Positions 1 to 64,000 of a stretch of 64,000 nt of DNA are shown here, one piece after another. The notes under the pieces were generated by a model. The model saw only the letters and a program-made list of their open reading frames with translations, had not been told where the DNA came from and did no database searches. The translations under genes and the position numbers were made by a program. The DNA is from Pseudohongiella sp. (GTDB taxonomy: Bacteria > Pseudomonadota > Gammaproteobacteria > Pseudomonadales > Pseudohongiellaceae): contig JAUSCD010000015.1 of the NCBI GenBank assembly GCA_030651695.1, forward strand, positions 124,001 to 188,000, given 5' to 3'. Every line of letters begins with the position of its first letter. Within the stretch, counting starts at the first letter, position 1.

Positions 1-1
1 C

Positions 2-466
2 GGCATCCGCGTGCTCGCTAAAGATATGAAGGTTGTCCGCATAAGCGAAGATCGCGACGGTGTCTTTTACGAAGTAGCGTTCCCGGAGCGCCTGTTATAT
101 TTGCAGAGACGTGACGCCTTCCGTGCCTGGGTGCCTGGCACACTTATGGTCAATGTCGCATGTAAAAATGATAATCACCCGACAGGCTTTAAAGGCCGCA
201 TGCAGAATATGTCAGCCACCGGATTTCGTATGGTCGTCGACGGAAAAGTGTTGCCAGCACCGGAAATGATGGAAAATTTTCAGATCAGCACACGCCTGCC
301 TTTGATCGACCAGAATCTGAGCTGCGAATCCACTGCCATGTACGTGCAATATGTGCAGGAACGCAATCACACCGTATTTGGTTTCCGCTTTGGCAATCTT
401 GGTCGTCAGGAGCAATTGGCTGTGAACCGGTTTGTGACCCAGTTGCAACGCGAAGCCATTACCTGA
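2..466 (+). CDS. PilZ-domain protein, YcgR-like (5' end outside window)
   Basis: The reading frame is open from the first bases of the window, so this is the C-terminal part of a longer protein. The visible part carries the two PilZ signatures that bind cyclic di-GMP: an arginine cluster R-R-D-A-F-R shortly after the visible start, and N-x-S-x-x-G about 30 residues later, followed by the expected beta-barrel-like sequence. An N-terminal stretch before PilZ fits the YcgR flagellar-brake layout, in which a YcgR-N domain precedes PilZ. Known role of the family: a c-di-GMP receptor that slows flagellar motors or otherwise modulates motility. Two c-di-GMP turnover proteins lie about 42-46 kb into the window but are not linked to it. 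The GTG at position 11 is not a convincing start because codons continue upstream. The next gene is convergent, 6 bp away. Confidence 0.8.
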   Translation, partial: GIRVLAKDMKVVRISEDRDGVFYEVAFPERLLYLQRRDAFRAWVPGTLMVNVACKNDNHPTGFKGRMQNMSATGFRMVVDGKVLPAPEMMENFQISTRLPLIDQNLSCESTAMYVQYVQERNHTVFGFRFGNLGRQEQLAVNRFVTQLQREAIT

Positions 467-472
467 TTGCTG

Positions 473-1768
473 TCATAAAAGCGATTGCAGTCGTGCCAGA
501 TCTTCTGGCCTGTCCACATCCCAACGCGGCTCCAGTTCTTGCCACTGGATACCTGATTCAGACAGACGCTGATGCGTCTGAGCCAGAACCCTGTCTGTGC
601 CCCAATCAATGCCGTCGAAAATACTGCCAGCTACCTGCCGTTTCACCCCGAGCAGCACGTAGCCACCATCTTCAGCAGGACCAATAACCAGATCAGCACC
701 CTCCCGCAGCTTCACCACCGCCTGGCGCAGATAATCTGCATCCAGCGAGGCACAGTCCGCGCCAATCACCAAAACCAGCTGGGCGCGTGTCAGCGCGTCA
801 TTCAGCGCATGCGCCATTCTCTGCCCGAGATCCCTGCCCTGCTGGATGTACACTGCATCGCTTTTACATACTTCGGCAAACCATGGCTCCTCACCTGATT
901 CGGACAACCAAAGCTCCATAGGCAAATCCGAGGCGGTGGTGACCCGTTGCCATGTCAGCGCAATCAGCTGCTTGTGCAAGGCCAGGGCGCCTGCTTCTCC
1001 CAAGGTCGGTATAAATCGGGTTTTTACCTTGCCCGCTACCGGAGACTTGGCAAAAAACAGCACTCTGACATCGGACTTCTTTTGCAGGTAGTACCGGGCT
1101 TGCAGATCCGCCGGACTGGCGCCGAAAAAATAAGCCAGCCGCAGCCTCCACATCAGCAAGATGGTTTTCACGACACCGTGATTTTCCCAGCGCCGGCTGG
1201 AGCTCAGAACACGTTCGCGCAGACACAGGGGTCGACCGGCGGTCTGCAGCAGGGTTTTACACAGCTGCACATCCTCCATCAAAGCAATCGGAGGATATCC
1301 ACCGACCTGTTCAAACAGTTTGCGCTCAACAAAGATCGCCTGATCACCTGTGGCAATCCCGGTCACTCTTGAGCGCAGATTCATCATGGTTTCTATTATG
1401 CGGAACACACGCCTGGCGCTGCTGAGCCGCACATCGAAACGGCCCCAGCGCCGCGCGCCCGGATCTGCCAGAAAATTAAAAAGACGGGGCGGAAGAATTG
1501 CCGGCAACAACGTGTCTATATGAAGGAATAACAACACATCACCGCCAGCCACGCGCGCACCGGCATTCATCTGCGAAGCGCGACCTGCCGGAGCGGACAA
1601 CACATGGTCGACCAGCCCGGCACAGATGCTCAAGCTTTGATCGGTGCTGCCGCCATCTACTACTACAAGCTCATGCCCTGACTGACGCCAGCTCTGCAGA
1701 AGCGGCAGATTGGCCGTTAGCGCAGCAGACTCGTTGAGGACGGGGATTATGATGCTGATGGTTTTCAC
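473..1768 (-). CDS. Fused glycosyltransferase (TIGR04283-like) / DUF2064 nucleotidyltransferase-like protein (TIGR04282-like)
   Basis: Two domains in one 431-aa chain. Residues 1 to ~225 form a GT-A glycosyltransferase of the TIGR04283 type, with I-I-I-P-V-L-N-E near the N-terminus and D-G-G-S-T-D near residue 40. Residues ~232-431 form a DUF2064/TIGR04282 domain with F-A-K-S-P-V-A-G-K-V-K-T-R, G-A-D-C and G-P-A-E-D-G-G-Y, the pattern of MobA/CofC-like nucleotidyltransferases. In other bacteria these are usually separate neighbouring genes (rSAM/selenodomain-associated transferases 1 and 2), often beside a radical SAM gene; none is present within 5 kb here. Substrate unknown. The start codon is GTG and no ATG alternative lies nearby. 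It converges on the PilZ gene. Confidence 0.85.
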   Translation of the reverse strand: MKTISIIIPVLNESAALTANLPLLQSWRQSGHELVVVDGGSTDQSLSICAGLVDHVLSAPAGRASQMNAGARVAGGDVLLFLHIDTLLPAILPPRLFNFLADPGARRWGRFDVRLSSARRVFRIIETMMNLRSRVTGIATGDQAIFVERKLFEQVGGYPPIALMEDVQLCKTLLQTAGRPLCLRERVLSSSRRWENHGVVKTILLMWRLRLAYFFGASPADLQARYYLQKKSDVRVLFFAKSPVAGKVKTRFIPTLGEAGALALHKQLIALTWQRVTTASDLPMELWLSESGEEPWFAEVCKSDAVYIQQGRDLGQRMAHALNDALTRAQLVLVIGADCASLDADYLRQAVVKLREGADLVIGPAEDGGYVLLGVKRQVAGSIFDGIDWGTDRVLAQTHQRLSESGIQWQELEPRWDVDRPEDLARLQSLL

Positions 1769-1966
1769 GGGCAGAGCGTAACCCGCCGGCTTTTGTCCTG
1801 TAAACGGTTAAAAAGCTTTATTCAGGGCTGGCACATCCGAAATTAAAGGAGGATAATGCGCCGCCATTATTGCTGATAGATCACAAGTCTGAAATCAAGC
1901 AATAACGTGGCCCAGGGGCCGGTTTTCTTCACGAAAGACAGCGCGTAGTACCCATTAAAAGTACCC

Positions 1967-2200
1967 ATGAATTCTGAAAATTTTTATATCGTAGCAACAG
2001 ACCCAGATACACCCGCTCTCCAGGTGAACATCTCCGGCCCGTATCTGACTCAAAAGGCAGCCCAGGCCGACCTGCAGGCAGCTATCGACGAAGCTGCCGA
2101 GCTGGACCCCTGTGCCCGGACTTATCACTACAGCATCTGCAAACTGAGTTGCCAGAAACCTGGCGTCATTCAACACATGGCCTGCCACGCTGCACGATGA
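1967..2200 (+). CDS. Small conserved-looking protein, 77 aa, function unknown
   Basis: Not assigned to a family. The protein is acidic at the N-terminus, has no membrane segment, and contains four cysteines in its second half (D-P-C, S-I-C-K-L-S-C and M-A-C). It begins with N-F-Y-I-V-A-T-D-P, which reads like a short alpha/beta sandwich. The best evidence that it is real is the junction with the next gene: its TGA stop overlaps the next ATG as ATGA at 2197-2200, the classic arrangement for translational coupling. No clear Shine-Dalgarno precedes the ATG; a direct repeat of GTACCCAT/A lies immediately upstream. Confidence 0.55.
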   Translation: MNSENFYIVATDPDTPALQVNISGPYLTQKAAQADLQAAIDEAAELDPCARTYHYSICKLSCQKPGVIQHMACHAAR

Positions 2201-2712
2201 TCAGCTCCGGATCGACTCTTCTGACTCAACCAGCCCTGCAAGATCTTGCCGCACCCGATGGTGTCTGTTTTGGCTGCGGCTCAGCGCACCCCAGCGGTCT
2301 GCACATCAAAAGCTACTGGGACCCGGGCAACGAGTTTCTGATCTGCCACCATACCCCCAAACCTGAATTCAATGGCTGGCCAGGCCTTGTCTATGGCGGC
2401 CTGCTCGCCATGCTGATCGACTGCCACTCCAACTGGACCGCCATGGCCAACCACTACCGCGCTGAAGGCCGGGACACTGGCACGCTTCCCCGCGTCGACT
2501 GTGTCACCGCCCAACTCAATATCAGCTATCTGAAACCGACACCCATGGGTGTCGAATTAACGCTGAAGGCGCGGGTGGAAGGTGATATTGCACGCAAGAC
2601 GCGGGTGGTCTGCGAAGTCTGGGCCGGTGACGTGATGACAGCCAAGGCAGACTCCATCTTCGTGAGAGTTGATGCGCAGAAACTTGCCAGCGCGGCGCAT
2701 AGCGCTTCCTGA
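2197..2712 (+). CDS. PaaI/hotdog-fold thioesterase family protein
   Basis: A 171-aa single hotdog domain. It has the N-terminal C-F-G-C-G motif typical of a PaaI-like subgroup, then W-P-G-L-V-Y-G-G-L-L-A-M-L-I-D with the helix carrying the acidic catalytic residue (D of L-I-D), and a C-terminal strand R-K-T-R-V-V-C-E-V-W. Known role of the fold: hydrolysis of acyl-CoA thioesters; the specific acyl group cannot be read from sequence. The start at 2197 is chosen over an in-frame ATG at 2149 because 2197 forms an ATGA overlap with the upstream gene and the domain begins just after it; the earlier start would add a low-complexity tail overlapping the 77-aa gene. Just after the stop begins a hairpin-rich element. 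Confidence 0.82.
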   Translation: MISSGSTLLTQPALQDLAAPDGVCFGCGSAHPSGLHIKSYWDPGNEFLICHHTPKPEFNGWPGLVYGGLLAMLIDCHSNWTAMANHYRAEGRDTGTLPRVDCVTAQLNISYLKPTPMGVELTLKARVEGDIARKTRVVCEVWAGDVMTAKADSIFVRVDAQKLASAAHSAS

Positions 2713-2717
2713 TTGGA

Positions 2718-2797
2718 CAAAATTGCCGGGAGCAATTTTGGATGACCAAAGGTCACCCGAAGGGCGAGGGCCTGGATGGCCCGAGTCAAATCCTGCC
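2718..2797 (+). repeat. Four-hairpin element A, upstream of tRNA-Arg
   Basis: Four successive small inverted repeats: 9-bp stem (2718-2726 with 2732-2740), GA, 5-bp stem TGACC/GGTCA with AAA loop (2743-2755), CCC-GAA-GGG (2756-2764), CGA, 5-bp stem GGGCC/GGCCC (2768-2782), then GAGTCAAATCCTGCC (2783-2797), followed by TCGCACCA. The last part resembles the 3' half of the tRNA T-arm and acceptor in the adjacent tRNA gene. Element B at 3022-3106 has the same order of hairpins with different stem sequences. Confidence 0.7.
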
Positions 2798-2818
2798 TCG
2801 CACCAACTCAAATTTCAC

Positions 2819-2827
2819 TGCTATAAT
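2819..2827 (+). promoter_or_regulatory. Extended -10 promoter for tRNA-Arg
   Basis: TGCTATAAT, an extended -10 element (TGnTATAAT), followed by a GC-rich discriminator (CGCGCCCGC), as is common at stable-RNA promoters. It lies 39 bp before the tRNA 5' end. No good -35 hexamer is seen, which an extended -10 can tolerate. Confidence 0.6.
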
Positions 2828-2866
2828 CGCGCCCGCTATCAATATTGCCAGACTAAACACCAATTC

Positions 2867-2943
2867 GCTCCGGTGGCACAGCTGGATAGCGCGGTCCCCT
2901 CCTAAGGGACAGGTCGCAGGTTCGAATCCTGCCCGGGGCACCA
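2867..2943 (+). tRNA. tRNA-Arg (anticodon CCT)
   Basis: A complete cloverleaf can be folded by eye. The acceptor GCTCCGG pairs with CCGGGGC (one T-G pair). The anticodon stem GTCCC/GGGAC encloses loop CTCCTAA with anticodon CCT. The T-arm is GCAGG-TTCGAAT-CCTGC. The discriminator is A and CCA is encoded in the DNA at 2941-2943. It decodes AGG. The gene is flanked by hairpin elements and followed by a terminator and an AbiE toxin-antitoxin pair. Confidence 0.96.
2896..2914 (+). repeat. Putative attachment-site half (anticodon arm of tRNA-Arg)
   Basis: The 19 bases covering the anticodon loop and 3' stem of the tRNA recur at 5154-5172 with 17 of 19 identical. Anticodon-loop segments of tRNA genes are a known target of tyrosine integrases, so the pair may mark the borders of a small inserted segment carrying abiEi/abiEii. 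This is inference from a short match. Confidence 0.4.
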
Positions 2944-2951
2944 AATACAAG

Positions 2952-2980
2952 CGGGTCACCTGACAAGGTGGCCCGTTTTT
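2952..2980 (+). terminator. Intrinsic terminator of tRNA-Arg
   Basis: Stem CGGGTCACCT/AGGTGGCCCG (one G-T pair) with GACA loop, followed directly by TTTTTG. It lies 8 bp after the tRNA CCA end. Confidence 0.8.
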
Positions 2981-3021
2981 GTTTGGTGATTCGGGCAGCA
3001 GATGAGAACCTGCCGGTTCGA

Positions 3022-3106
3022 CTGATTGCATAGCAATCAGGACGGCTGCAAGCCGCCCCGCAGGGGTGAGGTATTTGGCCAAGCCAAATACCGAATCAAT
3101 CCTGCC
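3022..3106 (+). repeat. Four-hairpin element B, downstream of tRNA-Arg
   Basis: Same architecture as element A: 8-bp stem with ATA loop (3022-3040), GA, 5-bp stem CGGCT/AGCCG with GCA loop (3043-3055), CCCC-GCA-GGGG (3056-3066), TGA, a perfect 10-bp stem with CAA loop (3070-3092), then GAATCAATCCTGCC (3093-3106). It is preceded by GGTTCGA, matching the 5' side of a tRNA T-loop. Stem sequences differ from element A while pairing is kept. Confidence 0.7.
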
Positions 3107-3196
3107 CAAAAATCGCACTTACCCCAGTCTTAGTCCAAGATATTGTCCTCACCCCAATTCAAACTTGAGACTATTTTTCAAACGAAATTCCGACTA

Positions 3197-3229
3197 CAGA
3201 TGGTCAATGATTAGAATTATCTGTATATT
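3197..3229 (+). promoter_or_regulatory. Putative abiE promoter and operator, leaderless start
   Basis: TGGTCA at 3201-3206 and TATATT at 3224-3229 are 17 bp apart, placing the expected transcription start on or beside the A of the abiEi ATG at 3236. There is no Shine-Dalgarno, consistent with a leaderless mRNA. CAGAT (3197-3201) and ATCTG (3219-3223) form an inverted repeat across the promoter. AbiEi proteins are known to repress their own operon by binding inverted repeats, so this is a candidate operator (inference). Confidence 0.4.
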
Positions 3230-3235
3230 TAAAAC

Positions 3236-3994
3236 ATGAGAAGAAATACCAGACACCAAGTAATCAAACACCTGTTAGCGGAACTCCCCCGCGGAGCACC
3301 GTTTGACCTCGCTATACTCGAATCATTCGGCGTGTCTCCTCAGCTAGCTGCCAGCTACGTAGAGAGCGGATGGTTGGTGCGCCTGGCGCAAGGCGTCTAT
3401 GCATTCCCGAACGACAACTTCGACGTCAACGGTGCACTACGGTTCTTGCAGAGAAAGGTCACCGGCCTGCATGTCGGTGGAAAGAGTGCCTTGGCGTTGC
3501 AGGGAGTTCGGCACAATCTGGCCACTCGGGAGATCCTGGTGCTTTGGGGTGACGCCCGTTTTGTCCTACCCGCTTGGTTCACAACGCGATTCCCATCGCG
3601 ATACGTTAACGCCAGGTTATTCGACTGGCCGGACGATACCCTGGCCGGCAAGACCCTTCATACACCACCGGGGCAGCCTGCAGGACTACAAGTATCTGTG
3701 CCGGAGCGAGCTACGTTGGAACTGCTCTACGAAACTGGCACCCGGGAAAGCCTCGAAGAGGCCCGCAACCTGTTCGACGGTTTACGATCGCCAAGAAAGG
3801 ATGTTATCGGACACTTGCTGGCCTGCTGTACCAGCGTCAAGGCTGTACGCCTGTTCCTGACTTGGGCACGAGAAACAGAAGTAGTCGATGTCGATACGCT
3901 ACTGGAGCAATACCCGGTTCGCACTGGCAGCAACAAGCGATGGATGAGCCGCCTGGATGACGGAACCTTGCTGAGCCTGAACCCTCATGGATAA
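3236..3994 (+). CDS. abiEi: Type IV toxin-antitoxin system antitoxin, AbiEi family
   Basis: A 252-aa protein with an N-terminal winged-helix-like domain (residues ~1-90, including the G-W-L-V-R-L-A-Q-G-V-Y-A-F segment typical of AbiEi N-terminal domains) and a C-terminal AbiEi antitoxin domain. Known role: transcriptional repressor of the operon and antitoxin that counters the AbiEii nucleotidyltransferase without binding it. The reading frame overlaps the toxin start by 8 bp (3987-3994), so the pair is translationally coupled. It lies just after tRNA-Arg and apparently inside a small insertion bounded by anticodon-arm repeats. The start is preceded by a promoter so close that the mRNA is probably leaderless. 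Confidence 0.9.
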   Translation: MRRNTRHQVIKHLLAELPRGAPFDLAILESFGVSPQLAASYVESGWLVRLAQGVYAFPNDNFDVNGALRFLQRKVTGLHVGGKSALALQGVRHNLATREILVLWGDARFVLPAWFTTRFPSRYVNARLFDWPDDTLAGKTLHTPPGQPAGLQVSVPERATLELLYETGTRESLEEARNLFDGLRSPRKDVIGHLLACCTSVKAVRLFLTWARETEVVDVDTLLEQYPVRTGSNKRWMSRLDDGTLLSLNPHG

Positions 3995-4922
3995 ACAGTA
4001 CGCTGACACCGTTCGCCTGTTGTTAAATATCGCCCCTGAGGTGTTCAACAACGACATCTTCGCCATGAAGGGCGGCACCGCAATCAACCTGTTCCTGCAG
4101 GACATGCCCCGTCTGTCGGTGGACATCGATGTAGTTTACCTGCCTTGGCAGACGCCGCGAGACCGGGCGTTGCAAGCTATCAAAGAGGAACTGGCCGCCA
4201 TCACGCAGCGCATCGAACGTCTCGGCGTGCAATCACGCCTGATAGGCAGCAAGGATCTTGGGGACACCAAGCTGATTGCGGAGAACGACACCAGCCAAGT
4301 GAAGATTGAGGTCAACGTCGTATTTCGCGGCACCGTATTGCCCGTTTCGCGCAGTCCGCTAAGCGCTCACACCAGCGATCAGTTCGGCGTCGAGTTCGAG
4401 GTACCAACCTTGGCCCGTGATGAGCTTTATGCAAGCAAACTGGTCGCTGCGCTGGATCGTCAGCATCCCAGGGATCTATTCGACGTTTGGCAATTATTTG
4501 AAAGCGGCGGTCTGACCAATGCGATGGTCGAATGCTTTGTGGTCTATCTGGCAGGACACAACCGCCCCACCCACGAAGTGCTGTTCGGTAACAACAAAGA
4601 CATCGTCAGCGAATACGAGCGCGCATTTGTCGGCATGACCGAAGTGGCTTGCCCGCTTGACACCCTACTCGATACCCGCGCCCAGCTCCGAGTTCTTTTG
4701 CCGCAACTATTGAGTGACGCTCACCGCCAATTCCTGAGTGGGCTGACCCGGGTGCAACCCGACTGGTCACTCCTGCAATGCCCACATGCCGACCAGTTGC
4801 CCGCACTGCGCTGGAAACTCGAAAACCTGAAAACCTTTCAGAAACGACGGCCGAAAGATTTCATTGCGCAGGCTGATGCGCTTGACGCCGGGCTGGCCGG
4901 CACTCGCAGCAACGACCGCTAA
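3987..4922 (+). CDS. abiEii: Type IV toxin-antitoxin system toxin, nucleotidyltransferase AbiEii/AbiGii family
   Basis: A 311-aa DUF1814-type nucleotidyltransferase. Visible motifs: K-G-G-T-A-I-N-L-F near residue 28, R-L-S-V-D-I-D-V-V-Y with the catalytic acidic pair near residue 45, K-I-E-V-N-V about residue 105, and A-R-D-E-L-Y-A-S-K-L followed by R-D-L-F-D-V-W near residues 145-170, the C-terminal lobe signature. Known role: bacteriostatic toxin, originally described as a phage abortive-infection factor; characterised relatives transfer nucleotides to tRNA acceptor ends. All key motifs appear intact, so the system is probably functional. Confidence 0.92.
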   Translation: MDKQYADTVRLLLNIAPEVFNNDIFAMKGGTAINLFLQDMPRLSVDIDVVYLPWQTPRDRALQAIKEELAAITQRIERLGVQSRLIGSKDLGDTKLIAENDTSQVKIEVNVVFRGTVLPVSRSPLSAHTSDQFGVEFEVPTLARDELYASKLVAALDRQHPRDLFDVWQLFESGGLTNAMVECFVVYLAGHNRPTHEVLFGNNKDIVSEYERAFVGMTEVACPLDTLLDTRAQLRVLLPQLLSDAHRQFLSGLTRVQPDWSLLQCPHADQLPALRWKLENLKTFQKRRPKDFIAQADALDAGLAGTRSNDR

Positions 4923-5338
4923 ACTATCCACTATCTACTATCCAAAACCGCATTCTGTGACTCAAAAAATTTTGCAATCGCAAAAACCTGTGCAAATTCC
5001 CTACGGTTTTCACGCGACTTTTGTGCCCAAAACTGCCACCAAAGTTGTAAATCGGTGTTATACCGGTCTTATTACAAAAGCATTATTTTTCATATATATC
5101 TGATAGATAAGATAAAAACCGATTAACCCAAAATGACAAATCTTTACCGGAACCCACTCCTAAGGGATAGGTTATTATACCGGAGACATAGGTTACACCT
5201 TTGGTATAAACGGATTGTCCCCAGGCTCGCAACAACCTTCCAAACACGTGAACACTCCGTCAAGTACGCAGTTCAACCCCTTGACACATCTCCCAAGGCC
5301 ACAGATAGTCCCTGAAAGCCTGATCCGAGACTGCGACC
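4923..5338. other. Intergenic region with the far border of the putative AbiE insertion
   Basis: 416 bp without a credible gene. AT-rich up to ~5120, with short repeated words (ATACCGG, GGTTATTATACC, GGTTACACC, GGTATA) at 5055-5210. The anticodon-arm copy lies at 5154-5172. No integrase remnant was recognised. The promoter of the downstream peptidase is probably in the last 150 bp but no confident hexamers were identified. Confidence 0.5.
5154..5172 (+). repeat. Partial copy of the tRNA-Arg anticodon arm (putative attachment-site remnant)
   Basis: 17 of 19 bases match 2896-2914 in the tRNA, including an unbroken CTCCTAAGGGA. It lies 232 bp after abiEii, in the same orientation as the tRNA, as expected for the distal repeat of a tRNA-targeted insertion. 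Confidence 0.4.
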
Positions 5339-7804
5339 ATGAAAAACTCATTCTTTGCCACCTTGATTTTTTACCTGTCCGCGCTTACAGCAGCGGGGGT
5401 CTTCCTTCCGGCAACACACGCCTTCGCGCAGGAAACGTACCGCATGCCGCCACCCCAAGTAGCAGCGCTGGTTGATGCGCCGTCTATTCCCGGGCTGATG
5501 CTGTCACCGGACCGCAGTCTGATGCTGCTACTGCATTCGCCCGGTGTCCCTACGATTGCGGATCTGGCGCAACCGGAACTGCGCCTGGGCGGTTTTCGCA
5601 TCAATCCGCGCGACAATGGACCCAGCCGCGCCAGCTACAGCAATCGTATCACCATCAAAAATCCTGCCGACTTGAGCGAACGCGACATCAGTGGGCTGCC
5701 GGACAATCCTGTAATCCGTAATGTCATTTTTGCGCCGGATGGTCAACGTATCGCTTTTGTCCTGTCACGCGACACACATACCGAATTGTGGCTTGCTGAC
5801 ATGGCCAGCGCCCGTGCGCAGCAGCTGGGCAACCTGCATGTGAACAATACCTGGTCCGGCGCACCGTTTGACTGGCTGCCTGACAGTACGGCTCTGCTGG
5901 TGCGTACCGTGGTGGCTGGCCGGGGAGACGCGCCGCAGCCGCCATTGGCACCCTCGGGTCCGGTAATTCAGACTTCCACCGGTGAAGCTGCGCCTGCCAG
6001 AACCTATCAGGATCTGTTAAGTAATCCGCATGATGAAGCGCTGTTCGATTATTACTTCACCTCTCAACTGATGCTGGTCGATCTGGACGGAGACGCCAAA
6101 CAGGTTGGTCGCGCATCGGTTTTCAGTATTTCGTCGATATCGCCGGGCGGAGATTATCTATTGATCAGTCGGCTGGAAAAACCCTACGCCTACACTGTGC
6201 CAGCCAGCCGTTTTCCCACGATCACCGAGGTATGGAATTTACAGGGCCAGTTAATTGCGGAAATAGAATCACTGCCTCTGCTCGACAATATTCCAATTGC
6301 ATTCAACTCCACTTACGAAGGCCGACGCAATATTTCGTGGCGCACCGATGTGCCAGCCACTTTATTCTGGGTTGAAACACAGGACGGTGGTGTGCCCACT
6401 GCAGAAGTGAGCGTGCGTGACATTGCCTACCTGCAGGATGCGCCATTTGAGGCAGCACCGCGTCAGCTTGCCGGACTCGCGACCCGTTTTGCCGGGGTCA
6501 GCTGGGGTCACAGCGAACTCGCCATGATTTCCGAAACCTGGCGCGCCGATCGCACCACTCGTACGTGGCGAATCAGCCCCGACAGCAACGATCCCTGGGC
6601 CAACGCCGATCTGATGTTCGAGCGCAACTATGAAGATCAGTACGCCAATCCTGGCTCACCCGTGATGCAGGTGAACGACTTTGGCAGCCCCATCATTCAG
6701 ACAGCCCCCGAGGGCAATGAGATTTTCCTGACTGGCATCGGCGCATCTGATGAGGGTAATCGACCATTTTTGCGGGCGTTAAATGTGAGCACTGGCGCAA
6801 TACGCGAGATCTGGCGCTCGCAAGCACCATACTTTGAATCCGTTGTTGCGGTGACCTCACCAGACGCCACACGATTTATCACACGGCGTGAAAGCAAAAC
6901 GGCACCGCCCAACTTTATTGAGTGGAACCTGGGTGACAACAGCGACCGTGCTCTTACGGCGTTTCCGCATCCCACACCTGATCTGGTAGACGTGCAGTCA
7001 GAATTTGTCACCTACCCCCGTGCAGACGGGCTGCAGTTATCCGGGCAATTGCTGCTCCCTCCCGGTTATGACCCACAAACAGACGGCGCGCTACCGCTGG
7101 TCGTTTGGGCCTATCCGCGCGAATTCGCATCGGCTGACAATGCGGGTCAGTTGACCGACTCTCCCTATCGCTTTAATGCCATCAGTTACTGGGGCCCGCA
7201 TTTTCTGGTGACACAAGGTTATGCCGTGCTTAACAATGCTGCCATGCCCATTGTGGCGCCGGCTCCGGATATCGAGCCGAACGAATCGTTTATAGAACAA
7301 CTGGTTGCCAATGCCAGCGCTGCTATTGATTATCTGGTGGAGCGTGGCGTGGCTGACCGGCAGCGGGTTGCCGTGGGCGGGCATTCCTACGGCGCCTTTA
7401 TGACGGCAAACCTGCTGGCACATTCAGATCTTTTCAAAGCCGGAGTCGCGCGCAGTGGCGCTTACAATCGCACTCTCACGCCGTTTGGTTTCCAGGCGGA
7501 GCCGCGCAGCATCTGGGAAGCCCAGAACACCTACGTCACCATGTCCCCCTTCTTCTTTGCACACCAGATCAAAGCACCCATCCTTTTTATACATGGTGAA
7601 GCCGACAACAATACTGGCACCTTCCCCATTCAAAGCGAGCGTATGTATCAAGCGGTGCGTGGTGTGGGAGGTCCGACCCGTCTGGTGATGCTGCCACATG
7701 AAAGTCATGGATATCAGGCCAGAGAGTCGCTGATGCACATGCTGTGGGAAACCATTGAATGGCTGGATACCTATGTGAAGAATATTCCCCGGACTGCACC
7801 TTGA
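5339..7804 (+). CDS. Secreted S9-family serine peptidase (prolyl-oligopeptidase fold, glutamyl-endopeptidase-like)
   Basis: An 821-aa protein starting with a Sec signal peptide (M-K-N-S, hydrophobic core, A-x-A-F-A-Q near residue 30). Residues ~40-540 look like a degenerate beta-propeller. The C-terminal ~260 residues form an alpha/beta hydrolase with the nucleophile elbow G-G-H-S-Y-G (Ser about 683), the acidic residue in H-G-E-A-D-N-N (Asp about 756) and the histidine in H-E-S-H-G-Y (about 790). This subset of S9 resembles chloroplast/cyanobacterial glutamyl endopeptidases more than dipeptidyl peptidase IV. Likely periplasmic peptide degradation. The neighbours do not indicate a pathway. 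Confidence 0.9.
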   Translation: MKNSFFATLIFYLSALTAAGVFLPATHAFAQETYRMPPPQVAALVDAPSIPGLMLSPDRSLMLLLHSPGVPTIADLAQPELRLGGFRINPRDNGPSRASYSNRITIKNPADLSERDISGLPDNPVIRNVIFAPDGQRIAFVLSRDTHTELWLADMASARAQQLGNLHVNNTWSGAPFDWLPDSTALLVRTVVAGRGDAPQPPLAPSGPVIQTSTGEAAPARTYQDLLSNPHDEALFDYYFTSQLMLVDLDGDAKQVGRASVFSISSISPGGDYLLISRLEKPYAYTVPASRFPTITEVWNLQGQLIAEIESLPLLDNIPIAFNSTYEGRRNISWRTDVPATLFWVETQDGGVPTAEVSVRDIAYLQDAPFEAAPRQLAGLATRFAGVSWGHSELAMISETWRADRTTRTWRISPDSNDPWANADLMFERNYEDQYANPGSPVMQVNDFGSPIIQTAPEGNEIFLTGIGASDEGNRPFLRALNVSTGAIREIWRSQAPYFESVVAVTSPDATRFITRRESKTAPPNFIEWNLGDNSDRALTAFPHPTPDLVDVQSEFVTYPRADGLQLSGQLLLPPGYDPQTDGALPLVVWAYPREFASADNAGQLTDSPYRFNAISYWGPHFLVTQGYAVLNNAAMPIVAPAPDIEPNESFIEQLVANASAAIDYLVERGVADRQRVAVGGHSYGAFMTANLLAHSDLFKAGVARSGAYNRTLTPFGFQAEPRSIWEAQNTYVTMSPFFFAHQIKAPILFIHGEADNNTGTFPIQSERMYQAVRGVGGPTRLVMLPHESHGYQARESLMHMLWETIEWLDTYVKNIPRTAP

Positions 7805-8060
7805 TACAGAGACAAATATGTATTGAGAAAAATCCGGGCAAGCCATCGGCGATCTGAAAGATTGCCAAAATAACAGATACGACGAATTGTAGATTAGAAC
7901 CCTGAGTCAGCGGCCATCACGCCGGCGCCGTATCTTTGTAAACAGTCAGCCGACACCCGATTTTTGTGCCTCTTTGTGTAGTAGCGTCTCATCTTGTTGT
8001 TTAAGGATGCTCACGTTTACCCGAAGCGCGTCTGCTGGCCGCATCGGGACGGAGGCCAAA

Positions 8061-8411
8061 ATGCCGGAGGCTGTAGAGCCGATAGCACTATGGGGCTCAG
8101 CGCTCGTTGAACTCCTGGGTATTTCCATTATTGTGGGAGTTGCTCTGTATACCCTGATCCACGGGGCGAAGACGATACTGAAACGCCACACGACAGAAAC
8201 AGTATATCGTCAGATCCGCCAACGTCTCGGACGAGGAATTCTGCTCGGCCTGGAGTTCCTTGTTGCGGCAGACATTATTCGTACAGTGGCCATCGAACTG
8301 ACTTTCAGTTCAGTGGGCGTGCTGGCAATCGTTGTCCTGATCCGGACTTTTCTGAGTTTTACCCTGGATGTTGAACTGACTGGCCGCTGGCCCTGGCAGA
8401 ACAAATCGTAG
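8061..8411 (+). CDS. DUF1622 family membrane protein
   Basis: A 116-aa protein with three hydrophobic segments (residues ~10-32, 55-75, 78-97) and the family-typical L-L-G-L-E-F-L-V-A-A-D-I-I-R-T-V and L-I-R-T-F-L-S-F-T-L-D-V-E-L. The start at 8061 is chosen because GGAGG stands 5 bases before it; the frame stays open upstream to 7974, but that extension has unusual Cys/Ser-rich composition and no ribosome site. Function unknown for the family. The next gene is convergent. Confidence 0.85.
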   Translation: MPEAVEPIALWGSALVELLGISIIVGVALYTLIHGAKTILKRHTTETVYRQIRQRLGRGILLGLEFLVAADIIRTVAIELTFSSVGVLAIVVLIRTFLSFTLDVELTGRWPWQNKS

Positions 8412-8479
8412 TCCCCGGCCTGCCCCGTGGTTTCCCATGGGGTATCCCTTCAATGAAAATCCGGGTCCGCACGCCGCGC

Positions 8480-9322
8480 CTACGAGTAATGGGGATTTGT
8501 AGTCGGGCGACACTGTGGCACATAGTGCAGCAGCCGGTCAGTCTCTTTCTTGACCACGCCGTAACACTCGCAACTCAGACTTTCCAGCGCGCGCCGGTCA
8601 AGCACTGTTATCATGCCGCGCGTGTAGGAAATCACACCTTGAGCCTGCAATTTCAGTGCTGCCTGGGAGACGCCTTCGCGGCGGACACCAAGCATGTTGC
8701 CAATAAACTCCTGTGTCATTGCCAGTTGATTGTGGGGTTGACGATCAATCGAATGCAGCAGCCAGCGACAAAGCTGCTGATCAATCGAATGTCGCCGGTT
8801 GCATGCTGCGGTCTGAGACGCCTGAGTCATCAATGACTGTGCGTAACGCAGCACCAGATCCAGAAATTGGCCATGGCGACTGAACTCCTCTTCCACCTTC
8901 CTGCGTGGAATTCGATAGGCAAATCCCGCTATCTGGACCAGAGATTCGCTGGGCGTGCTCTCCGCTCCCAGGAATAAACTGAGACCAAGCAGCCCCTCGC
9001 AACCCACCATTTGTACCGCAGTGGGTGATCCTTCCAATGTCATGTACTGCGTCAGGATGACGGAGTCAGTGGGGAAGTACACGTGACTGATGCGACGTCC
9101 GGATTCGAACAGAATTTCGCGCAAGGGTAACTGCACCAGTTCCAGATCGGGGAACATGCGACACTGAACTTCGGGCGACAAGGCCGCCAGAAGATGGTTC
9201 TGCTGCGGCTGTTGGCGTGACTGCGTCCGGTGCTGGGGCTGCAGTTGCGGTTGTGGTGCGAGTTGCAGCTGCGGCCTGATTTGCAGTTGCGGTCGGAATT
9301 GGGCCGGTTGTCGGGAGGGCAT
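8480..9322 (-). CDS. Crp/Fnr-family transcriptional regulator with Gln/Pro-rich N-terminal extension
   Basis: A 280-aa protein. Residues 1-43 are almost entirely Gln, Pro, Leu and Arg in short repeats (P-Q-L-Q units), not part of the usual Crp fold. Residues ~45-165 form a cyclic-nucleotide-binding-like domain (F-P-T-D-S-V-I, E-G-L-L-G-L-S) that lacks the full cAMP phosphate-binding cassette. Residues ~200-270 carry the winged helix, with recognition region E-F-I-G-N-M-L-G-V-R-R-E-G-V-S-Q-A. It belongs to the same subgroup as the regulator at 25471, sharing the A-C-N-R/Q-x-H-x-x-D-Q-Q-x-C-R-W-L-L segment. Ligand unknown. The start could be internal, without the repeat region, but the frame reads continuously and opens with ATG. 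Confidence 0.88.
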   Translation of the reverse strand: MPSRQPAQFRPQLQIRPQLQLAPQPQLQPQHRTQSRQQPQQNHLLAALSPEVQCRMFPDLELVQLPLREILFESGRRISHVYFPTDSVILTQYMTLEGSPTAVQMVGCEGLLGLSLFLGAESTPSESLVQIAGFAYRIPRRKVEEEFSRHGQFLDLVLRYAQSLMTQASQTAACNRRHSIDQQLCRWLLHSIDRQPHNQLAMTQEFIGNMLGVRREGVSQAALKLQAQGVISYTRGMITVLDRRALESLSCECYGVVKKETDRLLHYVPQCRPTTNPHYS

Positions 9323-9668
9323 ACAGGTTCTCCATCACAGAATTCAGACGTTAATATTCAATGCCCAAAGCCGCGTAGCCCGGGCGTCCATTTTCCAAGC
9401 TTGCCCTGCGTGACCAAAATTAAAGTCATTCCTTACCATGCAATACTATAAGAGAATGCTCATACCACCATCAGGTAATACCCACCTTTCCAAGGTATAT
9501 ATTCCTGTTTCCTTGCCAGGGATATAAACACCTCACTGATAGTCTGCAAGAGATCCGACGGGCTCCCTGTCGGAAAAAACATGATATTGGACAAGGGAAT
9601 CTACCGAAAGTTCAGTAGGAATTTTCCGAAAGGGCTGATCCGACAGCAACAGGCGGCCGAAGGTCAGC
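9323..9668. other. Divergent intergenic region between the Crp/Fnr gene and the sulfatase-like gene
   Basis: 346 bp with no credible ORF. It holds a 6-bp stem TCCGAC/GTCGGA at 9554-9574 with a 9-nt loop, and repeated words CCGAAAG (9604-9610 and 9627-9633). It may be the 5' leader of the sulfatase-like gene, but no known riboswitch fold was recognised. Confidence 0.4.
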
Positions 9669-11342
9669 ATGGGTTACACTCCTATGATGAACCAGAATAC
9701 CCGCTACCATCCCGATACCCGCCTGCTCCTCACCACAATCGCCTTTACTGGTCTGTTTGTGGCGCTGACTCTACCTGAGCGCTTGTCCGGGCTTCAACCG
9801 CTTGCTTTCGTGTATCTGCCGCTGGAATTTATGGTCATCGGCCTGTTGTTGCTGGTGCCGGGCCACACGGGCAAGGTTTGCCGCATCGTTCTAACGCTGC
9901 TACTGGGCCTCGGCGCCATGCTGCGCGTTGCAGACCTGATCACACACGAAATCTTCGCCCGGCGTTTTAATCTGATCTTCGACAGCCATCTGCTGGCCGA
10001 TGCCAGTCGCCTTCTCACCGGCGTATTGGGCGACTTCGCTGCCGTGGCCATGGGCTTGATGATTGCAGGGGCAGCCGCCCTGCTCTGCGGCCTCGCGTAT
10101 TTCATCCTGTGGCAAATTCAGCAGGCGCTGCGGACGGCACCGCGCATATCAGCAGCCGCGCTAGTCTCTCTGCTGCTGGTTGGAATACTTCTCAATACCG
10201 CCGGCTCACAACGCACAGGCACGTTTGCTTGGGACCAGCTGGTATTGCACGGGCAGGATACGGTGGAAAGCATTCGCGATATCCGGGAATTTGCTGAAAT
10301 CGTCAATCAGGATGAATGGGCTGGCCGCTCCGGTGCAGGGCTGTTTGACCGATTGCAAGGCAAGGATGTGTTTATCGTATTCGCTGAATCCTACGGGCGG
10401 GTATTGCTGGAACGAGAACCCTTTGCTGAATCCATGCGGGCGAGTCTGCTGCAGGCACAGTCGGCGCTGGAAGCCGATGGCGTGCATATACGAAGCGCAT
10501 TTCTGACCGCGCCAACAGTGGGCGGACTGAGCTGGCTGGCGCATGCATCAGCCTTGTCCGGGGCCTGGATTGACAGCCAGACCCGTTACGAAAGCCTGAT
10601 TGTCAGCCGGCGCGCAACGCTTAACCGATTGTTCCGCGATGCCGGCTGGCGCACCGTGGCGGCAATGCCCGCCATCAGTATGGCATGGCCCGAAGCTGCT
10701 TATTTCGGCTACGACCACATCTATAACGCGCACAATTTTGGTTACCAGGGCTTACCCTTTAACTGGGTCACCATGCCGGATCAATACGTATGGTCCGCGT
10801 TGCAGATCCGGGAACGCGGCAGCGCCGATCGGAGCCCGCTGATGGCAGAGATTGCCCTGATCTCATCCCATGCCCCTTGGACGCCCATAGCCCATGTGGT
10901 GCCATGGGATGAAGTCGACGATGGGCGTGTCTTCAACAACCAGGCGCTATCGGGACCCTCCCCGGAAGAGGTGTGGGCAGACGTGGACTCCATTCGCGAC
11001 CATTACCGTCAATCCATTGAATATATGTTGGCAACTTTGGTGTCATACGTTCAGACCTATGGTGATGAGAACCTCGTATTGCTGGTGCTGGGCGATCATC
11101 CTCCGGCACCAATGGTCTCCGGTGACCCCGAAGGGAGGCAGGTACCGGTACATCTGATCGCGCATGACCCGGCAGTCATTGACGCAATTTCAGGCTGGCA
11201 GTGGCAACCGGGGCTACTGCCCGATGGCGACGCGCCGGTCTGGCGCATGGACAGCTTGCGTGACCGTTTTATCGAGGCTTTTTCCAGCACGCAGCAGCCG
11301 GAGATGACAAGATGGCTCGAACAGGATGGCGGGAACAATTAG
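9669..11342 (+). CDS. Membrane-anchored sulfatase-like (alkaline phosphatase superfamily) protein
   Basis: A 557-aa protein with about five N-terminal hydrophobic segments (residues ~20-180) followed by a periplasmic hydrolase domain. Visible metal/active-site features of the superfamily: F-A-E-S-Y-G-R near residue 237 (acidic ligand), P-T-V-G-G-L-S-W-L with the candidate nucleophile Thr/Ser near 280, and L-G-D-H-P-P-A-P near residue 475 (Asp-His ligands). This layout matches LtaS/phosphoethanolamine- or phosphoglycerol-transferase-like proteins. Substrate unknown. It overlaps the downstream FkbM methyltransferase by 31 bp, suggesting co-expression in surface-glycan or lipid modification (inference). 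MNQN at 9687 is an alternative start. Confidence 0.8.
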   Translation: MGYTPMMNQNTRYHPDTRLLLTTIAFTGLFVALTLPERLSGLQPLAFVYLPLEFMVIGLLLLVPGHTGKVCRIVLTLLLGLGAMLRVADLITHEIFARRFNLIFDSHLLADASRLLTGVLGDFAAVAMGLMIAGAAALLCGLAYFILWQIQQALRTAPRISAAALVSLLLVGILLNTAGSQRTGTFAWDQLVLHGQDTVESIRDIREFAEIVNQDEWAGRSGAGLFDRLQGKDVFIVFAESYGRVLLEREPFAESMRASLLQAQSALEADGVHIRSAFLTAPTVGGLSWLAHASALSGAWIDSQTRYESLIVSRRATLNRLFRDAGWRTVAAMPAISMAWPEAAYFGYDHIYNAHNFGYQGLPFNWVTMPDQYVWSALQIRERGSADRSPLMAEIALISSHAPWTPIAHVVPWDEVDDGRVFNNQALSGPSPEEVWADVDSIRDHYRQSIEYMLATLVSYVQTYGDENLVLLVLGDHPPAPMVSGDPEGRQVPVHLIAHDPAVIDAISGWQWQPGLLPDGDAPVWRMDSLRDRFIEAFSSTQQPEMTRWLEQDGGNN

Positions 11343-12106
11343 GGCTTTGGCGATCTCTGTTGATGTATTACGGCATTCCCGGCCGGCAATCCCGTATGCG
11401 TCGTCTTTATGGCCAGTTCATTCAGCCTGATGATTTGTGTTTTGAGATTGGCGCACACGTCGGCAATCGCCTGATGGCCTGGCGCGCGCTGGGTGCCCGC
11501 GTGGTGGCACTGGAACCCCAGCCATTGTTTATGCAAACCTTACAGCGCCGTTACGGTACAGACGAGGCTATCGTACTGGAAGAAAAAGCCGTTGGCGCCG
11601 AGGCTGGCGAAGCCACCTTGCACGTCAGCACCCGCACCCCCACACTCTCCACCCTGTCACAGGACTGGATCGCATGCGTACAACAGGATGCTTCATTTAG
11701 CAAAGTGCAGTGGGACCGGCAGGTAACAGTGCCGATGACCACACTGGATGCCCTGATCGACGTTTGGGGGGAACCCACATTCTGCAAAATCGATGTTGAA
11801 GGTTTTGAACTGGCGGTTCTGCAAGGCTTGTCTCGTCCATTAGCGACGCTGTCTTTCGAATACATCCCTGCCGCCATCGACGTAGCATTGAGCTGCATCA
11901 AGCGTCTCGAAGCGCTGGGCCAATATCAATACAACCTGGCGCCGGGCGAGCGGCACCGGTTGCAGTTTGAGCAGTGGCAGTCCGCGCAGGAAATGAGCAA
12001 CCAACTCAGACAAGTACGCGAAGGCAGTGGGGATGTCTACGCGCGCCTGATGGAATCCGCACAGATACCTGCAACTGGCACATCGCTCAAAGCTGCAAGC
12101 AGATGA
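11312..12106 (+). CDS. FkbM-family SAM-dependent methyltransferase
   Basis: A 264-aa protein with a class I methyltransferase fold: motif I F-E-I-G-A-H-V-G-N-R near residue 44, acidic post-I V-A-L-E-P-Q-P, and the FkbM-type K-I-D-V-E-G-F-E near residue 155. These enzymes typically methylate hydroxyl groups of sugars or polyketides. The start overlaps the end of the sulfatase-like gene by 31 bp, and no Shine-Dalgarno-led start further down preserves the N-terminus, so an operon is likely. Confidence 0.87.
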   Translation: MARTGWREQLGLWRSLLMYYGIPGRQSRMRRLYGQFIQPDDLCFEIGAHVGNRLMAWRALGARVVALEPQPLFMQTLQRRYGTDEAIVLEEKAVGAEAGEATLHVSTRTPTLSTLSQDWIACVQQDASFSKVQWDRQVTVPMTTLDALIDVWGEPTFCKIDVEGFELAVLQGLSRPLATLSFEYIPAAIDVALSCIKRLEALGQYQYNLAPGERHRLQFEQWQSAQEMSNQLRQVREGSGDVYARLMESAQIPATGTSLKAASR

Positions 12107-12422
12107 TTTTGCTGAGATTGGTGTTTTAGTTGAGGTCGCAGTTTGAGTTGAGCGGTCATTTTGGTGATCCTTCACTGAACTGATACGTCTAATTTATGTT
12201 CGCAAACGCTGTTCCTGGTTTGCTTATTGACACAGGTATCGCCACGCTAACGGAATGGGCGTTACATTGACGTGACATCCTGCAAGACTGACGGCCGGGC
12301 GCTCAAAAATTCCCGGCATTAACGTTGCAAACTGTAAATGGACGATCAATTGACCAGATTTAGTACAGGGTCGAGGGATACTATTCTGGTCAAACGCATG
12401 AAGCGGCATTAGAGGTAAGGGT
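12107..12422. other. Intergenic region upstream of the PLD-family gene
   Basis: 316 bp without a supported ORF. TTGACA at 12227-12232 could be a -35 box, but no good -10 sits 16-18 bp after it. GAGGTAAGG at 12411-12419 is the probable ribosome binding site of the downstream gene. Confidence 0.4.
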
Positions 12423-13688
12423 ATGCTCTTGGTTATCGCGATTACAGTGCTGGCGACCAGCCTGGTTATGATATTGATTCAAAACTTCAAAACTGCCGAA
12501 AAGGCAATACAGCACAAGGTGGAACACCAATACGGCGTCTCGGATCCACAGTTTCTGCGCGAAATGTCCGTGCTGCTGGGTCCGGCGGTCATGCGCGGGA
12601 ATCATGTCACCGCGCTGCAAAACGGAGACGAGATTTTCCCGGCGATGCTTCAGGCCATTGGCTCGGCGCAGACGTCAATCACATTCGAGACCTATATCTA
12701 CTGGTCCGGAAATATCGGTGAACAGATCTCGGAAGCACTCTCTGAACGTTCACGTGCCGGGGTAAAGGTCAGCGTCGTCCTTGACTGGGTAGGCAGTGCA
12801 CGAATAGATCAGTCACTATTGGATTGCATGCAGGCTGCTGGTGTTCAGGTGCATCGCTATCATCCTCTGCACTGGTACAACCTGACGCGCATGAACAACC
12901 GCACCCATCGCAAACTGCTGGTGGTCGATGGGCGCATCGGGTTCACCGGCGGCGTAGGTATTGCAGATCAATGGGCGGGTAACGCGGGTGATCCGGAGCA
13001 CTGGAGAGATACACACTTCCGGATAGAAGGGCCCGTTGTTGCGCAATTGCAATCGGCTTTTAACGATAACTGGATCAAAACTACCGGGCACGTACTGCAC
13101 GGCGTCAGTTACTTTCCGGTTCTGAAAACCGAAGGCATGATGGATGCCCACATGTTCGTCGCGTCGCCTTCCGGCGGCAGCGAAAGCATGCATCTTATGT
13201 ATCTGCTTGCCATCGCTGCAGCAGAGACCTCTATTGACCTGGCAGCCGCCTACTTTGTACCGGATCAACTACTGATAGAAGCTTTGATTGCAGCCCGCGG
13301 ACGTGATGTGCGGGTTCGTATTCTGGTGCCCGGGCCATATATTGATTCATTTACTGTGAAGGTCGCCTCGAAAGCCAGTTGGGGCGTCCTGCTGCACGCA
13401 GGAGTGGACATTCATGTCTATCAGCCGACCATGTTACATACCAAGTTATTGGTCATCGATAACCAGTTTGTCTCGGTAGGTTCGACCAATTTCGACATGC
13501 GCTCCATCAGGCTAAACGATGAAGCCAGTCTGAATATCTACAGTAGCGACTTCGCCGCGCAGATGACAACGGTATTCGAGGCTGATCTGATGTCGGCGGA
13601 GTTGTACTCCTTCGCACACTGGCAGAACCGTGCACTACATGAAAAGCTTTACGAAAAACTTCTGCTACCGATCAGGTCGCAGCTTTGA
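12423..13688 (+). CDS. Cardiolipin-synthase-like phospholipase D family protein
   Basis: A 421-aa protein with one N-terminal membrane segment (residues 1-20) and two HKD catalytic motifs: H-R-K-L-L-V-V-D at 162-169 followed by G-F-T-G-G, and H-T-K-L-L-V-I-D at 339-346 followed by S-V-G-S-T-N-F-D. Two intact HKD motifs plus one N-terminal anchor resemble ClsB-type cardiolipin synthases, which make cardiolipin at the inner membrane. Another phosphatidyltransferase activity cannot be excluded. The Shine-Dalgarno GAGGTAAGG just upstream supports the start. It appears monocistronic. Confidence 0.87.
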   Translation: MLLVIAITVLATSLVMILIQNFKTAEKAIQHKVEHQYGVSDPQFLREMSVLLGPAVMRGNHVTALQNGDEIFPAMLQAIGSAQTSITFETYIYWSGNIGEQISEALSERSRAGVKVSVVLDWVGSARIDQSLLDCMQAAGVQVHRYHPLHWYNLTRMNNRTHRKLLVVDGRIGFTGGVGIADQWAGNAGDPEHWRDTHFRIEGPVVAQLQSAFNDNWIKTTGHVLHGVSYFPVLKTEGMMDAHMFVASPSGGSESMHLMYLLAIAAAETSIDLAAAYFVPDQLLIEALIAARGRDVRVRILVPGPYIDSFTVKVASKASWGVLLHAGVDIHVYQPTMLHTKLLVIDNQFVSVGSTNFDMRSIRLNDEASLNIYSSDFAAQMTTVFEADLMSAELYSFAHWQNRALHEKLYEKLLLPIRSQL

Positions 13689-14012
13689 GACACACAGCAA
13701 TGCAAAACCGAATTGAGCAGAGATGGTACGAATTGACGCGGGAATGAAGTTTCAGACTAATAGTTGGCGTCATTGACATGCCCCGCCCTCAACACAGCCG
13801 CTCAAGTCATTGTAATTTTTTGAATTTATAAACTGGCTCGATAATTGCTGGGTTACTACCTGTTCTATTATGGAACAGAATCGGCCAGGGCTCTTAACCG
13901 ACCGCAGTGTTAATAATTTAGCACACGCACTTGAGCTGCCTTAAAGATTGGACTATGTTTACCGTGCCGGGTCAGAACCGAACAGCCCAAAACAAAAAAA
14001 TGGAATCTTGAT
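13689..14012. other. Promoter region of the ABC export operon
   Basis: 324 bp without a gene. A perfect 6-bp inverted repeat CTGTTC-N7-GAACAG lies at 13860-13878, with TATTAT (a possible -10) in its centre at 13866-13871, so it could be an operator. No confident -35 is visible. Confidence 0.4.
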
Positions 14013-15272
14013 ATGGCGATGGACAAGGTCATTCAGAAGCGGAGCCGGCCGTGGTGGCAATGGCTGCTCGGGTTGTTAGCGGCAGGTGCACTACTTTGGT
14101 TTATATACCAGACTGTCGCTGATGCATCGATAAAAACTACAAGCGTACCCGCCAGCCAGTTAATCATCAGCAGCGTCCAGATGGGTACGCTTGAAGATGT
14201 GATCTCCGTGCGCGGAACTGTTCAGCCTTTGAACAGCGTATTCCTCGACGCCGTCAACGGCGGCGTTGTGGAACAGATTTTTGTGCAGGAAGGTGCGTTT
14301 GTTGAAGCCGGTCAACCTTTGCTGCAGTTAAGCAACACCACACTACGTCTGAGTGTCGCCACCAACGATACCGCCATTACTGAACAGCTCAACAACCTCA
14401 CCAATATCTCTAATGGTCTTGAGATGACCAAACTCAGTACTGAGCGCGAAATAATCAACATTGAATACCAGATCAGTACGCTTGAACGTCAACTTCGCCG
14501 CCAGCAACAGCTGGTTAATGAACGCATGATTTCGCAGGAAGACTTCGACAGCATTGTTGACCAGCTTGAGTATCAAAAAAGGCTGCTTGTAAATTCTAAG
14601 GCACGACAAGCGCTGGAGGACCGCATCAGAGAAGATCGCCTGCAGCGGATAGCCCAACAGATGGACAAACTGGAAGACAACCTCACGCTTGCTCAAAGCA
14701 GCTTCGAAGGATTGCTGGTACGGGCACCCATCTCCGGGCAACTGACTTCCCTGCCCGTCCAGATTGGTGAAAGCAAAATCAACGGCCAGCGCCTTGGCCA
14801 GATCGACGTAGTGAATCAATACAAAATTGCTGCGCAGATTGATGAGTTTTATGTCTCCCGTGTCGCGCCGGGCCAGTCAGCACGATTTACACTGGCAGGA
14901 GCCAGCTACAGTGTTGTGATTGACAGGGTTTATCCGGAAATCACCAACGGGCTGTTTACTACCGATCTGATCTTCGACATGGATGTTCCTGATAATCTTC
15001 GCCGCGGACAAACCTTGCAGCTTGAGCTGATTCTGGGCAGTCCTCAGGAAACCCTGTTATTACCCGTGGGCAGTTTTGTACAGGAAACCGGCGGCAACTG
15101 GGTATTTGTACTGGATGCCTCCGGCCAGAATGCGTATCGCAGGAATATCAGTGTAGGTAGACGCAATAACCGTTTTATAGAAGTACGGGAAGGACTCAGC
15201 GCGGGTGACCGGGTGATTACATCCGGTTACGGTTCAATAGCCAACGCAGAGAGAGTGCAGTTAAGTCAGTGA
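14013..15272 (+). CDS. HlyD/MacA-like periplasmic adaptor subunit of an ABC exporter
   Basis: A 419-aa protein: short cytoplasmic N-terminus, one membrane anchor (residues ~15-35), a lipoyl-like strand region V-I-S-V-R-G-T-V-Q-P with later G-Q-P-L-L-Q-L, a coiled-coil hairpin at residues ~125-230 rich in Glu/Gln/Arg, then beta-barrel and membrane-proximal domains ending in V-I-T-S-G-Y-G. Known role: bridges an inner-membrane exporter to an outer-membrane channel. It is followed 31 bp later by the ATPase and then the permease. No TolC-like gene lies nearby. The second Met, three codons in, is an equally plausible start. Confidence 0.88.
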   Translation: MAMDKVIQKRSRPWWQWLLGLLAAGALLWFIYQTVADASIKTTSVPASQLIISSVQMGTLEDVISVRGTVQPLNSVFLDAVNGGVVEQIFVQEGAFVEAGQPLLQLSNTTLRLSVATNDTAITEQLNNLTNISNGLEMTKLSTEREIINIEYQISTLERQLRRQQQLVNERMISQEDFDSIVDQLEYQKRLLVNSKARQALEDRIREDRLQRIAQQMDKLEDNLTLAQSSFEGLLVRAPISGQLTSLPVQIGESKINGQRLGQIDVVNQYKIAAQIDEFYVSRVAPGQSARFTLAGASYSVVIDRVYPEITNGLFTTDLIFDMDVPDNLRRGQTLQLELILGSPQETLLLPVGSFVQETGGNWVFVLDASGQNAYRRNISVGRRNNRFIEVREGLSAGDRVITSGYGSIANAERVQLSQ

Positions 15273-15303
15273 TTCATACAATTAATCAGGGAAACCCGAC
15301 GTC

Positions 15304-15999
15304 ATGATCAAATTAGAAAAGATCTGCAAGGTACACCGCACGGAAGAAATTGAAACGGCTGCACTCGACGATATTAATCTGACTGTAGAAAAAGGCGAGT
15401 TTGTGTCCATCATGGGCCCTTCGGGCTGCGGCAAGTCAACCTTGCTGAATGTGTTGGGCTTATTGGATACACCAGCGAGCGGACATTACTATTTTAATGG
15501 TGAAGATCTTGCCGGCTATAACGAGTCACAACGCGCCAGCATCCGTAAAGCCAACATCGGGGTCATATTCCAGAGCTTTAATCTTATTGATGAGCTGACT
15601 GTTGCACAAAACGTAGACCTGGCGCTTTTGTACCAGAAAGTGCCGGCGGCAGAGCGTAAAGCGCGGGTAGATACCGTACTCAAACGCGTTGCCATTGATC
15701 ACCGCAGCAAACACTATCCGCAACAACTTTCAGGTGGTCAGCAACAGCGTGTAGCGATTGCCCGTGCCATTGTCAGCAACCCCAAAGTGTTACTCGCTGA
15801 CGAACCCACAGGTAATCTGGATACCCGCAACGGCGATGAAGTGATGGGTTTGCTCAAGGAGCTGAATCAGGAAGGTGCAACTGTCATCATGGTGACTCAC
15901 TCAGAGCATTATGCCGCCTACGGTACGCGCGTGGTGCGTCTGCTTGACGGCAGAATTGTTGATGCCAATGCAAAAGCGGATGTTGACGCCGTTCTCTGA
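15304..15999 (+). CDS. ABC transporter ATP-binding protein, MacB/LolD type
   Basis: A 231-aa ATPase with all motifs intact: Walker A G-P-S-G-C-G-K-S-T at 38-46, Q-loop F-Q near 89, signature L-S-G-G-Q at 142-146, Walker B V-L-L-A-D-E at 162-167, and H-loop T-H-S near 195. The D-T-P-A-S-G insertion after Walker A is typical of the MacB/LolD/FtsE class, which drives mechanotransmission exporters rather than importers. It is the second gene of a three-gene operon; the permease starts 26 bp after its stop. Confidence 0.94.
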   Translation: MIKLEKICKVHRTEEIETAALDDINLTVEKGEFVSIMGPSGCGKSTLLNVLGLLDTPASGHYYFNGEDLAGYNESQRASIRKANIGVIFQSFNLIDELTVAQNVDLALLYQKVPAAERKARVDTVLKRVAIDHRSKHYPQQLSGGQQQRVAIARAIVSNPKVLLADEPTGNLDTRNGDEVMGLLKELNQEGATVIMVTHSEHYAAYGTRVVRLLDGRIVDANAKADVDAVL

Positions 16000-16025
16000 A
16001 TTCAATTCTGCGTGAGGGATCCACC

Positions 16026-18473
16026 ATGTTTTATAACTACCTGATAGTTGCGCTTAGAAATCTGCGGAAACAACCTGGCTTTACTGCCATTAAAGTCCTC
16101 AGCCTGAGTTTGGGCCTGGTGTGCAGTATCCTGGTGCTGATGCATGTGCAGTACACCTCCAGTTACGATAAACATTTTGATAACTGGCAGAATATTTATC
16201 GTGTTGTTACCAGCCTTACTACGGATCAGCGCATTGACAGCAGTCTGATTCCGGAAGGGATTTACAACCCGCTACTGCAGGACTACGGGCAGATTGAAGC
16301 GTCCGCCAAAATCAGCAACGGCAGCGGCCTGTTTGCATACGGCGATGTCTCTGCACCGAATGACTATCTGTGGGCTGATCCTGAATTCCTGCAGATCTTT
16401 TCTTTCGATTTTGTTCAAGGCGATGCCGATACGGCATTGAGTGATCCCAATACCGTTGTAGTAACACAGAGCACCGCTGCAAAATACTTTGGCATGGAAG
16501 ATCCCATGGGCAAAGTTCTGACTCTGGAGAATCGCAACGACCTTCGTGTCACCGGCGTTATCCGTGATCTGCCATCCAATACTCACTTTGATATCGACAT
16601 CATGATCGGCACGCCGACAGGCAGACAAATCGCGGGTGAGAATTTTATGAACAGCCCTGCCTGGGCAGGATTTGGCACCACCCAGGCATATATAGTTATT
16701 TCTAACCCGGCCTCAGCAGAAGCCATCCGAGCCGACTTCCCTGCTTTTATTGAACGCAACGTACCCGACACCCAGCGCGACTTTGTGATGCGCATGGAAA
16801 CAGCACTGGATCTGGAGCCGCTCGCCAGTATCCATCTGTCACCGCGACAAGGTTTTGCTGCACCCGACAACAGTCGCAGGCTGGTATTAGCTGGCCTGGT
16901 AACATTTGCCGCGCTCATTTTGCTTAGCTCCAGTATTAACTTTGCCAATCTTTCGTTGGCACAAATGCAACAACGCGGCAAAGAAACCGGCGTGCGTAAA
17001 ACACTTGGCGCCACACGCTCGGATCTGCTGACCCAGTTCCTGACAGAGTCCATGTTACTCACATTGATTGCATTGCTGGTTGCCCTGCCTGTTGTCTATC
17101 TTGCAATTGGCCCGTACACCACACTGACAGGCACCGGCTTCACGTTTGGCGGCATGTTCGCTTCAAGCGGGATAGTCATGATTATCTTGTTTGTGTTGAT
17201 GACCGGATTGTTGTCCGGCTTGATTCCGGCACTTCGGATGTCACGATTTGCACCAACGGCGGCTATCAGCGGCAAACGCGATGGTGGTAAGTCCAGTCGC
17301 CTGATTCGTTCAGCATTGACCGTCCTTCAGTTTACCTTTGCAGTAGTACTTGTCATTCTTGCCATCGGTATCACACTACAGGTTCGTTATTTAAACGAGA
17401 TAGATATCGGATTTAATCGCAGTAATCTGGTGGTACTGGACAGCATGTACAACCCGCGTAACCCGGAACAGTTTAATTACGATGCCATGGTTAATGATTT
17501 GCGCCAGCACCCCGGCGTGATTGTAGTTGGGAAATCAGAGTCAGCGCCACCCAACAATGGTGGTTACAATCCCTGGCGTCATGCCGGTTGGCCTATGGAG
17601 GAAGCCAGACCCGTCAGTCACCTGGGTGTGGATGAAAACTATATTGATGCGATGCAGTTACAATTGCTGACCGGACGCAATTTTTCTCAGGAGTTTCCGG
17701 CAGACTTCATGCCTGCTGGCCAACCAGATCCGGAGCAGACCTACGGCGTTATTGTTACCCCTGCAGCAGTCAGGAACTTTGGGCTGGGGAACAATGAAGA
17801 GGCGCTCGACCAGATTCTGATGATAGGCACTTTACGTTTCCGGATAGTAGGCGTGGTTAATGAGTTCAGGCTCTCCGGTGGTCTTGAGGATACGCTGCGC
17901 TCTACTTCGGTTCTGCGGACTACCACCCAGCCCATGCGTACACTTCTCATCAGAATCGATCCGGCCCAACGGGCAAGCGTGCTCAATCATATTGATAGCG
18001 TATGGGCAACTCACAGACCTGACGCCCCTATCAACCGCGAGTTCTATGAGCAATCATTTAATCAGCAGATTTATGAGGAAACTAACGGGATCAATCGTGC
18101 CGCACAGTTCGCTGCTCTGATTACCATTTTGATTGCAGCGCTCGGACTATACGCGCTGGCGTATTACTCAACACAGCGCCGCACCAAAGAAATTGGTGTA
18201 CGTAAAGTACTGGGTGCCAGCGCCCGCTCAATCGTGGAGCTGTTAAGTCTGGATTTTATAAAGCCCGTGATAGTGGCTTGTGTAATAGCCAGCGTGCTGG
18301 CGTACTTTGTGACATCTTTCTACTTCAATCAGTTTTCAGCACAAGCCAGTTTGTCCCCGGTGATTTATGTGCTGGTGGTGGCAGGTATGATTCTGTTGTC
18401 TTTGCTGACAGTTGCAGCTCAGTGTATAAAGACAGCAAAGTCCGATCCGGTCACTTCACTGCGGTCGGAGTAA
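16026..18473 (+). CDS. FtsX/MacB-type ABC transporter permease, duplicated form
   Basis: An 815-aa permease with two repeats of the MacB periplasmic core plus FtsX fold. The first half has a membrane segment at ~20-40, a periplasmic domain at 50-280, and three membrane segments at ~290-410 around the G-K-E-T-G-V-R-K-T-L-G-A coupling motif. The second half repeats this, with R-T-K-E-I-G-V-R-K-V-L-G-A near residue 725. This 8-helix form is usual for stand-alone FtsX-like permeases that pair with a separate ATPase. Substrate is unknown: peptides, lipoproteins or macrolide-like compounds are possible. Confidence 0.92.
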   Translation: MFYNYLIVALRNLRKQPGFTAIKVLSLSLGLVCSILVLMHVQYTSSYDKHFDNWQNIYRVVTSLTTDQRIDSSLIPEGIYNPLLQDYGQIEASAKISNGSGLFAYGDVSAPNDYLWADPEFLQIFSFDFVQGDADTALSDPNTVVVTQSTAAKYFGMEDPMGKVLTLENRNDLRVTGVIRDLPSNTHFDIDIMIGTPTGRQIAGENFMNSPAWAGFGTTQAYIVISNPASAEAIRADFPAFIERNVPDTQRDFVMRMETALDLEPLASIHLSPRQGFAAPDNSRRLVLAGLVTFAALILLSSSINFANLSLAQMQQRGKETGVRKTLGATRSDLLTQFLTESMLLTLIALLVALPVVYLAIGPYTTLTGTGFTFGGMFASSGIVMIILFVLMTGLLSGLIPALRMSRFAPTAAISGKRDGGKSSRLIRSALTVLQFTFAVVLVILAIGITLQVRYLNEIDIGFNRSNLVVLDSMYNPRNPEQFNYDAMVNDLRQHPGVIVVGKSESAPPNNGGYNPWRHAGWPMEEARPVSHLGVDENYIDAMQLQLLTGRNFSQEFPADFMPAGQPDPEQTYGVIVTPAAVRNFGLGNNEEALDQILMIGTLRFRIVGVVNEFRLSGGLEDTLRSTSVLRTTTQPMRTLLIRIDPAQRASVLNHIDSVWATHRPDAPINREFYEQSFNQQIYEETNGINRAAQFAALITILIAALGLYALAYYSTQRRTKEIGVRKVLGASARSIVELLSLDFIKPVIVACVIASVLAYFVTSFYFNQFSAQASLSPVIYVLVVAGMILLSLLTVAAQCIKTAKSDPVTSLRSE

Positions 18474-18523
18474 AGTTTTCAGCTATAGTTAACGGATAGC
18501 CATCACAGACAAGGAGAGTTTTT

Positions 18524-19399
18524 ATGGAGTTGATCAGCCGGTATCTGATTCTGATTATGGTGTGTTTTTCCATTGCAGCATACACACTGACATTAAACAC
18601 AGGCAATGACCCGGAAATAACCATACTGCTGGTATCCGTTGTGTGTTTCCTTATTGCCTTATGGCTGGAACGGTCACTGCCCTATCGCAAAGCGTGGAAC
18701 CTTGCTCAGCAAGACATCGGTGTTGATCTGACAAGTGCCGGCATTCTGGTTGCCATCGTAGAGCCGCTGTTAAAAGTCCTTTTGCCGCTGATTGTTGCAG
18801 TGTTCTATGCCAGCCAGCGTGGCGGATTACTCGACGGTGTGCTGCCATTGTGGCTGGAGATTATTTTTGTTCTGGCGACCGTCGAGTTTGGCAAATACTG
18901 GTCTCACCGGCTTCATCACAGTTACGGACCGTTTTGGTGGTTACATGCGATGCACCACAGCAGCGAAAGAATGTACACACTGAATGGACTACGATTCCAC
19001 CCGCTCAACTACTCATTAAATTTTGTTATTGCCATGACACCTGTGATGGTTCTTGGGGTATCTCCGGAAGCAATATTTGCTTATCTGGCGATCACACAGC
19101 CGGTAGTCCTGATCCAGCATGCCAATATCAATCTCAAACATGGCTGGCTCAACTGGGTATTCAGCACACCGGAGGTGCATCGCTGGCATCACTCCACACA
19201 ACCATCTGAGGCCAACCGTAATTTTGGTAATGCACTTCTGATCTGGGATCATGTTTTCGGCACCTTTAAAGCGCCGGAAGGTTTCACGGACGAGAAAGAG
19301 GTAGGTTTGTTCAACTCCTCACGCGCCAGCTACCCAGCAAAACAGTGCTATTTCTCGCAACTACTCTCGATGTTCAGAGCTCCCTGTTGTAGTACCTGA
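18524..19399 (+). CDS. Sterol desaturase / fatty acid hydroxylase superfamily protein
   Basis: A 291-aa integral membrane di-iron enzyme with four to five membrane segments and the three histidine clusters of the superfamily: S-H-R-L-H-H near residue 127, H-A-M-H-H near 141 and H-R-W-H-H near 222. Known chemistry: O2-dependent hydroxylation or desaturation of lipid chains or sterols. An AAGGAGAG Shine-Dalgarno lies 7-8 bases before the ATG. It is 50 bp after the permease and could be read from the same operon. The exact lipid substrate is not inferable. Confidence 0.9.
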   Translation: MELISRYLILIMVCFSIAAYTLTLNTGNDPEITILLVSVVCFLIALWLERSLPYRKAWNLAQQDIGVDLTSAGILVAIVEPLLKVLLPLIVAVFYASQRGGLLDGVLPLWLEIIFVLATVEFGKYWSHRLHHSYGPFWWLHAMHHSSERMYTLNGLRFHPLNYSLNFVIAMTPVMVLGVSPEAIFAYLAITQPVVLIQHANINLKHGWLNWVFSTPEVHRWHHSTQPSEANRNFGNALLIWDHVFGTFKAPEGFTDEKEVGLFNSSRASYPAKQCYFSQLLSMFRAPCCST

Positions 19400-19427
19400 A
19401 CATCAAAAACATGCTCCTGAAGGCGGC

Positions 19428-20024
19428 TTAACGCCGCCCGAATGCCATACGGGCACCGCTAAAGGTCATGTACATCAACAGAAACAGTCCGAACAGACCA
19501 AACACATTGTCAAACGGACGATAGCCGGTCCAACGCAGATAATGAATGTCATACACTTTATTGATCCAATAGGTATCCCGGCCGGTCTGGTACAAACTCA
19601 TTGTGTCCCAATTGATGCTGATCTGAACTCCGGTGTCCGTCAGCGCTAAATTGTTTTCCATAGCAAGCACACGGCCGTAGCGCGTTGGGTTGGCATTGAA
19701 TGCGTCTTCCAGCAAGCGCTGCATCTCGCTGGCATCGGGTTGCGCCCACGGTATCAGCGTATCGGCGTTCAGATGCTGCCAACGGCCTGCCTCCCGCACG
19801 ATCAAATGATTCCCCAGCACTGTTCGAAACACACGCATTTCTTCCCATTCGGCAGCCGGCGCCAAGGTAAGCGACCCGATCACCGGCAACTGACGTACCC
19901 GCAATTGTTCGTAAGCCTGATCATAGGCAGGACGTACGAGAAAGAAAACAGCAGTCGATGACCACGCCAGAAATGGCAGTAGCAAGACAATTCCTGTCAG
20001 TCGATGGATCCTGCGTCGATTCAT
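19428..20024 (-). CDS. PepSY-associated-like membrane protein
   Basis: A 198-aa protein with an N-terminal membrane segment (residues ~8-28, R-R-I-H-R-L-T-G-I-V-L-L-L-P-F-L), a periplasmic stretch, and a C-terminal membrane segment (~172-190) preceded by Y-D-I-H-Y-L-R-W-T-G-Y. The H-R-L-T-G start and I-H-Y-L-R-W end resemble PepSY-associated TM proteins, often linked to iron or redox functions; the assignment is tentative. Its stop codon sits in a GGCGGC/GCCGCC hairpin shared with the end of the converging hydroxylase gene. Confidence 0.6.
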   Translation of the reverse strand: MNRRRIHRLTGIVLLLPFLAWSSTAVFFLVRPAYDQAYEQLRVRQLPVIGSLTLAPAAEWEEMRVFRTVLGNHLIVREAGRWQHLNADTLIPWAQPDASEMQRLLEDAFNANPTRYGRVLAMENNLALTDTGVQISINWDTMSLYQTGRDTYWINKVYDIHYLRWTGYRPFDNVFGLFGLFLLMYMTFSGARMAFGRR

Positions 20025-20185
20025 TGAAAAGATAGTCCGTGATTCCAGAGACCGGCAATGCTACTACGGAAAAGCGCCCGGGTGTTGGGCACGGACTTGA
20101 AATCTTTACAATTGACTATGTATATATTGTGATAGCGTGGCGAAATAAAAACAGGATGGTCAACCATATATACAAGGAAAAGCTG

Positions 20186-20677
20186 ATGTCTGCATGGGAA
20201 ATTATAGTGGCAACAATGGCAAGTGAATTCGCAGACGTCTCAGACATAGAGATGGGCACCCGTATCACGCTCCGATTGGTGCTCGCTGCAATTCTTGGCG
20301 GTATGTTGGGTTATGAAAGAGAGTCTCACGGACAGTCCGCCGGCCTTCGCACACACATGCTGGTTGCCTTGGGAGCTGCACTTTTTGTGGTTGTGCCAGA
20401 ACAGTCAGGAGCACTGGAAGATCCGATGAGTCGTGTCGTGCAAGGTGTCATTGCCGGCGTCGGTTTTTTATGCGCCGGTACCATTCTGAAGGGCAACAGT
20501 ATGACTGAAGTGCGGGGACTGACTACAGCCGCAGGCATCTGGCTGACAGCTGCGATCGGCGTTGCGGCGGGCGTAGGTTTCGAGATAACAGCGCTGATAA
20601 CAGCGCTGCTCGCTCTTTTTGTGCTAAAAATTGTGCCTATATTGCTCGACAAAAAGCAAGATCCGCCTCTATCGTAG
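20186..20677 (+). CDS. MgtC/SapB family membrane protein
   Basis: A 163-aa protein with the MgtC N-terminal membrane domain: R-L-V-L-A-A-I-L-G-G-M-L-G-Y-E-R-E (residues ~30-46), G-L-R-T-H-M-L-V-A-L-G-A-A, and G-V-I-A-G-V-G-F-L-C-A-G-T-I-L-K. Four to five membrane segments; it lacks the C-terminal ACT-like domain of MgtC proper. The start at 20186 is chosen because AAGGA lies about 7 bases before it; the open frame upstream (to 20039) would add an unrelated hydrophilic leader. Family role: Mg2+-stress-related, with ATP synthase modulation known for Salmonella MgtC. Its end overlaps the converging hemerythrin gene by 9 bp. Confidence 0.87.
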   Translation: MSAWEIIVATMASEFADVSDIEMGTRITLRLVLAAILGGMLGYERESHGQSAGLRTHMLVALGAALFVVVPEQSGALEDPMSRVVQGVIAGVGFLCAGTILKGNSMTEVRGLTTAAGIWLTAAIGVAAGVGFEITALITALLALFVLKIVPILLDKKQDPPLS

Positions 20678-21130
20678 GCCACTCTTACGCTGTTCAATTT
20701 CCTTGCCCAAAGCAAGAAGGTCAACCTTCGATTTTTGTACTTTGGGGAACATATCCTCCTCCTCCTCCTTGACGTGGTGTTCGATCTGCTCTGCTAACAC
20801 ATTCACCTTGGTATCAAACAACTCTTCGTCGCCCTTCATGGCCTTGATCTCCTTGATAAGAACTTTGGCACCAGCGTGTTCAACTATACCTTCATTAACA
20901 ATATCGTCAGCATCGTTAACTTCGGATTTGACAGTTGGATAAAATATTTCTTCCTCAACTGTCATGTGCACTGTCAGCTCGTCGCAGATATGGTCGGCGA
21001 GCTGCTTCTTTTTTGTATAGTCACCGTCAGCCAGTTTTTTATACTGTTCAAAAGCGTCCTCCACTTCCCGATGGTCCGCCTTTAACAGAGCAATAGCACC
21101 CTGTGAATCCGTGTCTGCTGATTTTTTCAT
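20669..21130 (-). CDS. Hemerythrin HHE-domain protein
   Basis: A 153-aa four-helix di-iron protein. Candidate ligands: H in K-A-D-H-R-E-V-E (residue ~20), H in L-T-V-H-M-T-V-E-E-E with a following Glu (~55-60), H in G-I-V-E-H-A-G (~84), and H-H-V-K-E-E-E with Glu (~117-121). Known roles: O2 or NO binding, iron storage, oxidative-stress protection. It is the last gene of a leftward operon: its ATG overlaps the stop of a 23-codon gene (ATGA at 21127-21130), so translation is coupled. Its 3' end overlaps the converging MgtC-like gene. Confidence 0.9.
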   Translation of the reverse strand: MKKSADTDSQGAIALLKADHREVEDAFEQYKKLADGDYTKKKQLADHICDELTVHMTVEEEIFYPTVKSEVNDADDIVNEGIVEHAGAKVLIKEIKAMKGDEELFDTKVNVLAEQIEHHVKEEEEDMFPKVQKSKVDLLALGKEIEQRKSGLR

Positions 21131-21198
21131 AATAGTATCGCCAGAAGAATAATGAGTGGAATGGGTACGCCGAGAAACAAAAGAAGTAATGAGCGCAT
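21127..21198 (-). CDS. 23-aa hydrophobic small protein
   Basis: The reading frame M-R-S-L-L-L-L-F-L-G-V-P-I-P followed by Ile/Leu-rich residues to the stop forms a single membrane helix with a central Pro-x-Pro. A strong Shine-Dalgarno (AGAGGA) lies 7 bases before the ATG, and the stop overlaps the hemerythrin start by four bases. The gene lies 43 bp after the upstream membrane-protein gene in the same operon. The expression signals are better than expected by chance. Possible roles: a membrane-tethered regulatory peptide or a small subunit interacting with the upstream protein (speculative). Confidence 0.6.
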   Translation of the reverse strand: MRSLLLLFLGVPIPLIILLAILL

Positions 21199-21241
21199 AG
21201 TTAGATCCTCTTCATAGTAGGCGTGCAAATGCACTTGGTAA

Positions 21242-22141
21242 TTAAATGGCTTTATCCGGTCGATGAATCGAAGCCTGTCCTGAAGAAATATATGCCGGGT
21301 CGTAGATATCTGAATCGCGCTGTCGACCACCAAACGTAGCCATCAGACTGGCGAAAAAAGCACCGCACAGCAGCGCAATAAACATCCACAGCGCTGAATA
21401 GCTGGCCGACTTTCTTGCTGCGTCGGCCGCTTCTCTTGCTGCCGTCTCCGCCTGAAGCGCAGCCTGCTGTGCCTGATCACGTATCTGCGTGATCCTGGTT
21501 TCTGCCGCTTGCTGGCTGACCCCGGTATACCTTGAAATGACAGAGGCCATGTACTGAGAGTCATTTGTACTCAACTCATTTTCAGACAGGCTGCGCAGAA
21601 AAATGGTCGATATTTCCGCACGCACTGAATCACTGGCAGTCTCGGCTTGCGAGTTTGGCGCGGGACGCAGTAATGCATCACTGAAGTAGCTGTCTGCTGC
21701 ATCGCCCGCTGTGGATAGAACTTCCGCTGCGCCTCCTACAACTTCTGCACCTGCACGTACTCCGCCACTCATCACTGTTGTCAGGGTCGACGTCAATAGC
21801 ACGGCAGCTGCTAAAGTCGATACGGCCCATGCAGTCATACCGTGTGCAGTATCACGAAAATAGACTTCGTCACTGTGTACACCAGCCCAACGGACTCGCA
21901 ATCGACCAGCAAGATATCCACCAAGACCGGATGCGGCGATCTGTGTAAACGCCACCCATATAATGCTGGATACACCTATGGTCGCCAGACTTGCACCCGT
22001 ATTAGACCAGGGCGAAACCGCTGACAAACCGAGACCAAAGCCAAGAATTAAAAGAATAAAAGATAGCGCAGCAGCGCATGCAGCCCCTGCTATAATAGCT
22101 CCCCAGGAAACACCCGCTGTGTTTTCAACTGATATCGACAT
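21242..22141 (-). CDS. Glycine/alanine-rich integral membrane protein with coiled-coil segment
   Basis: A 299-aa protein with three N-terminal membrane segments (residues ~10-40, 55-80, 100-125), a soluble loop, an Ala/Gln/Glu-rich helix (Q-A-A-L-Q-A-E-T-A-A-R-E-A-A-D-A-A, ~225-245) that probably forms a coiled coil, and a last membrane segment (~250-270). No function is recognised; similar proteins occur beside stress genes in proteobacteria (recollection, not checked). The start at 22141 is chosen because GAGGGAG stands 5 bases before it; an in-frame ATG six codons earlier would contain that site inside the gene. First gene of the operon with the 23-aa gene and hemerythrin; divergent from the catalase. 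Confidence 0.75.
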   Translation of the reverse strand: MSISVENTAGVSWGAIIAGAACAAALSFILLILGFGLGLSAVSPWSNTGASLATIGVSSIIWVAFTQIAASGLGGYLAGRLRVRWAGVHSDEVYFRDTAHGMTAWAVSTLAAAVLLTSTLTTVMSGGVRAGAEVVGGAAEVLSTAGDAADSYFSDALLRPAPNSQAETASDSVRAEISTIFLRSLSENELSTNDSQYMASVISRYTGVSQQAAETRITQIRDQAQQAALQAETAAREAADAARKSASYSALWMFIALLCGAFFASLMATFGGRQRDSDIYDPAYISSGQASIHRPDKAI

Positions 22142-22237
22142 TGTTACTCCCTCTTCCATAATGTTATTGCAGCAATGAAATACTCAAAAACATTCTGCCT
22201 AATGTCCTGGGTTAGTACTGTGCGCTACTACTCTTAT

Positions 22238-22301
22238 GGGAGGTTTGGAAATCTTAAGAGGGGTTTGGAAATCCTAAGGGAGGTTCGGAAATTTTCTTAA
22301 G
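22238..22301. repeat. Three direct repeats with exact 20-bp period upstream of the catalase gene
   Basis: GGTTTGGAAAT begins at 22242 and 22262 and GGTTCGGAAAT at 22282, each followed by TCTTAAG, CCTAAG or TTTCTTAAG. The fixed 20-bp step places the copies on nearly the same face of the helix, as expected for binding sites of a regulator. They lie between the divergent membrane-protein operon (start 22141) and the catalase (start 22419). Confidence 0.75.
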
Positions 22302-22418
22302 TTCGCTGGCAAACGGACAGAACGTACTCCTCCATCTAAGCTGTTCATCAACCATCCGGTTTTTAACAACTAACCGCCCGCTTATACATTCTCGGGTTAT
22401 GGCGGCATGAGGACAGTT

Positions 22419-24725
22419 ATGAAAAAAAATAAATCGCTACCTGAAATCAGAACCTCGACTTCTTTTGATCCCGGCACCGAAGAGCTGGTAAGGTCTATAC
22501 CCTATAACAATAACAAGCCGCTTGAACACGGAAGAGAAAATGCAGTTAAACCACCTGCAGGAATCACAGTCCGACCTCGCGCTGACTCGGTGACAGCAAG
22601 TACTCTGAGCGAAGACAATGAGTCGAAGAAAACCGGCACGCCGGTTCAGTCGGGCGAAAACGCGATAGATGGAAAACTGGAGCAGGTGCGCTCCGATAGT
22701 AATGGTCAGCGGCTTACCACCAATCAAGGCGTACCTATCGCCGACAATCAAAACTCACTTAAAGCAGGTTTACGCGGTCCGGCACTGCTGGAAGATTTTA
22801 TTTTGCGTGAAAAAATCACCCACTTTGACCATGAACGGATTCCTGAACGAATCGTTCATGCCCGCGGATCAGGTGCTCATGGATACTTCGAAGCATACGA
22901 AGGAATAAGCGAATTCACACGCGCGTCTTTATTCGCGGAGGCTGGGAAAATAACGCCTGTGTTTGTCCGTTTCTCAACAGTTGCGGGCGAACGCGGATCT
23001 GTGGATACCCCCAGAGACGTCCGCGGTTTCGCGGTCAAGTTCTATACCGATGAAGGCAACTGGGATCTGGTCGGGAACAACATACCGGTGTTCTTTATTC
23101 AGGACGCAATCAAATTTCCTGATCTGGTACATGCCTTGAAACCAGAACCTCATCACGGCATGCCGCAAGCCGCGTCGGCACATGATACGTTCTGGGATTT
23201 TGTATCGTTGATGCCTGAGTCAACTCATATGTTGATGTGGGCAATGTCCGATCGTGCCATCCCGCGAAGTTATCGCATGATGCAGGGATTTGGTGTGCAT
23301 ACCTTTCGTCTGATCGACAAATACGGCAACTCCAATTTTGTGAAGTTTCATTGGAAGCCAATGCTGGGCACCCACTCACTGGTATGGGATGAAGCAGCAA
23401 AAATCCAGGGTGCCGACAACGACTACCATCGTCGTGATCTGTGGGATGCCATCGAAGCCGGGGAATATCCGGAGTGGGAACTTGGCCTGCAGATCTTCAG
23501 TGAGGAACAAGCAGAAGGTTTCAGCTTCGATGTCCTTGACTCAACAAAAATCATTCCTGAGGAACTGGTGCCCTTGCGCCCGGCTGGGCGTCTGGTGCTC
23601 AATCGGAATCCCGACAACTTCTTTGCTGAAACTGAACAAGTGGCTTTTTGCACGGCACACATTGTACCAGGCATTGACTTCAGCAATGATCCGCTATTAG
23701 CCGGCAGAATCCACTCTTACGTCGACACTCAGATATCTCGCCTGGGTGGCCCGAACTTCCATGAAATTCCAATTAATTCGTCCCTGGCTCCGGTGCACAA
23801 TAATCAGAGAGACGGACTCCATCGCAAGACTATCAACCGCGGACGCGTTGCCTATGAACCAAATTCTCTGAGTGGTGGCTGCCCTTTCCAGACTGGCGAA
23901 ATGGGCTTTGTATCATTCCCGCAAAAGATAAATGACGACAAGGTGCGCGGAAAACCGGATAAGTTTGCCGATCACTACACCCAGGCCACATTATTCTGGG
24001 ACAGTCAGACCGACTGGGAGAAGAAACACATCGTGGGCGGTTTCCGTTTCGAATTATCGAAAGTAACGATCCCCGCGATTCGCGAACGCATGCTTTCGTC
24101 TTTAGTAAACGTTTCTGCTGAACTGGCCAGCGCGGTAGCCGACGGGCTGGGTACCGAAGTCCCTGTGGCAATGCCTTTGGCTATTGCGGTTCCGGTTACC
24201 CCCGAAGTCAAGAGTTCAGCTGCACTGTCCCTCACGGCCTTGCCCGGAGACGGTAGTATTCGCACCCGAAAAATTGCGTTGCTTGCAGCCGACAATATAG
24301 AGGGGGCATCGGTGCTGACGCTTATAAAGACTTTATCCGCAGCCGGTGCCATTCTCAGGATTGTGGCGCCGCGAATCGGACCAGTTGCAACATCGGACGG
24401 TACGCACATTGAAGCGGATGCATCATTTGAAAACTCTCCTTCAGTTTTGTTCGATGCAGTCATTCTGCCCGACGGACAATCCGGGATAGATACCCTGTCA
24501 CAATTGCCGCAGGTCAAAGAGTTTATTTCTCATCAGTATCTTCACGGTAAAACAATTCTGGCAATTGGCTGCTCGCAGAAGCTACTTGAACCCGCTGGTG
24601 TGCCAGTGCGCAAAGAAAATGAGGCTGAAGATGGAGGTATCATTACCACTACTAGAGAACAGCTGTTGGCAGCTATAGACGCTTTCACCGCGGCCGTGGC
24701 TAAGCACAGACATTACAAGAGCTGA
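22419..24725 (+). CDS. katE: Large-subunit catalase, HPII type
   Basis: A 768-aa clade 2 catalase. An N-terminal extension (~1-110) precedes the core, with distal His in [10 protein letters not shown] (about residue 147), the R-F-S-T-V segment, N in G-N-N-I-P, and the haem-ligand Tyr in H-S-Y-V-D-T-Q (about 434). The C-terminal ~150 residues form a DJ-1/PfpI-like domain starting near K-I-A-L-L-A-A-D, diagnostic of HPII-size enzymes. Reaction: dismutation of H2O2 in the cytoplasm. The start at 22419 is preferred over 22407 because GAGGA is placed 5-6 bases before it. Three phased repeats lie ~120-180 bp upstream. A strong terminator follows. Confidence 0.96.
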
Positions 24726-24729
24726 ATAG

Positions 24730-24769
24730 AAAAAGTCATGAGCCTGAAATATCAGACTCATGACTTTTT
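24730..24769. terminator. Bidirectional intrinsic terminator between katE and the PRC-barrel gene
   Basis: 13-bp perfect stem (AAAAAGTCATGAG paired with CTCATGACTTTTT) and a 14-nt loop. The A-run on one side and T-run on the other serve both converging genes. Confidence 0.88.
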
Positions 24770-24786
24770 CACGAGTATCAGATCTG

Positions 24787-25203
24787 TTAAGGTCGCAGGC
24801 TCTCTGAGTAATGTCGGGTGCCATAGTATTTATGTATCTGCTGACCCCAGCTTTGATCCGCCATGTCGGGCCAGTTATCTTTGTCAAAGCCCGGCGCGTT
24901 CTTCAGTCGCTCTTTGTCAGCGTCCAATAGAAAACGCTCTTGCTCGGTATCAAGTTTAAGAGCATTCCAGGGCACCGCAAAAAGTTTTTCGCCCATTCCG
25001 AAAATGCCACCGAATGACAGCACAGCGTAGGCCACATGACCGCTATGCATATCAAGCATCATATCCTTGATTCCGCCCAAGTTATCTCCCTGATGGTTGT
25101 ACACATCATTGCCAACAAGTGAATCAACACTCATCAACCGTGGGCTCGTACCACTATAGGGGGTACCAGGAATAGCGCTGTTACCGCGAATTTCATTATT
25201 CAT
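24787..25203 (-). CDS. PRC-barrel domain protein
   Basis: A 138-aa soluble protein. The PRC-barrel core is visible as S-V-D-S-L-V-G-N-D-V-Y-N-H-Q-G-D-N-L-G followed by I-K-D-M-M-L-D and V-A-Y-A-V-L-S-F-G-G (residues ~25-70), then F-A-V-P-W-N-A-L. Proteins of this type are often annotated as stress-related in proteobacteria; the molecular role is unknown. A conventional AGGAG Shine-Dalgarno precedes the ATG. Its position between katE and a Crp/Fnr regulator fits the surrounding stress block. Confidence 0.85.
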   Translation of the reverse strand: MNNEIRGNSAIPGTPYSGTSPRLMSVDSLVGNDVYNHQGDNLGGIKDMMLDMHSGHVAYAVLSFGGIFGMGEKLFAVPWNALKLDTEQERFLLDADKERLKNAPGFDKDNWPDMADQSWGQQIHKYYGTRHYSESLRP

Positions 25204-25389
25204 TGTGAACTCCTGTTTTGTTACAAGTGCCTGGGTAACGTCGGCGCGCTAACCAGCGTCGACGTGACCCCACCTTAAGAACGCCAGCCATGAACGTCTG
25301 TGCGACGGCGCACTTACCGTTGCATGCCGCAGTAACGTTACAACTGTCATCCATTCGTAGTTTTTCAGTAAGCCCGACAACTAATTTAT

Positions 25390-25429
25390 AAAAAAAAAAG
25401 CCCTACAGGACATCTCTGTCCGGAGGGCT
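25390..25429 (-). terminator. Intrinsic terminator of the second Crp/Fnr gene
   Basis: On the minus strand, AGCCCT/AGGGCT with an inner CGGACA-type stem (25399-25429), followed by nine T residues (25390-25398 on the complement). It lies ~40 bp after the stop at 25471. Confidence 0.85.
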
Positions 25430-25470
25430 TCATTTATATGTCATAACACCAGAATTTTTTTACAATTGTC

Positions 25471-26202
25471 TCACGCGCCGGGAAACAATCGCGCATACTC
25501 GTCCTTTACCACGCGGTAACACTCACATGCGCGCTTCTCCAGTTCAGCGCGATTGATAACATTGACTACGCCTCGCCCGGTCTTGATAAAACCTTCTTTT
25601 TGCAACAGTGCCAAGTTCTTACTGACGGTCTCGCGGCGCACGCCCAGCAAATTACTCACCTGCTCCTGAGTAAAATGTAGCTCTTTTCTTCCCAATCGAT
25701 CGACAGTGGTCAGCAGCCACCGGCACATTTGTTGGTCTACTCCATGGTACTGGTTACAGACAGCAGTTTGTGATGTCTGGCAAATCAGAGCCTGAGTAAA
25801 TAACAACGAAAGTTGCTGCATTTTGCCGCCCAGGGCAAACTCGCGTTTCATGACGGCGCGCGGAAGACGAAAGGCTTTGCCCGGACTTTGAACTTCAGTG
25901 CTGGAAGGCATGCTTTCGCCGCCCATGAAAATGGAGATCCCCACGACGCCCTCGTTACCGACCAGAGCTGTTTCGCTGGTAGATCCGTCCTCCAGGGAAT
26001 ACATCAGTGACACAATCCCCGACACCGGGAAATGCAAGTAGTCTACGTGATCTCCTGATTCTGATATTGTCCAGCCACGTGGCATTTCTACCAGTTTCAG
26101 GTCAGGCAAAAGCCGCTCCAGATCTTTGGCTGGTAGCAACGAGAGAATAAGGTTTTGTTCGGGAGAAACGTCTGAATCTGGGTGGACAGGCGTTTTGCGC
26201 AT
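25471..26202 (-). CDS. Crp/Fnr-family transcriptional regulator
   Basis: A 243-aa protein. An N-terminal effector domain (residues ~20-150; F-P-V-S-G-I-V-S, G-N-E-G-V-V-G-I-S) is followed by a dimer helix with C-N-Q-Y-H-G-V-D-Q-Q-M-C-R-W-L-L and a winged helix with E-Q-V-S-N-L-L-G-V-R-R-E-T-V-S-K-N (~195-215). No N-terminal Fe-S cysteine cluster is seen, so it is not a classical Fnr oxygen sensor. ATG at 26202 is chosen; the frame continues upstream to a TTG at 26292 without a ribosome site. It is a paralogue of the 8480-9322 regulator but lacks the Q-rich leader. Possible regulator of the catalase/hemerythrin block (inference). Confidence 0.9.
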   Translation of the reverse strand: MRKTPVHPDSDVSPEQNLILSLLPAKDLERLLPDLKLVEMPRGWTISESGDHVDYLHFPVSGIVSLMYSLEDGSTSETALVGNEGVVGISIFMGGESMPSSTEVQSPGKAFRLPRAVMKREFALGGKMQQLSLLFTQALICQTSQTAVCNQYHGVDQQMCRWLLTTVDRLGRKELHFTQEQVSNLLGVRRETVSKNLALLQKEGFIKTGRGVVNVINRAELEKRACECYRVVKDEYARLFPGA

Positions 26203-26325
26203 ATTAGATATCTTTATGGTGATGTGGTCGTTATTATCGGGCGGGTAGTACCGGCGCGTATTGTGCGCCTTTTGCGTTGATTTTACACGCAATAACTTTT
26301 TTCGTTTTTATCAAGGAGCCAGTTA

Positions 26326-26706
26326 ATGTTCAGCCATATCATGTTGGGCGCAGACGATGTAATGAAATCAAAGGCATTTTACGATGCAACATTAGGAGCG
26401 CTCGGTGTCAGCGCTGGCAGTGTCGACGATAAAGGGCGCTGTTTCTACCGTACAAAATCCGGCATTTTTGCGCTCAGCAAACCAATTGACGGCAAGCCTG
26501 CCTGTCATGGTAATGGCAGCACGATCGGTTTTGCAGCCGATAGCCCTGAAGCGGCTGATGCCTGGCATGCAGCCGGACTTGCCAACGGCGGAACTGCCTG
26601 CGAAGATCCTCCCGGCGTACGCGAAGGGGCCGCCATGAAGTTATATCTGGCGTATTTGCGCGATCCGTCGGGCAACAAGATTTGTGCCCTGCATCGTATG
26701 CCGTGA
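26326..26706 (+). CDS. VOC-family protein (glyoxalase/bleomycin-resistance fold)
   Basis: A 126-aa protein made of two beta-alpha-beta-beta-beta modules: M-F-S-H-I-M-L-G-A-D-D-V at the start and a C-terminal Y-L-A-Y-L-R-D-P-S-G-N-K-I-C strand. The H in S-H-I and the acidic residue expected near the C-terminus fit a metal-binding VOC enzyme; the substrate is unknown. An AAGGAG Shine-Dalgarno precedes the ATG. It is divergent from the Crp/Fnr gene; an inverted repeat TTGCGT/ACGCAA (26272-26292) lies in the shared promoter region. Confidence 0.85.
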   Translation: MFSHIMLGADDVMKSKAFYDATLGALGVSAGSVDDKGRCFYRTKSGIFALSKPIDGKPACHGNGSTIGFAADSPEAADAWHAAGLANGGTACEDPPGVREGAAMKLYLAYLRDPSGNKICALHRMP

Positions 26707-26737
26707 ACACTTGATCGTCACACAAAATTTTGGGCAT

Positions 26738-26774
26738 AAAAAAGGCGTTGTCATTCGCTGACAACGCCTTTTTT
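26738..26774. terminator. Bidirectional intrinsic terminator between the VOC gene and katG
   Basis: 16-bp perfect stem (AAAAAAGGCGTTGTCA and its complement) with a TTCGC loop, ending in a T-run on both strands. It lies between converging genes. Confidence 0.9.
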
Positions 26775-26786
26775 AAAGTGCAGGTA

Positions 26787-29275
<2,489 letters not shown>

Positions 29276-30496
29276 ATGAACGTTAAGTCCATTTCTGCAC
29301 GGTCAACACTAAAAATACTGGCAGCAACTGTAGCCACTATTTCGATATTAGCCGCTTGCTCTGAGCAGGCCGTAAACCAGCCGACTTCTGCAATAGCACA
29401 AGCGAGCCCGTCTGCCGCCATAGCGACAGATGCCGCCGCCGATGGTGTGGGAAGTTTTATTACAGGTGAGGGCATTCAAAATCCTAACCCGGTGATCACA
29501 CAGAACTGGGGGCAATTGCCTGAGGGCCGGGTGTGGGGTTCTTCTGCCGGAGTCGATATTGATCCGTTTGACGGGAATATCTGGGCCTACGAACGCTGCG
29601 GCGCAGGTAGTTTTGGCGCCGACGTTCCTATAACCTGCGATACGAATCCGGTTGATCCTATTTTCAAATTTGATCGCAATACCGGTGAAGTACTGGCCAA
29701 CTTCGGTGGCGGCACGATGGTTACCCCGCATGGTATTTATGTCGATGACGAAGGCAATGTCTGGGTGACAGATTTTGCAACCAACGCTGATGAAACCAAA
29801 GGCCAGCAGGTACACAAATTCAGCCCGACCGGCGAACTATTGTTGAGTCTGGGTACGCCCGGGAAAACCGGCAACGACGGCGCACACTTCAATCAACCGA
29901 ACGATGTCATCGTCGGCCCTGATGGCAGCATCTATGTGTCTGACGGTCATAGCGGCCAGGGTATGACCACCAATCAGGCGATGGCTGATGGACGGGCAGC
30001 AGGCCTGACCGCACGTGTGATGAAGTTCGCACCAGATGGCACTTTCATTAAACAGTGGGGTCAAATCGGTGTGCGTCACGGAGAATTCCGCACGCCACAC
30101 GCCCTGGAGTTTGATTCGCGCGGCCGCCTTTGGGTTGCTGACAGAGGCAACCATCGCATCGAAATTTTTGATCAGGAAGGTAATTACCTTGAATCCCGTT
30201 ACGCCTTCAGCCGAATCAGCGGGTTGTTTATAACCGACGATGACATGCTTTATGCCATTGACTCCGAATCCAGCCCCACCAACCACGTAGGTTGGCGTAA
30301 CGGTGTAAGAATCGGTCACATCGACCACGATCACGTGACCGGGTTTATTCCGCCGTTTGAACGCGAGGATCGTGTTTATCAAGGCACGGCCGGCGAAGGT
30401 GTTGCGGTTGATGCAGACGGCAATGTCTACGCAGCAGAGGGTCCCAACTCAATCAATCAGGCTGGCGGGGCGTTTACCCGGTACTCAGTGCGCTGA
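29276..30496 (+). CDS. NHL-repeat (six-bladed beta-propeller) lipoprotein
   Basis: A 406-aa protein with a lipoprotein signal: positively charged start, hydrophobic core and lipobox I-L-A-A-C (Cys ~29). The rest holds repeated propeller strands such as G-I-Y-V-D-D-E-G-N-V-W-V-T-D, V-I-V-G-P-D-G-S-I-Y-V-S-D-G-H and F-D-S-R-G-R-L-W-V-A-D-R-G-N-H-R-I. The H-G-E-F-R-x-P-H and D-R-G-N-H-R-I patterns resemble the peptidyl-alpha-hydroxyglycine amidating lyase group. Likely periplasmic or surface; ligand unknown. A 21-bp perfect hairpin starts 10 bp after the stop. Confidence 0.85.
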   Translation: MNVKSISARSTLKILAATVATISILAACSEQAVNQPTSAIAQASPSAAIATDAAADGVGSFITGEGIQNPNPVITQNWGQLPEGRVWGSSAGVDIDPFDGNIWAYERCGAGSFGADVPITCDTNPVDPIFKFDRNTGEVLANFGGGTMVTPHGIYVDDEGNVWVTDFATNADETKGQQVHKFSPTGELLLSLGTPGKTGNDGAHFNQPNDVIVGPDGSIYVSDGHSGQGMTTNQAMADGRAAGLTARVMKFAPDGTFIKQWGQIGVRHGEFRTPHALEFDSRGRLWVADRGNHRIEIFDQEGNYLESRYAFSRISGLFITDDDMLYAIDSESSPTNHVGWRNGVRIGHIDHDHVTGFIPPFEREDRVYQGTAGEGVAVDADGNVYAAEGPNSINQAGGAFTRYSVR

Positions 30497-30505
30497 AAAG
30501 AAAGG

Positions 30506-30551
30506 AAAAGAATGGGGACGGAGGACGTAGGTCCTCCGTCCCCATTCTTTT
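30506..30551. terminator. Long hairpin downstream of the NHL lipoprotein gene
   Basis: 21-bp perfect arms (30506-30526 and 30531-30551) around a GTAG loop, with GGGGACGGAGGAC in the left arm and an AAAAG/CTTTT end. It probably terminates transcription. The core CCTCCGTCCCC is shared with the hairpin at 63512-63583. Confidence 0.75.
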
Positions 30552-30571
30552 CAAAAGACTCATACTGATAT

Positions 30572-30603
30572 ATGCTCCATATACAAAACGTATACAGAGG
30601 CAT
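30572..30603 (+). promoter_or_regulatory. Putative operator overlapping the ParD-like gene's ribosome site
   Basis: Nested inverted repeat ATGC-N4-TATAC-N5-GTATA-N5-GCAT. Its right end covers the Shine-Dalgarno AGAGG (30596-30600) and lies 3 bp before the ATG. Ribbon-helix-helix ParD-type proteins commonly autorepress through such repeats (inference). Confidence 0.45.
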
Positions 30604-30605
30604 CT

Positions 30606-30821
30606 ATGGGCATAGTCAAAATCAGCGACGACCTGCACGAAGAAATCCGTAAAGCCAGCTCAACCATGGTGCGGTCGATCAACTCCCAAGCCGAATTCTG
30701 GATCAAAGTCGGCATGCTGGCGGAAACCAACCCAGGCATGACGTATCAGCAAATACTTCAGCGCGAGCTGGAGCGGGCCCACGTGAGAACGCGTTTATTG
30801 CAAGAAGAGTTGACAGACTGA
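30606..30821 (+). CDS. ParD-like family protein
   Basis: A 71-aa protein that fits the ParD-like family: V-K-I-S-D-D-L-H-E-E-I-R-K-A-S-S (ribbon plus helix) and S-I-N-S-Q-A-E-F-W-I-K-V-G, followed by a charged helix. It looks like a ribbon-helix-helix DNA-binding protein. No ParE toxin follows; instead the next gene is a methionine aminopeptidase, joined by a TGATG one-base overlap at 30821. Shine-Dalgarno AGAGG stands 5 bases before the ATG. Role: probably autoregulator of the two-gene operon (inference). Confidence 0.82.
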   Translation: MGIVKISDDLHEEIRKASSTMVRSINSQAEFWIKVGMLAETNPGMTYQQILQRELERAHVRTRLLQEELTD

Positions 30822-31666
30822 TGACTGACGTAAAAATAAAAACGCCTGGGGAAATCGCCCTGATGCGCGAATCAGGCCGGCTGCTGGCATCTGTATTCGC
30901 GTATCTTGATCCGCACGTCAAAGCGGGCGTGAGCACCATGCAAATCAACAATCTGGTGGAGGATTTTATTACCGGCCCGCTGGCCTCCCGACCTGCCAGC
31001 AAAGGCCAATACAATTTTCAGTACGTGCTCAACTCATCCATCAACGATGTGGTCTGTCACGGCGTGCCATCGGAAAGCGACGTGCTGAAATCAGGTGACA
31101 TAGTCAACATAGACATCACTCTGGAAAAAGGCGGATTTATCGCTGACTCCAGTAAAATGTACCAGATCGACGAAGTTTCCCCGTTTGCAAAACGCCTGGT
31201 AGAAAAAACCTACGAAGCCATGTGGCTCGGCATCACGGCCGTCAAACCCGGCGCAACCCTGGGAGACATCGGGCATGCCATCCAACAGCACGCAAAAATT
31301 AATGGTTACTCCATCGTGCGTGAATATTGCGGCCACGGCATAGGTCGGCAAATGCACGAGGACCCCGCGATTCTTCACTTTGGCGAACCCGGTCGCGGCC
31401 TCGTCCTGAAAGAAGGCATGACCTTCACCATCGAACCCATGATCAATCAGGGCAGCTCAAAAATAAAAATGAAACGCGACGGCTGGACCGTTGTAACCCG
31501 CGACAAAAAAATCTCCGCTCAATGGGAACACACCATCGCCGTCACAGCAGACGGTTACGAAGTCCTCACTCTGAGAGAAGAAGAACGTCCGGCTGCCGGA
31601 GGCGCAATGTGTCCGGAGCCAACCGAAGCGCAATTGCGTAGCCTCCAACCCGGAGCGGCGCGATGA
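30821..31666 (+). CDS. map: Type I methionine aminopeptidase
   Basis: A 281-aa enzyme with the full metal-binding set in order: H80 (V-C-H-G-V-P), D98 (N-I-D-I-T), D109 (A-D-S-S-K-M-Y), H172 (C-G-H-G-I-G), E205 (F-T-I-E-P-M) and E236 (W-E-H-T-I). It removes the initiator Met from nascent proteins. Coupling to a ParD-like gene rather than to rpsB/tsf suggests it is an accessory copy beside the housekeeping map elsewhere (inference). The C-terminal tail (M-C-P-E-P-T-E-A-Q) extends ~15 residues beyond the domain. Confidence 0.95.
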   Translation: MTDVKIKTPGEIALMRESGRLLASVFAYLDPHVKAGVSTMQINNLVEDFITGPLASRPASKGQYNFQYVLNSSINDVVCHGVPSESDVLKSGDIVNIDITLEKGGFIADSSKMYQIDEVSPFAKRLVEKTYEAMWLGITAVKPGATLGDIGHAIQQHAKINGYSIVREYCGHGIGRQMHEDPAILHFGEPGRGLVLKEGMTFTIEPMINQGSSKIKMKRDGWTVVTRDKKISAQWEHTIAVTADGYEVLTLREEERPAAGGAMCPEPTEAQLRSLQPGAAR

Positions 31667-31733
31667 AATACCCGCAAGTGGCACCATCCCCGCCGACGAT
31701 ACATTAAGAGCAAAAGAAAGAGCACATATTCAA

Positions 31734-31991
31734 TTAACAGGGACAGCGCTTCATCGCGCCATCCTTCCCGGCCCCATAACGCGCATCCACCCGATTCCGA
31801 TACCAATGTTTGTAGTCCATCACTTCAGCGCCTGGATGATGCTCCTGCATATGATTGACATAAGCATCGTAATCCCCTACCCCAATCATCAGCTTCAAAG
31901 TCTGGCCAGTCAGTTCAATGCCACGCCGCAAAGTCGCAAATGTACGACCCGGCCGCAACGACAACACAGGCGGTTCAGCGCGTTCAATCAT
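31734..31991 (-). CDS. ybdD: YbdD/YjiX family protein (DUF466)
   Basis: An 85-aa protein with the family's core: G-V-G-D-Y-D-A-Y-V-N-H-M, H-P-G-A-E-V-M-D-Y-K-H-W-Y-R-N-R-V-D-A-R-Y. The ATG overlaps the stop of the cstA-type gene by four bases (31988-31991), so translation is coupled; this pair (cstA-ybdD, btsT-yjiX) is conserved in enterobacteria. Role unknown, presumed accessory to the pyruvate/peptide transporter. Confidence 0.92.
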   Translation of the reverse strand: MIERAEPPVLSLRPGRTFATLRRGIELTGQTLKLMIGVGDYDAYVNHMQEHHPGAEVMDYKHWYRNRVDARYGAGKDGAMKRCPC

Positions 31992-34030
31992 GCCACATAC
32001 TCCGCAAGCAGTTTTTCTTCAGACACCTGAGGACCGTTTAATGCTTTACGAATCGCTACCACAGCCAGCACTGCCATCACGATCACAACCACCATAAAGA
32101 ACCCGGTCATAAATGCATCGATGCGATCATTAAACACCACAGCATTCATCTGAGCGATGGTGGTCGCCGGCGCCAGCACATCACCACGCTCAATGGCATC
32201 GGTGAATACACGCGCATGAGCCAGGAAACCAATTGCAGGTATATCACTGAACAGTTTCTGCCAGCCAGCGAACATGGTAATCAGCAGGACCCAGACAGCA
32301 GGCACAGCCGGTACCAGCGCCAACCTGCCGCGACCGAGACGCACCAGCGCAACCGTCGCAAGGATCAGTGCAATACCTGCCAGCATCTGATTGGAGATAC
32401 CAAACAAAGCCCACAGGGTATTGATACCACCGAAGGGGTCAGATACCCCTTGATACAGGAAATAACCCCAGCCCGATACCACAATGGCAGTCGCCAACAA
32501 GCTGGCAACATGGTTATTGGTATCTTTCATCATCGGGACAGCCATGCCCATCAGATCCTGCATCAGGAAACGGCACACACGAGTACCTGCGTCAACCGTA
32601 GTCAGAATAAACAGGGCTTCAAACAAAATCGCGAAGTGATACCAGAATGCCATCATGGTAGTACCACCCATCGCCTGAGACAGTATGTGCGCCATACCTA
32701 CGGCAAACGTCGGAGCCCCACCGGTCCTGGAAAGAATGGTGCTCTCACCCATATCTGATGCCAACTGATCCAGCATCTCCGGCGTCACCACAAATCCCCA
32801 CTGACTGATGGTTTCGGCAGCGCTTTGTACTGTCGTGCCGATCACACCCGGCCCGCTGTTGAGCGCGAAGTACACGCCTGGCTCAAGCACACAAGCGGCG
32901 ATCAGCGCCATGATGGCAACAAACGATTCCGTCAACATGGCGCCATATCCGATTGGGCGGATATGTGATTCATTGTCGATCATTTTGGGCGTTGTCCCGG
33001 AGGACACCAACGCATGAAAACCTGACACGGCCCCGCATGCAATGGTGATAAACAGAAAGGGGAACAAAGCGCCGGAGAACACCGGTCCGGTGCCGTCAAT
33101 AAAAGGCGTAAACGACGGCATGATCAAGGGCGGATTGACAATCAGAATACCCACTGCAAGACCGGCAATGGTGCCAATCTTGAGGAAGGTAGACAAGTAG
33201 TCGCGTGGCGCCAGCAAAAGCCATACCGGCAGCACTGACGCCACAAAACCATAACCCATCAACCACAATGTCAGCGCTTTTCCATCGAGATTAAAGATGG
33301 GTCCCCACGTGGGATGGACGGCCACTGTCTGCCCATAAATCAACGCAAAAATCAGCAACGCAAATCCAACAACTGAAATCTCGCCCACCTTCCCTGGACG
33401 GATATAACGCAAATAAATACCCATAAACAGGGCGATAGGAATCGTCATGGCCAGCGTGAACACACCCCACGGGCTGCCCACCAAAGCCTTGACCACAATC
33501 ATGCCAAGAACAGCGAGCAGAATAATCAGAATAGCCAGAATACCAATTAAACCAATGAAGCCGGCAACCGGCCCCATCTCTTTGCGGATCATGTCTCCAA
33601 GTGAAGCTCCGCCGCGGCGCGTCGACAAAAACATGATGATCATGTCCTGAACCGCTCCGGCAAAAACCACACCTGCAAGAATCCACAACGTACCCGGCAG
33701 ATAACCCATCTGCGCCGCCAGCACCGGGCCAACTAACGGACCCGCACCTGCAATTGCCGCAAAATGGTGACCGAACAAAACCCATTTGTGGGTTGGCACA
33801 AAGTCCAGTCCATCGGACTTGGTATGCGCCGGCGTAGGACGAAGCGGCTCCAGCACCAGAACCTTTTCGGCGATAAATCGACTGTAAAAACGATAAGCAA
33901 TGGTATAGACACATAAAGCAGCCGTGACCAGCCACAAAGCGCTGATAGTTTCGCCACGGTTTAAAGCAAGAACACCCAGACACGCCGCACCCAAAAGAGC
34001 GACAGCACCCCAGAACATTTTTTCTCTCAT
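31988..34030 (-). CDS. cstA: CstA-family carbon-starvation transporter
   Basis: A 680-aa integral membrane protein with about 16-18 hydrophobic segments. The characteristic H-H-F-A-A-I-A-G-A-G-P-L-V-G-P-V-L-A-A-Q motif is near residue 85, with S-G-T-T-P-K-M-I-D and H-I-L-S-Q-A-M-G-G in the middle. Known for CstA/BtsT: uptake of pyruvate and/or peptides. The ATG at 34030 is chosen because the family N-terminus begins there; the frame stays open upstream to 34279, but that extension crosses the tandem repeats and is not protein-like. Translationally coupled to ybdD. It could equally be called btsT. Confidence 0.93.
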   Translation of the reverse strand: MREKMFWGAVALLGAACLGVLALNRGETISALWLVTAALCVYTIAYRFYSRFIAEKVLVLEPLRPTPAHTKSDGLDFVPTHKWVLFGHHFAAIAGAGPLVGPVLAAQMGYLPGTLWILAGVVFAGAVQDMIIMFLSTRRGGASLGDMIRKEMGPVAGFIGLIGILAILIILLAVLGMIVVKALVGSPWGVFTLAMTIPIALFMGIYLRYIRPGKVGEISVVGFALLIFALIYGQTVAVHPTWGPIFNLDGKALTLWLMGYGFVASVLPVWLLLAPRDYLSTFLKIGTIAGLAVGILIVNPPLIMPSFTPFIDGTGPVFSGALFPFLFITIACGAVSGFHALVSSGTTPKMIDNESHIRPIGYGAMLTESFVAIMALIAACVLEPGVYFALNSGPGVIGTTVQSAAETISQWGFVVTPEMLDQLASDMGESTILSRTGGAPTFAVGMAHILSQAMGGTTMMAFWYHFAILFEALFILTTVDAGTRVCRFLMQDLMGMAVPMMKDTNNHVASLLATAIVVSGWGYFLYQGVSDPFGGINTLWALFGISNQMLAGIALILATVALVRLGRGRLALVPAVPAVWVLLITMFAGWQKLFSDIPAIGFLAHARVFTDAIERGDVLAPATTIAQMNAVVFNDRIDAFMTGFFMVVVIVMAVLAVVAIRKALNGPQVSEEKLLAEYVA

Positions 34031-34161
34031 TTTGATTAGACTCCCCGACGCTTGGACGGCAGCGCGCGGCCAGCATACGCCTGCTGCCGGGGAGCTTGCA
34101 TAGGGGGTCAATGTGAAATTTTTTGTAACACGATTTGTGGAACAAGAATTGCGTGTCCTCT

Positions 34162-34200
34162 CATTGAACACCCATTGAGCACCCATTGAGCACCCATGAG
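34162..34200. repeat. 11-bp tandem repeat upstream of the cstA-type gene
   Basis: Three copies of CATTG(A/G)(A/G)CACC (first with A, next two with G) and a partial fourth, period 11 bp, about one helical turn each. It lies ~130 bp before the transporter start, on the promoter side. Direct repeats are typical of LytTR-type response-regulator sites, which control btsT/yhjX-like transporters in E. coli; the link here is inference. Confidence 0.6.
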
Positions 34201-34239
34201 CCCGGAGTCTACTGCTCTCAAACCAGGCGACCAAGAAGC

Positions 34240-34338
34240 GAAAGAATGAGGCCGGTGCCGCCCGGACGTGAGCGAGCAACGATCAGACGCGCAGCGTCGT
34301 TGCGAGGACCGTCCGGGCGGCACCGGCCTCATTCTTTC
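34240..34338. repeat. Large inverted repeat after the MATE gene
   Basis: Perfect 28-bp GC-rich arms (34240-34267 and 34311-34338) surround a 43-nt centre that itself contains GCAACGA/TCGTTGC. It starts 6 bp after the MATE stop on the minus strand. It may act as a terminator or be a REP-like element; there is no T-run. Confidence 0.75.
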
Positions 34339-34344
34339 CACTAA

Positions 34345-35763
34345 TTACTCAGCCATCACCGCCCGAAGTGCTTCCTCGTCCCGCCACCTGCCAGACCAAA
34401 GCCGCATCAAGAACACAATCGCGATCGCCAGAATCATCGCACAGAAAACCAGCCAGGATGCCTTTGGCCCAAACTCCCACACCCTGATCACCAGATACTG
34501 CATCACCAACATGATCCAGTGCAAAGCTGTCGACGAGTACATCACCCATTGTGTGTCACCCGCCCCTCTTAATACACCACCAGACACCTGTATCACTGCA
34601 TCAGCCATGGTGTAACAACAAAGGCCTATCATCATGAACGCTGCCAACACACGGATCTCAGCAAAATCACCTTGCGGCGGCGCAAACACGTCAACCAAAG
34701 GATAACGGAAAAAAATGAAAAGCAATGCCAACATGGATGAGTATGCAATTGCAATGACAAATCCTGCGGAAATCACTTCGTTGGTTTTTTCCATACTGCG
34801 CGCGCCCACTGAGTGCCCGATCAGACTGACGATACCGATGTTCAGCCCCAGCATGGGCACAAACGACAAAATATCCCAATTGAATACGATGGCTGCCGCC
34901 GCGCTTTCTGCAACGCCATAAGACTGGAACATCAGCAGAAAAAGATTGAATGCGGCTACATTCAAAAACAACTCAACCCCGGATGGCAACCCCAGGCGCA
35001 GGTAACGACGAAGTACGGGCAGATCAACACGGAATGATTCCATGACTAAAAATGCCAGACGATTCTGACGAGCAAGGTAATAGAAAAAAAACAGAATCAG
35101 GGAAAACAACGATGACAACACCGTGCTCCACGCCGCACCGTCAATGCCCATCGCCGGAAAACCAAAATGTCCGAAAGCCATCGCCCAGCACAACGGGATA
35201 TTCAACATCAAGCCGGCGACATCGCACACCATCACCACACGTGTGCGACTGATGCCGGCAAAATAAGACGACAGACAACCTTTCCACAACGCAAATAAAG
35301 AACCCAGCATCAGAATCGCGTAATAACTGCTCTCCAGCTCCAGCATGGTCTGCTCGTGCCCCATCACCAGAAAGAGCTTGAGCACATAAAACCCTATAAT
35401 GAACATGATCGGCTGGCACAGCAGACCCATAAGCAAACCTTGCGTAACCACTCGCGAACATTTACCTGCGTGACCCGCGCCACGGTACTGGGCTACCAAA
35501 GCATTGGCGTAGGAAATCACTCCAAGGAAAAAACACAGACTGAAAAAAAACGCGACACCTCCTCCCAGCGATGCAGCCATATGAGTGGGGTCAATCTGCG
35601 ACATAAAATAGCGGTCGGTAAAAATCATGACCGCAAACGCCCCCTGGGAAACCACCATAGGCAAGGCCACGGCCATCAGAGTGCGCAAGGTGGCCATATT
35701 AAAGTGCAAACGGGCGAGCAACATGAGTCGATACTCAGACAGGGTGTCAAAACAGGCGAGCAT
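34345..35763 (-). CDS. MATE-family efflux transporter
   Basis: A 472-aa protein with 12 hydrophobic segments and MATE-type sequence: early A-L-P-M-V-V-S-Q-G-A-F-A-V-M-I-F-T-D-R-Y-F, internal N-I-P-L-C-W-A and G-A-A-W-S-T-V, and late S-G-G-V-L-R-G-A-G-D-T-Q-W. It exports drugs or metabolites using Na+ or H+ gradients; substrate unknown. No Shine-Dalgarno supports the 35763 start; ATG at 35724 or 35697 may be the true start and would lose only a short hydrophilic tail. Divergent from the acyl-CoA dehydrogenase. Confidence 0.9.
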   Translation of the reverse strand: MLACFDTLSEYRLMLLARLHFNMATLRTLMAVALPMVVSQGAFAVMIFTDRYFMSQIDPTHMAASLGGGVAFFFSLCFFLGVISYANALVAQYRGAGHAGKCSRVVTQGLLMGLLCQPIMFIIGFYVLKLFLVMGHEQTMLELESSYYAILMLGSLFALWKGCLSSYFAGISRTRVVMVCDVAGLMLNIPLCWAMAFGHFGFPAMGIDGAAWSTVLSSLFSLILFFFYYLARQNRLAFLVMESFRVDLPVLRRYLRLGLPSGVELFLNVAAFNLFLLMFQSYGVAESAAAAIVFNWDILSFVPMLGLNIGIVSLIGHSVGARSMEKTNEVISAGFVIAIAYSSMLALLFIFFRYPLVDVFAPPQGDFAEIRVLAAFMMIGLCCYTMADAVIQVSGGVLRGAGDTQWVMYSSTALHWIMLVMQYLVIRVWEFGPKASWLVFCAMILAIAIVFLMRLWSGRWRDEEALRAVMAE

Positions 35764-35858
35764 GGTAAGGCATCACACGAGCAGGAACAATGCTGCGCAA
35801 TCGGTAGCAAACAGACGAGGAATGAGGTTCAATTCATCCTCTGTTCAAATGAAACCCA

Positions 35859-37025
35859 ATGACGACTATGAACTTTGAATTAAATGAAGAATTTCGCATG
35901 TTGCAGGAGCTGGTCGCGCGTTTTGTGAACGACGATCTGATTCCGCTGGAACCCGCGTTGCTGTTACAGGATATGCAAGGCAGAGGAGGAGAGCCAGGCC
36001 CTGAAGTCCTGCAAACGCTGAATAAAAAATGCAGGGAACTTGGCCTGTGGGGACTTGACGTACCGGAACAGTATGGTGGCGCCAACCTGCCGGCTCTGGC
36101 CATGGTCGGCGTCAACGAAGAGGTGGGACGCAGCGCGGTGCCCTTCCACTTTCCCCCCGACTCACCCAATCTTCATATGTTAATGACAACGGTCACCGAT
36201 GCGCAGCGTGAGAAATACCTGTTGCCTTACTCGCGAGGCGAAACTGTATCGGCTATTGGTATTTCAGAACCCGGAGCGGGTGCCGACCCGGCAGGGATGA
36301 GCACACGCGCTGTGTTGGTTGATGATCACTGGGTCCTCAATGGACGCAAAATCTGGATCAGCAAAATGGACCATGCCGACTTCACCATAGTGATGGCCAA
36401 AACCGATCCCGGCAAAGGTCGTCACGGTATCTCTGCGTTTCTGGTCGACCGGAATACACCCGGTTTTTTTGTTGAGCGCAAGATCCCGATGATAGGCGGC
36501 ACATACACTTGGGAAATTCTGCTCGATGACTGCCGGCTGCACAAAGATCAGTTGCTGGGTGAAGTCAACAAGGGTTTTGCGCCTATGCAGTTGCGGTTGT
36601 CCGTGCGACGGCTACAAATGGCCGCCTGGTGTATTGGCAAAGCGCGGCGCGCGGTCGAATTGATGGTTGATCATGCGCGCCAGCGCGTCACCTTCGGGCA
36701 GCCACTGTCTGAACGTCAAAGTGTACAGTGGTGGATAGCCGACGCAGAGACACGTATTCACGCCTGTCGTCTGATGTGTCAGCAAGCCGCCTGGAAACTT
36801 GATCAGGGCCTGGATGTACGTTCGGAAATTTCCATGGCCAAAGTATTCGGGACAGAGATGGCACACGATGTTATCGACAACGCCATGCAGTGTCTTGGCG
36901 CGTTGGGTATGACCAAAGAAATGCCGCTTCAGCTTATGGCCGGTCAGGTGCGCAATATGCGCATCTACGATGGCCCATCGGAAGTGCATCGCTGGGTGAT
37001 TGCGCGCAATCGCTTGTCACAATAA
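35859..37025 (+). CDS. Acyl-CoA dehydrogenase family protein
   Basis: A 388-aa flavoenzyme with the three ACAD domains: N-terminal helical (~1-115), middle beta (~116-220, with S-E-P-G-A-G-A-D-P-A-G and W-I-S-K-M) and C-terminal helical. Near the C-terminus, I-Y-D-G-P-S-E-V-H-R places Asp where medium-chain dehydrogenases have the catalytic Glu of Y-E-G-T; this D-G-P-x-E-V-H form is typical of ACAD10/11-like members. Reaction: FAD-dependent alpha,beta-desaturation of an acyl-CoA. Followed 29 bp later by a crotonase-fold gene, suggesting a small catabolic operon. Confidence 0.9.
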   Translation: MTTMNFELNEEFRMLQELVARFVNDDLIPLEPALLLQDMQGRGGEPGPEVLQTLNKKCRELGLWGLDVPEQYGGANLPALAMVGVNEEVGRSAVPFHFPPDSPNLHMLMTTVTDAQREKYLLPYSRGETVSAIGISEPGAGADPAGMSTRAVLVDDHWVLNGRKIWISKMDHADFTIVMAKTDPGKGRHGISAFLVDRNTPGFFVERKIPMIGGTYTWEILLDDCRLHKDQLLGEVNKGFAPMQLRLSVRRLQMAAWCIGKARRAVELMVDHARQRVTFGQPLSERQSVQWWIADAETRIHACRLMCQQAAWKLDQGLDVRSEISMAKVFGTEMAHDVIDNAMQCLGALGMTKEMPLQLMAGQVRNMRIYDGPSEVHRWVIARNRLSQ

Positions 37026-37054
37026 TTTTTACAACATGTTCAAGAGGGTTAACA

Positions 37055-37831
37055 ATGCAGTTTGGTGATGTACAGGTCAGCATAAAAAACCATGTCGCGC
37101 TGGTTGAGATTCAGCGTCCCCCGCATAACTTCTTTGACGTCGCCTTGATAGAGAGTCTGGCTGAAGCTTTTGATGCCATGAACAACCACAGTGACTGCCG
37201 TGCTCTGGTGCTCGCCGCTCAAGGCACCGCGTTTTGTGCAGGAGCGAATTTTTCCTCCGGGCCCTCGGTGCTGGAGCAATCTGATGGTAAGGGACGCAAT
37301 CCATTGTACGTCGCCGCTGTGCGATTGTTCAGCAATCGCAAACCGGTGGTAGGCGCAATTCATGGTGCTGCAATCGGGGGCGGGCTCGGTCTGGCTCTGG
37401 TGCCGGATTTTCGTGTCACCTGCCCCGAAGCCAGTTTTGCTGCCAACTTCACTAAACTTGGATTTCATCCCGGCTTTGGGTTGACACACACCCTGCCTGC
37501 TTTGGTGGGTCAGCAAAAGGCTGCACTGATGTTCTATACCGGCCGCCGGATTAAAGGGGAACAGGCGGTGGAATGGGGACTGGCCGACGTGCTGACCAGC
37601 GCGGAACAGGTGCGGGCTGAAGCGATTAAACTGGCAGAAGAAATTGCAGCCAATGCACCACTTGCAGTGATATCAGTGCGCGCAACAATGCGCCAGGGGC
37701 TGTCAGAGATGCTGCAAGCTGTCACAGACCACGAAGCTGCCGAGCAGGACTGGCAGCGTCTGACAGATGATTTCAGGGAAGGTGTTGCGTCCGTAGCTGA
37801 ACGCCGGCCGGGGAATTTCAAAGGCAGATAG
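37055..37831 (+). CDS. Enoyl-CoA hydratase/isomerase (crotonase) family protein lacking both canonical glutamates
   Basis: A 258-aa crotonase fold. Oxyanion-hole segments are intact: F-C-A-G-A-N-F-S (~60) and H-G-A-A-I-G-G-G-L-G-L-A (~105). The two catalytic glutamates of enoyl-CoA hydratase appear replaced: the first falls on Gly in G-G-G-L-G-L, the second on Phe in N-F-T-K-L-G-F-H-P-G. It may therefore catalyse another crotonase reaction (isomerase, hydrolase or lyase). The start at 37055 is decided by AGAGGG 7 bases upstream. Same operon as the acyl-CoA dehydrogenase. Confidence 0.88.
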   Translation: MQFGDVQVSIKNHVALVEIQRPPHNFFDVALIESLAEAFDAMNNHSDCRALVLAAQGTAFCAGANFSSGPSVLEQSDGKGRNPLYVAAVRLFSNRKPVVGAIHGAAIGGGLGLALVPDFRVTCPEASFAANFTKLGFHPGFGLTHTLPALVGQQKAALMFYTGRRIKGEQAVEWGLADVLTSAEQVRAEAIKLAEEIAANAPLAVISVRATMRQGLSEMLQAVTDHEAAEQDWQRLTDDFREGVASVAERRPGNFKGR

Positions 37832-37914
37832 CTCTGACATATAACACCGGCAATCAACAAAGGCCGCATACTCTGCGGCCACTTTGTTGTCTACCAAAAC
37901 CATACGAACTGTCC

Positions 37915-38823
37915 TTATGACTCGGTCAATCCGCCAAACGCCGCAAACAGACTGTCGAACATGCCAGCCAGCGTCAGACTCATGATCGCAAAGTCCTGAT
38001 CAAACTGTTGCGCTGCAGATTCCGGATCTGACTCACGCGCCTGCTCCAGCACCATGTCCTCAAAACGCAAGCGGCTGAGTGACAGATCTGCATTGATTAC
38101 GCAAGCCACGGCATCATTCCATACCACCCCAAGTTTCTTCACCTGTTTGCCAGCATCCAGGTGTGCCCGGATTTCGTCTGCAGTCAGATCCTGGCTGCGC
38201 GCACGCACGACATTGCCCTCTTCCATCGGATTGATCAGCTCGCAATCCTGATCAATCACAAAATGATCAGTGGCCTTGTGATCCCGCAACCACTGCGTCA
38301 TCACCGCCATTGGGGCGTTGTTTACGTCAAGCAGGCTCAAAGGCAGCGAACCCAGACTTTCCCGAAGAGTGCTGATCAATTCTTCAGCAGCAGCAGCGCT
38401 ACCGGTATTGACGACCATCAGCTTCTGTTTTAAATCCAGATAAGCAAACAATACGCGGTTGCGAGTGAACGCGCGCGGCATTAATGTAGCAATCACGTCA
38501 TCTTTTAATTGCAGTTTTTCCTTGCGGTAAACTTTGCGATCCTGTGCATCTTCGATTTCATCAATTTTCTCCTGCACTGCTTCATTCACTACCGCGGATG
38601 GCAGCAGCCGCTCTTCCTTACGCAGGCAAAACATGACGCAATCACCCAGCCTGTGACTGAGCAATTCACCATCACGTCCCAATGGGCTGACCCAACCGAC
38701 GCGGGCAGCTTCCGACTTGCCGCAGGGTTGGAATATCTGCGCCGCAAGCTGGTCTTCCAGCGCGTCCCAAGGCAATACAAAATCTGGTGATAAGCGGTAT
38801 AGGCGAACAGTCTTGAACCACAT
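37915..38823 (-). CDS. rdgC: Recombination-associated protein RdgC
   Basis: A 302-aa protein matching RdgC throughout: M-W-F-K-T-V-R-L-Y-R-L start, L-P-x-x-V-V-N-E-A-V-Q-E-K, R-K-E-K-L-Q-L-K-D-D-V-I-A-T-L-M-P-R-A-F and the W-L-R-D and E-L-x-x-P pieces. Known role: a ring-shaped DNA-binding protein that restrains RecA and is associated with replication and nucleoid maintenance. The start at 38823 (M-W-F-K) is chosen to match the family N-terminus; the frame extends seven codons further upstream. Confidence 0.96.
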   Translation of the reverse strand: MWFKTVRLYRLSPDFVLPWDALEDQLAAQIFQPCGKSEAARVGWVSPLGRDGELLSHRLGDCVMFCLRKEERLLPSAVVNEAVQEKIDEIEDAQDRKVYRKEKLQLKDDVIATLMPRAFTRNRVLFAYLDLKQKLMVVNTGSAAAAEELISTLRESLGSLPLSLLDVNNAPMAVMTQWLRDHKATDHFVIDQDCELINPMEEGNVVRARSQDLTADEIRAHLDAGKQVKKLGVVWNDAVACVINADLSLSRLRFEDMVLEQARESDPESAAQQFDQDFAIMSLTLAGMFDSLFAAFGGLTES

Positions 38824-39005
38824 GGCAAAATTCCGTGACAACACTCAATTTCTGAAAGGGGCCGGGATTGTACCCCAAAGCGTTGGCCACGTGGCGCCGG
38901 TCATCTGTCTCATTGTGAATCCTGAGCAGGATTTGCCGGTTGTGCCGGCGCGGTGGCGGGAGTAATCTTGTGTGCATCCAAACAAAAACAAGAGGTTAGT
39001 CCATC

Positions 39006-40355
39006 ATGCCAGCAATACCCCATCCTAAAGCGGTGCGTTTTATAAAAACCTTCAGAGGCGCTGTAGCGCTGGCCATCGCGATTGGCCTTAGCCTTAACCT
39101 GAGTAATGCACTTCATGCTGATCCCGCTTGGCCACAGCAGGCTGACGGCGCTGCCGCTGCAGGTTTTTCCGCGGAGACCATACAACGCCTTGACGCAGCC
39201 ATGGAAAAAATCGTCGGCGATCAGGATGTTGCCGGAATGGTCTGGTTACTGGCAAAAGATGGCAAGGTAGCTACCTTTGAAAAAGCCGGCATGGCTTCTA
39301 TTGAAGACAATATCCCAATGGAGCGGGATTCTCTGTTTCGCATTTACTCCATGACCAAACCCATCACCGGCGTGGCCATGATGATGCTGCATGAACAGGG
39401 GCTGTGGGACTTTGATGACCCGATCAGCAAACATGTGCCGGAATTTGCAAACCTCAAGGTAATGGTTCGCGAAAATGAAGCCGGAGAAATGGTCCTGGCG
39501 CCGCTCACGCGCCAACCGACCATGCGTGAGTTACTGAACCACTCAGCAGGGTTCGCTTACGGGCTCAGCGGCAATGACCCCGTCAACAACATGTTCCGTG
39601 ACAAAGAAGTTCTGGCCGCGCCGGACCTGAATGAGCTGATCGCACGCGTCGCTGAGATACCCCTGCTGTTCCAGCCCGGCGAACAGTGGTACTACTCTGT
39701 AGCTGTTGATATCCAGGGCTATATTGTCGAGAAGCTCAGCGGCCAGCGATTTGGTGAGTTTCTTGAGGAAAAAATATTCACCCCTCTAGGCATGAACGAC
39801 ACGGCGTTCTATGTGCAGGAATCGGATCGCCGACGTTTTGCAGATGTTTATCGCTGGGACACGGAACAGAACAAACTCATGCGCAACGTAGAGCGTGCTG
39901 ACCGCCCCAGCTATTTTGACGCCACCCGCCTGGAATCCGGTGGTGGTGGTCTGGTGGGTTCAACGCATGATTATGCCCGTTTCCTGCAGATGTTTATCAA
40001 TGGCGGCGAGCTTGACGGTGCACGCATCATCAGCCAGCAATCAATAGACACCATGCGCACCAACAATCTGCGTGAGGGTCTGTTACTGCGCGGAACGGAT
40101 ACCAGCGCAGGGCAGGCTGGACAGGGTTTTGGTGTTGACTTCGCGGTGATTTTTGATCCGCAGGCAGCAAACTCGAAACAGGGCGAAGGCACATATTACT
40201 GGAGCGGCGCCGCTGGCACCTGGTTCTGGATTGACCCGGTTCATGACATGTACTGGATAGGTATGATTCAGAGTCAAGGTGGGAACCGGCCCGGGGCTGC
40301 CAACATGCGGGGTATCGCAGTAGATATTATTTATTCGGATGCGAGTCTGAATTAA
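39006..40355 (+). CDS. Secreted beta-lactamase-fold serine hydrolase
   Basis: A 449-aa protein with a signal peptide (residues ~1-38, hydrophobic A-V-A-L-A-I-A-I-G-L-S-L) and a class C beta-lactamase/EstB-type domain. The active-site S-M-T-K (S-x-x-K) lies near residue 117. The second motif is Y-S-V in W-Y-Y-S-V-A-V-D, near residue 236, replacing Y-A-N; this is common in esterases of the family rather than true AmpC enzymes. The final H-x-G-like motif appears as W-S-G-A-A-G-T-W. Likely a periplasmic esterase or peptidase; there is no reason to call it a resistance gene. Confidence 0.87.
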   Translation: MPAIPHPKAVRFIKTFRGAVALAIAIGLSLNLSNALHADPAWPQQADGAAAAGFSAETIQRLDAAMEKIVGDQDVAGMVWLLAKDGKVATFEKAGMASIEDNIPMERDSLFRIYSMTKPITGVAMMMLHEQGLWDFDDPISKHVPEFANLKVMVRENEAGEMVLAPLTRQPTMRELLNHSAGFAYGLSGNDPVNNMFRDKEVLAAPDLNELIARVAEIPLLFQPGEQWYYSVAVDIQGYIVEKLSGQRFGEFLEEKIFTPLGMNDTAFYVQESDRRRFADVYRWDTEQNKLMRNVERADRPSYFDATRLESGGGGLVGSTHDYARFLQMFINGGELDGARIISQQSIDTMRTNNLREGLLLRGTDTSAGQAGQGFGVDFAVIFDPQAANSKQGEGTYYWSGAAGTWFWIDPVHDMYWIGMIQSQGGNRPGAANMRGIAVDIIYSDASLN

Positions 40356-40385
40356 TTCTCTGTTGCTCATAAAAACAAGAAAAAA

Positions 40386-40410
40386 AATGGGGTGCACAAG
40401 GCACCCCATT
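40386..40410 (+). terminator. Hairpin downstream of the serine hydrolase gene
   Basis: 10-bp perfect stem AATGGGGTGC/GCACCCCATT with ACAAG loop, 30 bp after the stop, flanked by A-runs. Probable terminator, weaker on the plus strand because only TT follows the stem. Confidence 0.6.
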
Positions 40411-40763
40411 AAAAATGAACAAGACTCCTTGCGGTTTCACGTCAACTTCAACTACAGCACACACAGAAGATCCCGACCATTTTGGTGGCCGGGGCATGCT
40501 CTGAAAAATGGCAACAGGGAATCATTTTTCGCACCATCTGATACCTGCCACCGTATATTCTCCGAACAAACTCTTCTTAACCAAATAGTCAGCAAAAAAC
40601 AGGCCACAAGTAAAATATACATACAATACATAATGATAAAAACCTCACCAAAAGCAGATGCACCACTCTTGTGTTAATTTGCAGTGCAACTATCGACTGT
40701 CTCCGCTCAGGTACAGCGCACAGATTTTTTAGCCTCACTGCCCGCGCGGAAACAGTGCGGCGC
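40411..40763. other. Intergenic stretch between the serine hydrolase terminator and the 55-aa gene's promoter
   Basis: 353 bp in which I see no supported gene, repeat or signal. Short ORFs on both strands lack ribosome sites. Confidence 0.5.
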
Positions 40764-40777
40764 GTGATCCGGATCAC
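40764..40777. promoter_or_regulatory. CRP/FNR-like palindrome
   Basis: Perfect palindrome GTGATCCGGATCAC; the GTGA-N6-TCAC spacing is that of Crp-type sites. It is centred about 91 bp before the predicted transcription start of the 55-aa gene, a position compatible with class I activation. The window encodes two Crp/Fnr-family regulators. Confidence 0.5.
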
Positions 40778-40827
40778 TTCGCTGCACTGAATAGACGCAA
40801 ACTGGCTTGAAATAGCCAATCGGACTA

Positions 40828-40855
40828 TTGACAATATTTTGAACGGGCATATCAT
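40828..40855 (+). promoter_or_regulatory. Sigma70-type promoter of the 55-aa gene
   Basis: TTGACA (40828-40833), 16-bp spacer, TATCAT (40850-40855). Predicted start near 40862, giving a ~34-nt leader before the ATG at 40896. Confidence 0.65.
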
Positions 40856-40895
40856 TCGCCACCTTCGTTACAGACAAACCCAAGGGCTTTTTGCC

Positions 40896-41063
40896 ATGAC
40901 GTTTTTCAACACACATCAACACTACACCGGCGTGACCGGCGGCTATAAGTCGCTGGCATCCATGCCGTGGGCGCAGATTAATTCTGCGGCGCAGGTATGC
41001 ACCCGCCGTCTGCAGTCCGTAGTTGAGGAAATGAAAACGAAACTGGAGGTCCGCCTGACCTGA
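40896..41063 (+). CDS. Small protein, 55 aa, function unknown
   Basis: No family recognised. The protein is hydrophilic with no membrane segment; it starts M-T-F-F-N-T-H-Q-H-Y and ends with a helix R-L-Q-S-V-V-E-E-M-K-T-K-L-E-V, which could be an amphipathic coil. It is supported as a gene by a consensus-like promoter, a Shine-Dalgarno AAGGG 9 bases before the ATG, and a strong terminator ~30 bp after the stop. An in-frame ATG at 40839 lies inside the promoter region and cannot be used from that promoter. A Crp/Fnr-type palindrome upstream suggests regulated expression. Confidence 0.6.
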   Translation: MTFFNTHQHYTGVTGGYKSLASMPWAQINSAAQVCTRRLQSVVEEMKTKLEVRLT

Positions 41064-41097
41064 TATCTGAAACCCTCAGACAACTATCCGGCGAATA

Positions 41098-41137
41098 AAA
41101 GGCCTCTGAATTTCAAAAAATTCAGGGGCCTTTTTGT
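41098..41137 (+). terminator. Intrinsic terminator of the 55-aa gene
   Basis: AAAAGGCCTCTGAATTT pairs with AAATTCAGGGGCCTTTT (one mismatch), short CAAA loop, followed by TTTTTG. Strong, and usable on both strands. Confidence 0.88.
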
Positions 41138-41237
41138 TTCCGGCCCCTGACAAAAACAAGATTTATATAACAGGGAACACCGCTCACAAGGCGGCATGAG
41201 GCGCAGGAACCACCGTTCCGGGCGCCCGGAGTAAAAA

Positions 41238-42488
41238 GTGGAAAACCGATTGAAACGCAATATTAAAGTCATCTATGCACTGGCCTTCTTTCACATGTTC
41301 ATGTTGATTGTGCCGGTACTTGTGCCATTTTTTCAGTCCAAAGGACTCAGCCTTGCAGAAGTGTTTTATCTGCAGGCCGTCTATGCGGCTGCGATCGTGC
41401 TGCTGGAGGCACCGTCGGGTTACTTTGCTGATGTCATGGGGCGGCGTCTGGCATTGATCGTTGGTGCAGCGGCACACGGACTGGGATACCTCTGGCTGAA
41501 TTTTGCTGACGACTTTTTTGGGCTGATCATCTTCGAGCTGATTCTTGGCTTTGCCATGAGCATGTTGTCAGGCGCTGATCTGGCGCTGCTGTACGACAGC
41601 GAAAAAGCGCTGGCACAGGAAGACCAGGAGCATGCTCCGGGTGTGGCTCATCTTGGATTCACCAAGTCACTGGCTGAAGGCTCAGGCGCGTTGCTGGGCG
41701 GCGTGCTCGCCATGTGGTCGTTTGATCTGATGGTATTGATGCAGTCAGTCACTGCCTGGATCTGCCTGGCGTTGGCTTTATTGATCACTGAGCCACCACT
41801 GGATGTTGAGAGCGCTACTGATGGCGTCGTCGATACCAGCGCGCCCACAAAACGCAACGCCGTAAGTTTCAGGGAAATCTGGCAGCATGTGGCTAAAGGC
41901 GATCCCATACTACGCCTGGTATTTATAGCTCTGCCCATGTACAACCTGGTCAGTATCAATGTGACCTGGCTCGTTCAACCTTACTGGGACGATATGGGCT
42001 TATCACTTGCGCTGTTTGGTGTGCTCTGGTGTGCCCAAAGCATTACTGTCGCGATTGCCACCCAGTGCGGATTTGCACTGGAGAAGAAAAAAGGCGCAGT
42101 GTTTGCGTTAGTGGTGATTGGTATTCTGCCCATGGCCGGAGTCTTTGGCATGGCATGGATCGGCGGCTGGATCGGCCTGGCGTTCGGATTTGTGCTGTTT
42201 TTCTGCAGAGGTCTGTATCAGGTGATTCTGGTCAATGCCTTGAACCGTCGTATACCAGGAAAATTCCGTGCAACAGTGAATTCGTTGAACAGCCTGGTGT
42301 TCCGTTTCGGATTCATCGTAACGGGCCCGGCACTTGGATTTGTGGCTGATCATTATGGACTTGGTGCTGCATTGAGTCTGATCGGTGTGGGTTCAGCGCT
42401 GACGTTTGTGCTGGTCATGCTGCCGCTGATCAAGGCAGTAAAGGGCTTGCCATCAGCCCGTCAGCGCCCTGACGTCAGCACACCGTGA
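41238..42488 (+). CDS. Major facilitator superfamily transporter
   Basis: A 416-aa protein with 12 hydrophobic segments. The loop 2-3 MFS motif appears as G-Y-F-A-D-V-M-G-R-R (residues ~55-65). The start codon is GTG at 41238, preceded by GGAG at 7 bases; no ATG gives a complete first helix. Substrate unknown. It converges with the EAL-CBS-GGDEF gene 12 bp away. Confidence 0.88.
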   Translation: MENRLKRNIKVIYALAFFHMFMLIVPVLVPFFQSKGLSLAEVFYLQAVYAAAIVLLEAPSGYFADVMGRRLALIVGAAAHGLGYLWLNFADDFFGLIIFELILGFAMSMLSGADLALLYDSEKALAQEDQEHAPGVAHLGFTKSLAEGSGALLGGVLAMWSFDLMVLMQSVTAWICLALALLITEPPLDVESATDGVVDTSAPTKRNAVSFREIWQHVAKGDPILRLVFIALPMYNLVSINVTWLVQPYWDDMGLSLALFGVLWCAQSITVAIATQCGFALEKKKGAVFALVVIGILPMAGVFGMAWIGGWIGLAFGFVLFFCRGLYQVILVNALNRRIPGKFRATVNSLNSLVFRFGFIVTGPALGFVADHYGLGAALSLIGVGSALTFVLVMLPLIKAVKGLPSARQRPDVSTP

Positions 42489-42500
42489 TTGGGCCCGCTG

Positions 42501-44285
42501 TCATGCAATTTGCAAGTGATCTGAGTCAAGGGACTGACTCGATTCGACTTCGGTTACATAAATACTGAAACCCGTTTGTTTTTTGGCTTCGTGTTTATTG
42601 TGCGAGGCCAGCTCAGCCAGCCGGGATGCATCGATTACGTCACCGGCCCGCGCGGGCACAACCACTACCCCGATAGACAAACTGATCAGGTTATGGCGAC
42701 GCCAGTTGCCTTCACGGTCGGGCGCATCGAACCCGCCGGCTTCGGTATGTTCAGGACGGTACAACTGAGTACACAATCGCTGAAAACGCTGCTCGAGCTC
42801 TGTCAATTGCTTGCGCCAGTGCCCTGTGCGCAACACCAGCATAAAATCATCTCCGCCAATATGGCCTACGAAGTCACATTCATCATTGCACAGATCACGC
42901 AGAATCTGTGCCAGACCAAGCAGCACCTGATCTCCTTTTCCATAACCGTAGATGTCATTAAACGGTTTAAATGAATCAAGATCGATGTAACAGACGTGGG
43001 CCGTGAGGCTATTTTTTAACAGCCGCTGCAGACATTCGTGAATAGAAATATTGCCTGGCAACAAGGTCAGCGGATTGGCTGATTGCGCCTGCCTGATCTG
43101 AAGTTCCGTTATTTGGCGCAGGACATCGATCACCCGTCCCAGACCCAGATAACGCCCCTGCTCAGTAATAATAAAGTCTTCTTCCAGTCGCTGACGGGCC
43201 CGGCTGGTCAATAAACGACTGATACGTTGCAGACTCTGCTGTACGTCGACAATCAGCGAGTCTGGTGCAATCATCGTGCTGATGGGTTTGCGCCCATGCA
43301 ACTCCTTGGCATACGGCTTTAACATAGTCTGACTAAGTTCGTGGCAATGTATTGTACCCACCGGACAATCATCTTCATCGAGCACTGCCAGCGAATTCAG
43401 ACTGGGCTGCTGCTGAAAACGCTGCAGAACATCACTGACTTTTTCATGCTGATATACAGCTGAAACCGGAATAACAAGACTGTGCAGACCCGCTTCCTGC
43501 TGTATGCTTTTTTCGCTGCCGATAAACTTTTTCTGAAGCTCAACATTGTCAACTGCAGGCACTTCCTGTGGCCGGCCCAACCAATACCCTTGCACCCAGT
43601 CCACACCCATATCCATAAGCACGCTGAGTTCTTCGGGAAGTTCAATGCCTTCTGCAATGACGTGTGCGCGGGAGGCTTTGGCCATGTTGAGGATAGAACC
43701 GACAAATTCGCGCTTGACCGGATCCAGATGAATTCCGTCTATAAAGTGCCTGTCGATTTTTACAAATTCTGGCTGCAATTCTGTCCACAGTCGCAGGCTT
43801 GAATAACCCGCCCCGAGATCATCCAATGCCATGGAGAATCCCATATCCCGATAATGATGCAGAGCACTGAACAGCAGACCCGGATTATCTATAGGTGAGT
43901 GCTCCGTCAGCTCAATAACAACACGCTCGGCAGGCAATCCCAGTTCGCGAATGATGGAAAGTGTACGACCGGGATAGTGTTGCTGCTCCAGCAGACTCTC
44001 TGGTGACACATTCAGAAATAGCAGCCCTTCAAGCTGAAGCCTGCAAAACGCCATGACCGCCGTTCTGCGACACAACAATTCCAGTTCGGTCAACAGCCCC
44101 CAATGACGGGCAGCCGCAAACAGTATCAAAGGGGAGTGCAGTGAGCTGTTTGAAGGACCGCGGGTAAGCGCCTCGTACCCGACAATTTTATGTTCTACCG
44201 CTGAAACAACAGGCTGAAACAATGTCGTGACAGTCCCGTCACGAAGTATTGTCAGAAGATGTTCATGTTGTTCGTGCAGGGTCAT
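42501..44285 (-). CDS. EAL-CBS-GGDEF bifunctional c-di-GMP signalling protein
   Basis: 594 aa from the chosen ATG. An N-terminal EAL domain (residues ~10-245) has E-A-L-T-R, L-F-L-N-V-S-P-E, I-E-L-T-E, L-D-D-L-G-A-G-Y-S-S and K-I-D-R, so the phosphodiesterase residues look intact. Two CBS repeats follow (~275-400), and a C-terminal GGDEF domain carries G-G-D-D-F near residue 510, within the active consensus. The domain order (EAL first) is the reverse of the common GGDEF-EAL arrangement. CBS pairs usually sense adenine nucleotides. The frame opens at 44420, but residues before M-T-L-H-E-Q are not domain-like; the start is uncertain, without a clear Shine-Dalgarno. Confidence 0.92.
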   Translation of the reverse strand: MTLHEQHEHLLTILRDGTVTTLFQPVVSAVEHKIVGYEALTRGPSNSSLHSPLILFAAARHWGLLTELELLCRRTAVMAFCRLQLEGLLFLNVSPESLLEQQHYPGRTLSIIRELGLPAERVVIELTEHSPIDNPGLLFSALHHYRDMGFSMALDDLGAGYSSLRLWTELQPEFVKIDRHFIDGIHLDPVKREFVGSILNMAKASRAHVIAEGIELPEELSVLMDMGVDWVQGYWLGRPQEVPAVDNVELQKKFIGSEKSIQQEAGLHSLVIPVSAVYQHEKVSDVLQRFQQQPSLNSLAVLDEDDCPVGTIHCHELSQTMLKPYAKELHGRKPISTMIAPDSLIVDVQQSLQRISRLLTSRARQRLEEDFIITEQGRYLGLGRVIDVLRQITELQIRQAQSANPLTLLPGNISIHECLQRLLKNSLTAHVCYIDLDSFKPFNDIYGYGKGDQVLLGLAQILRDLCNDECDFVGHIGGDDFMLVLRTGHWRKQLTELEQRFQRLCTQLYRPEHTEAGGFDAPDREGNWRRHNLISLSIGVVVVPARAGDVIDASRLAELASHNKHEAKKQTGFSIYVTEVESSQSLDSDHLQIA

Positions 44286-44494
44286 GGTGCCAGTGTCTTG
44301 TGTCAGATCAGTAAACCTCCAGATGCTGACAGAGCATGATGACAAAACAGTGACGCAAAATTCACGCACATCAGCATCGGTCAATGAGCTTGATTTGGCT
44401 TGCCAGCCGCAAGCTGGCACGGCTGCCCGGTCGATGAAAAAGCCGGGCTCTGGTACACTGCGCCACTCAGAAACAGCCTGACCCCGGATTTGTT

Positions 44495-45718
44495 ATGACC
44501 CCAGAACTTCCCGGCGCCTCTGATCTGGCGCGTACACCAGATGCCCGCCCCGCCATGCCTGTGTTGATCCTGCTTGGTATGGTCAGCATTCTGGTTACGG
44601 TCGTGTTTGCGCGGCTGGCTTACGGGCTGGTACTACCGTCGATGCGAGCCAACCTTGGGCTCAGTTATGCGCAGGCAGCCAACCTGGGCACTATCACGGC
44701 GCTGGGTTACATCAGCGTTCTGCTATACGCAGGCGTCTTTGCCGGCCGCTACGGAGCGCGGCGCGCCATACTTCTGGGGCTCGTATTCGCTTTTATCGGT
44801 TTTACCGGCATGGGTCTGAGCAGTCACTACGGCCTGCAGATGTTGTTTATGGTCTCGTTGGGGTTTGGCACAGCGTTTACCTTTACCCCCCTGATTTCCT
44901 TGCTCGGGGGCTGGTATCCAGAACGACGGGGTACTGTAATCGGATTTGCCAACAGCGGTGTTGGCATAGGCATGCTGGTCAGCGGAGCGCTTGTGCCCGC
45001 ATTGACTGAGAATAATCCAATTGATGGTTGGCGCCATGTCTGGCTGGTTTTTGCCGCCAGCGCTGCATTAACAGGTCTGTTGCTGGCAGCGCTGCTGCGT
45101 AACCCGCCGCGTGTCTCGCATGCCGGCAGCCTGAAGCAAGGTCTGTTGACCGTTTACCGCAGCCCGCATGTACTGATTATCGGGCTGATCTATGGCGTCG
45201 TCGGGCTCACTTATATTGTGCAGACACTATTTATGTACAGTTTTGCGCTGGATGCTCAAGTCCCGCCCATTACAGCCGGCAGGCTTGTTGCCATGATGGG
45301 CCTTATTTCAGTATTTGCCGGGCCGGGCTGGGGTCTGGCTGCCGACAAGATCGGACACGCCAATGCCTTGGTGATTTGTATGTTTCTTGCTATGGTGGCT
45401 AATCTTTTACCGGTGCTCTGGCCGCATACTCCCGCGTTTGTGGTGCACTACTTGCTGATCGGGCTGTCTATCAGCGGTTTGTTCACTTCAATTCTGGCGG
45501 CGTCGACCACGACGGTGCCGCCGCAACTGGCCGCTATGGCAGTAAGTTTTGTTACCGTGTTTTTTGCTCTTGGCCAACTGATCGGTCCCGCAGTAGCGGG
45601 CGTACTTATTGAGTGGCAACATGACTTCCGCCTGAGCTTTGCACTTTGCTCGGCCTTACTGCTGCTTGGTATTGTATTGAGTCATCGTAGCCGGCGTTTT
45701 GCCATCAAAGCTAACTAA
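44495..45718 (+). CDS. Major facilitator superfamily transporter (YbfB/OFA-like)
   Basis: A 407-aa protein with 12 hydrophobic segments: F-A-R-L-A-Y-G-L-V-L-P in helix 1, G-R-Y-G-A-R-R between helices 2 and 3, and G-W-Y-P-E-R-R-G-T-V-I-G-F-A-N-S-G-V-G-I-G in the region of helix 5. This last pattern is typical of the OFA/YbfB-like group, which moves organic anions or similar metabolites. Divergent from the EAL-CBS-GGDEF gene; the EAL-only gene follows 42 bp later. Confidence 0.88.
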   Translation: MTPELPGASDLARTPDARPAMPVLILLGMVSILVTVVFARLAYGLVLPSMRANLGLSYAQAANLGTITALGYISVLLYAGVFAGRYGARRAILLGLVFAFIGFTGMGLSSHYGLQMLFMVSLGFGTAFTFTPLISLLGGWYPERRGTVIGFANSGVGIGMLVSGALVPALTENNPIDGWRHVWLVFAASAALTGLLLAALLRNPPRVSHAGSLKQGLLTVYRSPHVLIIGLIYGVVGLTYIVQTLFMYSFALDAQVPPITAGRLVAMMGLISVFAGPGWGLAADKIGHANALVICMFLAMVANLLPVLWPHTPAFVVHYLLIGLSISGLFTSILAASTTTVPPQLAAMAVSFVTVFFALGQLIGPAVAGVLIEWQHDFRLSFALCSALLLLGIVLSHRSRRFAIKAN

Positions 45719-45760
45719 TTATTTGCTACTGAAAAACCTGAAGCAAACTGGACTCTGAAC

Positions 45761-46540
45761 GTGCAAGCGATACCGTTAAAGAATACTGACAACACCCGCA
45801 GTCATGGATGCAGCCAGTGCAGGGACGGCGAAAAAAGCCCATTCGAACTGAGCTTTGCGTTCCAGCCGATTGTGCGGGCAAGTACACGTAGTATTGTGTC
45901 CTACGAGGCGCTCGCCCGCGGCCCCGATGGGCAAGGTTTTGCCTACGTCAAAGAGCAGATTAACGCAGAGAATCTTTATCATTTCGATCAGACCTGCCGT
46001 GTGCGCGCCATCGAAATCGCTACCCGGCTGGGACTCAGTGTTGCCCTCAATATCAACTTCACTCCCAACGCTGTATACCGGCCTGAGTTGTGTATCCGCA
46101 CGACACTTGAAGCGGCAGAAAAATATGGTTTCCCCGTGGAAAGAATTCATTTCGAGGTAACGGAAAGTGAAGAAGTTCAAGAAAAAAGCCATCTGGTCGG
46201 CATTATTGCAGCTTACAAAAAGCTGGGGTTTACAACTGCCATAGACGATTTCGGAGCAGGCTATTCAGGCTTGAATCTATTGGCGGAATTTCAGCCTGAC
46301 TACATAAAAATTGACAGAGCCCTCATTGACTTTGTGGATCAGAAACCCGTTAAACAAGCCATCATCGAAGGAGTTCTGCTGACCTGCCGCAAGCTAGGTA
46401 TCGACGTGCTCGCCGAAGGAGTTGAGCGGCGTGAAGAATATGAGTGGCTGCGCGACAACGGAGTCGATCTGTTTCAGGGTTATTATTTTGCTTATCCGGG
46501 TTTTGAGCAATTACCAGAGGTTCCGGACTCGGTTTTCTGA
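45761..46540 (+). CDS. EAL-domain c-di-GMP phosphodiesterase
   Basis: A 259-aa stand-alone EAL domain with the motif set E-A-L-A-R, N-I-N-F-T-P-N, F-E-V-T-E-S-E-E, I-D-D-F-G-A-G-Y-S-G, Y-I-K-I-D-R and D-V-L-A-E-G-V-E, all compatible with activity. A short N-terminal stretch contains C-S-Q-C (C-x-x-C) just before the domain. GTG start; no in-frame ATG precedes the EAL motif. The Shine-Dalgarno is weak. A hairpin follows the stop. Confidence 0.9.
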   Translation: MQAIPLKNTDNTRSHGCSQCRDGEKSPFELSFAFQPIVRASTRSIVSYEALARGPDGQGFAYVKEQINAENLYHFDQTCRVRAIEIATRLGLSVALNINFTPNAVYRPELCIRTTLEAAEKYGFPVERIHFEVTESEEVQEKSHLVGIIAAYKKLGFTTAIDDFGAGYSGLNLLAEFQPDYIKIDRALIDFVDQKPVKQAIIEGVLLTCRKLGIDVLAEGVERREEYEWLRDNGVDLFQGYYFAYPGFEQLPEVPDSVF

Positions 46541-46549
46541 CGCTATACA

Positions 46550-46578
46550 CCCCGCCAGATCCGGAAGATCTGACGGGG
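46550..46578. terminator. Hairpin between the converging EAL and TonB-receptor genes
   Basis: CCCCGCCAGATC/GATCTGACGGGG stem (one mismatch), CGGAA loop, no strong T-run. It lies 9 bp after the EAL stop and 43 bp after the receptor stop on the other strand. Confidence 0.55.
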
Positions 46579-46620
46579 TTCAGCTTGAATCAGACGTGCA
46601 TCATCGTGCATGGTCAGGTG

Positions 46621-49600
46621 TCAGAACTGAAGCAGGGCTCTTGCGTAAAGCCGGCGGCCTCTGCCGTCAAAAGCGGCAGCATCATAGTTCAGCGTACCAT
46701 TGTAGTGAAACGGCAATACCGCATTGAAGGCATCAAGCATACCCACCGTAAACACAGAAGTACCCAGACTGGTGTTGGCCCATTCATGTACGTAGTTGTA
46801 CTGAAGATCAACGCTGGAGTAGCTGCTGATCTTCCGGTTAACAATCGAACGCACATAGTCATTGCCGTTATCAAAAGTGTCCTGATATTGCAGGTTGCTG
46901 TAGGAGCCGATAAATCGGGTAATTACGGTGACCGAATGGGTAAGGCTGTTGCTTGACCAGTTCAGCGTGATGTTACCTTTTTTGTCAGGCAGCGAGCGCA
47001 CCAGCAGACCATCACCGGTGGTGCCGGCAGCATCAAACAGTCCGGTTTCACGCAGACCCAGTTCCAGTCCCGGCACATCCTTGAGCTTGTACTGGTTGAC
47101 GTAGGTGAAATCCATGCCTGCACGAATCCGTCCATAATCGGTGCTCCAGCGGTAACCCAGTTTCAGGTCCACACCATCGGAAATAACCTCGCCGGCATTG
47201 ATGGCCTTGAACTGAATTGTTGTCAGACCGGCAGTTGTGCTGCCTGTGGTCCGGACAACGCCGGGTACCACGTAAGAGCGTGGATCAACCACACAATCCA
47301 GGCGCGAGAATGGCACTGTCGCGCCACTCGCATTACGATTGCTAGCGCTGTCAGGGTCAGTACCATCCCTTGCTGCCAGAGCAACCGGGTCGCAGGGAGT
47401 GTAAGGACTGAGGCCCTCATAAACGCCTGAAGGACTGGACGGTATGGTGCCATTAATAACGTAGTTGTTTGTATTACCAACAACGGCGTTGAAGGCTTCG
47501 ATCTCATGTGCGATTGAGGCGATGCCAGGTTGCGGCATGACACGATCCTCGACTTCAAAACGCCAGAAATCAGCATTTACGCTCAGACCATCCAGACGCC
47601 CACCCGGCGTCCAGATAAATCCGGTACTGTAGGTATTGGCGTACTCATTGCCAATGTCCGGTGCCGGTGAACCCGCGGTATAGGTGGTGTTGGGTTGGGC
47701 ATTGGTATTGTTAGCTTCTAAAAGGCCGGACCTGACTGCAATATTACGAATCGGGTCACGGAATGTTGTTGAGCTGGCCTCAAGACCTTCCAGTTGCACA
47801 CCGATATTGGGTGCACGGAAAGACTGGGAGAACGACGCTCTCAATAGCAGGTCATCAACCGGGCGCCAGCTCAGTGCCACTTTCGGTGTTAACTCGCCGC
47901 CAATAGTCCCGCCGTAGTCCTCATAACGCACAGCCAACTGACTTTCAACCCTGTTCCAGAACGGCAGTGAAAACTCAGCAAACACGGCTTTCACTTCACG
48001 ATCATGATCGTAGTTGAAAATGCACTGCGCGCACTCGTAGTTGTTGCTGACATAGTGGAACCGGTTGGGTACACCATTGCTGTCATAGCCCAGAATGGCA
48101 TTTGGCAGACCAGGCAAGTTGATTGTCGGCGCTATCGACTTGTTATTTTGCATGCGGTATTGCGCGCCTACCGCCATTTGCGCAACACCACCCTGCATTT
48201 CGAAAAGCTCGCCTGCCAGCACCGCGTCGATTACACCGAGCTTGTTACGTTTGTCTGTGCGCCGCACTGTCGGTAGCATCCAGTCGATCAATTCCTGCGA
48301 ATTGGCCAGTGCAGGATTCGTCATCTGCGTCATAAAAGGATTGTAAAACTGGCAGCCGCCCTGCCCCTGGTTGTTACTGGTTAGTGCTAAAGAGAGACTT
48401 TCCCTTGTAGTAAATACGAACCCGGGGAAAAACGTCTGGGTCATACTGCCACCCAGATTGTCCCAGAACGTGGGCCTCAGGCCGTTAGCTGAGGCCGCGG
48501 TCAGCGCACCCAGCGACCGTCCCAGATTGATGGCATTGGTATAGGCGGCCGGGTGGCGCGGGCCCTGCCCTACAAAATCGAAATCTGCGCGCCCGTTCGG
48601 TGTGCAATTCGGGCCACCCAGACCGTTAGCTGCGAGCTCGGCCCGATCCCGTATAAAAGTCTTGTACTCCAGTTCAAAACTGGTGCCACTCCATGAGTAG
48701 CCGACATCGTAGTTAAAGCGTCGATCGTTCATGGCAAAGAACTCGCCTTTGATGCCTGCCTGAATACCGATGGTCTCGGTTTTGTTCATATTGTTGCTGG
48801 CACCGGTGCGCGGGGTGTTGCCGATAACTATGTTTCCATACATGGGCACATTGATGCCGCCGTTGTAACCGGCGATCGGAGCATTGGGAATATTGACAGG
48901 TGGCGTCAATCCGACCAGGTGCGCCATCGAACCTAATTCTCCATATCGCCCGGGCGAGTAGGACGCCGGCGCGCCCAGCGCCGTGATCAGGTTGCCGACG
49001 TGGGCACCAGGCTGTGCGAGAAACATAGTCGGCCCACGAGAGGTATAAACACCTGAGTCCGCGCGCTGAATGTCGCTTTTTGAGTACTGGGCAAATGAGT
49101 AGAATTCGGCCTTGTCACTGAAAGAATGATTAAACGCACCGGCGATACTTTCACGCTCCATACCCACCGACAACAGTGACCATTCATAGGAATTTTCCCG
49201 ACAGGCGGCGCTGGGCGAACCACGTGCAGATGTTCTGGTACCTACAAAAAAGGGAGTGCCATCGGCAGACGTCTGGGTAAAACAGGCCGGATCCGTATAA
49301 AGATTGGTGGCAGAGCCACCTTCTGCAATCCGCTGCGCCATGACGTCCCGATTCAGATAGTCGTTATTTACACGAGAACCAAATGCAGCATTTGAGATCA
49401 CCGTGCCAAGGCCACCAACAGTGCCGTTGAATTCCGACTTTTCATCAAAGTAGCGCGCTGCAGTGATAGGCACCGGATCACGCTGAAATATTTCGCCCGC
49501 CAGCACAAAATGGGTTTCACCACTGTCGCTGGCCCAACCCCAGATGGCGCTGACTGTCCGGTCCTGTTTGCCGGCTTCTTTGGCAATGGCCTGGATGTCC

Positions 49601-50211
49601 CCGTAAATCTCCAGCCCTTCGAATTCGGTTCGCATGATAACGTTGACCGCACCGGCCACAGCATCAGAGCCGTACAGAGCTGACCCGCCATCGGTGAGCA
49701 CTTCAAGACGTTCAACCATCACCAATGGGATGGTGTTGATATCAACAAACTCTCCCCCTGTTGGCGTAGTGGTTGCCGCTGCAACCTGACGCTTGCCGTT
49801 GATCAGCGTCAGGGTGGAGTTTTCGCCGAGATTACGCAGGTTGACGTTGGCAGTGCCGGAGAGGTTACCCATCGCAGCATTGCCGCCGTCGGTGCCTTCA
49901 TTGGTGATGGAGCCTGAGTTAATTTCGAGATTCTTGATGACATCCCAGATCTGGGAAGCACCTTGTGCTTCGATGGAGGCTCTGTCAACCACCTGCACAG
50001 GAGAAGGAGCGTCCAGCGGGCTGCCGCGCAAGTATGAGCCGGTGACAATAACCTCTTCAACTTCACGCTCTTCTGCGGTCTGATTTGAAGCCTGGTTTGT
50101 CGTTTGCGCAAAAGCAGTGAGACAGGACGCACTGGACAACAGTCCGGTCAGAACCCAGGCGTTTTTTCGGAAGATAGCGCGTTTGCCCTTGCAGGCAAAT
50201 AACGTAGACAT
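46621..50211 (-). CDS. TonB-dependent outer-membrane receptor, tandem copy 1
   Basis: A 1196-aa receptor. An N-terminal signal region (to A-F-A-Q, ~residue 36) is followed by a TonB-box-like E-E-V-I-V-T-G-S, a plug domain with L-T-D-G-G-S-A-L-Y-G-S-D-A-V-A-G-A-V-N (~150-170), and a long beta-barrel ending in L-Y-A-R-A-L-L-Q-F with the terminal Phe expected by the BAM machinery. It carries an E-C-A-Q-C pair in the barrel, conserved in the two paralogues. Substrate unknown; length and lack of a Fur box argue against a simple siderophore receptor. Shine-Dalgarno AAGGGG precedes the ATG. A 35-bp element shared with copy 2 lies at 50262-50296. Confidence 0.93.
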   Translation of the reverse strand: MSTLFACKGKRAIFRKNAWVLTGLLSSASCLTAFAQTTNQASNQTAEEREVEEVIVTGSYLRGSPLDAPSPVQVVDRASIEAQGASQIWDVIKNLEINSGSITNEGTDGGNAAMGNLSGTANVNLRNLGENSTLTLINGKRQVAAATTTPTGGEFVDINTIPLVMVERLEVLTDGGSALYGSDAVAGAVNVIMRTEFEGLEIYGDIQAIAKEAGKQDRTVSAIWGWASDSGETHFVLAGEIFQRDPVPITAARYFDEKSEFNGTVGGLGTVISNAAFGSRVNNDYLNRDVMAQRIAEGGSATNLYTDPACFTQTSADGTPFFVGTRTSARGSPSAACRENSYEWSLLSVGMERESIAGAFNHSFSDKAEFYSFAQYSKSDIQRADSGVYTSRGPTMFLAQPGAHVGNLITALGAPASYSPGRYGELGSMAHLVGLTPPVNIPNAPIAGYNGGINVPMYGNIVIGNTPRTGASNNMNKTETIGIQAGIKGEFFAMNDRRFNYDVGYSWSGTSFELEYKTFIRDRAELAANGLGGPNCTPNGRADFDFVGQGPRHPAAYTNAINLGRSLGALTAASANGLRPTFWDNLGGSMTQTFFPGFVFTTRESLSLALTSNNQGQGGCQFYNPFMTQMTNPALANSQELIDWMLPTVRRTDKRNKLGVIDAVLAGELFEMQGGVAQMAVGAQYRMQNNKSIAPTINLPGLPNAILGYDSNGVPNRFHYVSNNYECAQCIFNYDHDREVKAVFAEFSLPFWNRVESQLAVRYEDYGGTIGGELTPKVALSWRPVDDLLLRASFSQSFRAPNIGVQLEGLEASSTTFRDPIRNIAVRSGLLEANNTNAQPNTTYTAGSPAPDIGNEYANTYSTGFIWTPGGRLDGLSVNADFWRFEVEDRVMPQPGIASIAHEIEAFNAVVGNTNNYVINGTIPSSPSGVYEGLSPYTPCDPVALAARDGTDPDSASNRNASGATVPFSRLDCVVDPRSYVVPGVVRTTGSTTAGLTTIQFKAINAGEVISDGVDLKLGYRWSTDYGRIRAGMDFTYVNQYKLKDVPGLELGLRETGLFDAAGTTGDGLLVRSLPDKKGNITLNWSSNSLTHSVTVITRFIGSYSNLQYQDTFDNGNDYVRSIVNRKISSYSSVDLQYNYVHEWANTSLGTSVFTVGMLDAFNAVLPFHYNGTLNYDAAAFDGRGRRLYARALLQF

Positions 50212-50261
50212 GGATGTTTCCCCTTATTTTTTTTCTTGAGTGAGTTTCGATCAGCCTTGGT

Positions 50262-50296
50262 GCGCATCCTGCCACGGCAATTCGATACTACTCCGG
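50262..50296 (-). promoter_or_regulatory. Conserved 35-bp leader/promoter element before receptor copy 1
   Basis: 33 of 35 bases match 54055-54089. It sits 51 bp before the ATG, against 52 bp for copy 2. On the coding strand it begins CCGGAGTAGTATCGAATTGC. It may be the promoter or a 5'-UTR control element. Confidence 0.65.
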
Positions 50297-50463
50297 TGTA
50301 ATCTCCGTAAATGCCACCGGAACTACAGGGAACTGGTCGGAATGTATCCAAACAGATGACGCAAGGCAAATACATTTCACCAAAAACGAAGGGTTTTTGA
50401 ACGATGCGGAAGTAAGTATATTTTTTTATTATGAGTATTATTTTTTCCGGTTATGACACTACA

Positions 50464-50503
50464 AAAAAAATGGGGAGGCCTGTGCAGGCCTCCCCATTTT
50501 TTT
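50464..50503 (-). terminator. Intrinsic terminator of receptor copy 2
   Basis: 19-bp perfect stem (A7-TGGGGAGGCCTG and complement) with a minimal loop and a run of seven T, 24 bp after the stop at 50527. Works on both strands by symmetry. Confidence 0.9.
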
Positions 50504-50526
50504 AACTTTCTGATGTCAGCTTTTTA

Positions 50527-53500
50527 TCACAACTGCAGCAGAACACGGGCGTAGAGTCGACGGCCGCGACCATCGAATACACCTGCGTCGTAGTTGATAG
50601 AACCAGCTTCACGGTAAGGAATGGATGCGTTAAATGCGTCCAGTGCACCCACTGTAAATACGGTAGTCCCCAGTCTTTCATTTGCCCACTGATGGGTGTA
50701 GTTGTACTGAAGATCCACACTCTGGTAGCTGCTGATGGTTCGTGTCATAACGGCACGAACCTGATCATTTGCAGTACGGTAGGTATTGTCGTAAGCCAGG
50801 TCCTGATAAGAACCGATGAAACGGGTAATCACGGCGGCGCCATGATTATTACGCATCCAGCTCAGACTGATATTGCCTTTGTTGTCCGGCAGTGAACGCA
50901 CCAGGTTACCGTCACCGGTAGTGCCGGCGGCGTCGAACACGCCGGTTTCCAGCAGACCCAGTTCCAGGCCAGGTACATCCTGCAACAGGTACTGACGTAC
51001 ATGCGTGAAGTCTGCGCCAAGACGGAAGCGGCCCATGTCGTTGTTCCAGGAGTAACCAACCTTCAGGTCAACACCATCTGCCGTAATCTTGCCGGCGTTG
51101 ATGGTACTCAACACGGTTGTGGTCAAAGCGCCCTGGTTGGTACCGAAGGTACGCACTACGCCCTCAATCTGGTAAGCAGCGGGGTTCACCACGCAATCCA
51201 GACGCGAGCCCGGTGTTACGTTGCTGTAGCCAGTCACACCACCCGGAGTAGATTGGGTTGACGGGTTAGTGCCCCAGATAGCAGCCAGTGCATTGGGATC
51301 ACAGGGAGTAAACTGATCCATTGCAGCCCAGGCGCCGGTACGTGTTGCCGGAATAGTTCCGTTAAGCACGTAGTTGGCCGGATTGGCTGCAGCTTGTTTG
51401 AACAGTTCGAGCTCATCAGAGATAGCAGAAATGCCTGGCTGCGGCAGTACCTTATCGGTCAGTTCAAAACGCCAGAAATCAGCGTTCACGCTCAAACCTT
51501 CCAGACGGCCAGCCGGTGTCCAGATAAAGCCTGTACTGTAGGTGTCTGCGTACTCATTACCGACATCCGGAGCAGGTCCGCCCAGTGTGTAAGTAAAGTT
51601 CGGCAACGCATTGTCGTTGTTGACATCCAGCATGCCGGCACGCACGCCCTGGTTACGCAGAGGATCACGGAAGGTATTGCTGGATGATTCCAGACCTTCT
51701 TCCACAATTCCTACGTTAGGCGCACGGAAAGACTGCGAGTAAGACGCACGCAGCAACAAAGTGTCAATTGGACGCCAGCTCATTGCGACTTTAGGTGTCA
51801 CTTCGCTGCCAATCCGGCCGCCGTAACTTTCCCATCGCAGAGCAAACTGTGTTTCAACGTTGTTGATCAGCGGCAGTGACAGCTCAGTAAAGACAGCTTT
51901 GACGTTACGGTCATTGCTGTAATTGAAAATACACTCAGAACACTCGTAGTTGTTGCTGACATAGTGGTACGCGTTTGGCGCACCACCTGGTGCATAACCC
52001 AGAATAGCGTTGAGGCCGGGCTGGTTCATTTCAGGAGCGATAGAGGCGTTGTTCTGCATACGGTATTGGGCGCCGACTGCGAACTGGGCAGTACCGCCTC
52101 TCAGCTCCATCAGTTCACCCGCCAGCACCGCATCCATAACACCAAGCTTGTTGCGCTTGTCAGCACGCTTGATGGTCGGGTTCATCCACTCCATCAATGC
52201 AGGATCGTTCGCCAGCGCAGGATTGCTCATCTGCGTCAGGAACGGGTTGTAGAACATACAACCGTCCTTGCCATGGTTATTACTGGTCAATGCCAGTGAC
52301 AGGCTCTCACGGGTTGTAAACACAAACCCCGGGAAGAAGGTCTGGGTATAGCCGTTGTAGTAAGCACGGTTACTGACGTTCCACATGGTAGGCACAGCGC
52401 CGCCAAATGGACCTGGTGCATCGCGGAAGTTGAAGTCTTTGACACCGTTAGGAGTGCAGTTTGCACCGCCCAGACCATTGGCCGCCAACTCTGCGCGGTC
52501 ACGCTGGAAAGTCTGGTACTCCTGCTCAAAGCTGGTGCCGCTCCAGGAATAACTGACGTCGTAGTTAAAACGACGGTCGCTCATGGCGTAGAATTCACCT
52601 TTCAAACCGGCCTGTACGCCCAGTGTTTCGGTATCAGTGACGTTGCTGTTGCCGCCCTGACGAGGTGCGTTACCGCGCTGAACGGTGGCATAAAAAGGTA
52701 CGTTCAGACCACCATTTGCCAATCTGTTTGGTGCATTGGGCACACTGGTAGGACGGGCCAGACCAATTGATGGCGCAAAGTAACCCAGCTCAGCTGACAT
52801 GCCTATGCCGTAACCGCCGAATGCCGGGTTGCCGGTATGAGAGCCTGGTGCAGCCAGAAACACTGTTGGTCCACGACTACCATTTGCACCCGAGTCAGCA
52901 CGTTCAATTTTTGAGCCGGAATACTGGAAGAACGAATAGAACTCAGCTTTGTCATTGAAGGTGTGGTTGAACGCACCAGCAAAGCTGTTGCGCTCCATAC
53001 CTACAGTCATGAAGCTCCACTCATCTGTGCGCTCACGACACGCTCCGCCATTGGCGCCACGTCTGTCGGTACGGGTACCGGTGAAGAAGGGTGTACCGTC
53101 GGCTGAAGCCAGACTGGAACAAAGTGGATCGGTCAGAATCAGGTTGGCTGAGCCGCCCTCTGCCACGTTGCGGGCAGTAATTGCCTGATTGATATAAGCG
53201 GAATTTATATTAGAGCCAAAGGCAGGGTTTGCCATGGTCTGAGTGACATCACCCGCAAGTGTGCCTACGGTACCGGTGTACTCAACATTCTCATTGTAGA
53301 AACGGCCGTATTCTACCTGCACAGGATCGCGACGGAATGCTTCAGCAGACAACACCAGATGGGTGTCGCCGCTGTCGCTGGCCCAACCCCAGATTGCGCT
53401 CGCGGTCTGATCCTGTTTGCCTCTGGCCGCATCCAGAGCCTGGATATCGCCATAAAGTTCAAGGCCTTCAAACTCGGTACGCATGATGACGTTGACCGCA

Positions 53501-54003
53501 CCGGCAACCGCATCAGAACCGTACAATGCAGAACCACCATCAGTCAGCACTTCCACGCGTTCGACCATCACCAGCGGTATGGTGTTGATATCAACAAACT
53601 CACCGCCGCTGCGGGTAACCGTAGCGGCAGAGACCTGGCGCTTGCCATTCACAAGAGTCAGCGTCGAGTTTTCACCAAGGTTACGCAGGTTGACGTTCGC
53701 GGTACCGGACAACGCGCCGCCTTCGCCTGAGCCTTCGTTGGTGAACGAGCCGGAGTTGATCTCAAGGTTTTTGATCACATCCCAGATCTGGGATGCGCCC
53801 TGCGCTTCTATTGACGATCTGTCAACGGTCGTTACCGGTGAGGGAGCATCCAGTGGGCTGCCCCGTAGATAGGAGCCAGTAATAACAACTTCTTCAATAT
53901 CGGTATTGGTACTGGCTTGTTGTGCAAACGCCGGTACGCAGGCCATGCCTGATATTACACCAAGCAGCAGTGCTTTTTTGCGGAAACCAGGTCTTGTCGA
54001 CAT
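50527..54003 (-). CDS. TonB-dependent outer-membrane receptor, tandem copy 2
   Basis: A 1158-aa paralogue of the genes on both sides. Signal peptide to A-F-A-Q (~28), I-E-E-V-V-I-T-G-S TonB-box-like segment, plug with the same G-S-A-L-Y-G-S-D-A-V-A-G motif, barrel with E-C-S-E-C and V-N-P-A-A-Y-Q-I-E-G-V-V-R-T. The C-terminus is L-Y-A-R-V-L-L-Q-L, ending in Leu rather than an aromatic residue. GAGGGGG Shine-Dalgarno precedes the ATG. It has its own terminator (50464) and an upstream element shared with copy 1, so it is probably transcribed alone. By eye it is closer to copy 3 than to copy 1. Confidence 0.93.
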   Translation of the reverse strand: MSTRPGFRKKALLLGVISGMACVPAFAQQASTNTDIEEVVITGSYLRGSPLDAPSPVTTVDRSSIEAQGASQIWDVIKNLEINSGSFTNEGSGEGGALSGTANVNLRNLGENSTLTLVNGKRQVSAATVTRSGGEFVDINTIPLVMVERVEVLTDGGSALYGSDAVAGAVNVIMRTEFEGLELYGDIQALDAARGKQDQTASAIWGWASDSGDTHLVLSAEAFRRDPVQVEYGRFYNENVEYTGTVGTLAGDVTQTMANPAFGSNINSAYINQAITARNVAEGGSANLILTDPLCSSLASADGTPFFTGTRTDRRGANGGACRERTDEWSFMTVGMERNSFAGAFNHTFNDKAEFYSFFQYSGSKIERADSGANGSRGPTVFLAAPGSHTGNPAFGGYGIGMSAELGYFAPSIGLARPTSVPNAPNRLANGGLNVPFYATVQRGNAPRQGGNSNVTDTETLGVQAGLKGEFYAMSDRRFNYDVSYSWSGTSFEQEYQTFQRDRAELAANGLGGANCTPNGVKDFNFRDAPGPFGGAVPTMWNVSNRAYYNGYTQTFFPGFVFTTRESLSLALTSNNHGKDGCMFYNPFLTQMSNPALANDPALMEWMNPTIKRADKRNKLGVMDAVLAGELMELRGGTAQFAVGAQYRMQNNASIAPEMNQPGLNAILGYAPGGAPNAYHYVSNNYECSECIFNYSNDRNVKAVFTELSLPLINNVETQFALRWESYGGRIGSEVTPKVAMSWRPIDTLLLRASYSQSFRAPNVGIVEEGLESSSNTFRDPLRNQGVRAGMLDVNNDNALPNFTYTLGGPAPDVGNEYADTYSTGFIWTPAGRLEGLSVNADFWRFELTDKVLPQPGISAISDELELFKQAAANPANYVLNGTIPATRTGAWAAMDQFTPCDPNALAAIWGTNPSTQSTPGGVTGYSNVTPGSRLDCVVNPAAYQIEGVVRTFGTNQGALTTTVLSTINAGKITADGVDLKVGYSWNNDMGRFRLGADFTHVRQYLLQDVPGLELGLLETGVFDAAGTTGDGNLVRSLPDNKGNISLSWMRNNHGAAVITRFIGSYQDLAYDNTYRTANDQVRAVMTRTISSYQSVDLQYNYTHQWANERLGTTVFTVGALDAFNASIPYREAGSINYDAGVFDGRGRRLYARVLLQL

Positions 54004-54054
54004 GGATGTTCCCCCTCGTGATTATTATTGTTGATAAGCATTCGATTGTCGTTC

Positions 54055-54089
54055 GCGCATCCTGCGACAGCAATTCGATACTACTCCGG
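54055..54089 (-). promoter_or_regulatory. Conserved 35-bp leader/promoter element before receptor copy 2
   Basis: Second copy of the element at 50262-50296 (33/35 identical), 52 bp before the ATG. A further shared word TTCCCTGTA-TTCCGG lies 20-30 bp upstream in both. It is absent from the region upstream of copy 3. Confidence 0.65.
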
Positions 54090-54304
54090 ATCAAGTTCCA
54101 TAACAGCGTCCGGAAATACAGGGAATCGAACCGACTCTAACCAATTGATCAGGTCAACGCAACTTAATTTGAATTGGTTCATAATTGAAGAAGCAGAGGG
54201 GTTAGCGGGTGTCACCGAAAGAAACAGCCCGCCAATTTTTGTACGATATCGGGACCAGATTGAAGTCAATTTCGGGGCTTATAACTGGCGCTGATAAGCC
54301 TTAT

Positions 54305-54337
54305 AAAAAAACCCGGTTTTTACGCCGGGTCTTTTTA
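54305..54337 (-). terminator. Intrinsic terminator of receptor copy 3
   Basis: On the minus strand, ACCCGG/CCGGGT stem (54311-54330) followed by TTTTTTTATAA, ~80 bp after the stop at 54417. A T-run on the other side makes it symmetrical. Confidence 0.8.
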
Positions 54338-54416
54338 TAGCGCACCTCTCATGGTGCCGGGTCACTATCGATTACAAACCGTTGGGATTCTTCCCGGCCT
54401 GCATCAACAGCGCTGA

Positions 54417-57400
54417 TCAAAGTTGCATCAGTACACGCGCATAGAGTCGGCGACCACGACCATCAAATACAGAGGCATCGTAGTTGATGGTGCCCGATTC
54501 ACGATAAGGGATGGTGGCGTTAAACGCGTCCAGAGCACCGACAGTGAAAATGGTTGTGCCAAATCTGTCATCAGCCCACTGCTGGGTATAGTTATATTGA
54601 ACATCTACACTCTGATAGCTGTTGATTTTCGGTTTCATAACTGCACGCACGGCATCATTGGCAGTACGGAAGGTATTGTCATAAGACAGATCGCGGTATG
54701 AGCCCACAAACCGGGTTGTAACGGATGCACTGTGTTGTGACTGCATCCAGCTGAGGCTTATGTTGCCTTTGTGATCTGGCAATGACCGTACCAGGTTACC
54801 GTCTCCGGTTGTGCCAGCCGCGTCAAATACACCAGTTTCCAGCAGACCAAGCTCAAGACCGGGAACATTCTTCAGCAGATACTGACGGACATGTGTGTAA
54901 TCAGCAGATGCGCGGAAACGGCCCACATCTGTCTGCCATCCGTACGATACTTTCAGGTCGATACCGTCAGCAGTAATTTCGCCGGCGTTAATGGCCTTCA
55001 GCTGAGTAGTGGTCAAACCGGCCTGATTGCTGCCGAAAGATCGCACCACACCGTCAACGGTGTAGGCCGCAGGATTAACAACGCAGTCCAGACGCGAGCC
55101 CGGAATGACTGCGCTGTAACCGGTCACCCCACCCGGCGTTGACTGCGTTGCAGGATCTGTTCCCCACTGTGCAGCCAGAGCATTCGGATCACAGGGAGTA
55201 TACTGATCCAGTGTCGCCCAGCCGCCAGTGCGGGTGGAAGGAATAGTACCGTTCAGAATGTAATTGGCCGGATTTGCGGCAGCTGCCGTAAATGCATCCA
55301 GCTCGCCGGCGATGGCGGAAATACCTGGCTGCGGCAGAACTTTGTCAGTCAGCTCGAACCGCCAGATGTCCGCTGTCACACTCAGACCGTCCAGTGTACC
55401 GGACGGCGTCCAGACAAATCCGGTGCTATAAGTATCAGCATACTCGTTACCAACATCCGGAGCCGGAGCACCCAGTGTATAAGTTGAGTTTGGCAGTGCA
55501 TTGTCATTGCTGATTGGCAGCAGGCCTGCGCGTACAGCCTGGTTACGCAATGGATCGCGGAAAGTATTGGTAGCCGCTTCCAGACCTTCCAGCACGATAC
55601 CTGAGTTGGGTGCGCGGAATGACTGCGAATATGAACCCCGGAACAGAATGTCGTCACTTGCGCGCCAGCTCATGGCAATCTTGGGTGTCAGCTCACCGCC
55701 GATATTGCCGCCGTATTCCTCATAACGCAGCGCCAGCTGGGTTTCGATATTGGTCCAGAATGGCAGCGAAAGTTCACCAAATACAGATTTTACATCACGC
55801 GTGTTGTCGTAGTTGAACGCACACTGCGAACACTCAAAATTGTTACTGACGTAGTGGAACGCATCAGGAGCTCCACCTGGCGCGTAACTCAGAATCGCGC
55901 TCGGGATACCCGGCTCGTTTTGCACAGGTGCAATCGACTTGTTGTTCTGCTCACGATACTGGCCGCCGAACGCAAACTGCGCCATACCGCCGCGCAACTC
56001 GGTCAGCTCACCGGAAATAACCGCATCAATAACAGCCAGCTTGTTGCGCCTGTCCGAGCGCTTCACGATGGGGTTCATCCACTCGATTAACTCAGGAGAG
56101 TTAGCCAGAGAAGGGTTGGTCATCGCTGTCAGGAACGGGTTAAAGAACTGACATCCATTCTGTCCGTGGTTGTTACTGGTCAGCGCCAGAGAAATACTTT
56201 CTCTGGTGGTAAATACAAACCCGGGGAAAAAAGTCTGTGTATAGCCGTTATAGTACGCAGCGTTGCTCGCATTCCAGATGGTTGGCAACGCGCCGCCGAG
56301 AGGACCCGGCTCGTCACGGAAATTGAAGTCGCTGATCCCATTCGGAGTACAGTTCGGACCACCAAGTCCGTTTGCCGCAAGTTCAGCACGGTCACGCTGG
56401 AAGGTCCTGTACTTCTGCTCAAAACTGGTTCCGCTCCATGACAGACTCACGTCGTAGTTGAAACGACGATCGCTGAGCGCGTAGAACTCACCCTTTAACC
56501 CGGCCTGAACACCCAGGGTTTCTGTGTCAGTTACATTGTCATTACCACCTGTCCGGGGAGTATTTCCGGCATTAACGGGGTTGTGAAAAGGCACGTTCAG
56601 ACCGCCGTTCGCCAATGCAACAGGCGCATTCGGGATGCTGGTGGGACGCGCCAGTCCGGCTTTACCCGCATAATACCCCAGCTCCGCGGTCTGCCCGATG
56701 GCGTAGCCGCCCCAGGCTGGATTACCCGCGTGCGATCCCGGAGCTGCCAGGAATACTGTCGGGCCACGTGACACATTCGAGCCGGAATCGGCGCGTTGAA
56801 TCTTGGTGCCTGAATATTGAAAGAAGGAATAGAATTCTGCTTTCTGGCTGAATACATGGTTAAACGCGCCAGCAAAACTGTCTCGCTCCGTACCCACCTG
56901 CATGAAATTCCACTGATCGGTAAATTCGCGACAAACGCCACCGTTGGAACCGCGCTGATCAGTTCGCGTACCGGTGAAGAACGGCGTGCCATCTGCAGAT
57001 GTGAGACCAAAACATTGAGGATCAGTCAGCACCTGAGTTGAGTTACCACCTTCAGCAATATTCTGGGCAGTAACGGCGTTGTTGATAAACGCAGGGTTGA
57101 TGCGCGAACCAAACTGAGGGTTCGCCATCGTCGCACTGATATTGCCTGCAACCGAACCCACCTGACCCGAGTATTCAACGTTTTCGTTGTAAAAACGCCC
57201 GAATTCCACAGCAACCGGATCTCGACGGAAAGCTTCAGCAGACAATACAAAGTGGGTATTGCCACTGTCGCTGGCCCAGCCCCAGATTGCACTGACAGTC
57301 TGGTCCTGTTTGCCCAGCGCAGACTCAAGTGCCTGCACATCGCCATAAATTTCCAGGCCTTCAAAATCGGTACGCATGATCACGTTGACCACACCGGCTA

Positions 57401-57896
57401 CCGCATCAGAACCATAAAGAGCTGAGCCGCCATCGGTCAGTACCTCAACGCGCTCTACCATCACCAGAGGGATAGTGTTGATATCGACAAATTCACCACC
57501 GCTGCGGGTGGTAGTAGCGGCAGACACCTGGCGCTTGCCATTGATCAGTGTCAGTGTGGAGTTTTCACCGAGATTACGCAGATTCACGTTGGCAGTTCCT
57601 GAAAGCGCGTCGCCTTCTCCTGCCCCTTCGTTGGTAAATGAACCGGAATTGATTTCCAGATTTTTGATGACGTCCCAGACCTGAGCGGCTCCCTGGGCTT
57701 CTATCGTTGATCTGGTGACGGTTGTTACCGGTGATGGCGCGTCAAGCGCGCTTCCTCTGATGTAGGAACCGGTGACAAGAACTTCCTCAATCTCTCCCTG
57801 ATTTGTTTGCTGTGCGCTGACAGGGAAACAAGCCATTGCTGTCATGACCCCGATAAACATGCGGGATCTCTTCATCTCTCCAAGCCATCTGGACAT
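54417..57896 (-). CDS. TonB-dependent outer-membrane receptor, tandem copy 3
   Basis: 1159 aa from the start at 57896, chosen because AGAGAGG lies 6 bases before it; the frame continues upstream to 58019 without a ribosome site. Signal peptide to V-S-A-Q, I-E-E-V-L-V-T-G-S TonB-box-like segment, plug with G-S-A-L-Y-G-S-D-A-V-A-G-V-V-N, barrel with E-C-S-Q-C, C-terminus L-Y-A-R-V-L-M-Q-L (Leu-ending). Close to copy 2 over most of its length, including V-N-P-A-A-Y-T-V-D-G-V-V-R-S near the C-terminus. Substrate unknown. Confidence 0.93.
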   Translation of the reverse strand: MSRWLGEMKRSRMFIGVMTAMACFPVSAQQTNQGEIEEVLVTGSYIRGSALDAPSPVTTVTRSTIEAQGAAQVWDVIKNLEINSGSFTNEGAGEGDALSGTANVNLRNLGENSTLTLINGKRQVSAATTTRSGGEFVDINTIPLVMVERVEVLTDGGSALYGSDAVAGVVNVIMRTDFEGLEIYGDVQALESALGKQDQTVSAIWGWASDSGNTHFVLSAEAFRRDPVAVEFGRFYNENVEYSGQVGSVAGNISATMANPQFGSRINPAFINNAVTAQNIAEGGNSTQVLTDPQCFGLTSADGTPFFTGTRTDQRGSNGGVCREFTDQWNFMQVGTERDSFAGAFNHVFSQKAEFYSFFQYSGTKIQRADSGSNVSRGPTVFLAAPGSHAGNPAWGGYAIGQTAELGYYAGKAGLARPTSIPNAPVALANGGLNVPFHNPVNAGNTPRTGGNDNVTDTETLGVQAGLKGEFYALSDRRFNYDVSLSWSGTSFEQKYRTFQRDRAELAANGLGGPNCTPNGISDFNFRDEPGPLGGALPTIWNASNAAYYNGYTQTFFPGFVFTTRESISLALTSNNHGQNGCQFFNPFLTAMTNPSLANSPELIEWMNPIVKRSDRRNKLAVIDAVISGELTELRGGMAQFAFGGQYREQNNKSIAPVQNEPGIPSAILSYAPGGAPDAFHYVSNNFECSQCAFNYDNTRDVKSVFGELSLPFWTNIETQLALRYEEYGGNIGGELTPKIAMSWRASDDILFRGSYSQSFRAPNSGIVLEGLEAATNTFRDPLRNQAVRAGLLPISNDNALPNSTYTLGAPAPDVGNEYADTYSTGFVWTPSGTLDGLSVTADIWRFELTDKVLPQPGISAIAGELDAFTAAAANPANYILNGTIPSTRTGGWATLDQYTPCDPNALAAQWGTDPATQSTPGGVTGYSAVIPGSRLDCVVNPAAYTVDGVVRSFGSNQAGLTTTQLKAINAGEITADGIDLKVSYGWQTDVGRFRASADYTHVRQYLLKNVPGLELGLLETGVFDAAGTTGDGNLVRSLPDHKGNISLSWMQSQHSASVTTRFVGSYRDLSYDNTFRTANDAVRAVMKPKINSYQSVDVQYNYTQQWADDRFGTTIFTVGALDAFNATIPYRESGTINYDASVFDGRGRRLYARVLMQL

Positions 57897-58199
57897 GGTA
57901 AACCTCTCTTGATTGTTCTTATGTAAAATGCCATGACTACGGTTACATGCTGCTGATTTTTTCCAGCCGATCGGTAACGACTCCATGTGTCCGGCCAGCA
58001 ACAGGCAGAGAAAAGACACACGGTACTTCTACGAAAAGCAGGGCAACCATAGCCAATGGTACCCGTCATTGCAAACGGCTTGTCGCTGAGCGCACTCAGC
58101 CTGTCTGAAATAAGAATGGCAAATGCAACTTATCAATTTCGCTGATAGCACGAATCTGATTTTCAGTGATGGCACTTACATCTGTTATAGTCATTGTCT
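57897..58199. other. Divergent promoter region of receptor copy 3 and the DUF945-like gene
   Basis: 303 bp. TGTTATAGT at 58183-58191 is an extended -10 that would start transcription about at the ATG of the DUF945-like gene. For the receptor only the Shine-Dalgarno is clear; the 35-bp element of copies 1 and 2 is missing. Confidence 0.5.
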
Positions 58200-58877
58200 A
58201 TGAAAAATCTGCAACAATTTCTCAGACGCTCGCGCATTGTGTTGGGTCTGGTGGCAACGCTGGTATTTTTTCTCACCGTACTGCTACCGCCTGCACTGGG
58301 CATGCTGACACGACAGGCAATTGTCGATCGCGTAAGCGAATGGCAGGGCACGTCACTTGCCGAATTTAACATCGAATCGATAAATACCGGCACCATCCGC
58401 GCGGGGTGGTTCCGCAGTGAAATACACATCAGTGCCAACGGAACGTTTTTGTCCGCCGACGGGCGCACAAGCGCCACACGCAGGGGTATCCTGCATATCA
58501 ATCACGGGCCGGTAATCTGGCATCTGTCAGACACACTAATGGCGCTGGCCGATATTCAGCTGCTGCCTCTGGTCAGCAGCGCTGATACAGCCCGGCATTT
58601 TTCTGGTTCCGCAATTGTGCAGCTGACATCCGGCCTCCGGCTTCAACTCAGGGCGATTGCCGGAATTCATGCTTCGGGCGGCGAACACTGGCTGGAACTG
58701 CAGCAGAGCTCTCCATTACTGTCCATCGCAGGAGCCAGGTCCGGACGGCTATGGCTGGACATGGATATAAAGGCACTCACCAACGCAGGCATGAGCCAGC
58801 AAGTGGAGCGATGGCGGCTAAATGAGTCAGCCCGAACGAGCAATAACAGGCTTTTGTTCTCCACAGCCCTTCAGTAG
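58200..58877 (+). CDS. DUF945/YdgA-like membrane-anchored protein (tentative)
   Basis: A 225-aa protein with one N-terminal membrane segment (residues ~12-35, L-V-A-T-L-V-F-F-L-T-V-L-L-P-P) followed by a periplasmic region with S-E-W-Q-G-T-S-L-A-E-F and R-A-G-W-F-R-S, reminiscent of DUF945 proteins. It is shorter than E. coli YdgA. The start at 58200 is chosen over a TTG six bases upstream. There is no Shine-Dalgarno, and an extended -10 lies so close that the mRNA may be leaderless. The next gene starts 42 bp later and could be co-transcribed. Confidence 0.6.
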   Translation: MKNLQQFLRRSRIVLGLVATLVFFLTVLLPPALGMLTRQAIVDRVSEWQGTSLAEFNIESINTGTIRAGWFRSEIHISANGTFLSADGRTSATRRGILHINHGPVIWHLSDTLMALADIQLLPLVSSADTARHFSGSAIVQLTSGLRLQLRAIAGIHASGGEHWLELQQSSPLLSIAGARSGRLWLDMDIKALTNAGMSQQVERWRLNESARTSNNRLLFSTALQ

Positions 58878-58919
58878 GCTAGAATAGGGCCCCCTACCAA
58901 ACTCCAGGCCAAATACGAA

Positions 58920-61082
58920 GTGTCCTCAATGAAGCCCCGTCATCTGTTCTCCTATCCCAAATATTGGGCCGAGTGTTATGGCACTGCGCCGTATCTCCCC
59001 ATGTCACGCGCCGAAATGGACGAATTGGGCTGGGATAGCTGCGATATCATTATCGTAACGGCGGACGCCTATGTAGACCACCCGAGTTTCGGTATGGCTG
59101 TGGTTGGCCGTCTTCTTGAAGCCCAGGGCTTTCGTGTTGGCATTATTGCGCAGCCGGCCTGGGACAGCGCCGAACCATTCAAGGTGCTGGGCGAACCGAA
59201 CCTGTTTTTTGGGGTGACCGGCGGCAATATGGATTCGCTGATCAACCGTTATACCGCTGATCTGCGTATTCGTAACGACGATGCCTACACCCCCAATGCT
59301 GAAGCAGGCAAACGTCCTGATCGTTCGGTGATTGTGTACAGTCAGCGTTGCCGCGAAGCGTATTACAAAACCCCTATAGTCATTGGTGGCATCGAAGCCA
59401 GTCTGCGCCGGATTGCTCAGTACGACTACTGGAGCGACCAGGTTCGTCAGTCTGTGTTGATCGACTCCAATGCCGACATCCTGCTTTACGGCAACGCCGA
59501 ACGCGCTCTGGTTGAAGTCGCGCATCAGATTGCCGCCGGCCGATCGCTGGATCAGATGACAGATTTGCGTGGAACCGCCATTGTGCGCCGCTCTGTGCCT
59601 GCGGGCTGGACAGAAATCGACTCCACCCGGATCGATTGGCCAGGCAAGATTGAACAGATACCCAACCCTTACGATGTGCCGCATGACCAGATCAGCGAGC
59701 CGGATGCACGCAAACACCGCGAGTCGTCCGAAGCCAAAAGCGCCGATCCGGATGTTTCGGCGGTCAGAATCATCCCGCTGCCATTACATCGCAAATTCGA
59801 CAGCGATCCGGATAAAACCTATATCCGACTGCCGTCTTACACCAAGGTGAAAAATGATCCGGCGTTGTACGCCCATGCCTCGCGTGTGCTGCACCAGGAA
59901 GCCAACCCCTATAACGCCAAACCGCTGGTACAGAAACACGGCACACTGGAAGTGTGGGTCAACACCCCGCCTATTCCACTTGAAACCGATGAAATGGACG
60001 GTGTATTTGACCTGGCCTATCAACGCAGACCGCATCCTTCTTATGGCAATGCGCGCATTCCCGCCTATGACATGATCAAGACCTCGGTCAACATCATGCG
60101 TGGCTGTTTTGGCGGCTGCACCTTCTGTTCGATCACCGAGCACGAAGGCCGGATTATCCAGAGTCGTTCGGAAGAATCGATTCTGAAAGAGATAGAAAAA
60201 ATCCGCGACATGGTCCCCGGCTTTACCGGCACCATCTCTGATCTGGGCGGCCCTACCGCCAATATGTACAAGCTGAATTGCAAATCGCACGATATTCAGA
60301 AGAACTGCAAACGCCTGTCGTGCGTTTACCCGACCATCTGCCAGCACTTGAACACCGATCACAGCCCGACCACGCAGCTGTACCGCAAGGCGCGCGCGAT
60401 CCCGGGCGTAAAAAACGTGGCTATTGCCTCTGGCCTGCGTTACGACCTGGCACTGAAAGATCCGGAGTATGTGGAAGAGCTGGTGACTCACCATGTGGGT
60501 GGTTACCTGAAGATAGCGCCCGAACACAGCGAAGACGACACGCTGTCCAAGATGATGAAACCCAGCATCAGCTCATACGATGAATTTAAAAAGATGTTTG
60601 ATCACTTCTCGGCCAAGGCCGGGAAAAAGCAGTACCTGATTCCCTACTTTATTGCCGCCCACCCGGGCTCAGACAATAAGGACATGATGAATCTGGCACT
60701 GTGGTTAAAGAAACACAAATTCCGTCCCGATCAGGTGCAGACCTTCTACCCATCGCCGATGGCGCTGGCGACGGCCATGTACTATTCCGGCAAAAATCCG
60801 CTCAAGAAAGTAACTTACAAGAGCGAAACCGTCGATTCCTGCAAGGACATTGAGCAACGCCGTATCCAGAAGGCTTTTCTGCGTTATCACGACGAAAAGA
60901 ACTGGCCCATGCTTCGCAAGGCTCTGAAGGATATGGGTCGCGAAGACCTGATTGGCACAGGACCGCAACATCTGGTACCGCCCGACCGACCAGGTCGGGG
61001 CCCTCATCGCCCGCCTGTAAAACCCTTGAAACAGCGCCCCGGCATGAAAGCCGCAGGCAAACCACGCGGAGCCCACTCCTGA
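58920..61082 (+). CDS. ygiQ: YgiQ-family radical SAM protein
   Basis: A 720-aa protein. The N-terminal ~350 residues carry the UPF0313/YgiQ domain ([34 protein letters not shown]). The radical SAM cluster is C-F-G-G-C-T-F-C at residues 396-403. A Pro/Lys-rich basic tail follows residue ~680. The 4Fe-4S/SAM enzyme's substrate is still not established for the family. The start is GTG at 58920, or ATG at 58929; E. coli YgiQ aligns with either. Confidence 0.95.
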
Positions 61083-61133
61083 GCGCCGCTATGGTCGCTT
61101 GCGAATCCTAACCTGAAACTAAACGAGATAAAT

Positions 61134-61177
61134 AATAAGAATCATTATTTGACGATAATGATTCTTATTTGTAGAAT
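61134..61177 (+). promoter_or_regulatory. Fur-box promoter of the FecA-like receptor
   Basis: Perfect 15-bp inverted repeat AATAAGAATCATTAT / ATAATGATTCTTATT (61134-61148, 61155-61169) with a 6-bp spacer, matching overlapping Fur boxes. The spacer is TTGACG, which forms a -35 with TAGAAT at 61172-61177 (17-bp spacing), so Fur binding would block RNA polymerase. Confidence 0.9.
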
Positions 61178-61248
61178 GCCCGGCAATTGATCAAGAGGTC
61201 ATCACCTCCTCTGCCATTTCCACAAACGTTTTATCGGGGATTCTATAA

Positions 61249-63378
61249 ATGTCGCAGACTCTGTACCCAGTTTCCACTACTCATGGCAGCACCCGCCGCC
61301 CGCTGGCGCGCGCATTGGCGTTAATCAGCGCCGGTTTGCTTATCCAGCAATCTGCCCCGGTTCTGGCCCAGGATGACGTGGAAACCTTAAGGCTTCCGAC
61401 CATCCTGGTTCTGGGTGAAAACGCCGCTGATGTATCACGTCAGCCCGGAGCGGTATCTCTGGTTCTGCTGGAAGATCTGATCCTGAGACAGCCCCGCTCT
61501 ACCGAAGAAGCGCTGCGTGCAGTTCCGGGCATCACCATCAAGCCTGAAGAAGAGAGCGCCATTGTTGCCAACATTGGCATGCGCGGCCTGAGCTCAGGTG
61601 ATTATAAAACCCTGATTCTGGAAGACGGTGTGCCGGTAGCGCCCGGCCTGTTTGTAGGTAACGGCCGTTACTACAACCCGCGCATCCAGCGTATGGAAAG
61701 CATCGAAGTTTTAAAAGGCGCAGCCTCTCTGCGTTACGGCCCCAGCACCATCGGTGGCGTTATCAACTATGTCACCAAACAACCGCGTGACGGTGTGGAA
61801 GTGGCGCTGCGCGCCGGTTCCTGGAATACCCAGGAAGGCACTCTTGAAGTTGGCGCCAGCTCAACCTCAGGTGATGCCACCTTCGGCGCCATCATTAACA
61901 ATGTAAGAAGCGACGGTTTTCTGGATAAAGGCTACGACACTACTGACATCATGATCAAAGCTGGTATGGCAATCGGCAGCAATCAACGTGTCAGCATCAA
62001 ATATGCAGACTACAGCAACGATGCAAATATTTCCTACCGAGGTCACTTCCTGCAGGAATATCGCAATGAGGCGCGCAACAACCCTGCGCCCGATGACTAT
62101 TTCCTGACAGAGCGTCGCTCTCTTGATCTGAACCATGAGTGGGATATCAATTCAACGGCGCGACTGAATACCCTGATCTTCGGCAGCGAGATGTTTCGCG
62201 ATTACTGGCGCTATGGCACCAATAACGCTGCATCTGCGGCGGCTGGCAGCTGGGTGTACACCAATACATTAAACGGCAACAACCGTGCTTTCGAGCGCTT
62301 CGGGGTGGACACACGACTGAACTTCGAACATCAGCTGTTTGGCATGTCCAGCGAAGCGGAGCTTGGCCTGCGTTATATGGACGAAGAAATGGACGACAAA
62401 ACCGTTCAGGCCACGCGAGCAACACCGCGCACAGGCCCACTTGGCAAGGACACGCTGGATACCGCTGAAAGCTTTGCACTTTATGCACAGAACCGTTTCC
62501 TGCTGACTGATACAGTCGCACTCACTGCCGGTCTGCGCATCGAGCAATATGAACAGGACAGACTGGATCGTCGTCTGAATGCAACGCAAAACAACTTTGT
62601 GTCCTCAGATAATACTGAAGTTATGCCTGGTGTTGGTCTGAGCTGGCAGATGAGCCCGGAACTGCAGTTGTTCGGCAGTGTTTATAAAGCCTTCTCCCCA
62701 TCACTGAACGGTGACGCCCTGAACGGCATGCAGGATCAACAGCTGGACGCAGAGCGTTCAGTCAATATGGAGTTCGGCATGCGCGGCGCCAATGAACGCA
62801 TGACGTATGAGTTTGCCATGTTCCGCATGGATTTTGACAACCAGATCATCCCTGCCAACAGCAACTCACAGTTCCAGGTAACCAATGGCGGTGAGACTCT
62901 GCACCAGGGGCTTGAGTTTGGTGTAGGTTTTGACCTGGGCTCAGGTTTCCACCTGAATACCAATGCCACCTACGTCAGTGATGCAGAATTCCGCGGTAAT
63001 CGTCTCGCGCGCAACGGTGCCATTACCACCCCTGATGGCAACCGTATTCCATACACACCTGAGTGGGTTGCCAATGCAGCGCTGGAGTATGAAACCGGTA
63101 ATCTTCGTTCTGGTTTGAGTGTGCATCACACGGGCAAGCAATATACGGATGTGTTGAACACCACAACACTGGCTGAAAGCACCAGCGGGTTTTTCACTGG
63201 ACAGGTTCCGGCGTACACCGTAGCTGACCTGTATGTGGTTTACTCGGTCAATGATCAGCTGAGCCTTAATGCCGCTGTGAAGAACCTGGCTGACAAGCAA
63301 TATATTGCGAGTTTGCGTCAGGGTGTTTACGTGGGCGTTGAGCGTAGTTTTGATGTGGGTTTGCGGTACCGTTTTTGA
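61249..63378 (+). CDS. TonB-dependent ferric-siderophore/dicitrate receptor, FecA-like
   Basis: A 709-aa outer-membrane receptor. Signal peptide to residue ~41 (V-L-A-Q), plug domain with R-S-T-E-E-A-L-R-A-V-P-G-I, N-I-G-M-R-G-L, D-G-V-P-V-A-P and L-K-G-A-A-S-L-R-Y-G-P-S-T-I-G-G-V-I-N-Y-V-T (~60-185), then a 22-stranded-type barrel ending in D-V-G-L-R-Y-R-F with the terminal Phe. The sequence style (Y-R-G-H-F, P-D-D-Y-F) is that of FecA. No N-terminal FecR-interaction domain and no fecIR genes nearby, so regulation is by the Fur-box promoter alone. Unrelated to the three tandem receptors at 46-58 kb. Confidence 0.92.
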   Translation: MSQTLYPVSTTHGSTRRPLARALALISAGLLIQQSAPVLAQDDVETLRLPTILVLGENAADVSRQPGAVSLVLLEDLILRQPRSTEEALRAVPGITIKPEEESAIVANIGMRGLSSGDYKTLILEDGVPVAPGLFVGNGRYYNPRIQRMESIEVLKGAASLRYGPSTIGGVINYVTKQPRDGVEVALRAGSWNTQEGTLEVGASSTSGDATFGAIINNVRSDGFLDKGYDTTDIMIKAGMAIGSNQRVSIKYADYSNDANISYRGHFLQEYRNEARNNPAPDDYFLTERRSLDLNHEWDINSTARLNTLIFGSEMFRDYWRYGTNNAASAAAGSWVYTNTLNGNNRAFERFGVDTRLNFEHQLFGMSSEAELGLRYMDEEMDDKTVQATRATPRTGPLGKDTLDTAESFALYAQNRFLLTDTVALTAGLRIEQYEQDRLDRRLNATQNNFVSSDNTEVMPGVGLSWQMSPELQLFGSVYKAFSPSLNGDALNGMQDQQLDAERSVNMEFGMRGANERMTYEFAMFRMDFDNQIIPANSNSQFQVTNGGETLHQGLEFGVGFDLGSGFHLNTNATYVSDAEFRGNRLARNGAITTPDGNRIPYTPEWVANAALEYETGNLRSGLSVHHTGKQYTDVLNTTTLAESTSGFFTGQVPAYTVADLYVVYSVNDQLSLNAAVKNLADKQYIASLRQGVYVGVERSFDVGLRYRF

Positions 63379-63393
63379 TTTTTGATTGGGGCC

Positions 63394-63482
63394 GCAGAGC
63401 GGTGTATGGCGTCGCGCCGACCGGCCGCATCATTTGATAAGCGCGGCCTGATTGGTCGACATGACGCCATACACCGCTCTGC
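63394..63482. repeat. Inverted repeat downstream of the FecA-like gene
   Basis: Perfect 20-bp arms (63394-63413 and 63463-63482) around a 49-nt centre containing CGACC/GGTCG and GGCCGC/GCGGCC, so a nested hairpin or cruciform is possible. It begins 16 bp after the stop. Confidence 0.75.
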
Positions 63483-63511
63483 TCACTCCGAATCAGGGTT
63501 GGTGGTGGGAG

Positions 63512-63583
63512 AAAAGAAAAGGAAAGGCAAAGGGGGGCGGAGGGCATACACCCTCCGTCCCCCTTTGCCTTTCCTTTTCTTTT
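63512..63583. terminator. Long purine/pyrimidine hairpin
   Basis: 33-bp arms with one G-T mismatch (63512-63544 and 63551-63583), loop CATACA. The left arm is almost all purine. T-rich at the plus-strand end; probable strong terminator. It shares CCTCCGTCCCC with the hairpin at 30506-30551. Confidence 0.75.
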
Positions 63584-63726
63584 ACGTCGCGTCAGCCGAT
63601 GTGAGAGCACCGGGCGCTGCTTTGTGTGGCAGACCAATCAGGTCGCGCTTATCCTGAGTGCCCCCAGCCGAAAAAGCGCGCGCACTGTTCGAATCCCGAG
63701 CGGTGCGGCCACGTCACCCAAGCAAC

Positions 63727-63999
63727 CTACTTTTTGTTTTTAAGAGCCTGCTCAAACAAAGCCGCCATCGTGCCCGTCGACCGTTTATTCTGCGCTGCCG
63801 CATCAAAATCTTTCTTGCGCTTGGCCGACTCCTGCGTCGTCGGTGCCGGACGAGCGCCTTTAGGAGCACCTTCGGTTGGCAACGGATCAGACAGACGCAT
63901 CGTCAACGCAATACGTTTACGCTCCCGGTCAACTTCGAGCACTTTGACTTTCACAATCTGACCCGCTTTCACAACTTCATGCGGATCTTTGACAAATTT
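63727..63999 (-). CDS. tex: Tex, S1 RNA-binding transcription accessory protein (only the C-terminal end in window)
   Basis: The minus-strand frame runs off the right edge. Visible residues [24 protein letters not shown] followed by [10 protein letters not shown] are the S1 domain end of Tex, then a basic Ala/Lys-rich tail. Tex is a ~770-aa nucleic-acid-binding protein linked to transcription and stress tolerance. Only ~90 residues can be seen. Confidence 0.9.
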
Positions 64000-64000
64000 T

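Follow-up and report, generated by a model that had tools for sequence, protein, structure and literature searches.

Probable RtT-type tRNA-trailer elements on both sides of a Pseudohongiella tRNA-Arg(CCT) gene, with flanks that track the adjoining tRNA

Two four-hairpin elements, A and B, lie on either side of tRNA-Arg(CCT) in a 64,000-nucleotide stretch of a Pseudohongiella genome (the window). We consider it very likely that both are elements of the RtT type, and the fuller explanation, in which they are RtT-type tRNA-trailer elements, is probably the best one as a whole. The sequences show the core of such an element to be a set of four hairpins with GA joints that is seated at the T-loop position of a tRNA, after GTTCGA and before the 3′ strand of the T-arm. 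The helix surrounding the core is either that of a real tRNA (type 1, from which A seemingly descends) or a mimic of the acceptor and T-arm built from antisense and sense copies of the tRNA 3′ third (type 2, which includes B). RtT would then be one branch of a larger family that extends over Gammaproteobacteria and reaches another class of the phylum (a breadth partly known before), two separate Rfam families would join with a core fold backed by covariation, and flanks that copy the adjoining tRNA in both orientations would make two ideas testable, namely movement between tRNA genes and an effect of the trailer on tRNA maturation.

The coordinates given in the initial annotation for A (2718–2797) and B (3022–3106), together with the four-hairpin plan described there, were correct on re-reading, and both elements follow the order GA-h1-GA-h2-h3-YGA-h4-GARTCA. 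In the core of A (2718–2788, forward strand), h1 (2718–2740) is followed by GA, h2 (2743–2755), h3 (CCCGAAGGG, 2756–2764), CGA, h4 (2768–2782) and GAGTCA (2783–2788), after which AATCCTGCC reaches to 2797. A remnant of the tRNA-Arg(CCT) 3′ end, AATCCTGCCtcgCACCA, lies 3′ of the core on the same strand (2789–2805). Because the copy that corresponds to A in genome G001 (L044) still has the 5′ part of the tRNA before the core, A looks like a type 1 copy, in which the core sat in a tRNA T-loop and the 5′ part of that tRNA has since been lost. Folded alone, A was only modestly stable (z −1.7, with 9 of 200 shuffles as good and h1 absent from the minimum-free-energy structure, or MFE), so its reality rests on its match to R1, a covariance model built from 19 elements of the genus Pseudohongiella with B included and A left out. 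R1 detected A at 31.2 bits (E 1.1e-7) as the second-ranked match in the 64-kb window, where the next full-length match had an E-value of 0.2. A 4HBT thioesterase-family gene (2149–2712) stops 5 bases 5′ of A; the ORFs at 30 loci that we compared included no counterpart of it.

B lies directly 3′ of tRNA-Arg(CCT) (2867–2943, forward strand) and in the same sense, and it ends in a copy of the tRNA, but one in which the T-arm strand alone is retained. Between the two is a terminator-like hairpin with a T-run (2952–2980, same strand), which, as read by eye in the genus, is present where an element lies downstream and absent where none does. The left arm of B (2983–3014, forward strand), as indicated by reading, by folding and by a copy beside the same tRNA in G009 (L061), is a decayed antisense copy of the tRNA 3′ third; the left flank of the G009 copy matches antisense tRNA-Arg(CCT), the complement of CCA included, save for a two-base insert and two mismatches. 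Two features of this region go beyond the initial annotation. The first is an outer helix, in which GGGCAG in the left arm (2993–2998) pairs with CTGCCC (3102–3107) in a sense copy of the T-arm 3′ strand (ATCCTGCCC, 3099–3107, forward strand) that serves as the right strand of the helix. The second is a fifth hairpin, h0 (3006–3019, forward strand), apparent in both sequence and fold, in which GAACC (3006–3010) pairs with GGTTC across the loop tgcc. Within these lies the core (3022–3098, forward strand), which comprises h1 (3022–3040), GA, h2 (3043–3055), h3 (CCCCGCAGGGG, 3056–3066), TGA, h4 (3070–3092) and GAATCA (3093–3098), with ATCCTGCC then reaching to 3106. The stretch 3016–3108 folded with z −5.2 (0 of 200 shuffles as good), h3 being missing from the MFE of this short stretch; when the left arm was included (2985–3110), the MFE consisted of the outer helix and five hairpins, h3 among them (z −5.3, 0 of 200 shuffles as good). 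The antisense strand of B folded better than the sense strand (−60.3 versus −56.3 kcal/mol).

R1 was trained on the class of elements with a short h1, because the first MAFFT alignments had mixed two length classes. Among the 19 genus copies, 97.6% of the cells were paired, compared with 31–44% when the partners were slid, and two-sided changes occurred in 80 cells versus 29.9 in shuffles, which bears out the covariation that the initial annotation had read from A and B. Two weaker measures did not stand out in the same copies: 11 pairs had a two-sided change versus 9.1 in shuffles, and further pair types numbered 18 versus 20.9. Kinship among the sequences inflates counts set against shuffles, so the slide control is the safer of the two comparisons.

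Further copies, on which the initial annotation had made its proposal depend, were found at every taxonomic level that we searched. The Pseudohongiella genome itself holds at least ten, of which nine lie within or next to tRNA genes, when a pattern search and R1 are combined. The pattern search returned A, B, a copy 3′ of tRNA-Arg(TCT) and one match that we judged unrelated. R1 returned nine matches, A not among them: B, copies at tRNA-Arg(ACG), tRNA-Arg(TCT) and tRNA-Ser(GCT), a tandem pair after tRNA-Phe in which the tRNA 3′ end is only partly kept, two copies seated in the T-loops of extra copies of tRNA-Arg(TCG), and one with no tRNA in the surrounding 2.2 kb. Each of the two T-loop copies precedes an intact tRNA-Arg(TCG), and one of them retains the entire 5′ part of its tRNA. 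At E ≤ 1e-3, R1 had matches in 24 of 28 genomes (this genome and its relatives). Wider surveys at E ≤ 1e-5, which used stricter filters and counted the Pseudohongiella genome each time, put the share of genomes with copies at 44 of 145 in the order, at 64 of 274 in the class and at 25 of 200 in the phylum, the 25 including some outside the class. A scan of named genomes yielded at least 117 stretches; among the 80 loci listed, the titles were mainly of Gammaproteobacteria, and others said only Proteobacteria, Pseudomonadota or marine bacterium. Tandem units that include the tRNA 3′ end occur in G009 (three copies after tRNA-Ser(GCT) and two after tRNA-Arg(TCT)); there is no tandem repeat at B.

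Across this collection, the core usually lies between GTTCGA and the 3′ strand of a tRNA T-arm, a few copies away from tRNAs being flanked differently. The adjoining tRNAs include those for Arg, Ser, Glu, Pro, Val, Leu, Asp, Lys, Phe and Gln, as well as Tyr in E. coli. We assigned an element to type 1, with its core at the T-loop position of a tRNA, if at least 22 of the 30 nucleotides before GTTCGA matched an uninterrupted tRNA. By this measure 14 of the 157 elements assessed (160 were found, three of which lay too near an end) were type 1, and eight of the 14 matched at all 30 positions. In type 2, the core is preceded, in this order, by an intact tRNA, a terminator and the 3′ third of that tRNA in antisense, and is followed by the tRNA 3′ end in sense. 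A same-strand tRNA lay within 400 nucleotides upstream of 87 of 148 distinct elements, at 60–100 nucleotides in 77 of these 87, and no element of the 148 had only an opposite-strand tRNA within that distance; the other 61, with no tRNA within 400 nucleotides upstream, were partly at contig ends and partly orphans. The proposal that the elements derive from or target tRNA genes thus found support in where they lie, in the T-loop cases and in flanks that copy tRNA.

The right flank matched the element's own tRNA at 8 of 8 positions in 63 of 87 elements, versus 4 of 2085 comparisons with tRNAs for other amino acids, and at 7 or more positions in 82 of 87 versus 298 of 2085. Scored against its own tRNA in antisense, the left flank reached 13 or more in 29 of 99 elements (70 fell below this score); foreign tRNAs gave such a score in 7 of 2475 comparisons, and none of the 99 reached it against the own tRNA in sense; in 59 of the 99, the left flank beat every foreign tRNA sampled. 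The clearest case (L186) matched at 28 of 28 positions, the complement of CCA included. Pairing between the flanks pointed in the same direction only moderately, because the T-arms of different tRNAs resemble each other: the duplex energy of the outer helix was −13.9 with the element's own tail, −11.1 with the tails of other tRNAs and −10.6 with shuffled flanks; fewer than one in ten foreign tails paired equally well in 29 of 87 elements; and an outer helix of at least 4 bp formed in 62 of 87 own folds versus 195 of 435 folds with swapped left flanks. Hairpin h0 was weakly above shuffles (63 of 87 versus 502 of 870). We did not find this architecture, a T-loop seat combined with flanks that copy the tRNA in antisense and in sense, in print, and in the literature searched (most subscription journals lay outside it) there was no description of the antisense arm or of the tracking of the tRNA.

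The original work on RtT is reportedly that of Bösl and Kersten. When we read the sequence of E. coli MG1655, the RtT in the tyrT–tyrV spacer and the three repeats after tyrV (four RF00391 copies around tyrT/tyrV) had the same plan as the elements described here, and so did the hairpins of the RtT beside E. coli tRNA-Ser. R1 found the latter (28.0 bits, E 7.7e-7), as well as a copy from Mangrovibacter (59.2 bits), and weakly found the tyrT rtT, recovering three of the four copies with a best score of 16.1 bits (E 0.0041). The Mangrovibacter stretch matched E. coli genomes in some part in 5375 of 5426 cases, a figure that is no count of RtT because the matched stretch includes the tRNA; ten matches listed were annotated as tRNA-Ser plus RtT sRNA. 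The shared features are the outer helix, h0, the four hairpins and the GA joints, along with a position 3′ of a tRNA in sense, a copy of the tRNA 3′ end and tandem units. B differs in its neighbor, tRNA-Arg(CCT), to which its outer helix conforms. In the RF00391 consensus, the outer helix is retained but strands of h0 and h3 pair with one another, whereas the sequences here support separate hairpins.

The Rfam models divide these elements between them. RF00391 had no match at E ≤ 10 in window positions 2690–3130, B missing its gathering threshold of 45 bits, and it scored 40.8 bits on the copy at tRNA-Ser(GCT) in the same genome and 46.2 bits on the Mangrovibacter copy. Among 26 genomes (this one and its relatives), RF00391 exceeded its cut-off in two, this genome being below threshold at tRNA-Ser. 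Leaving aside the tRNA, the best Rfam match of B was RF02902 (AaHKsRNA22), at 36.2 bits, below the gathering threshold of 39.8; the copy at tRNA-Arg(ACG) scored 43.6 bits, and RF02902 exceeded its cut-off in 12 of the 26 genomes, this one included, all of the same genus. AaHKsRNA22 is a 101-position model that spans the core region, its name is linked neither to tRNA nor to RtT, and no mention of it by name was found in the literature searched. Because copies of the genus were found by both R1 and RF00391, the two families thus catch different branches of one kind. B, which falls under the threshold of one family and is missed by the other, is therefore a diverged variant of the RtT kind, a kind that is itself known. 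The initial annotation had left undecided whether the family had been described: the kind has been, as RtT with RF02902 overlapping it; the antisense arm and the tracking of the tRNA we did not find in print.

Under the trailer explanation, read-through of the tRNA terminator would place the element within the 3′ trailer of the pre-tRNA, the trailer would fold as the outer helix with h0 to h4, and tRNA-processing nucleases would cut the element free to give a stable small RNA, the fate reported for E. coli rtT and the Actinobacillus RtTs. We lean slightly towards such a released RNA in Pseudohongiella, by analogy, and regard a selected regulatory role for it as possible but rather doubtful. 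In spreading, the elements may have inserted themselves or been copied into the 3′ ends of tRNAs, been duplicated in tandem along with a tRNA 3′ end and terminator, and recombined with one another. In sRNA sponges of the 3′ETS-leuZ type, a spacer of the tRNA transcript yields a separate small RNA, and by description alone the elements here are similar in being a possible source of a spacer-derived small RNA. Passages in PMC4986893 describe RtT as released from tRNA transcripts and modulating the stringent response, and report Northern signals for RtTs beside Asn and Lys tRNA genes, which they place upstream of those genes and not downstream. Elsewhere, a Thioalkalivibrio RtT is described as upregulated in the cold (in part of PMC8092127), rtT is named as a tandem repeat of 175 bp by which Salmonella serovars differ (in a section of PMC2658671), and a tandem GA motif in RtT RNA has already been noted (in an excerpt of PMC7657543). 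To judge from portions of such sources, RtT has so far been reported from enterobacteria, Actinobacillus and relatives, and Thioalkalivibrio (e.g., PMC4986893, PMC8092127, PMC2658671).

A different reading puts the constraint on DNA: the elements would be palindromic, MITE-like mobile DNA with the T-loop of tRNA genes (GTTCGA/ATCC) as its target. Such DNA might move in the form of a single-stranded hairpin, and any RNA would be incidental. We take this reading seriously while stopping short of favoring it. The stems are near-perfectly Watson–Crick paired with little bias towards G-U. Segmentation was possible for 88 of 148 elements and failed for the other 60; the stems of the 88 contained 23 G-U and 11 A-C among 2166 cells, compared with 56 G-U and one A-C among 1416 cells in the stems of tRNAs from the same loci (Fisher p 5e-5); this rarity of G-U argues against purely RNA-level selection, and since segmentation favors G-U over A-C, its bias runs against the DNA-level conclusion. 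Plain counts of MFE base pairs gave no clear answer (7.0% G-U in elements, 6.9% in antisense, 9.2% in shuffled sequences and 4.5% in terminator hairpins), and the sense strand folded slightly better than the antisense in 98 of 148 elements, B being an exception. The same tRNA-Arg(CCT) has an element downstream in six genomes of the genus and none within 600 nucleotides in eight (one more gave no tRNA match). Together with the G-U rarity and this presence in some genomes and absence in others, the cores that directly follow tRNA sequence ending in GTTCGA (two of them in this genome before an intact tRNA-Arg(TCG)), exact head-to-tail tandems (L049), copies with no tRNA in the stretch examined (L037, L050 and L084) and h1, h2 and h4 that, by reading, occur in mosaic combinations between tRNA loci keep a DNA-level mobile element in play.

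Against mobility as the whole account stand the orientation of the elements, which are in sense with the nearby tRNA in 87 of 87 cases, and the RNA products annotated or reported for E. coli and Actinobacillus. A partial search of neighboring genes also weighs against it: a Pfam scan of 10 proteins from five loci found no mobilizing enzyme, including no cognate transposase of the kind expected for an insertion-sequence MITE, and no ORF family recurred in more than seven of 30 loci, or in more than eight loci in a second comparison. Within the mobile-element reading, which is compatible with the trailer explanation, fold-back copying or a template switch at the target would have produced the antisense arm. 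More tentatively, RtT-type elements might form a distinct class of tRNA-gene parasites, in which a palindromic core settles in the T-loop and, with every move, generates the 3′ third of the host tRNA in antisense, and hence an acceptor/T-arm mimic of the adjoining tRNA; the stems would be kept at the DNA level, and the RtT RNA of E. coli would be the transcript of such a parasite, either domesticated or incidental. REP/BIME palindromes and elements of Y1 transposases are likewise extragenic hairpin repeats that are possibly mobile; the likeness is by description alone, the target of the elements here being the tRNA T-loop. Integron attC sites have the core motif GTTRRRY, and we rejected them as a match since the conserved sequence here, by inspection, is GTTCGAC.

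It is very unlikely that the elements are leftover attachment sites of tRNA-integrating islands, each of which would have brought a tRNA 3′ half, a terminator and a hairpin block. What invites this reading is a pair of abortive-infection toxin–antitoxin genes, AbiEi/AbiEii, which in G006 (L041) lies between two copies, the second of them preceded by a tRNA-Arg(CCT) 3′ half that starts from the anticodon loop; the same pair, by ORF clusters, follows B in the window (3236–4922). Bare tRNA 3′ halves also occur in G012 and G014. However, conservation of the core extends across families and classes, the left arm is an antisense copy rather than a direct repeat, and the 10 neighboring proteins scanned were of metabolic or housekeeping types (thymidine kinase, EF-P, EarP and others, with one lacking a family). 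We rejected an origin as island attachment sites on finding no integrase among these proteins from five loci and no widely recurrent ORF, in what was a partial search. That the two are unrelated terminator or attenuator hairpins alike by chance, a notion favored by the modest fold of A alone, is practically impossible, being refuted by the E-value near 1e-7 from a model untrained on A, by the covariation and by the class-wide occurrence.

The edge in the window that matches the right edge of the G006 arrangement (5153–5171) looks decayed. In G014, one contig has both an intact tRNA-Arg(CCT) and, ~49 kb away, a bare 3′ half that starts from the anticodon loop (C10:39349 and 88115; L244 and L253), an arrangement that suggests a genomic island at tRNA-Arg(CCT) in that genome. 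Viral carriage was rejected, a single IMG/VR contig having the element (L234, 12313–12395) and no tRNA in the stretch. Three copies with no intact tRNA nearby (L082, L084 and L050) either nest, by reading, with a different hairpin repeat (type CTCCTGC...CATCCCTGGCGG) or precede one. In G442, a genome outside the class, three of the near-identical copies (L258–L260) have GACCCTATGAC in place of GTTCGAC before h1; two of the three have no tRNA within the 0.8 kb examined, and together they have the look of a dispersed repeat.
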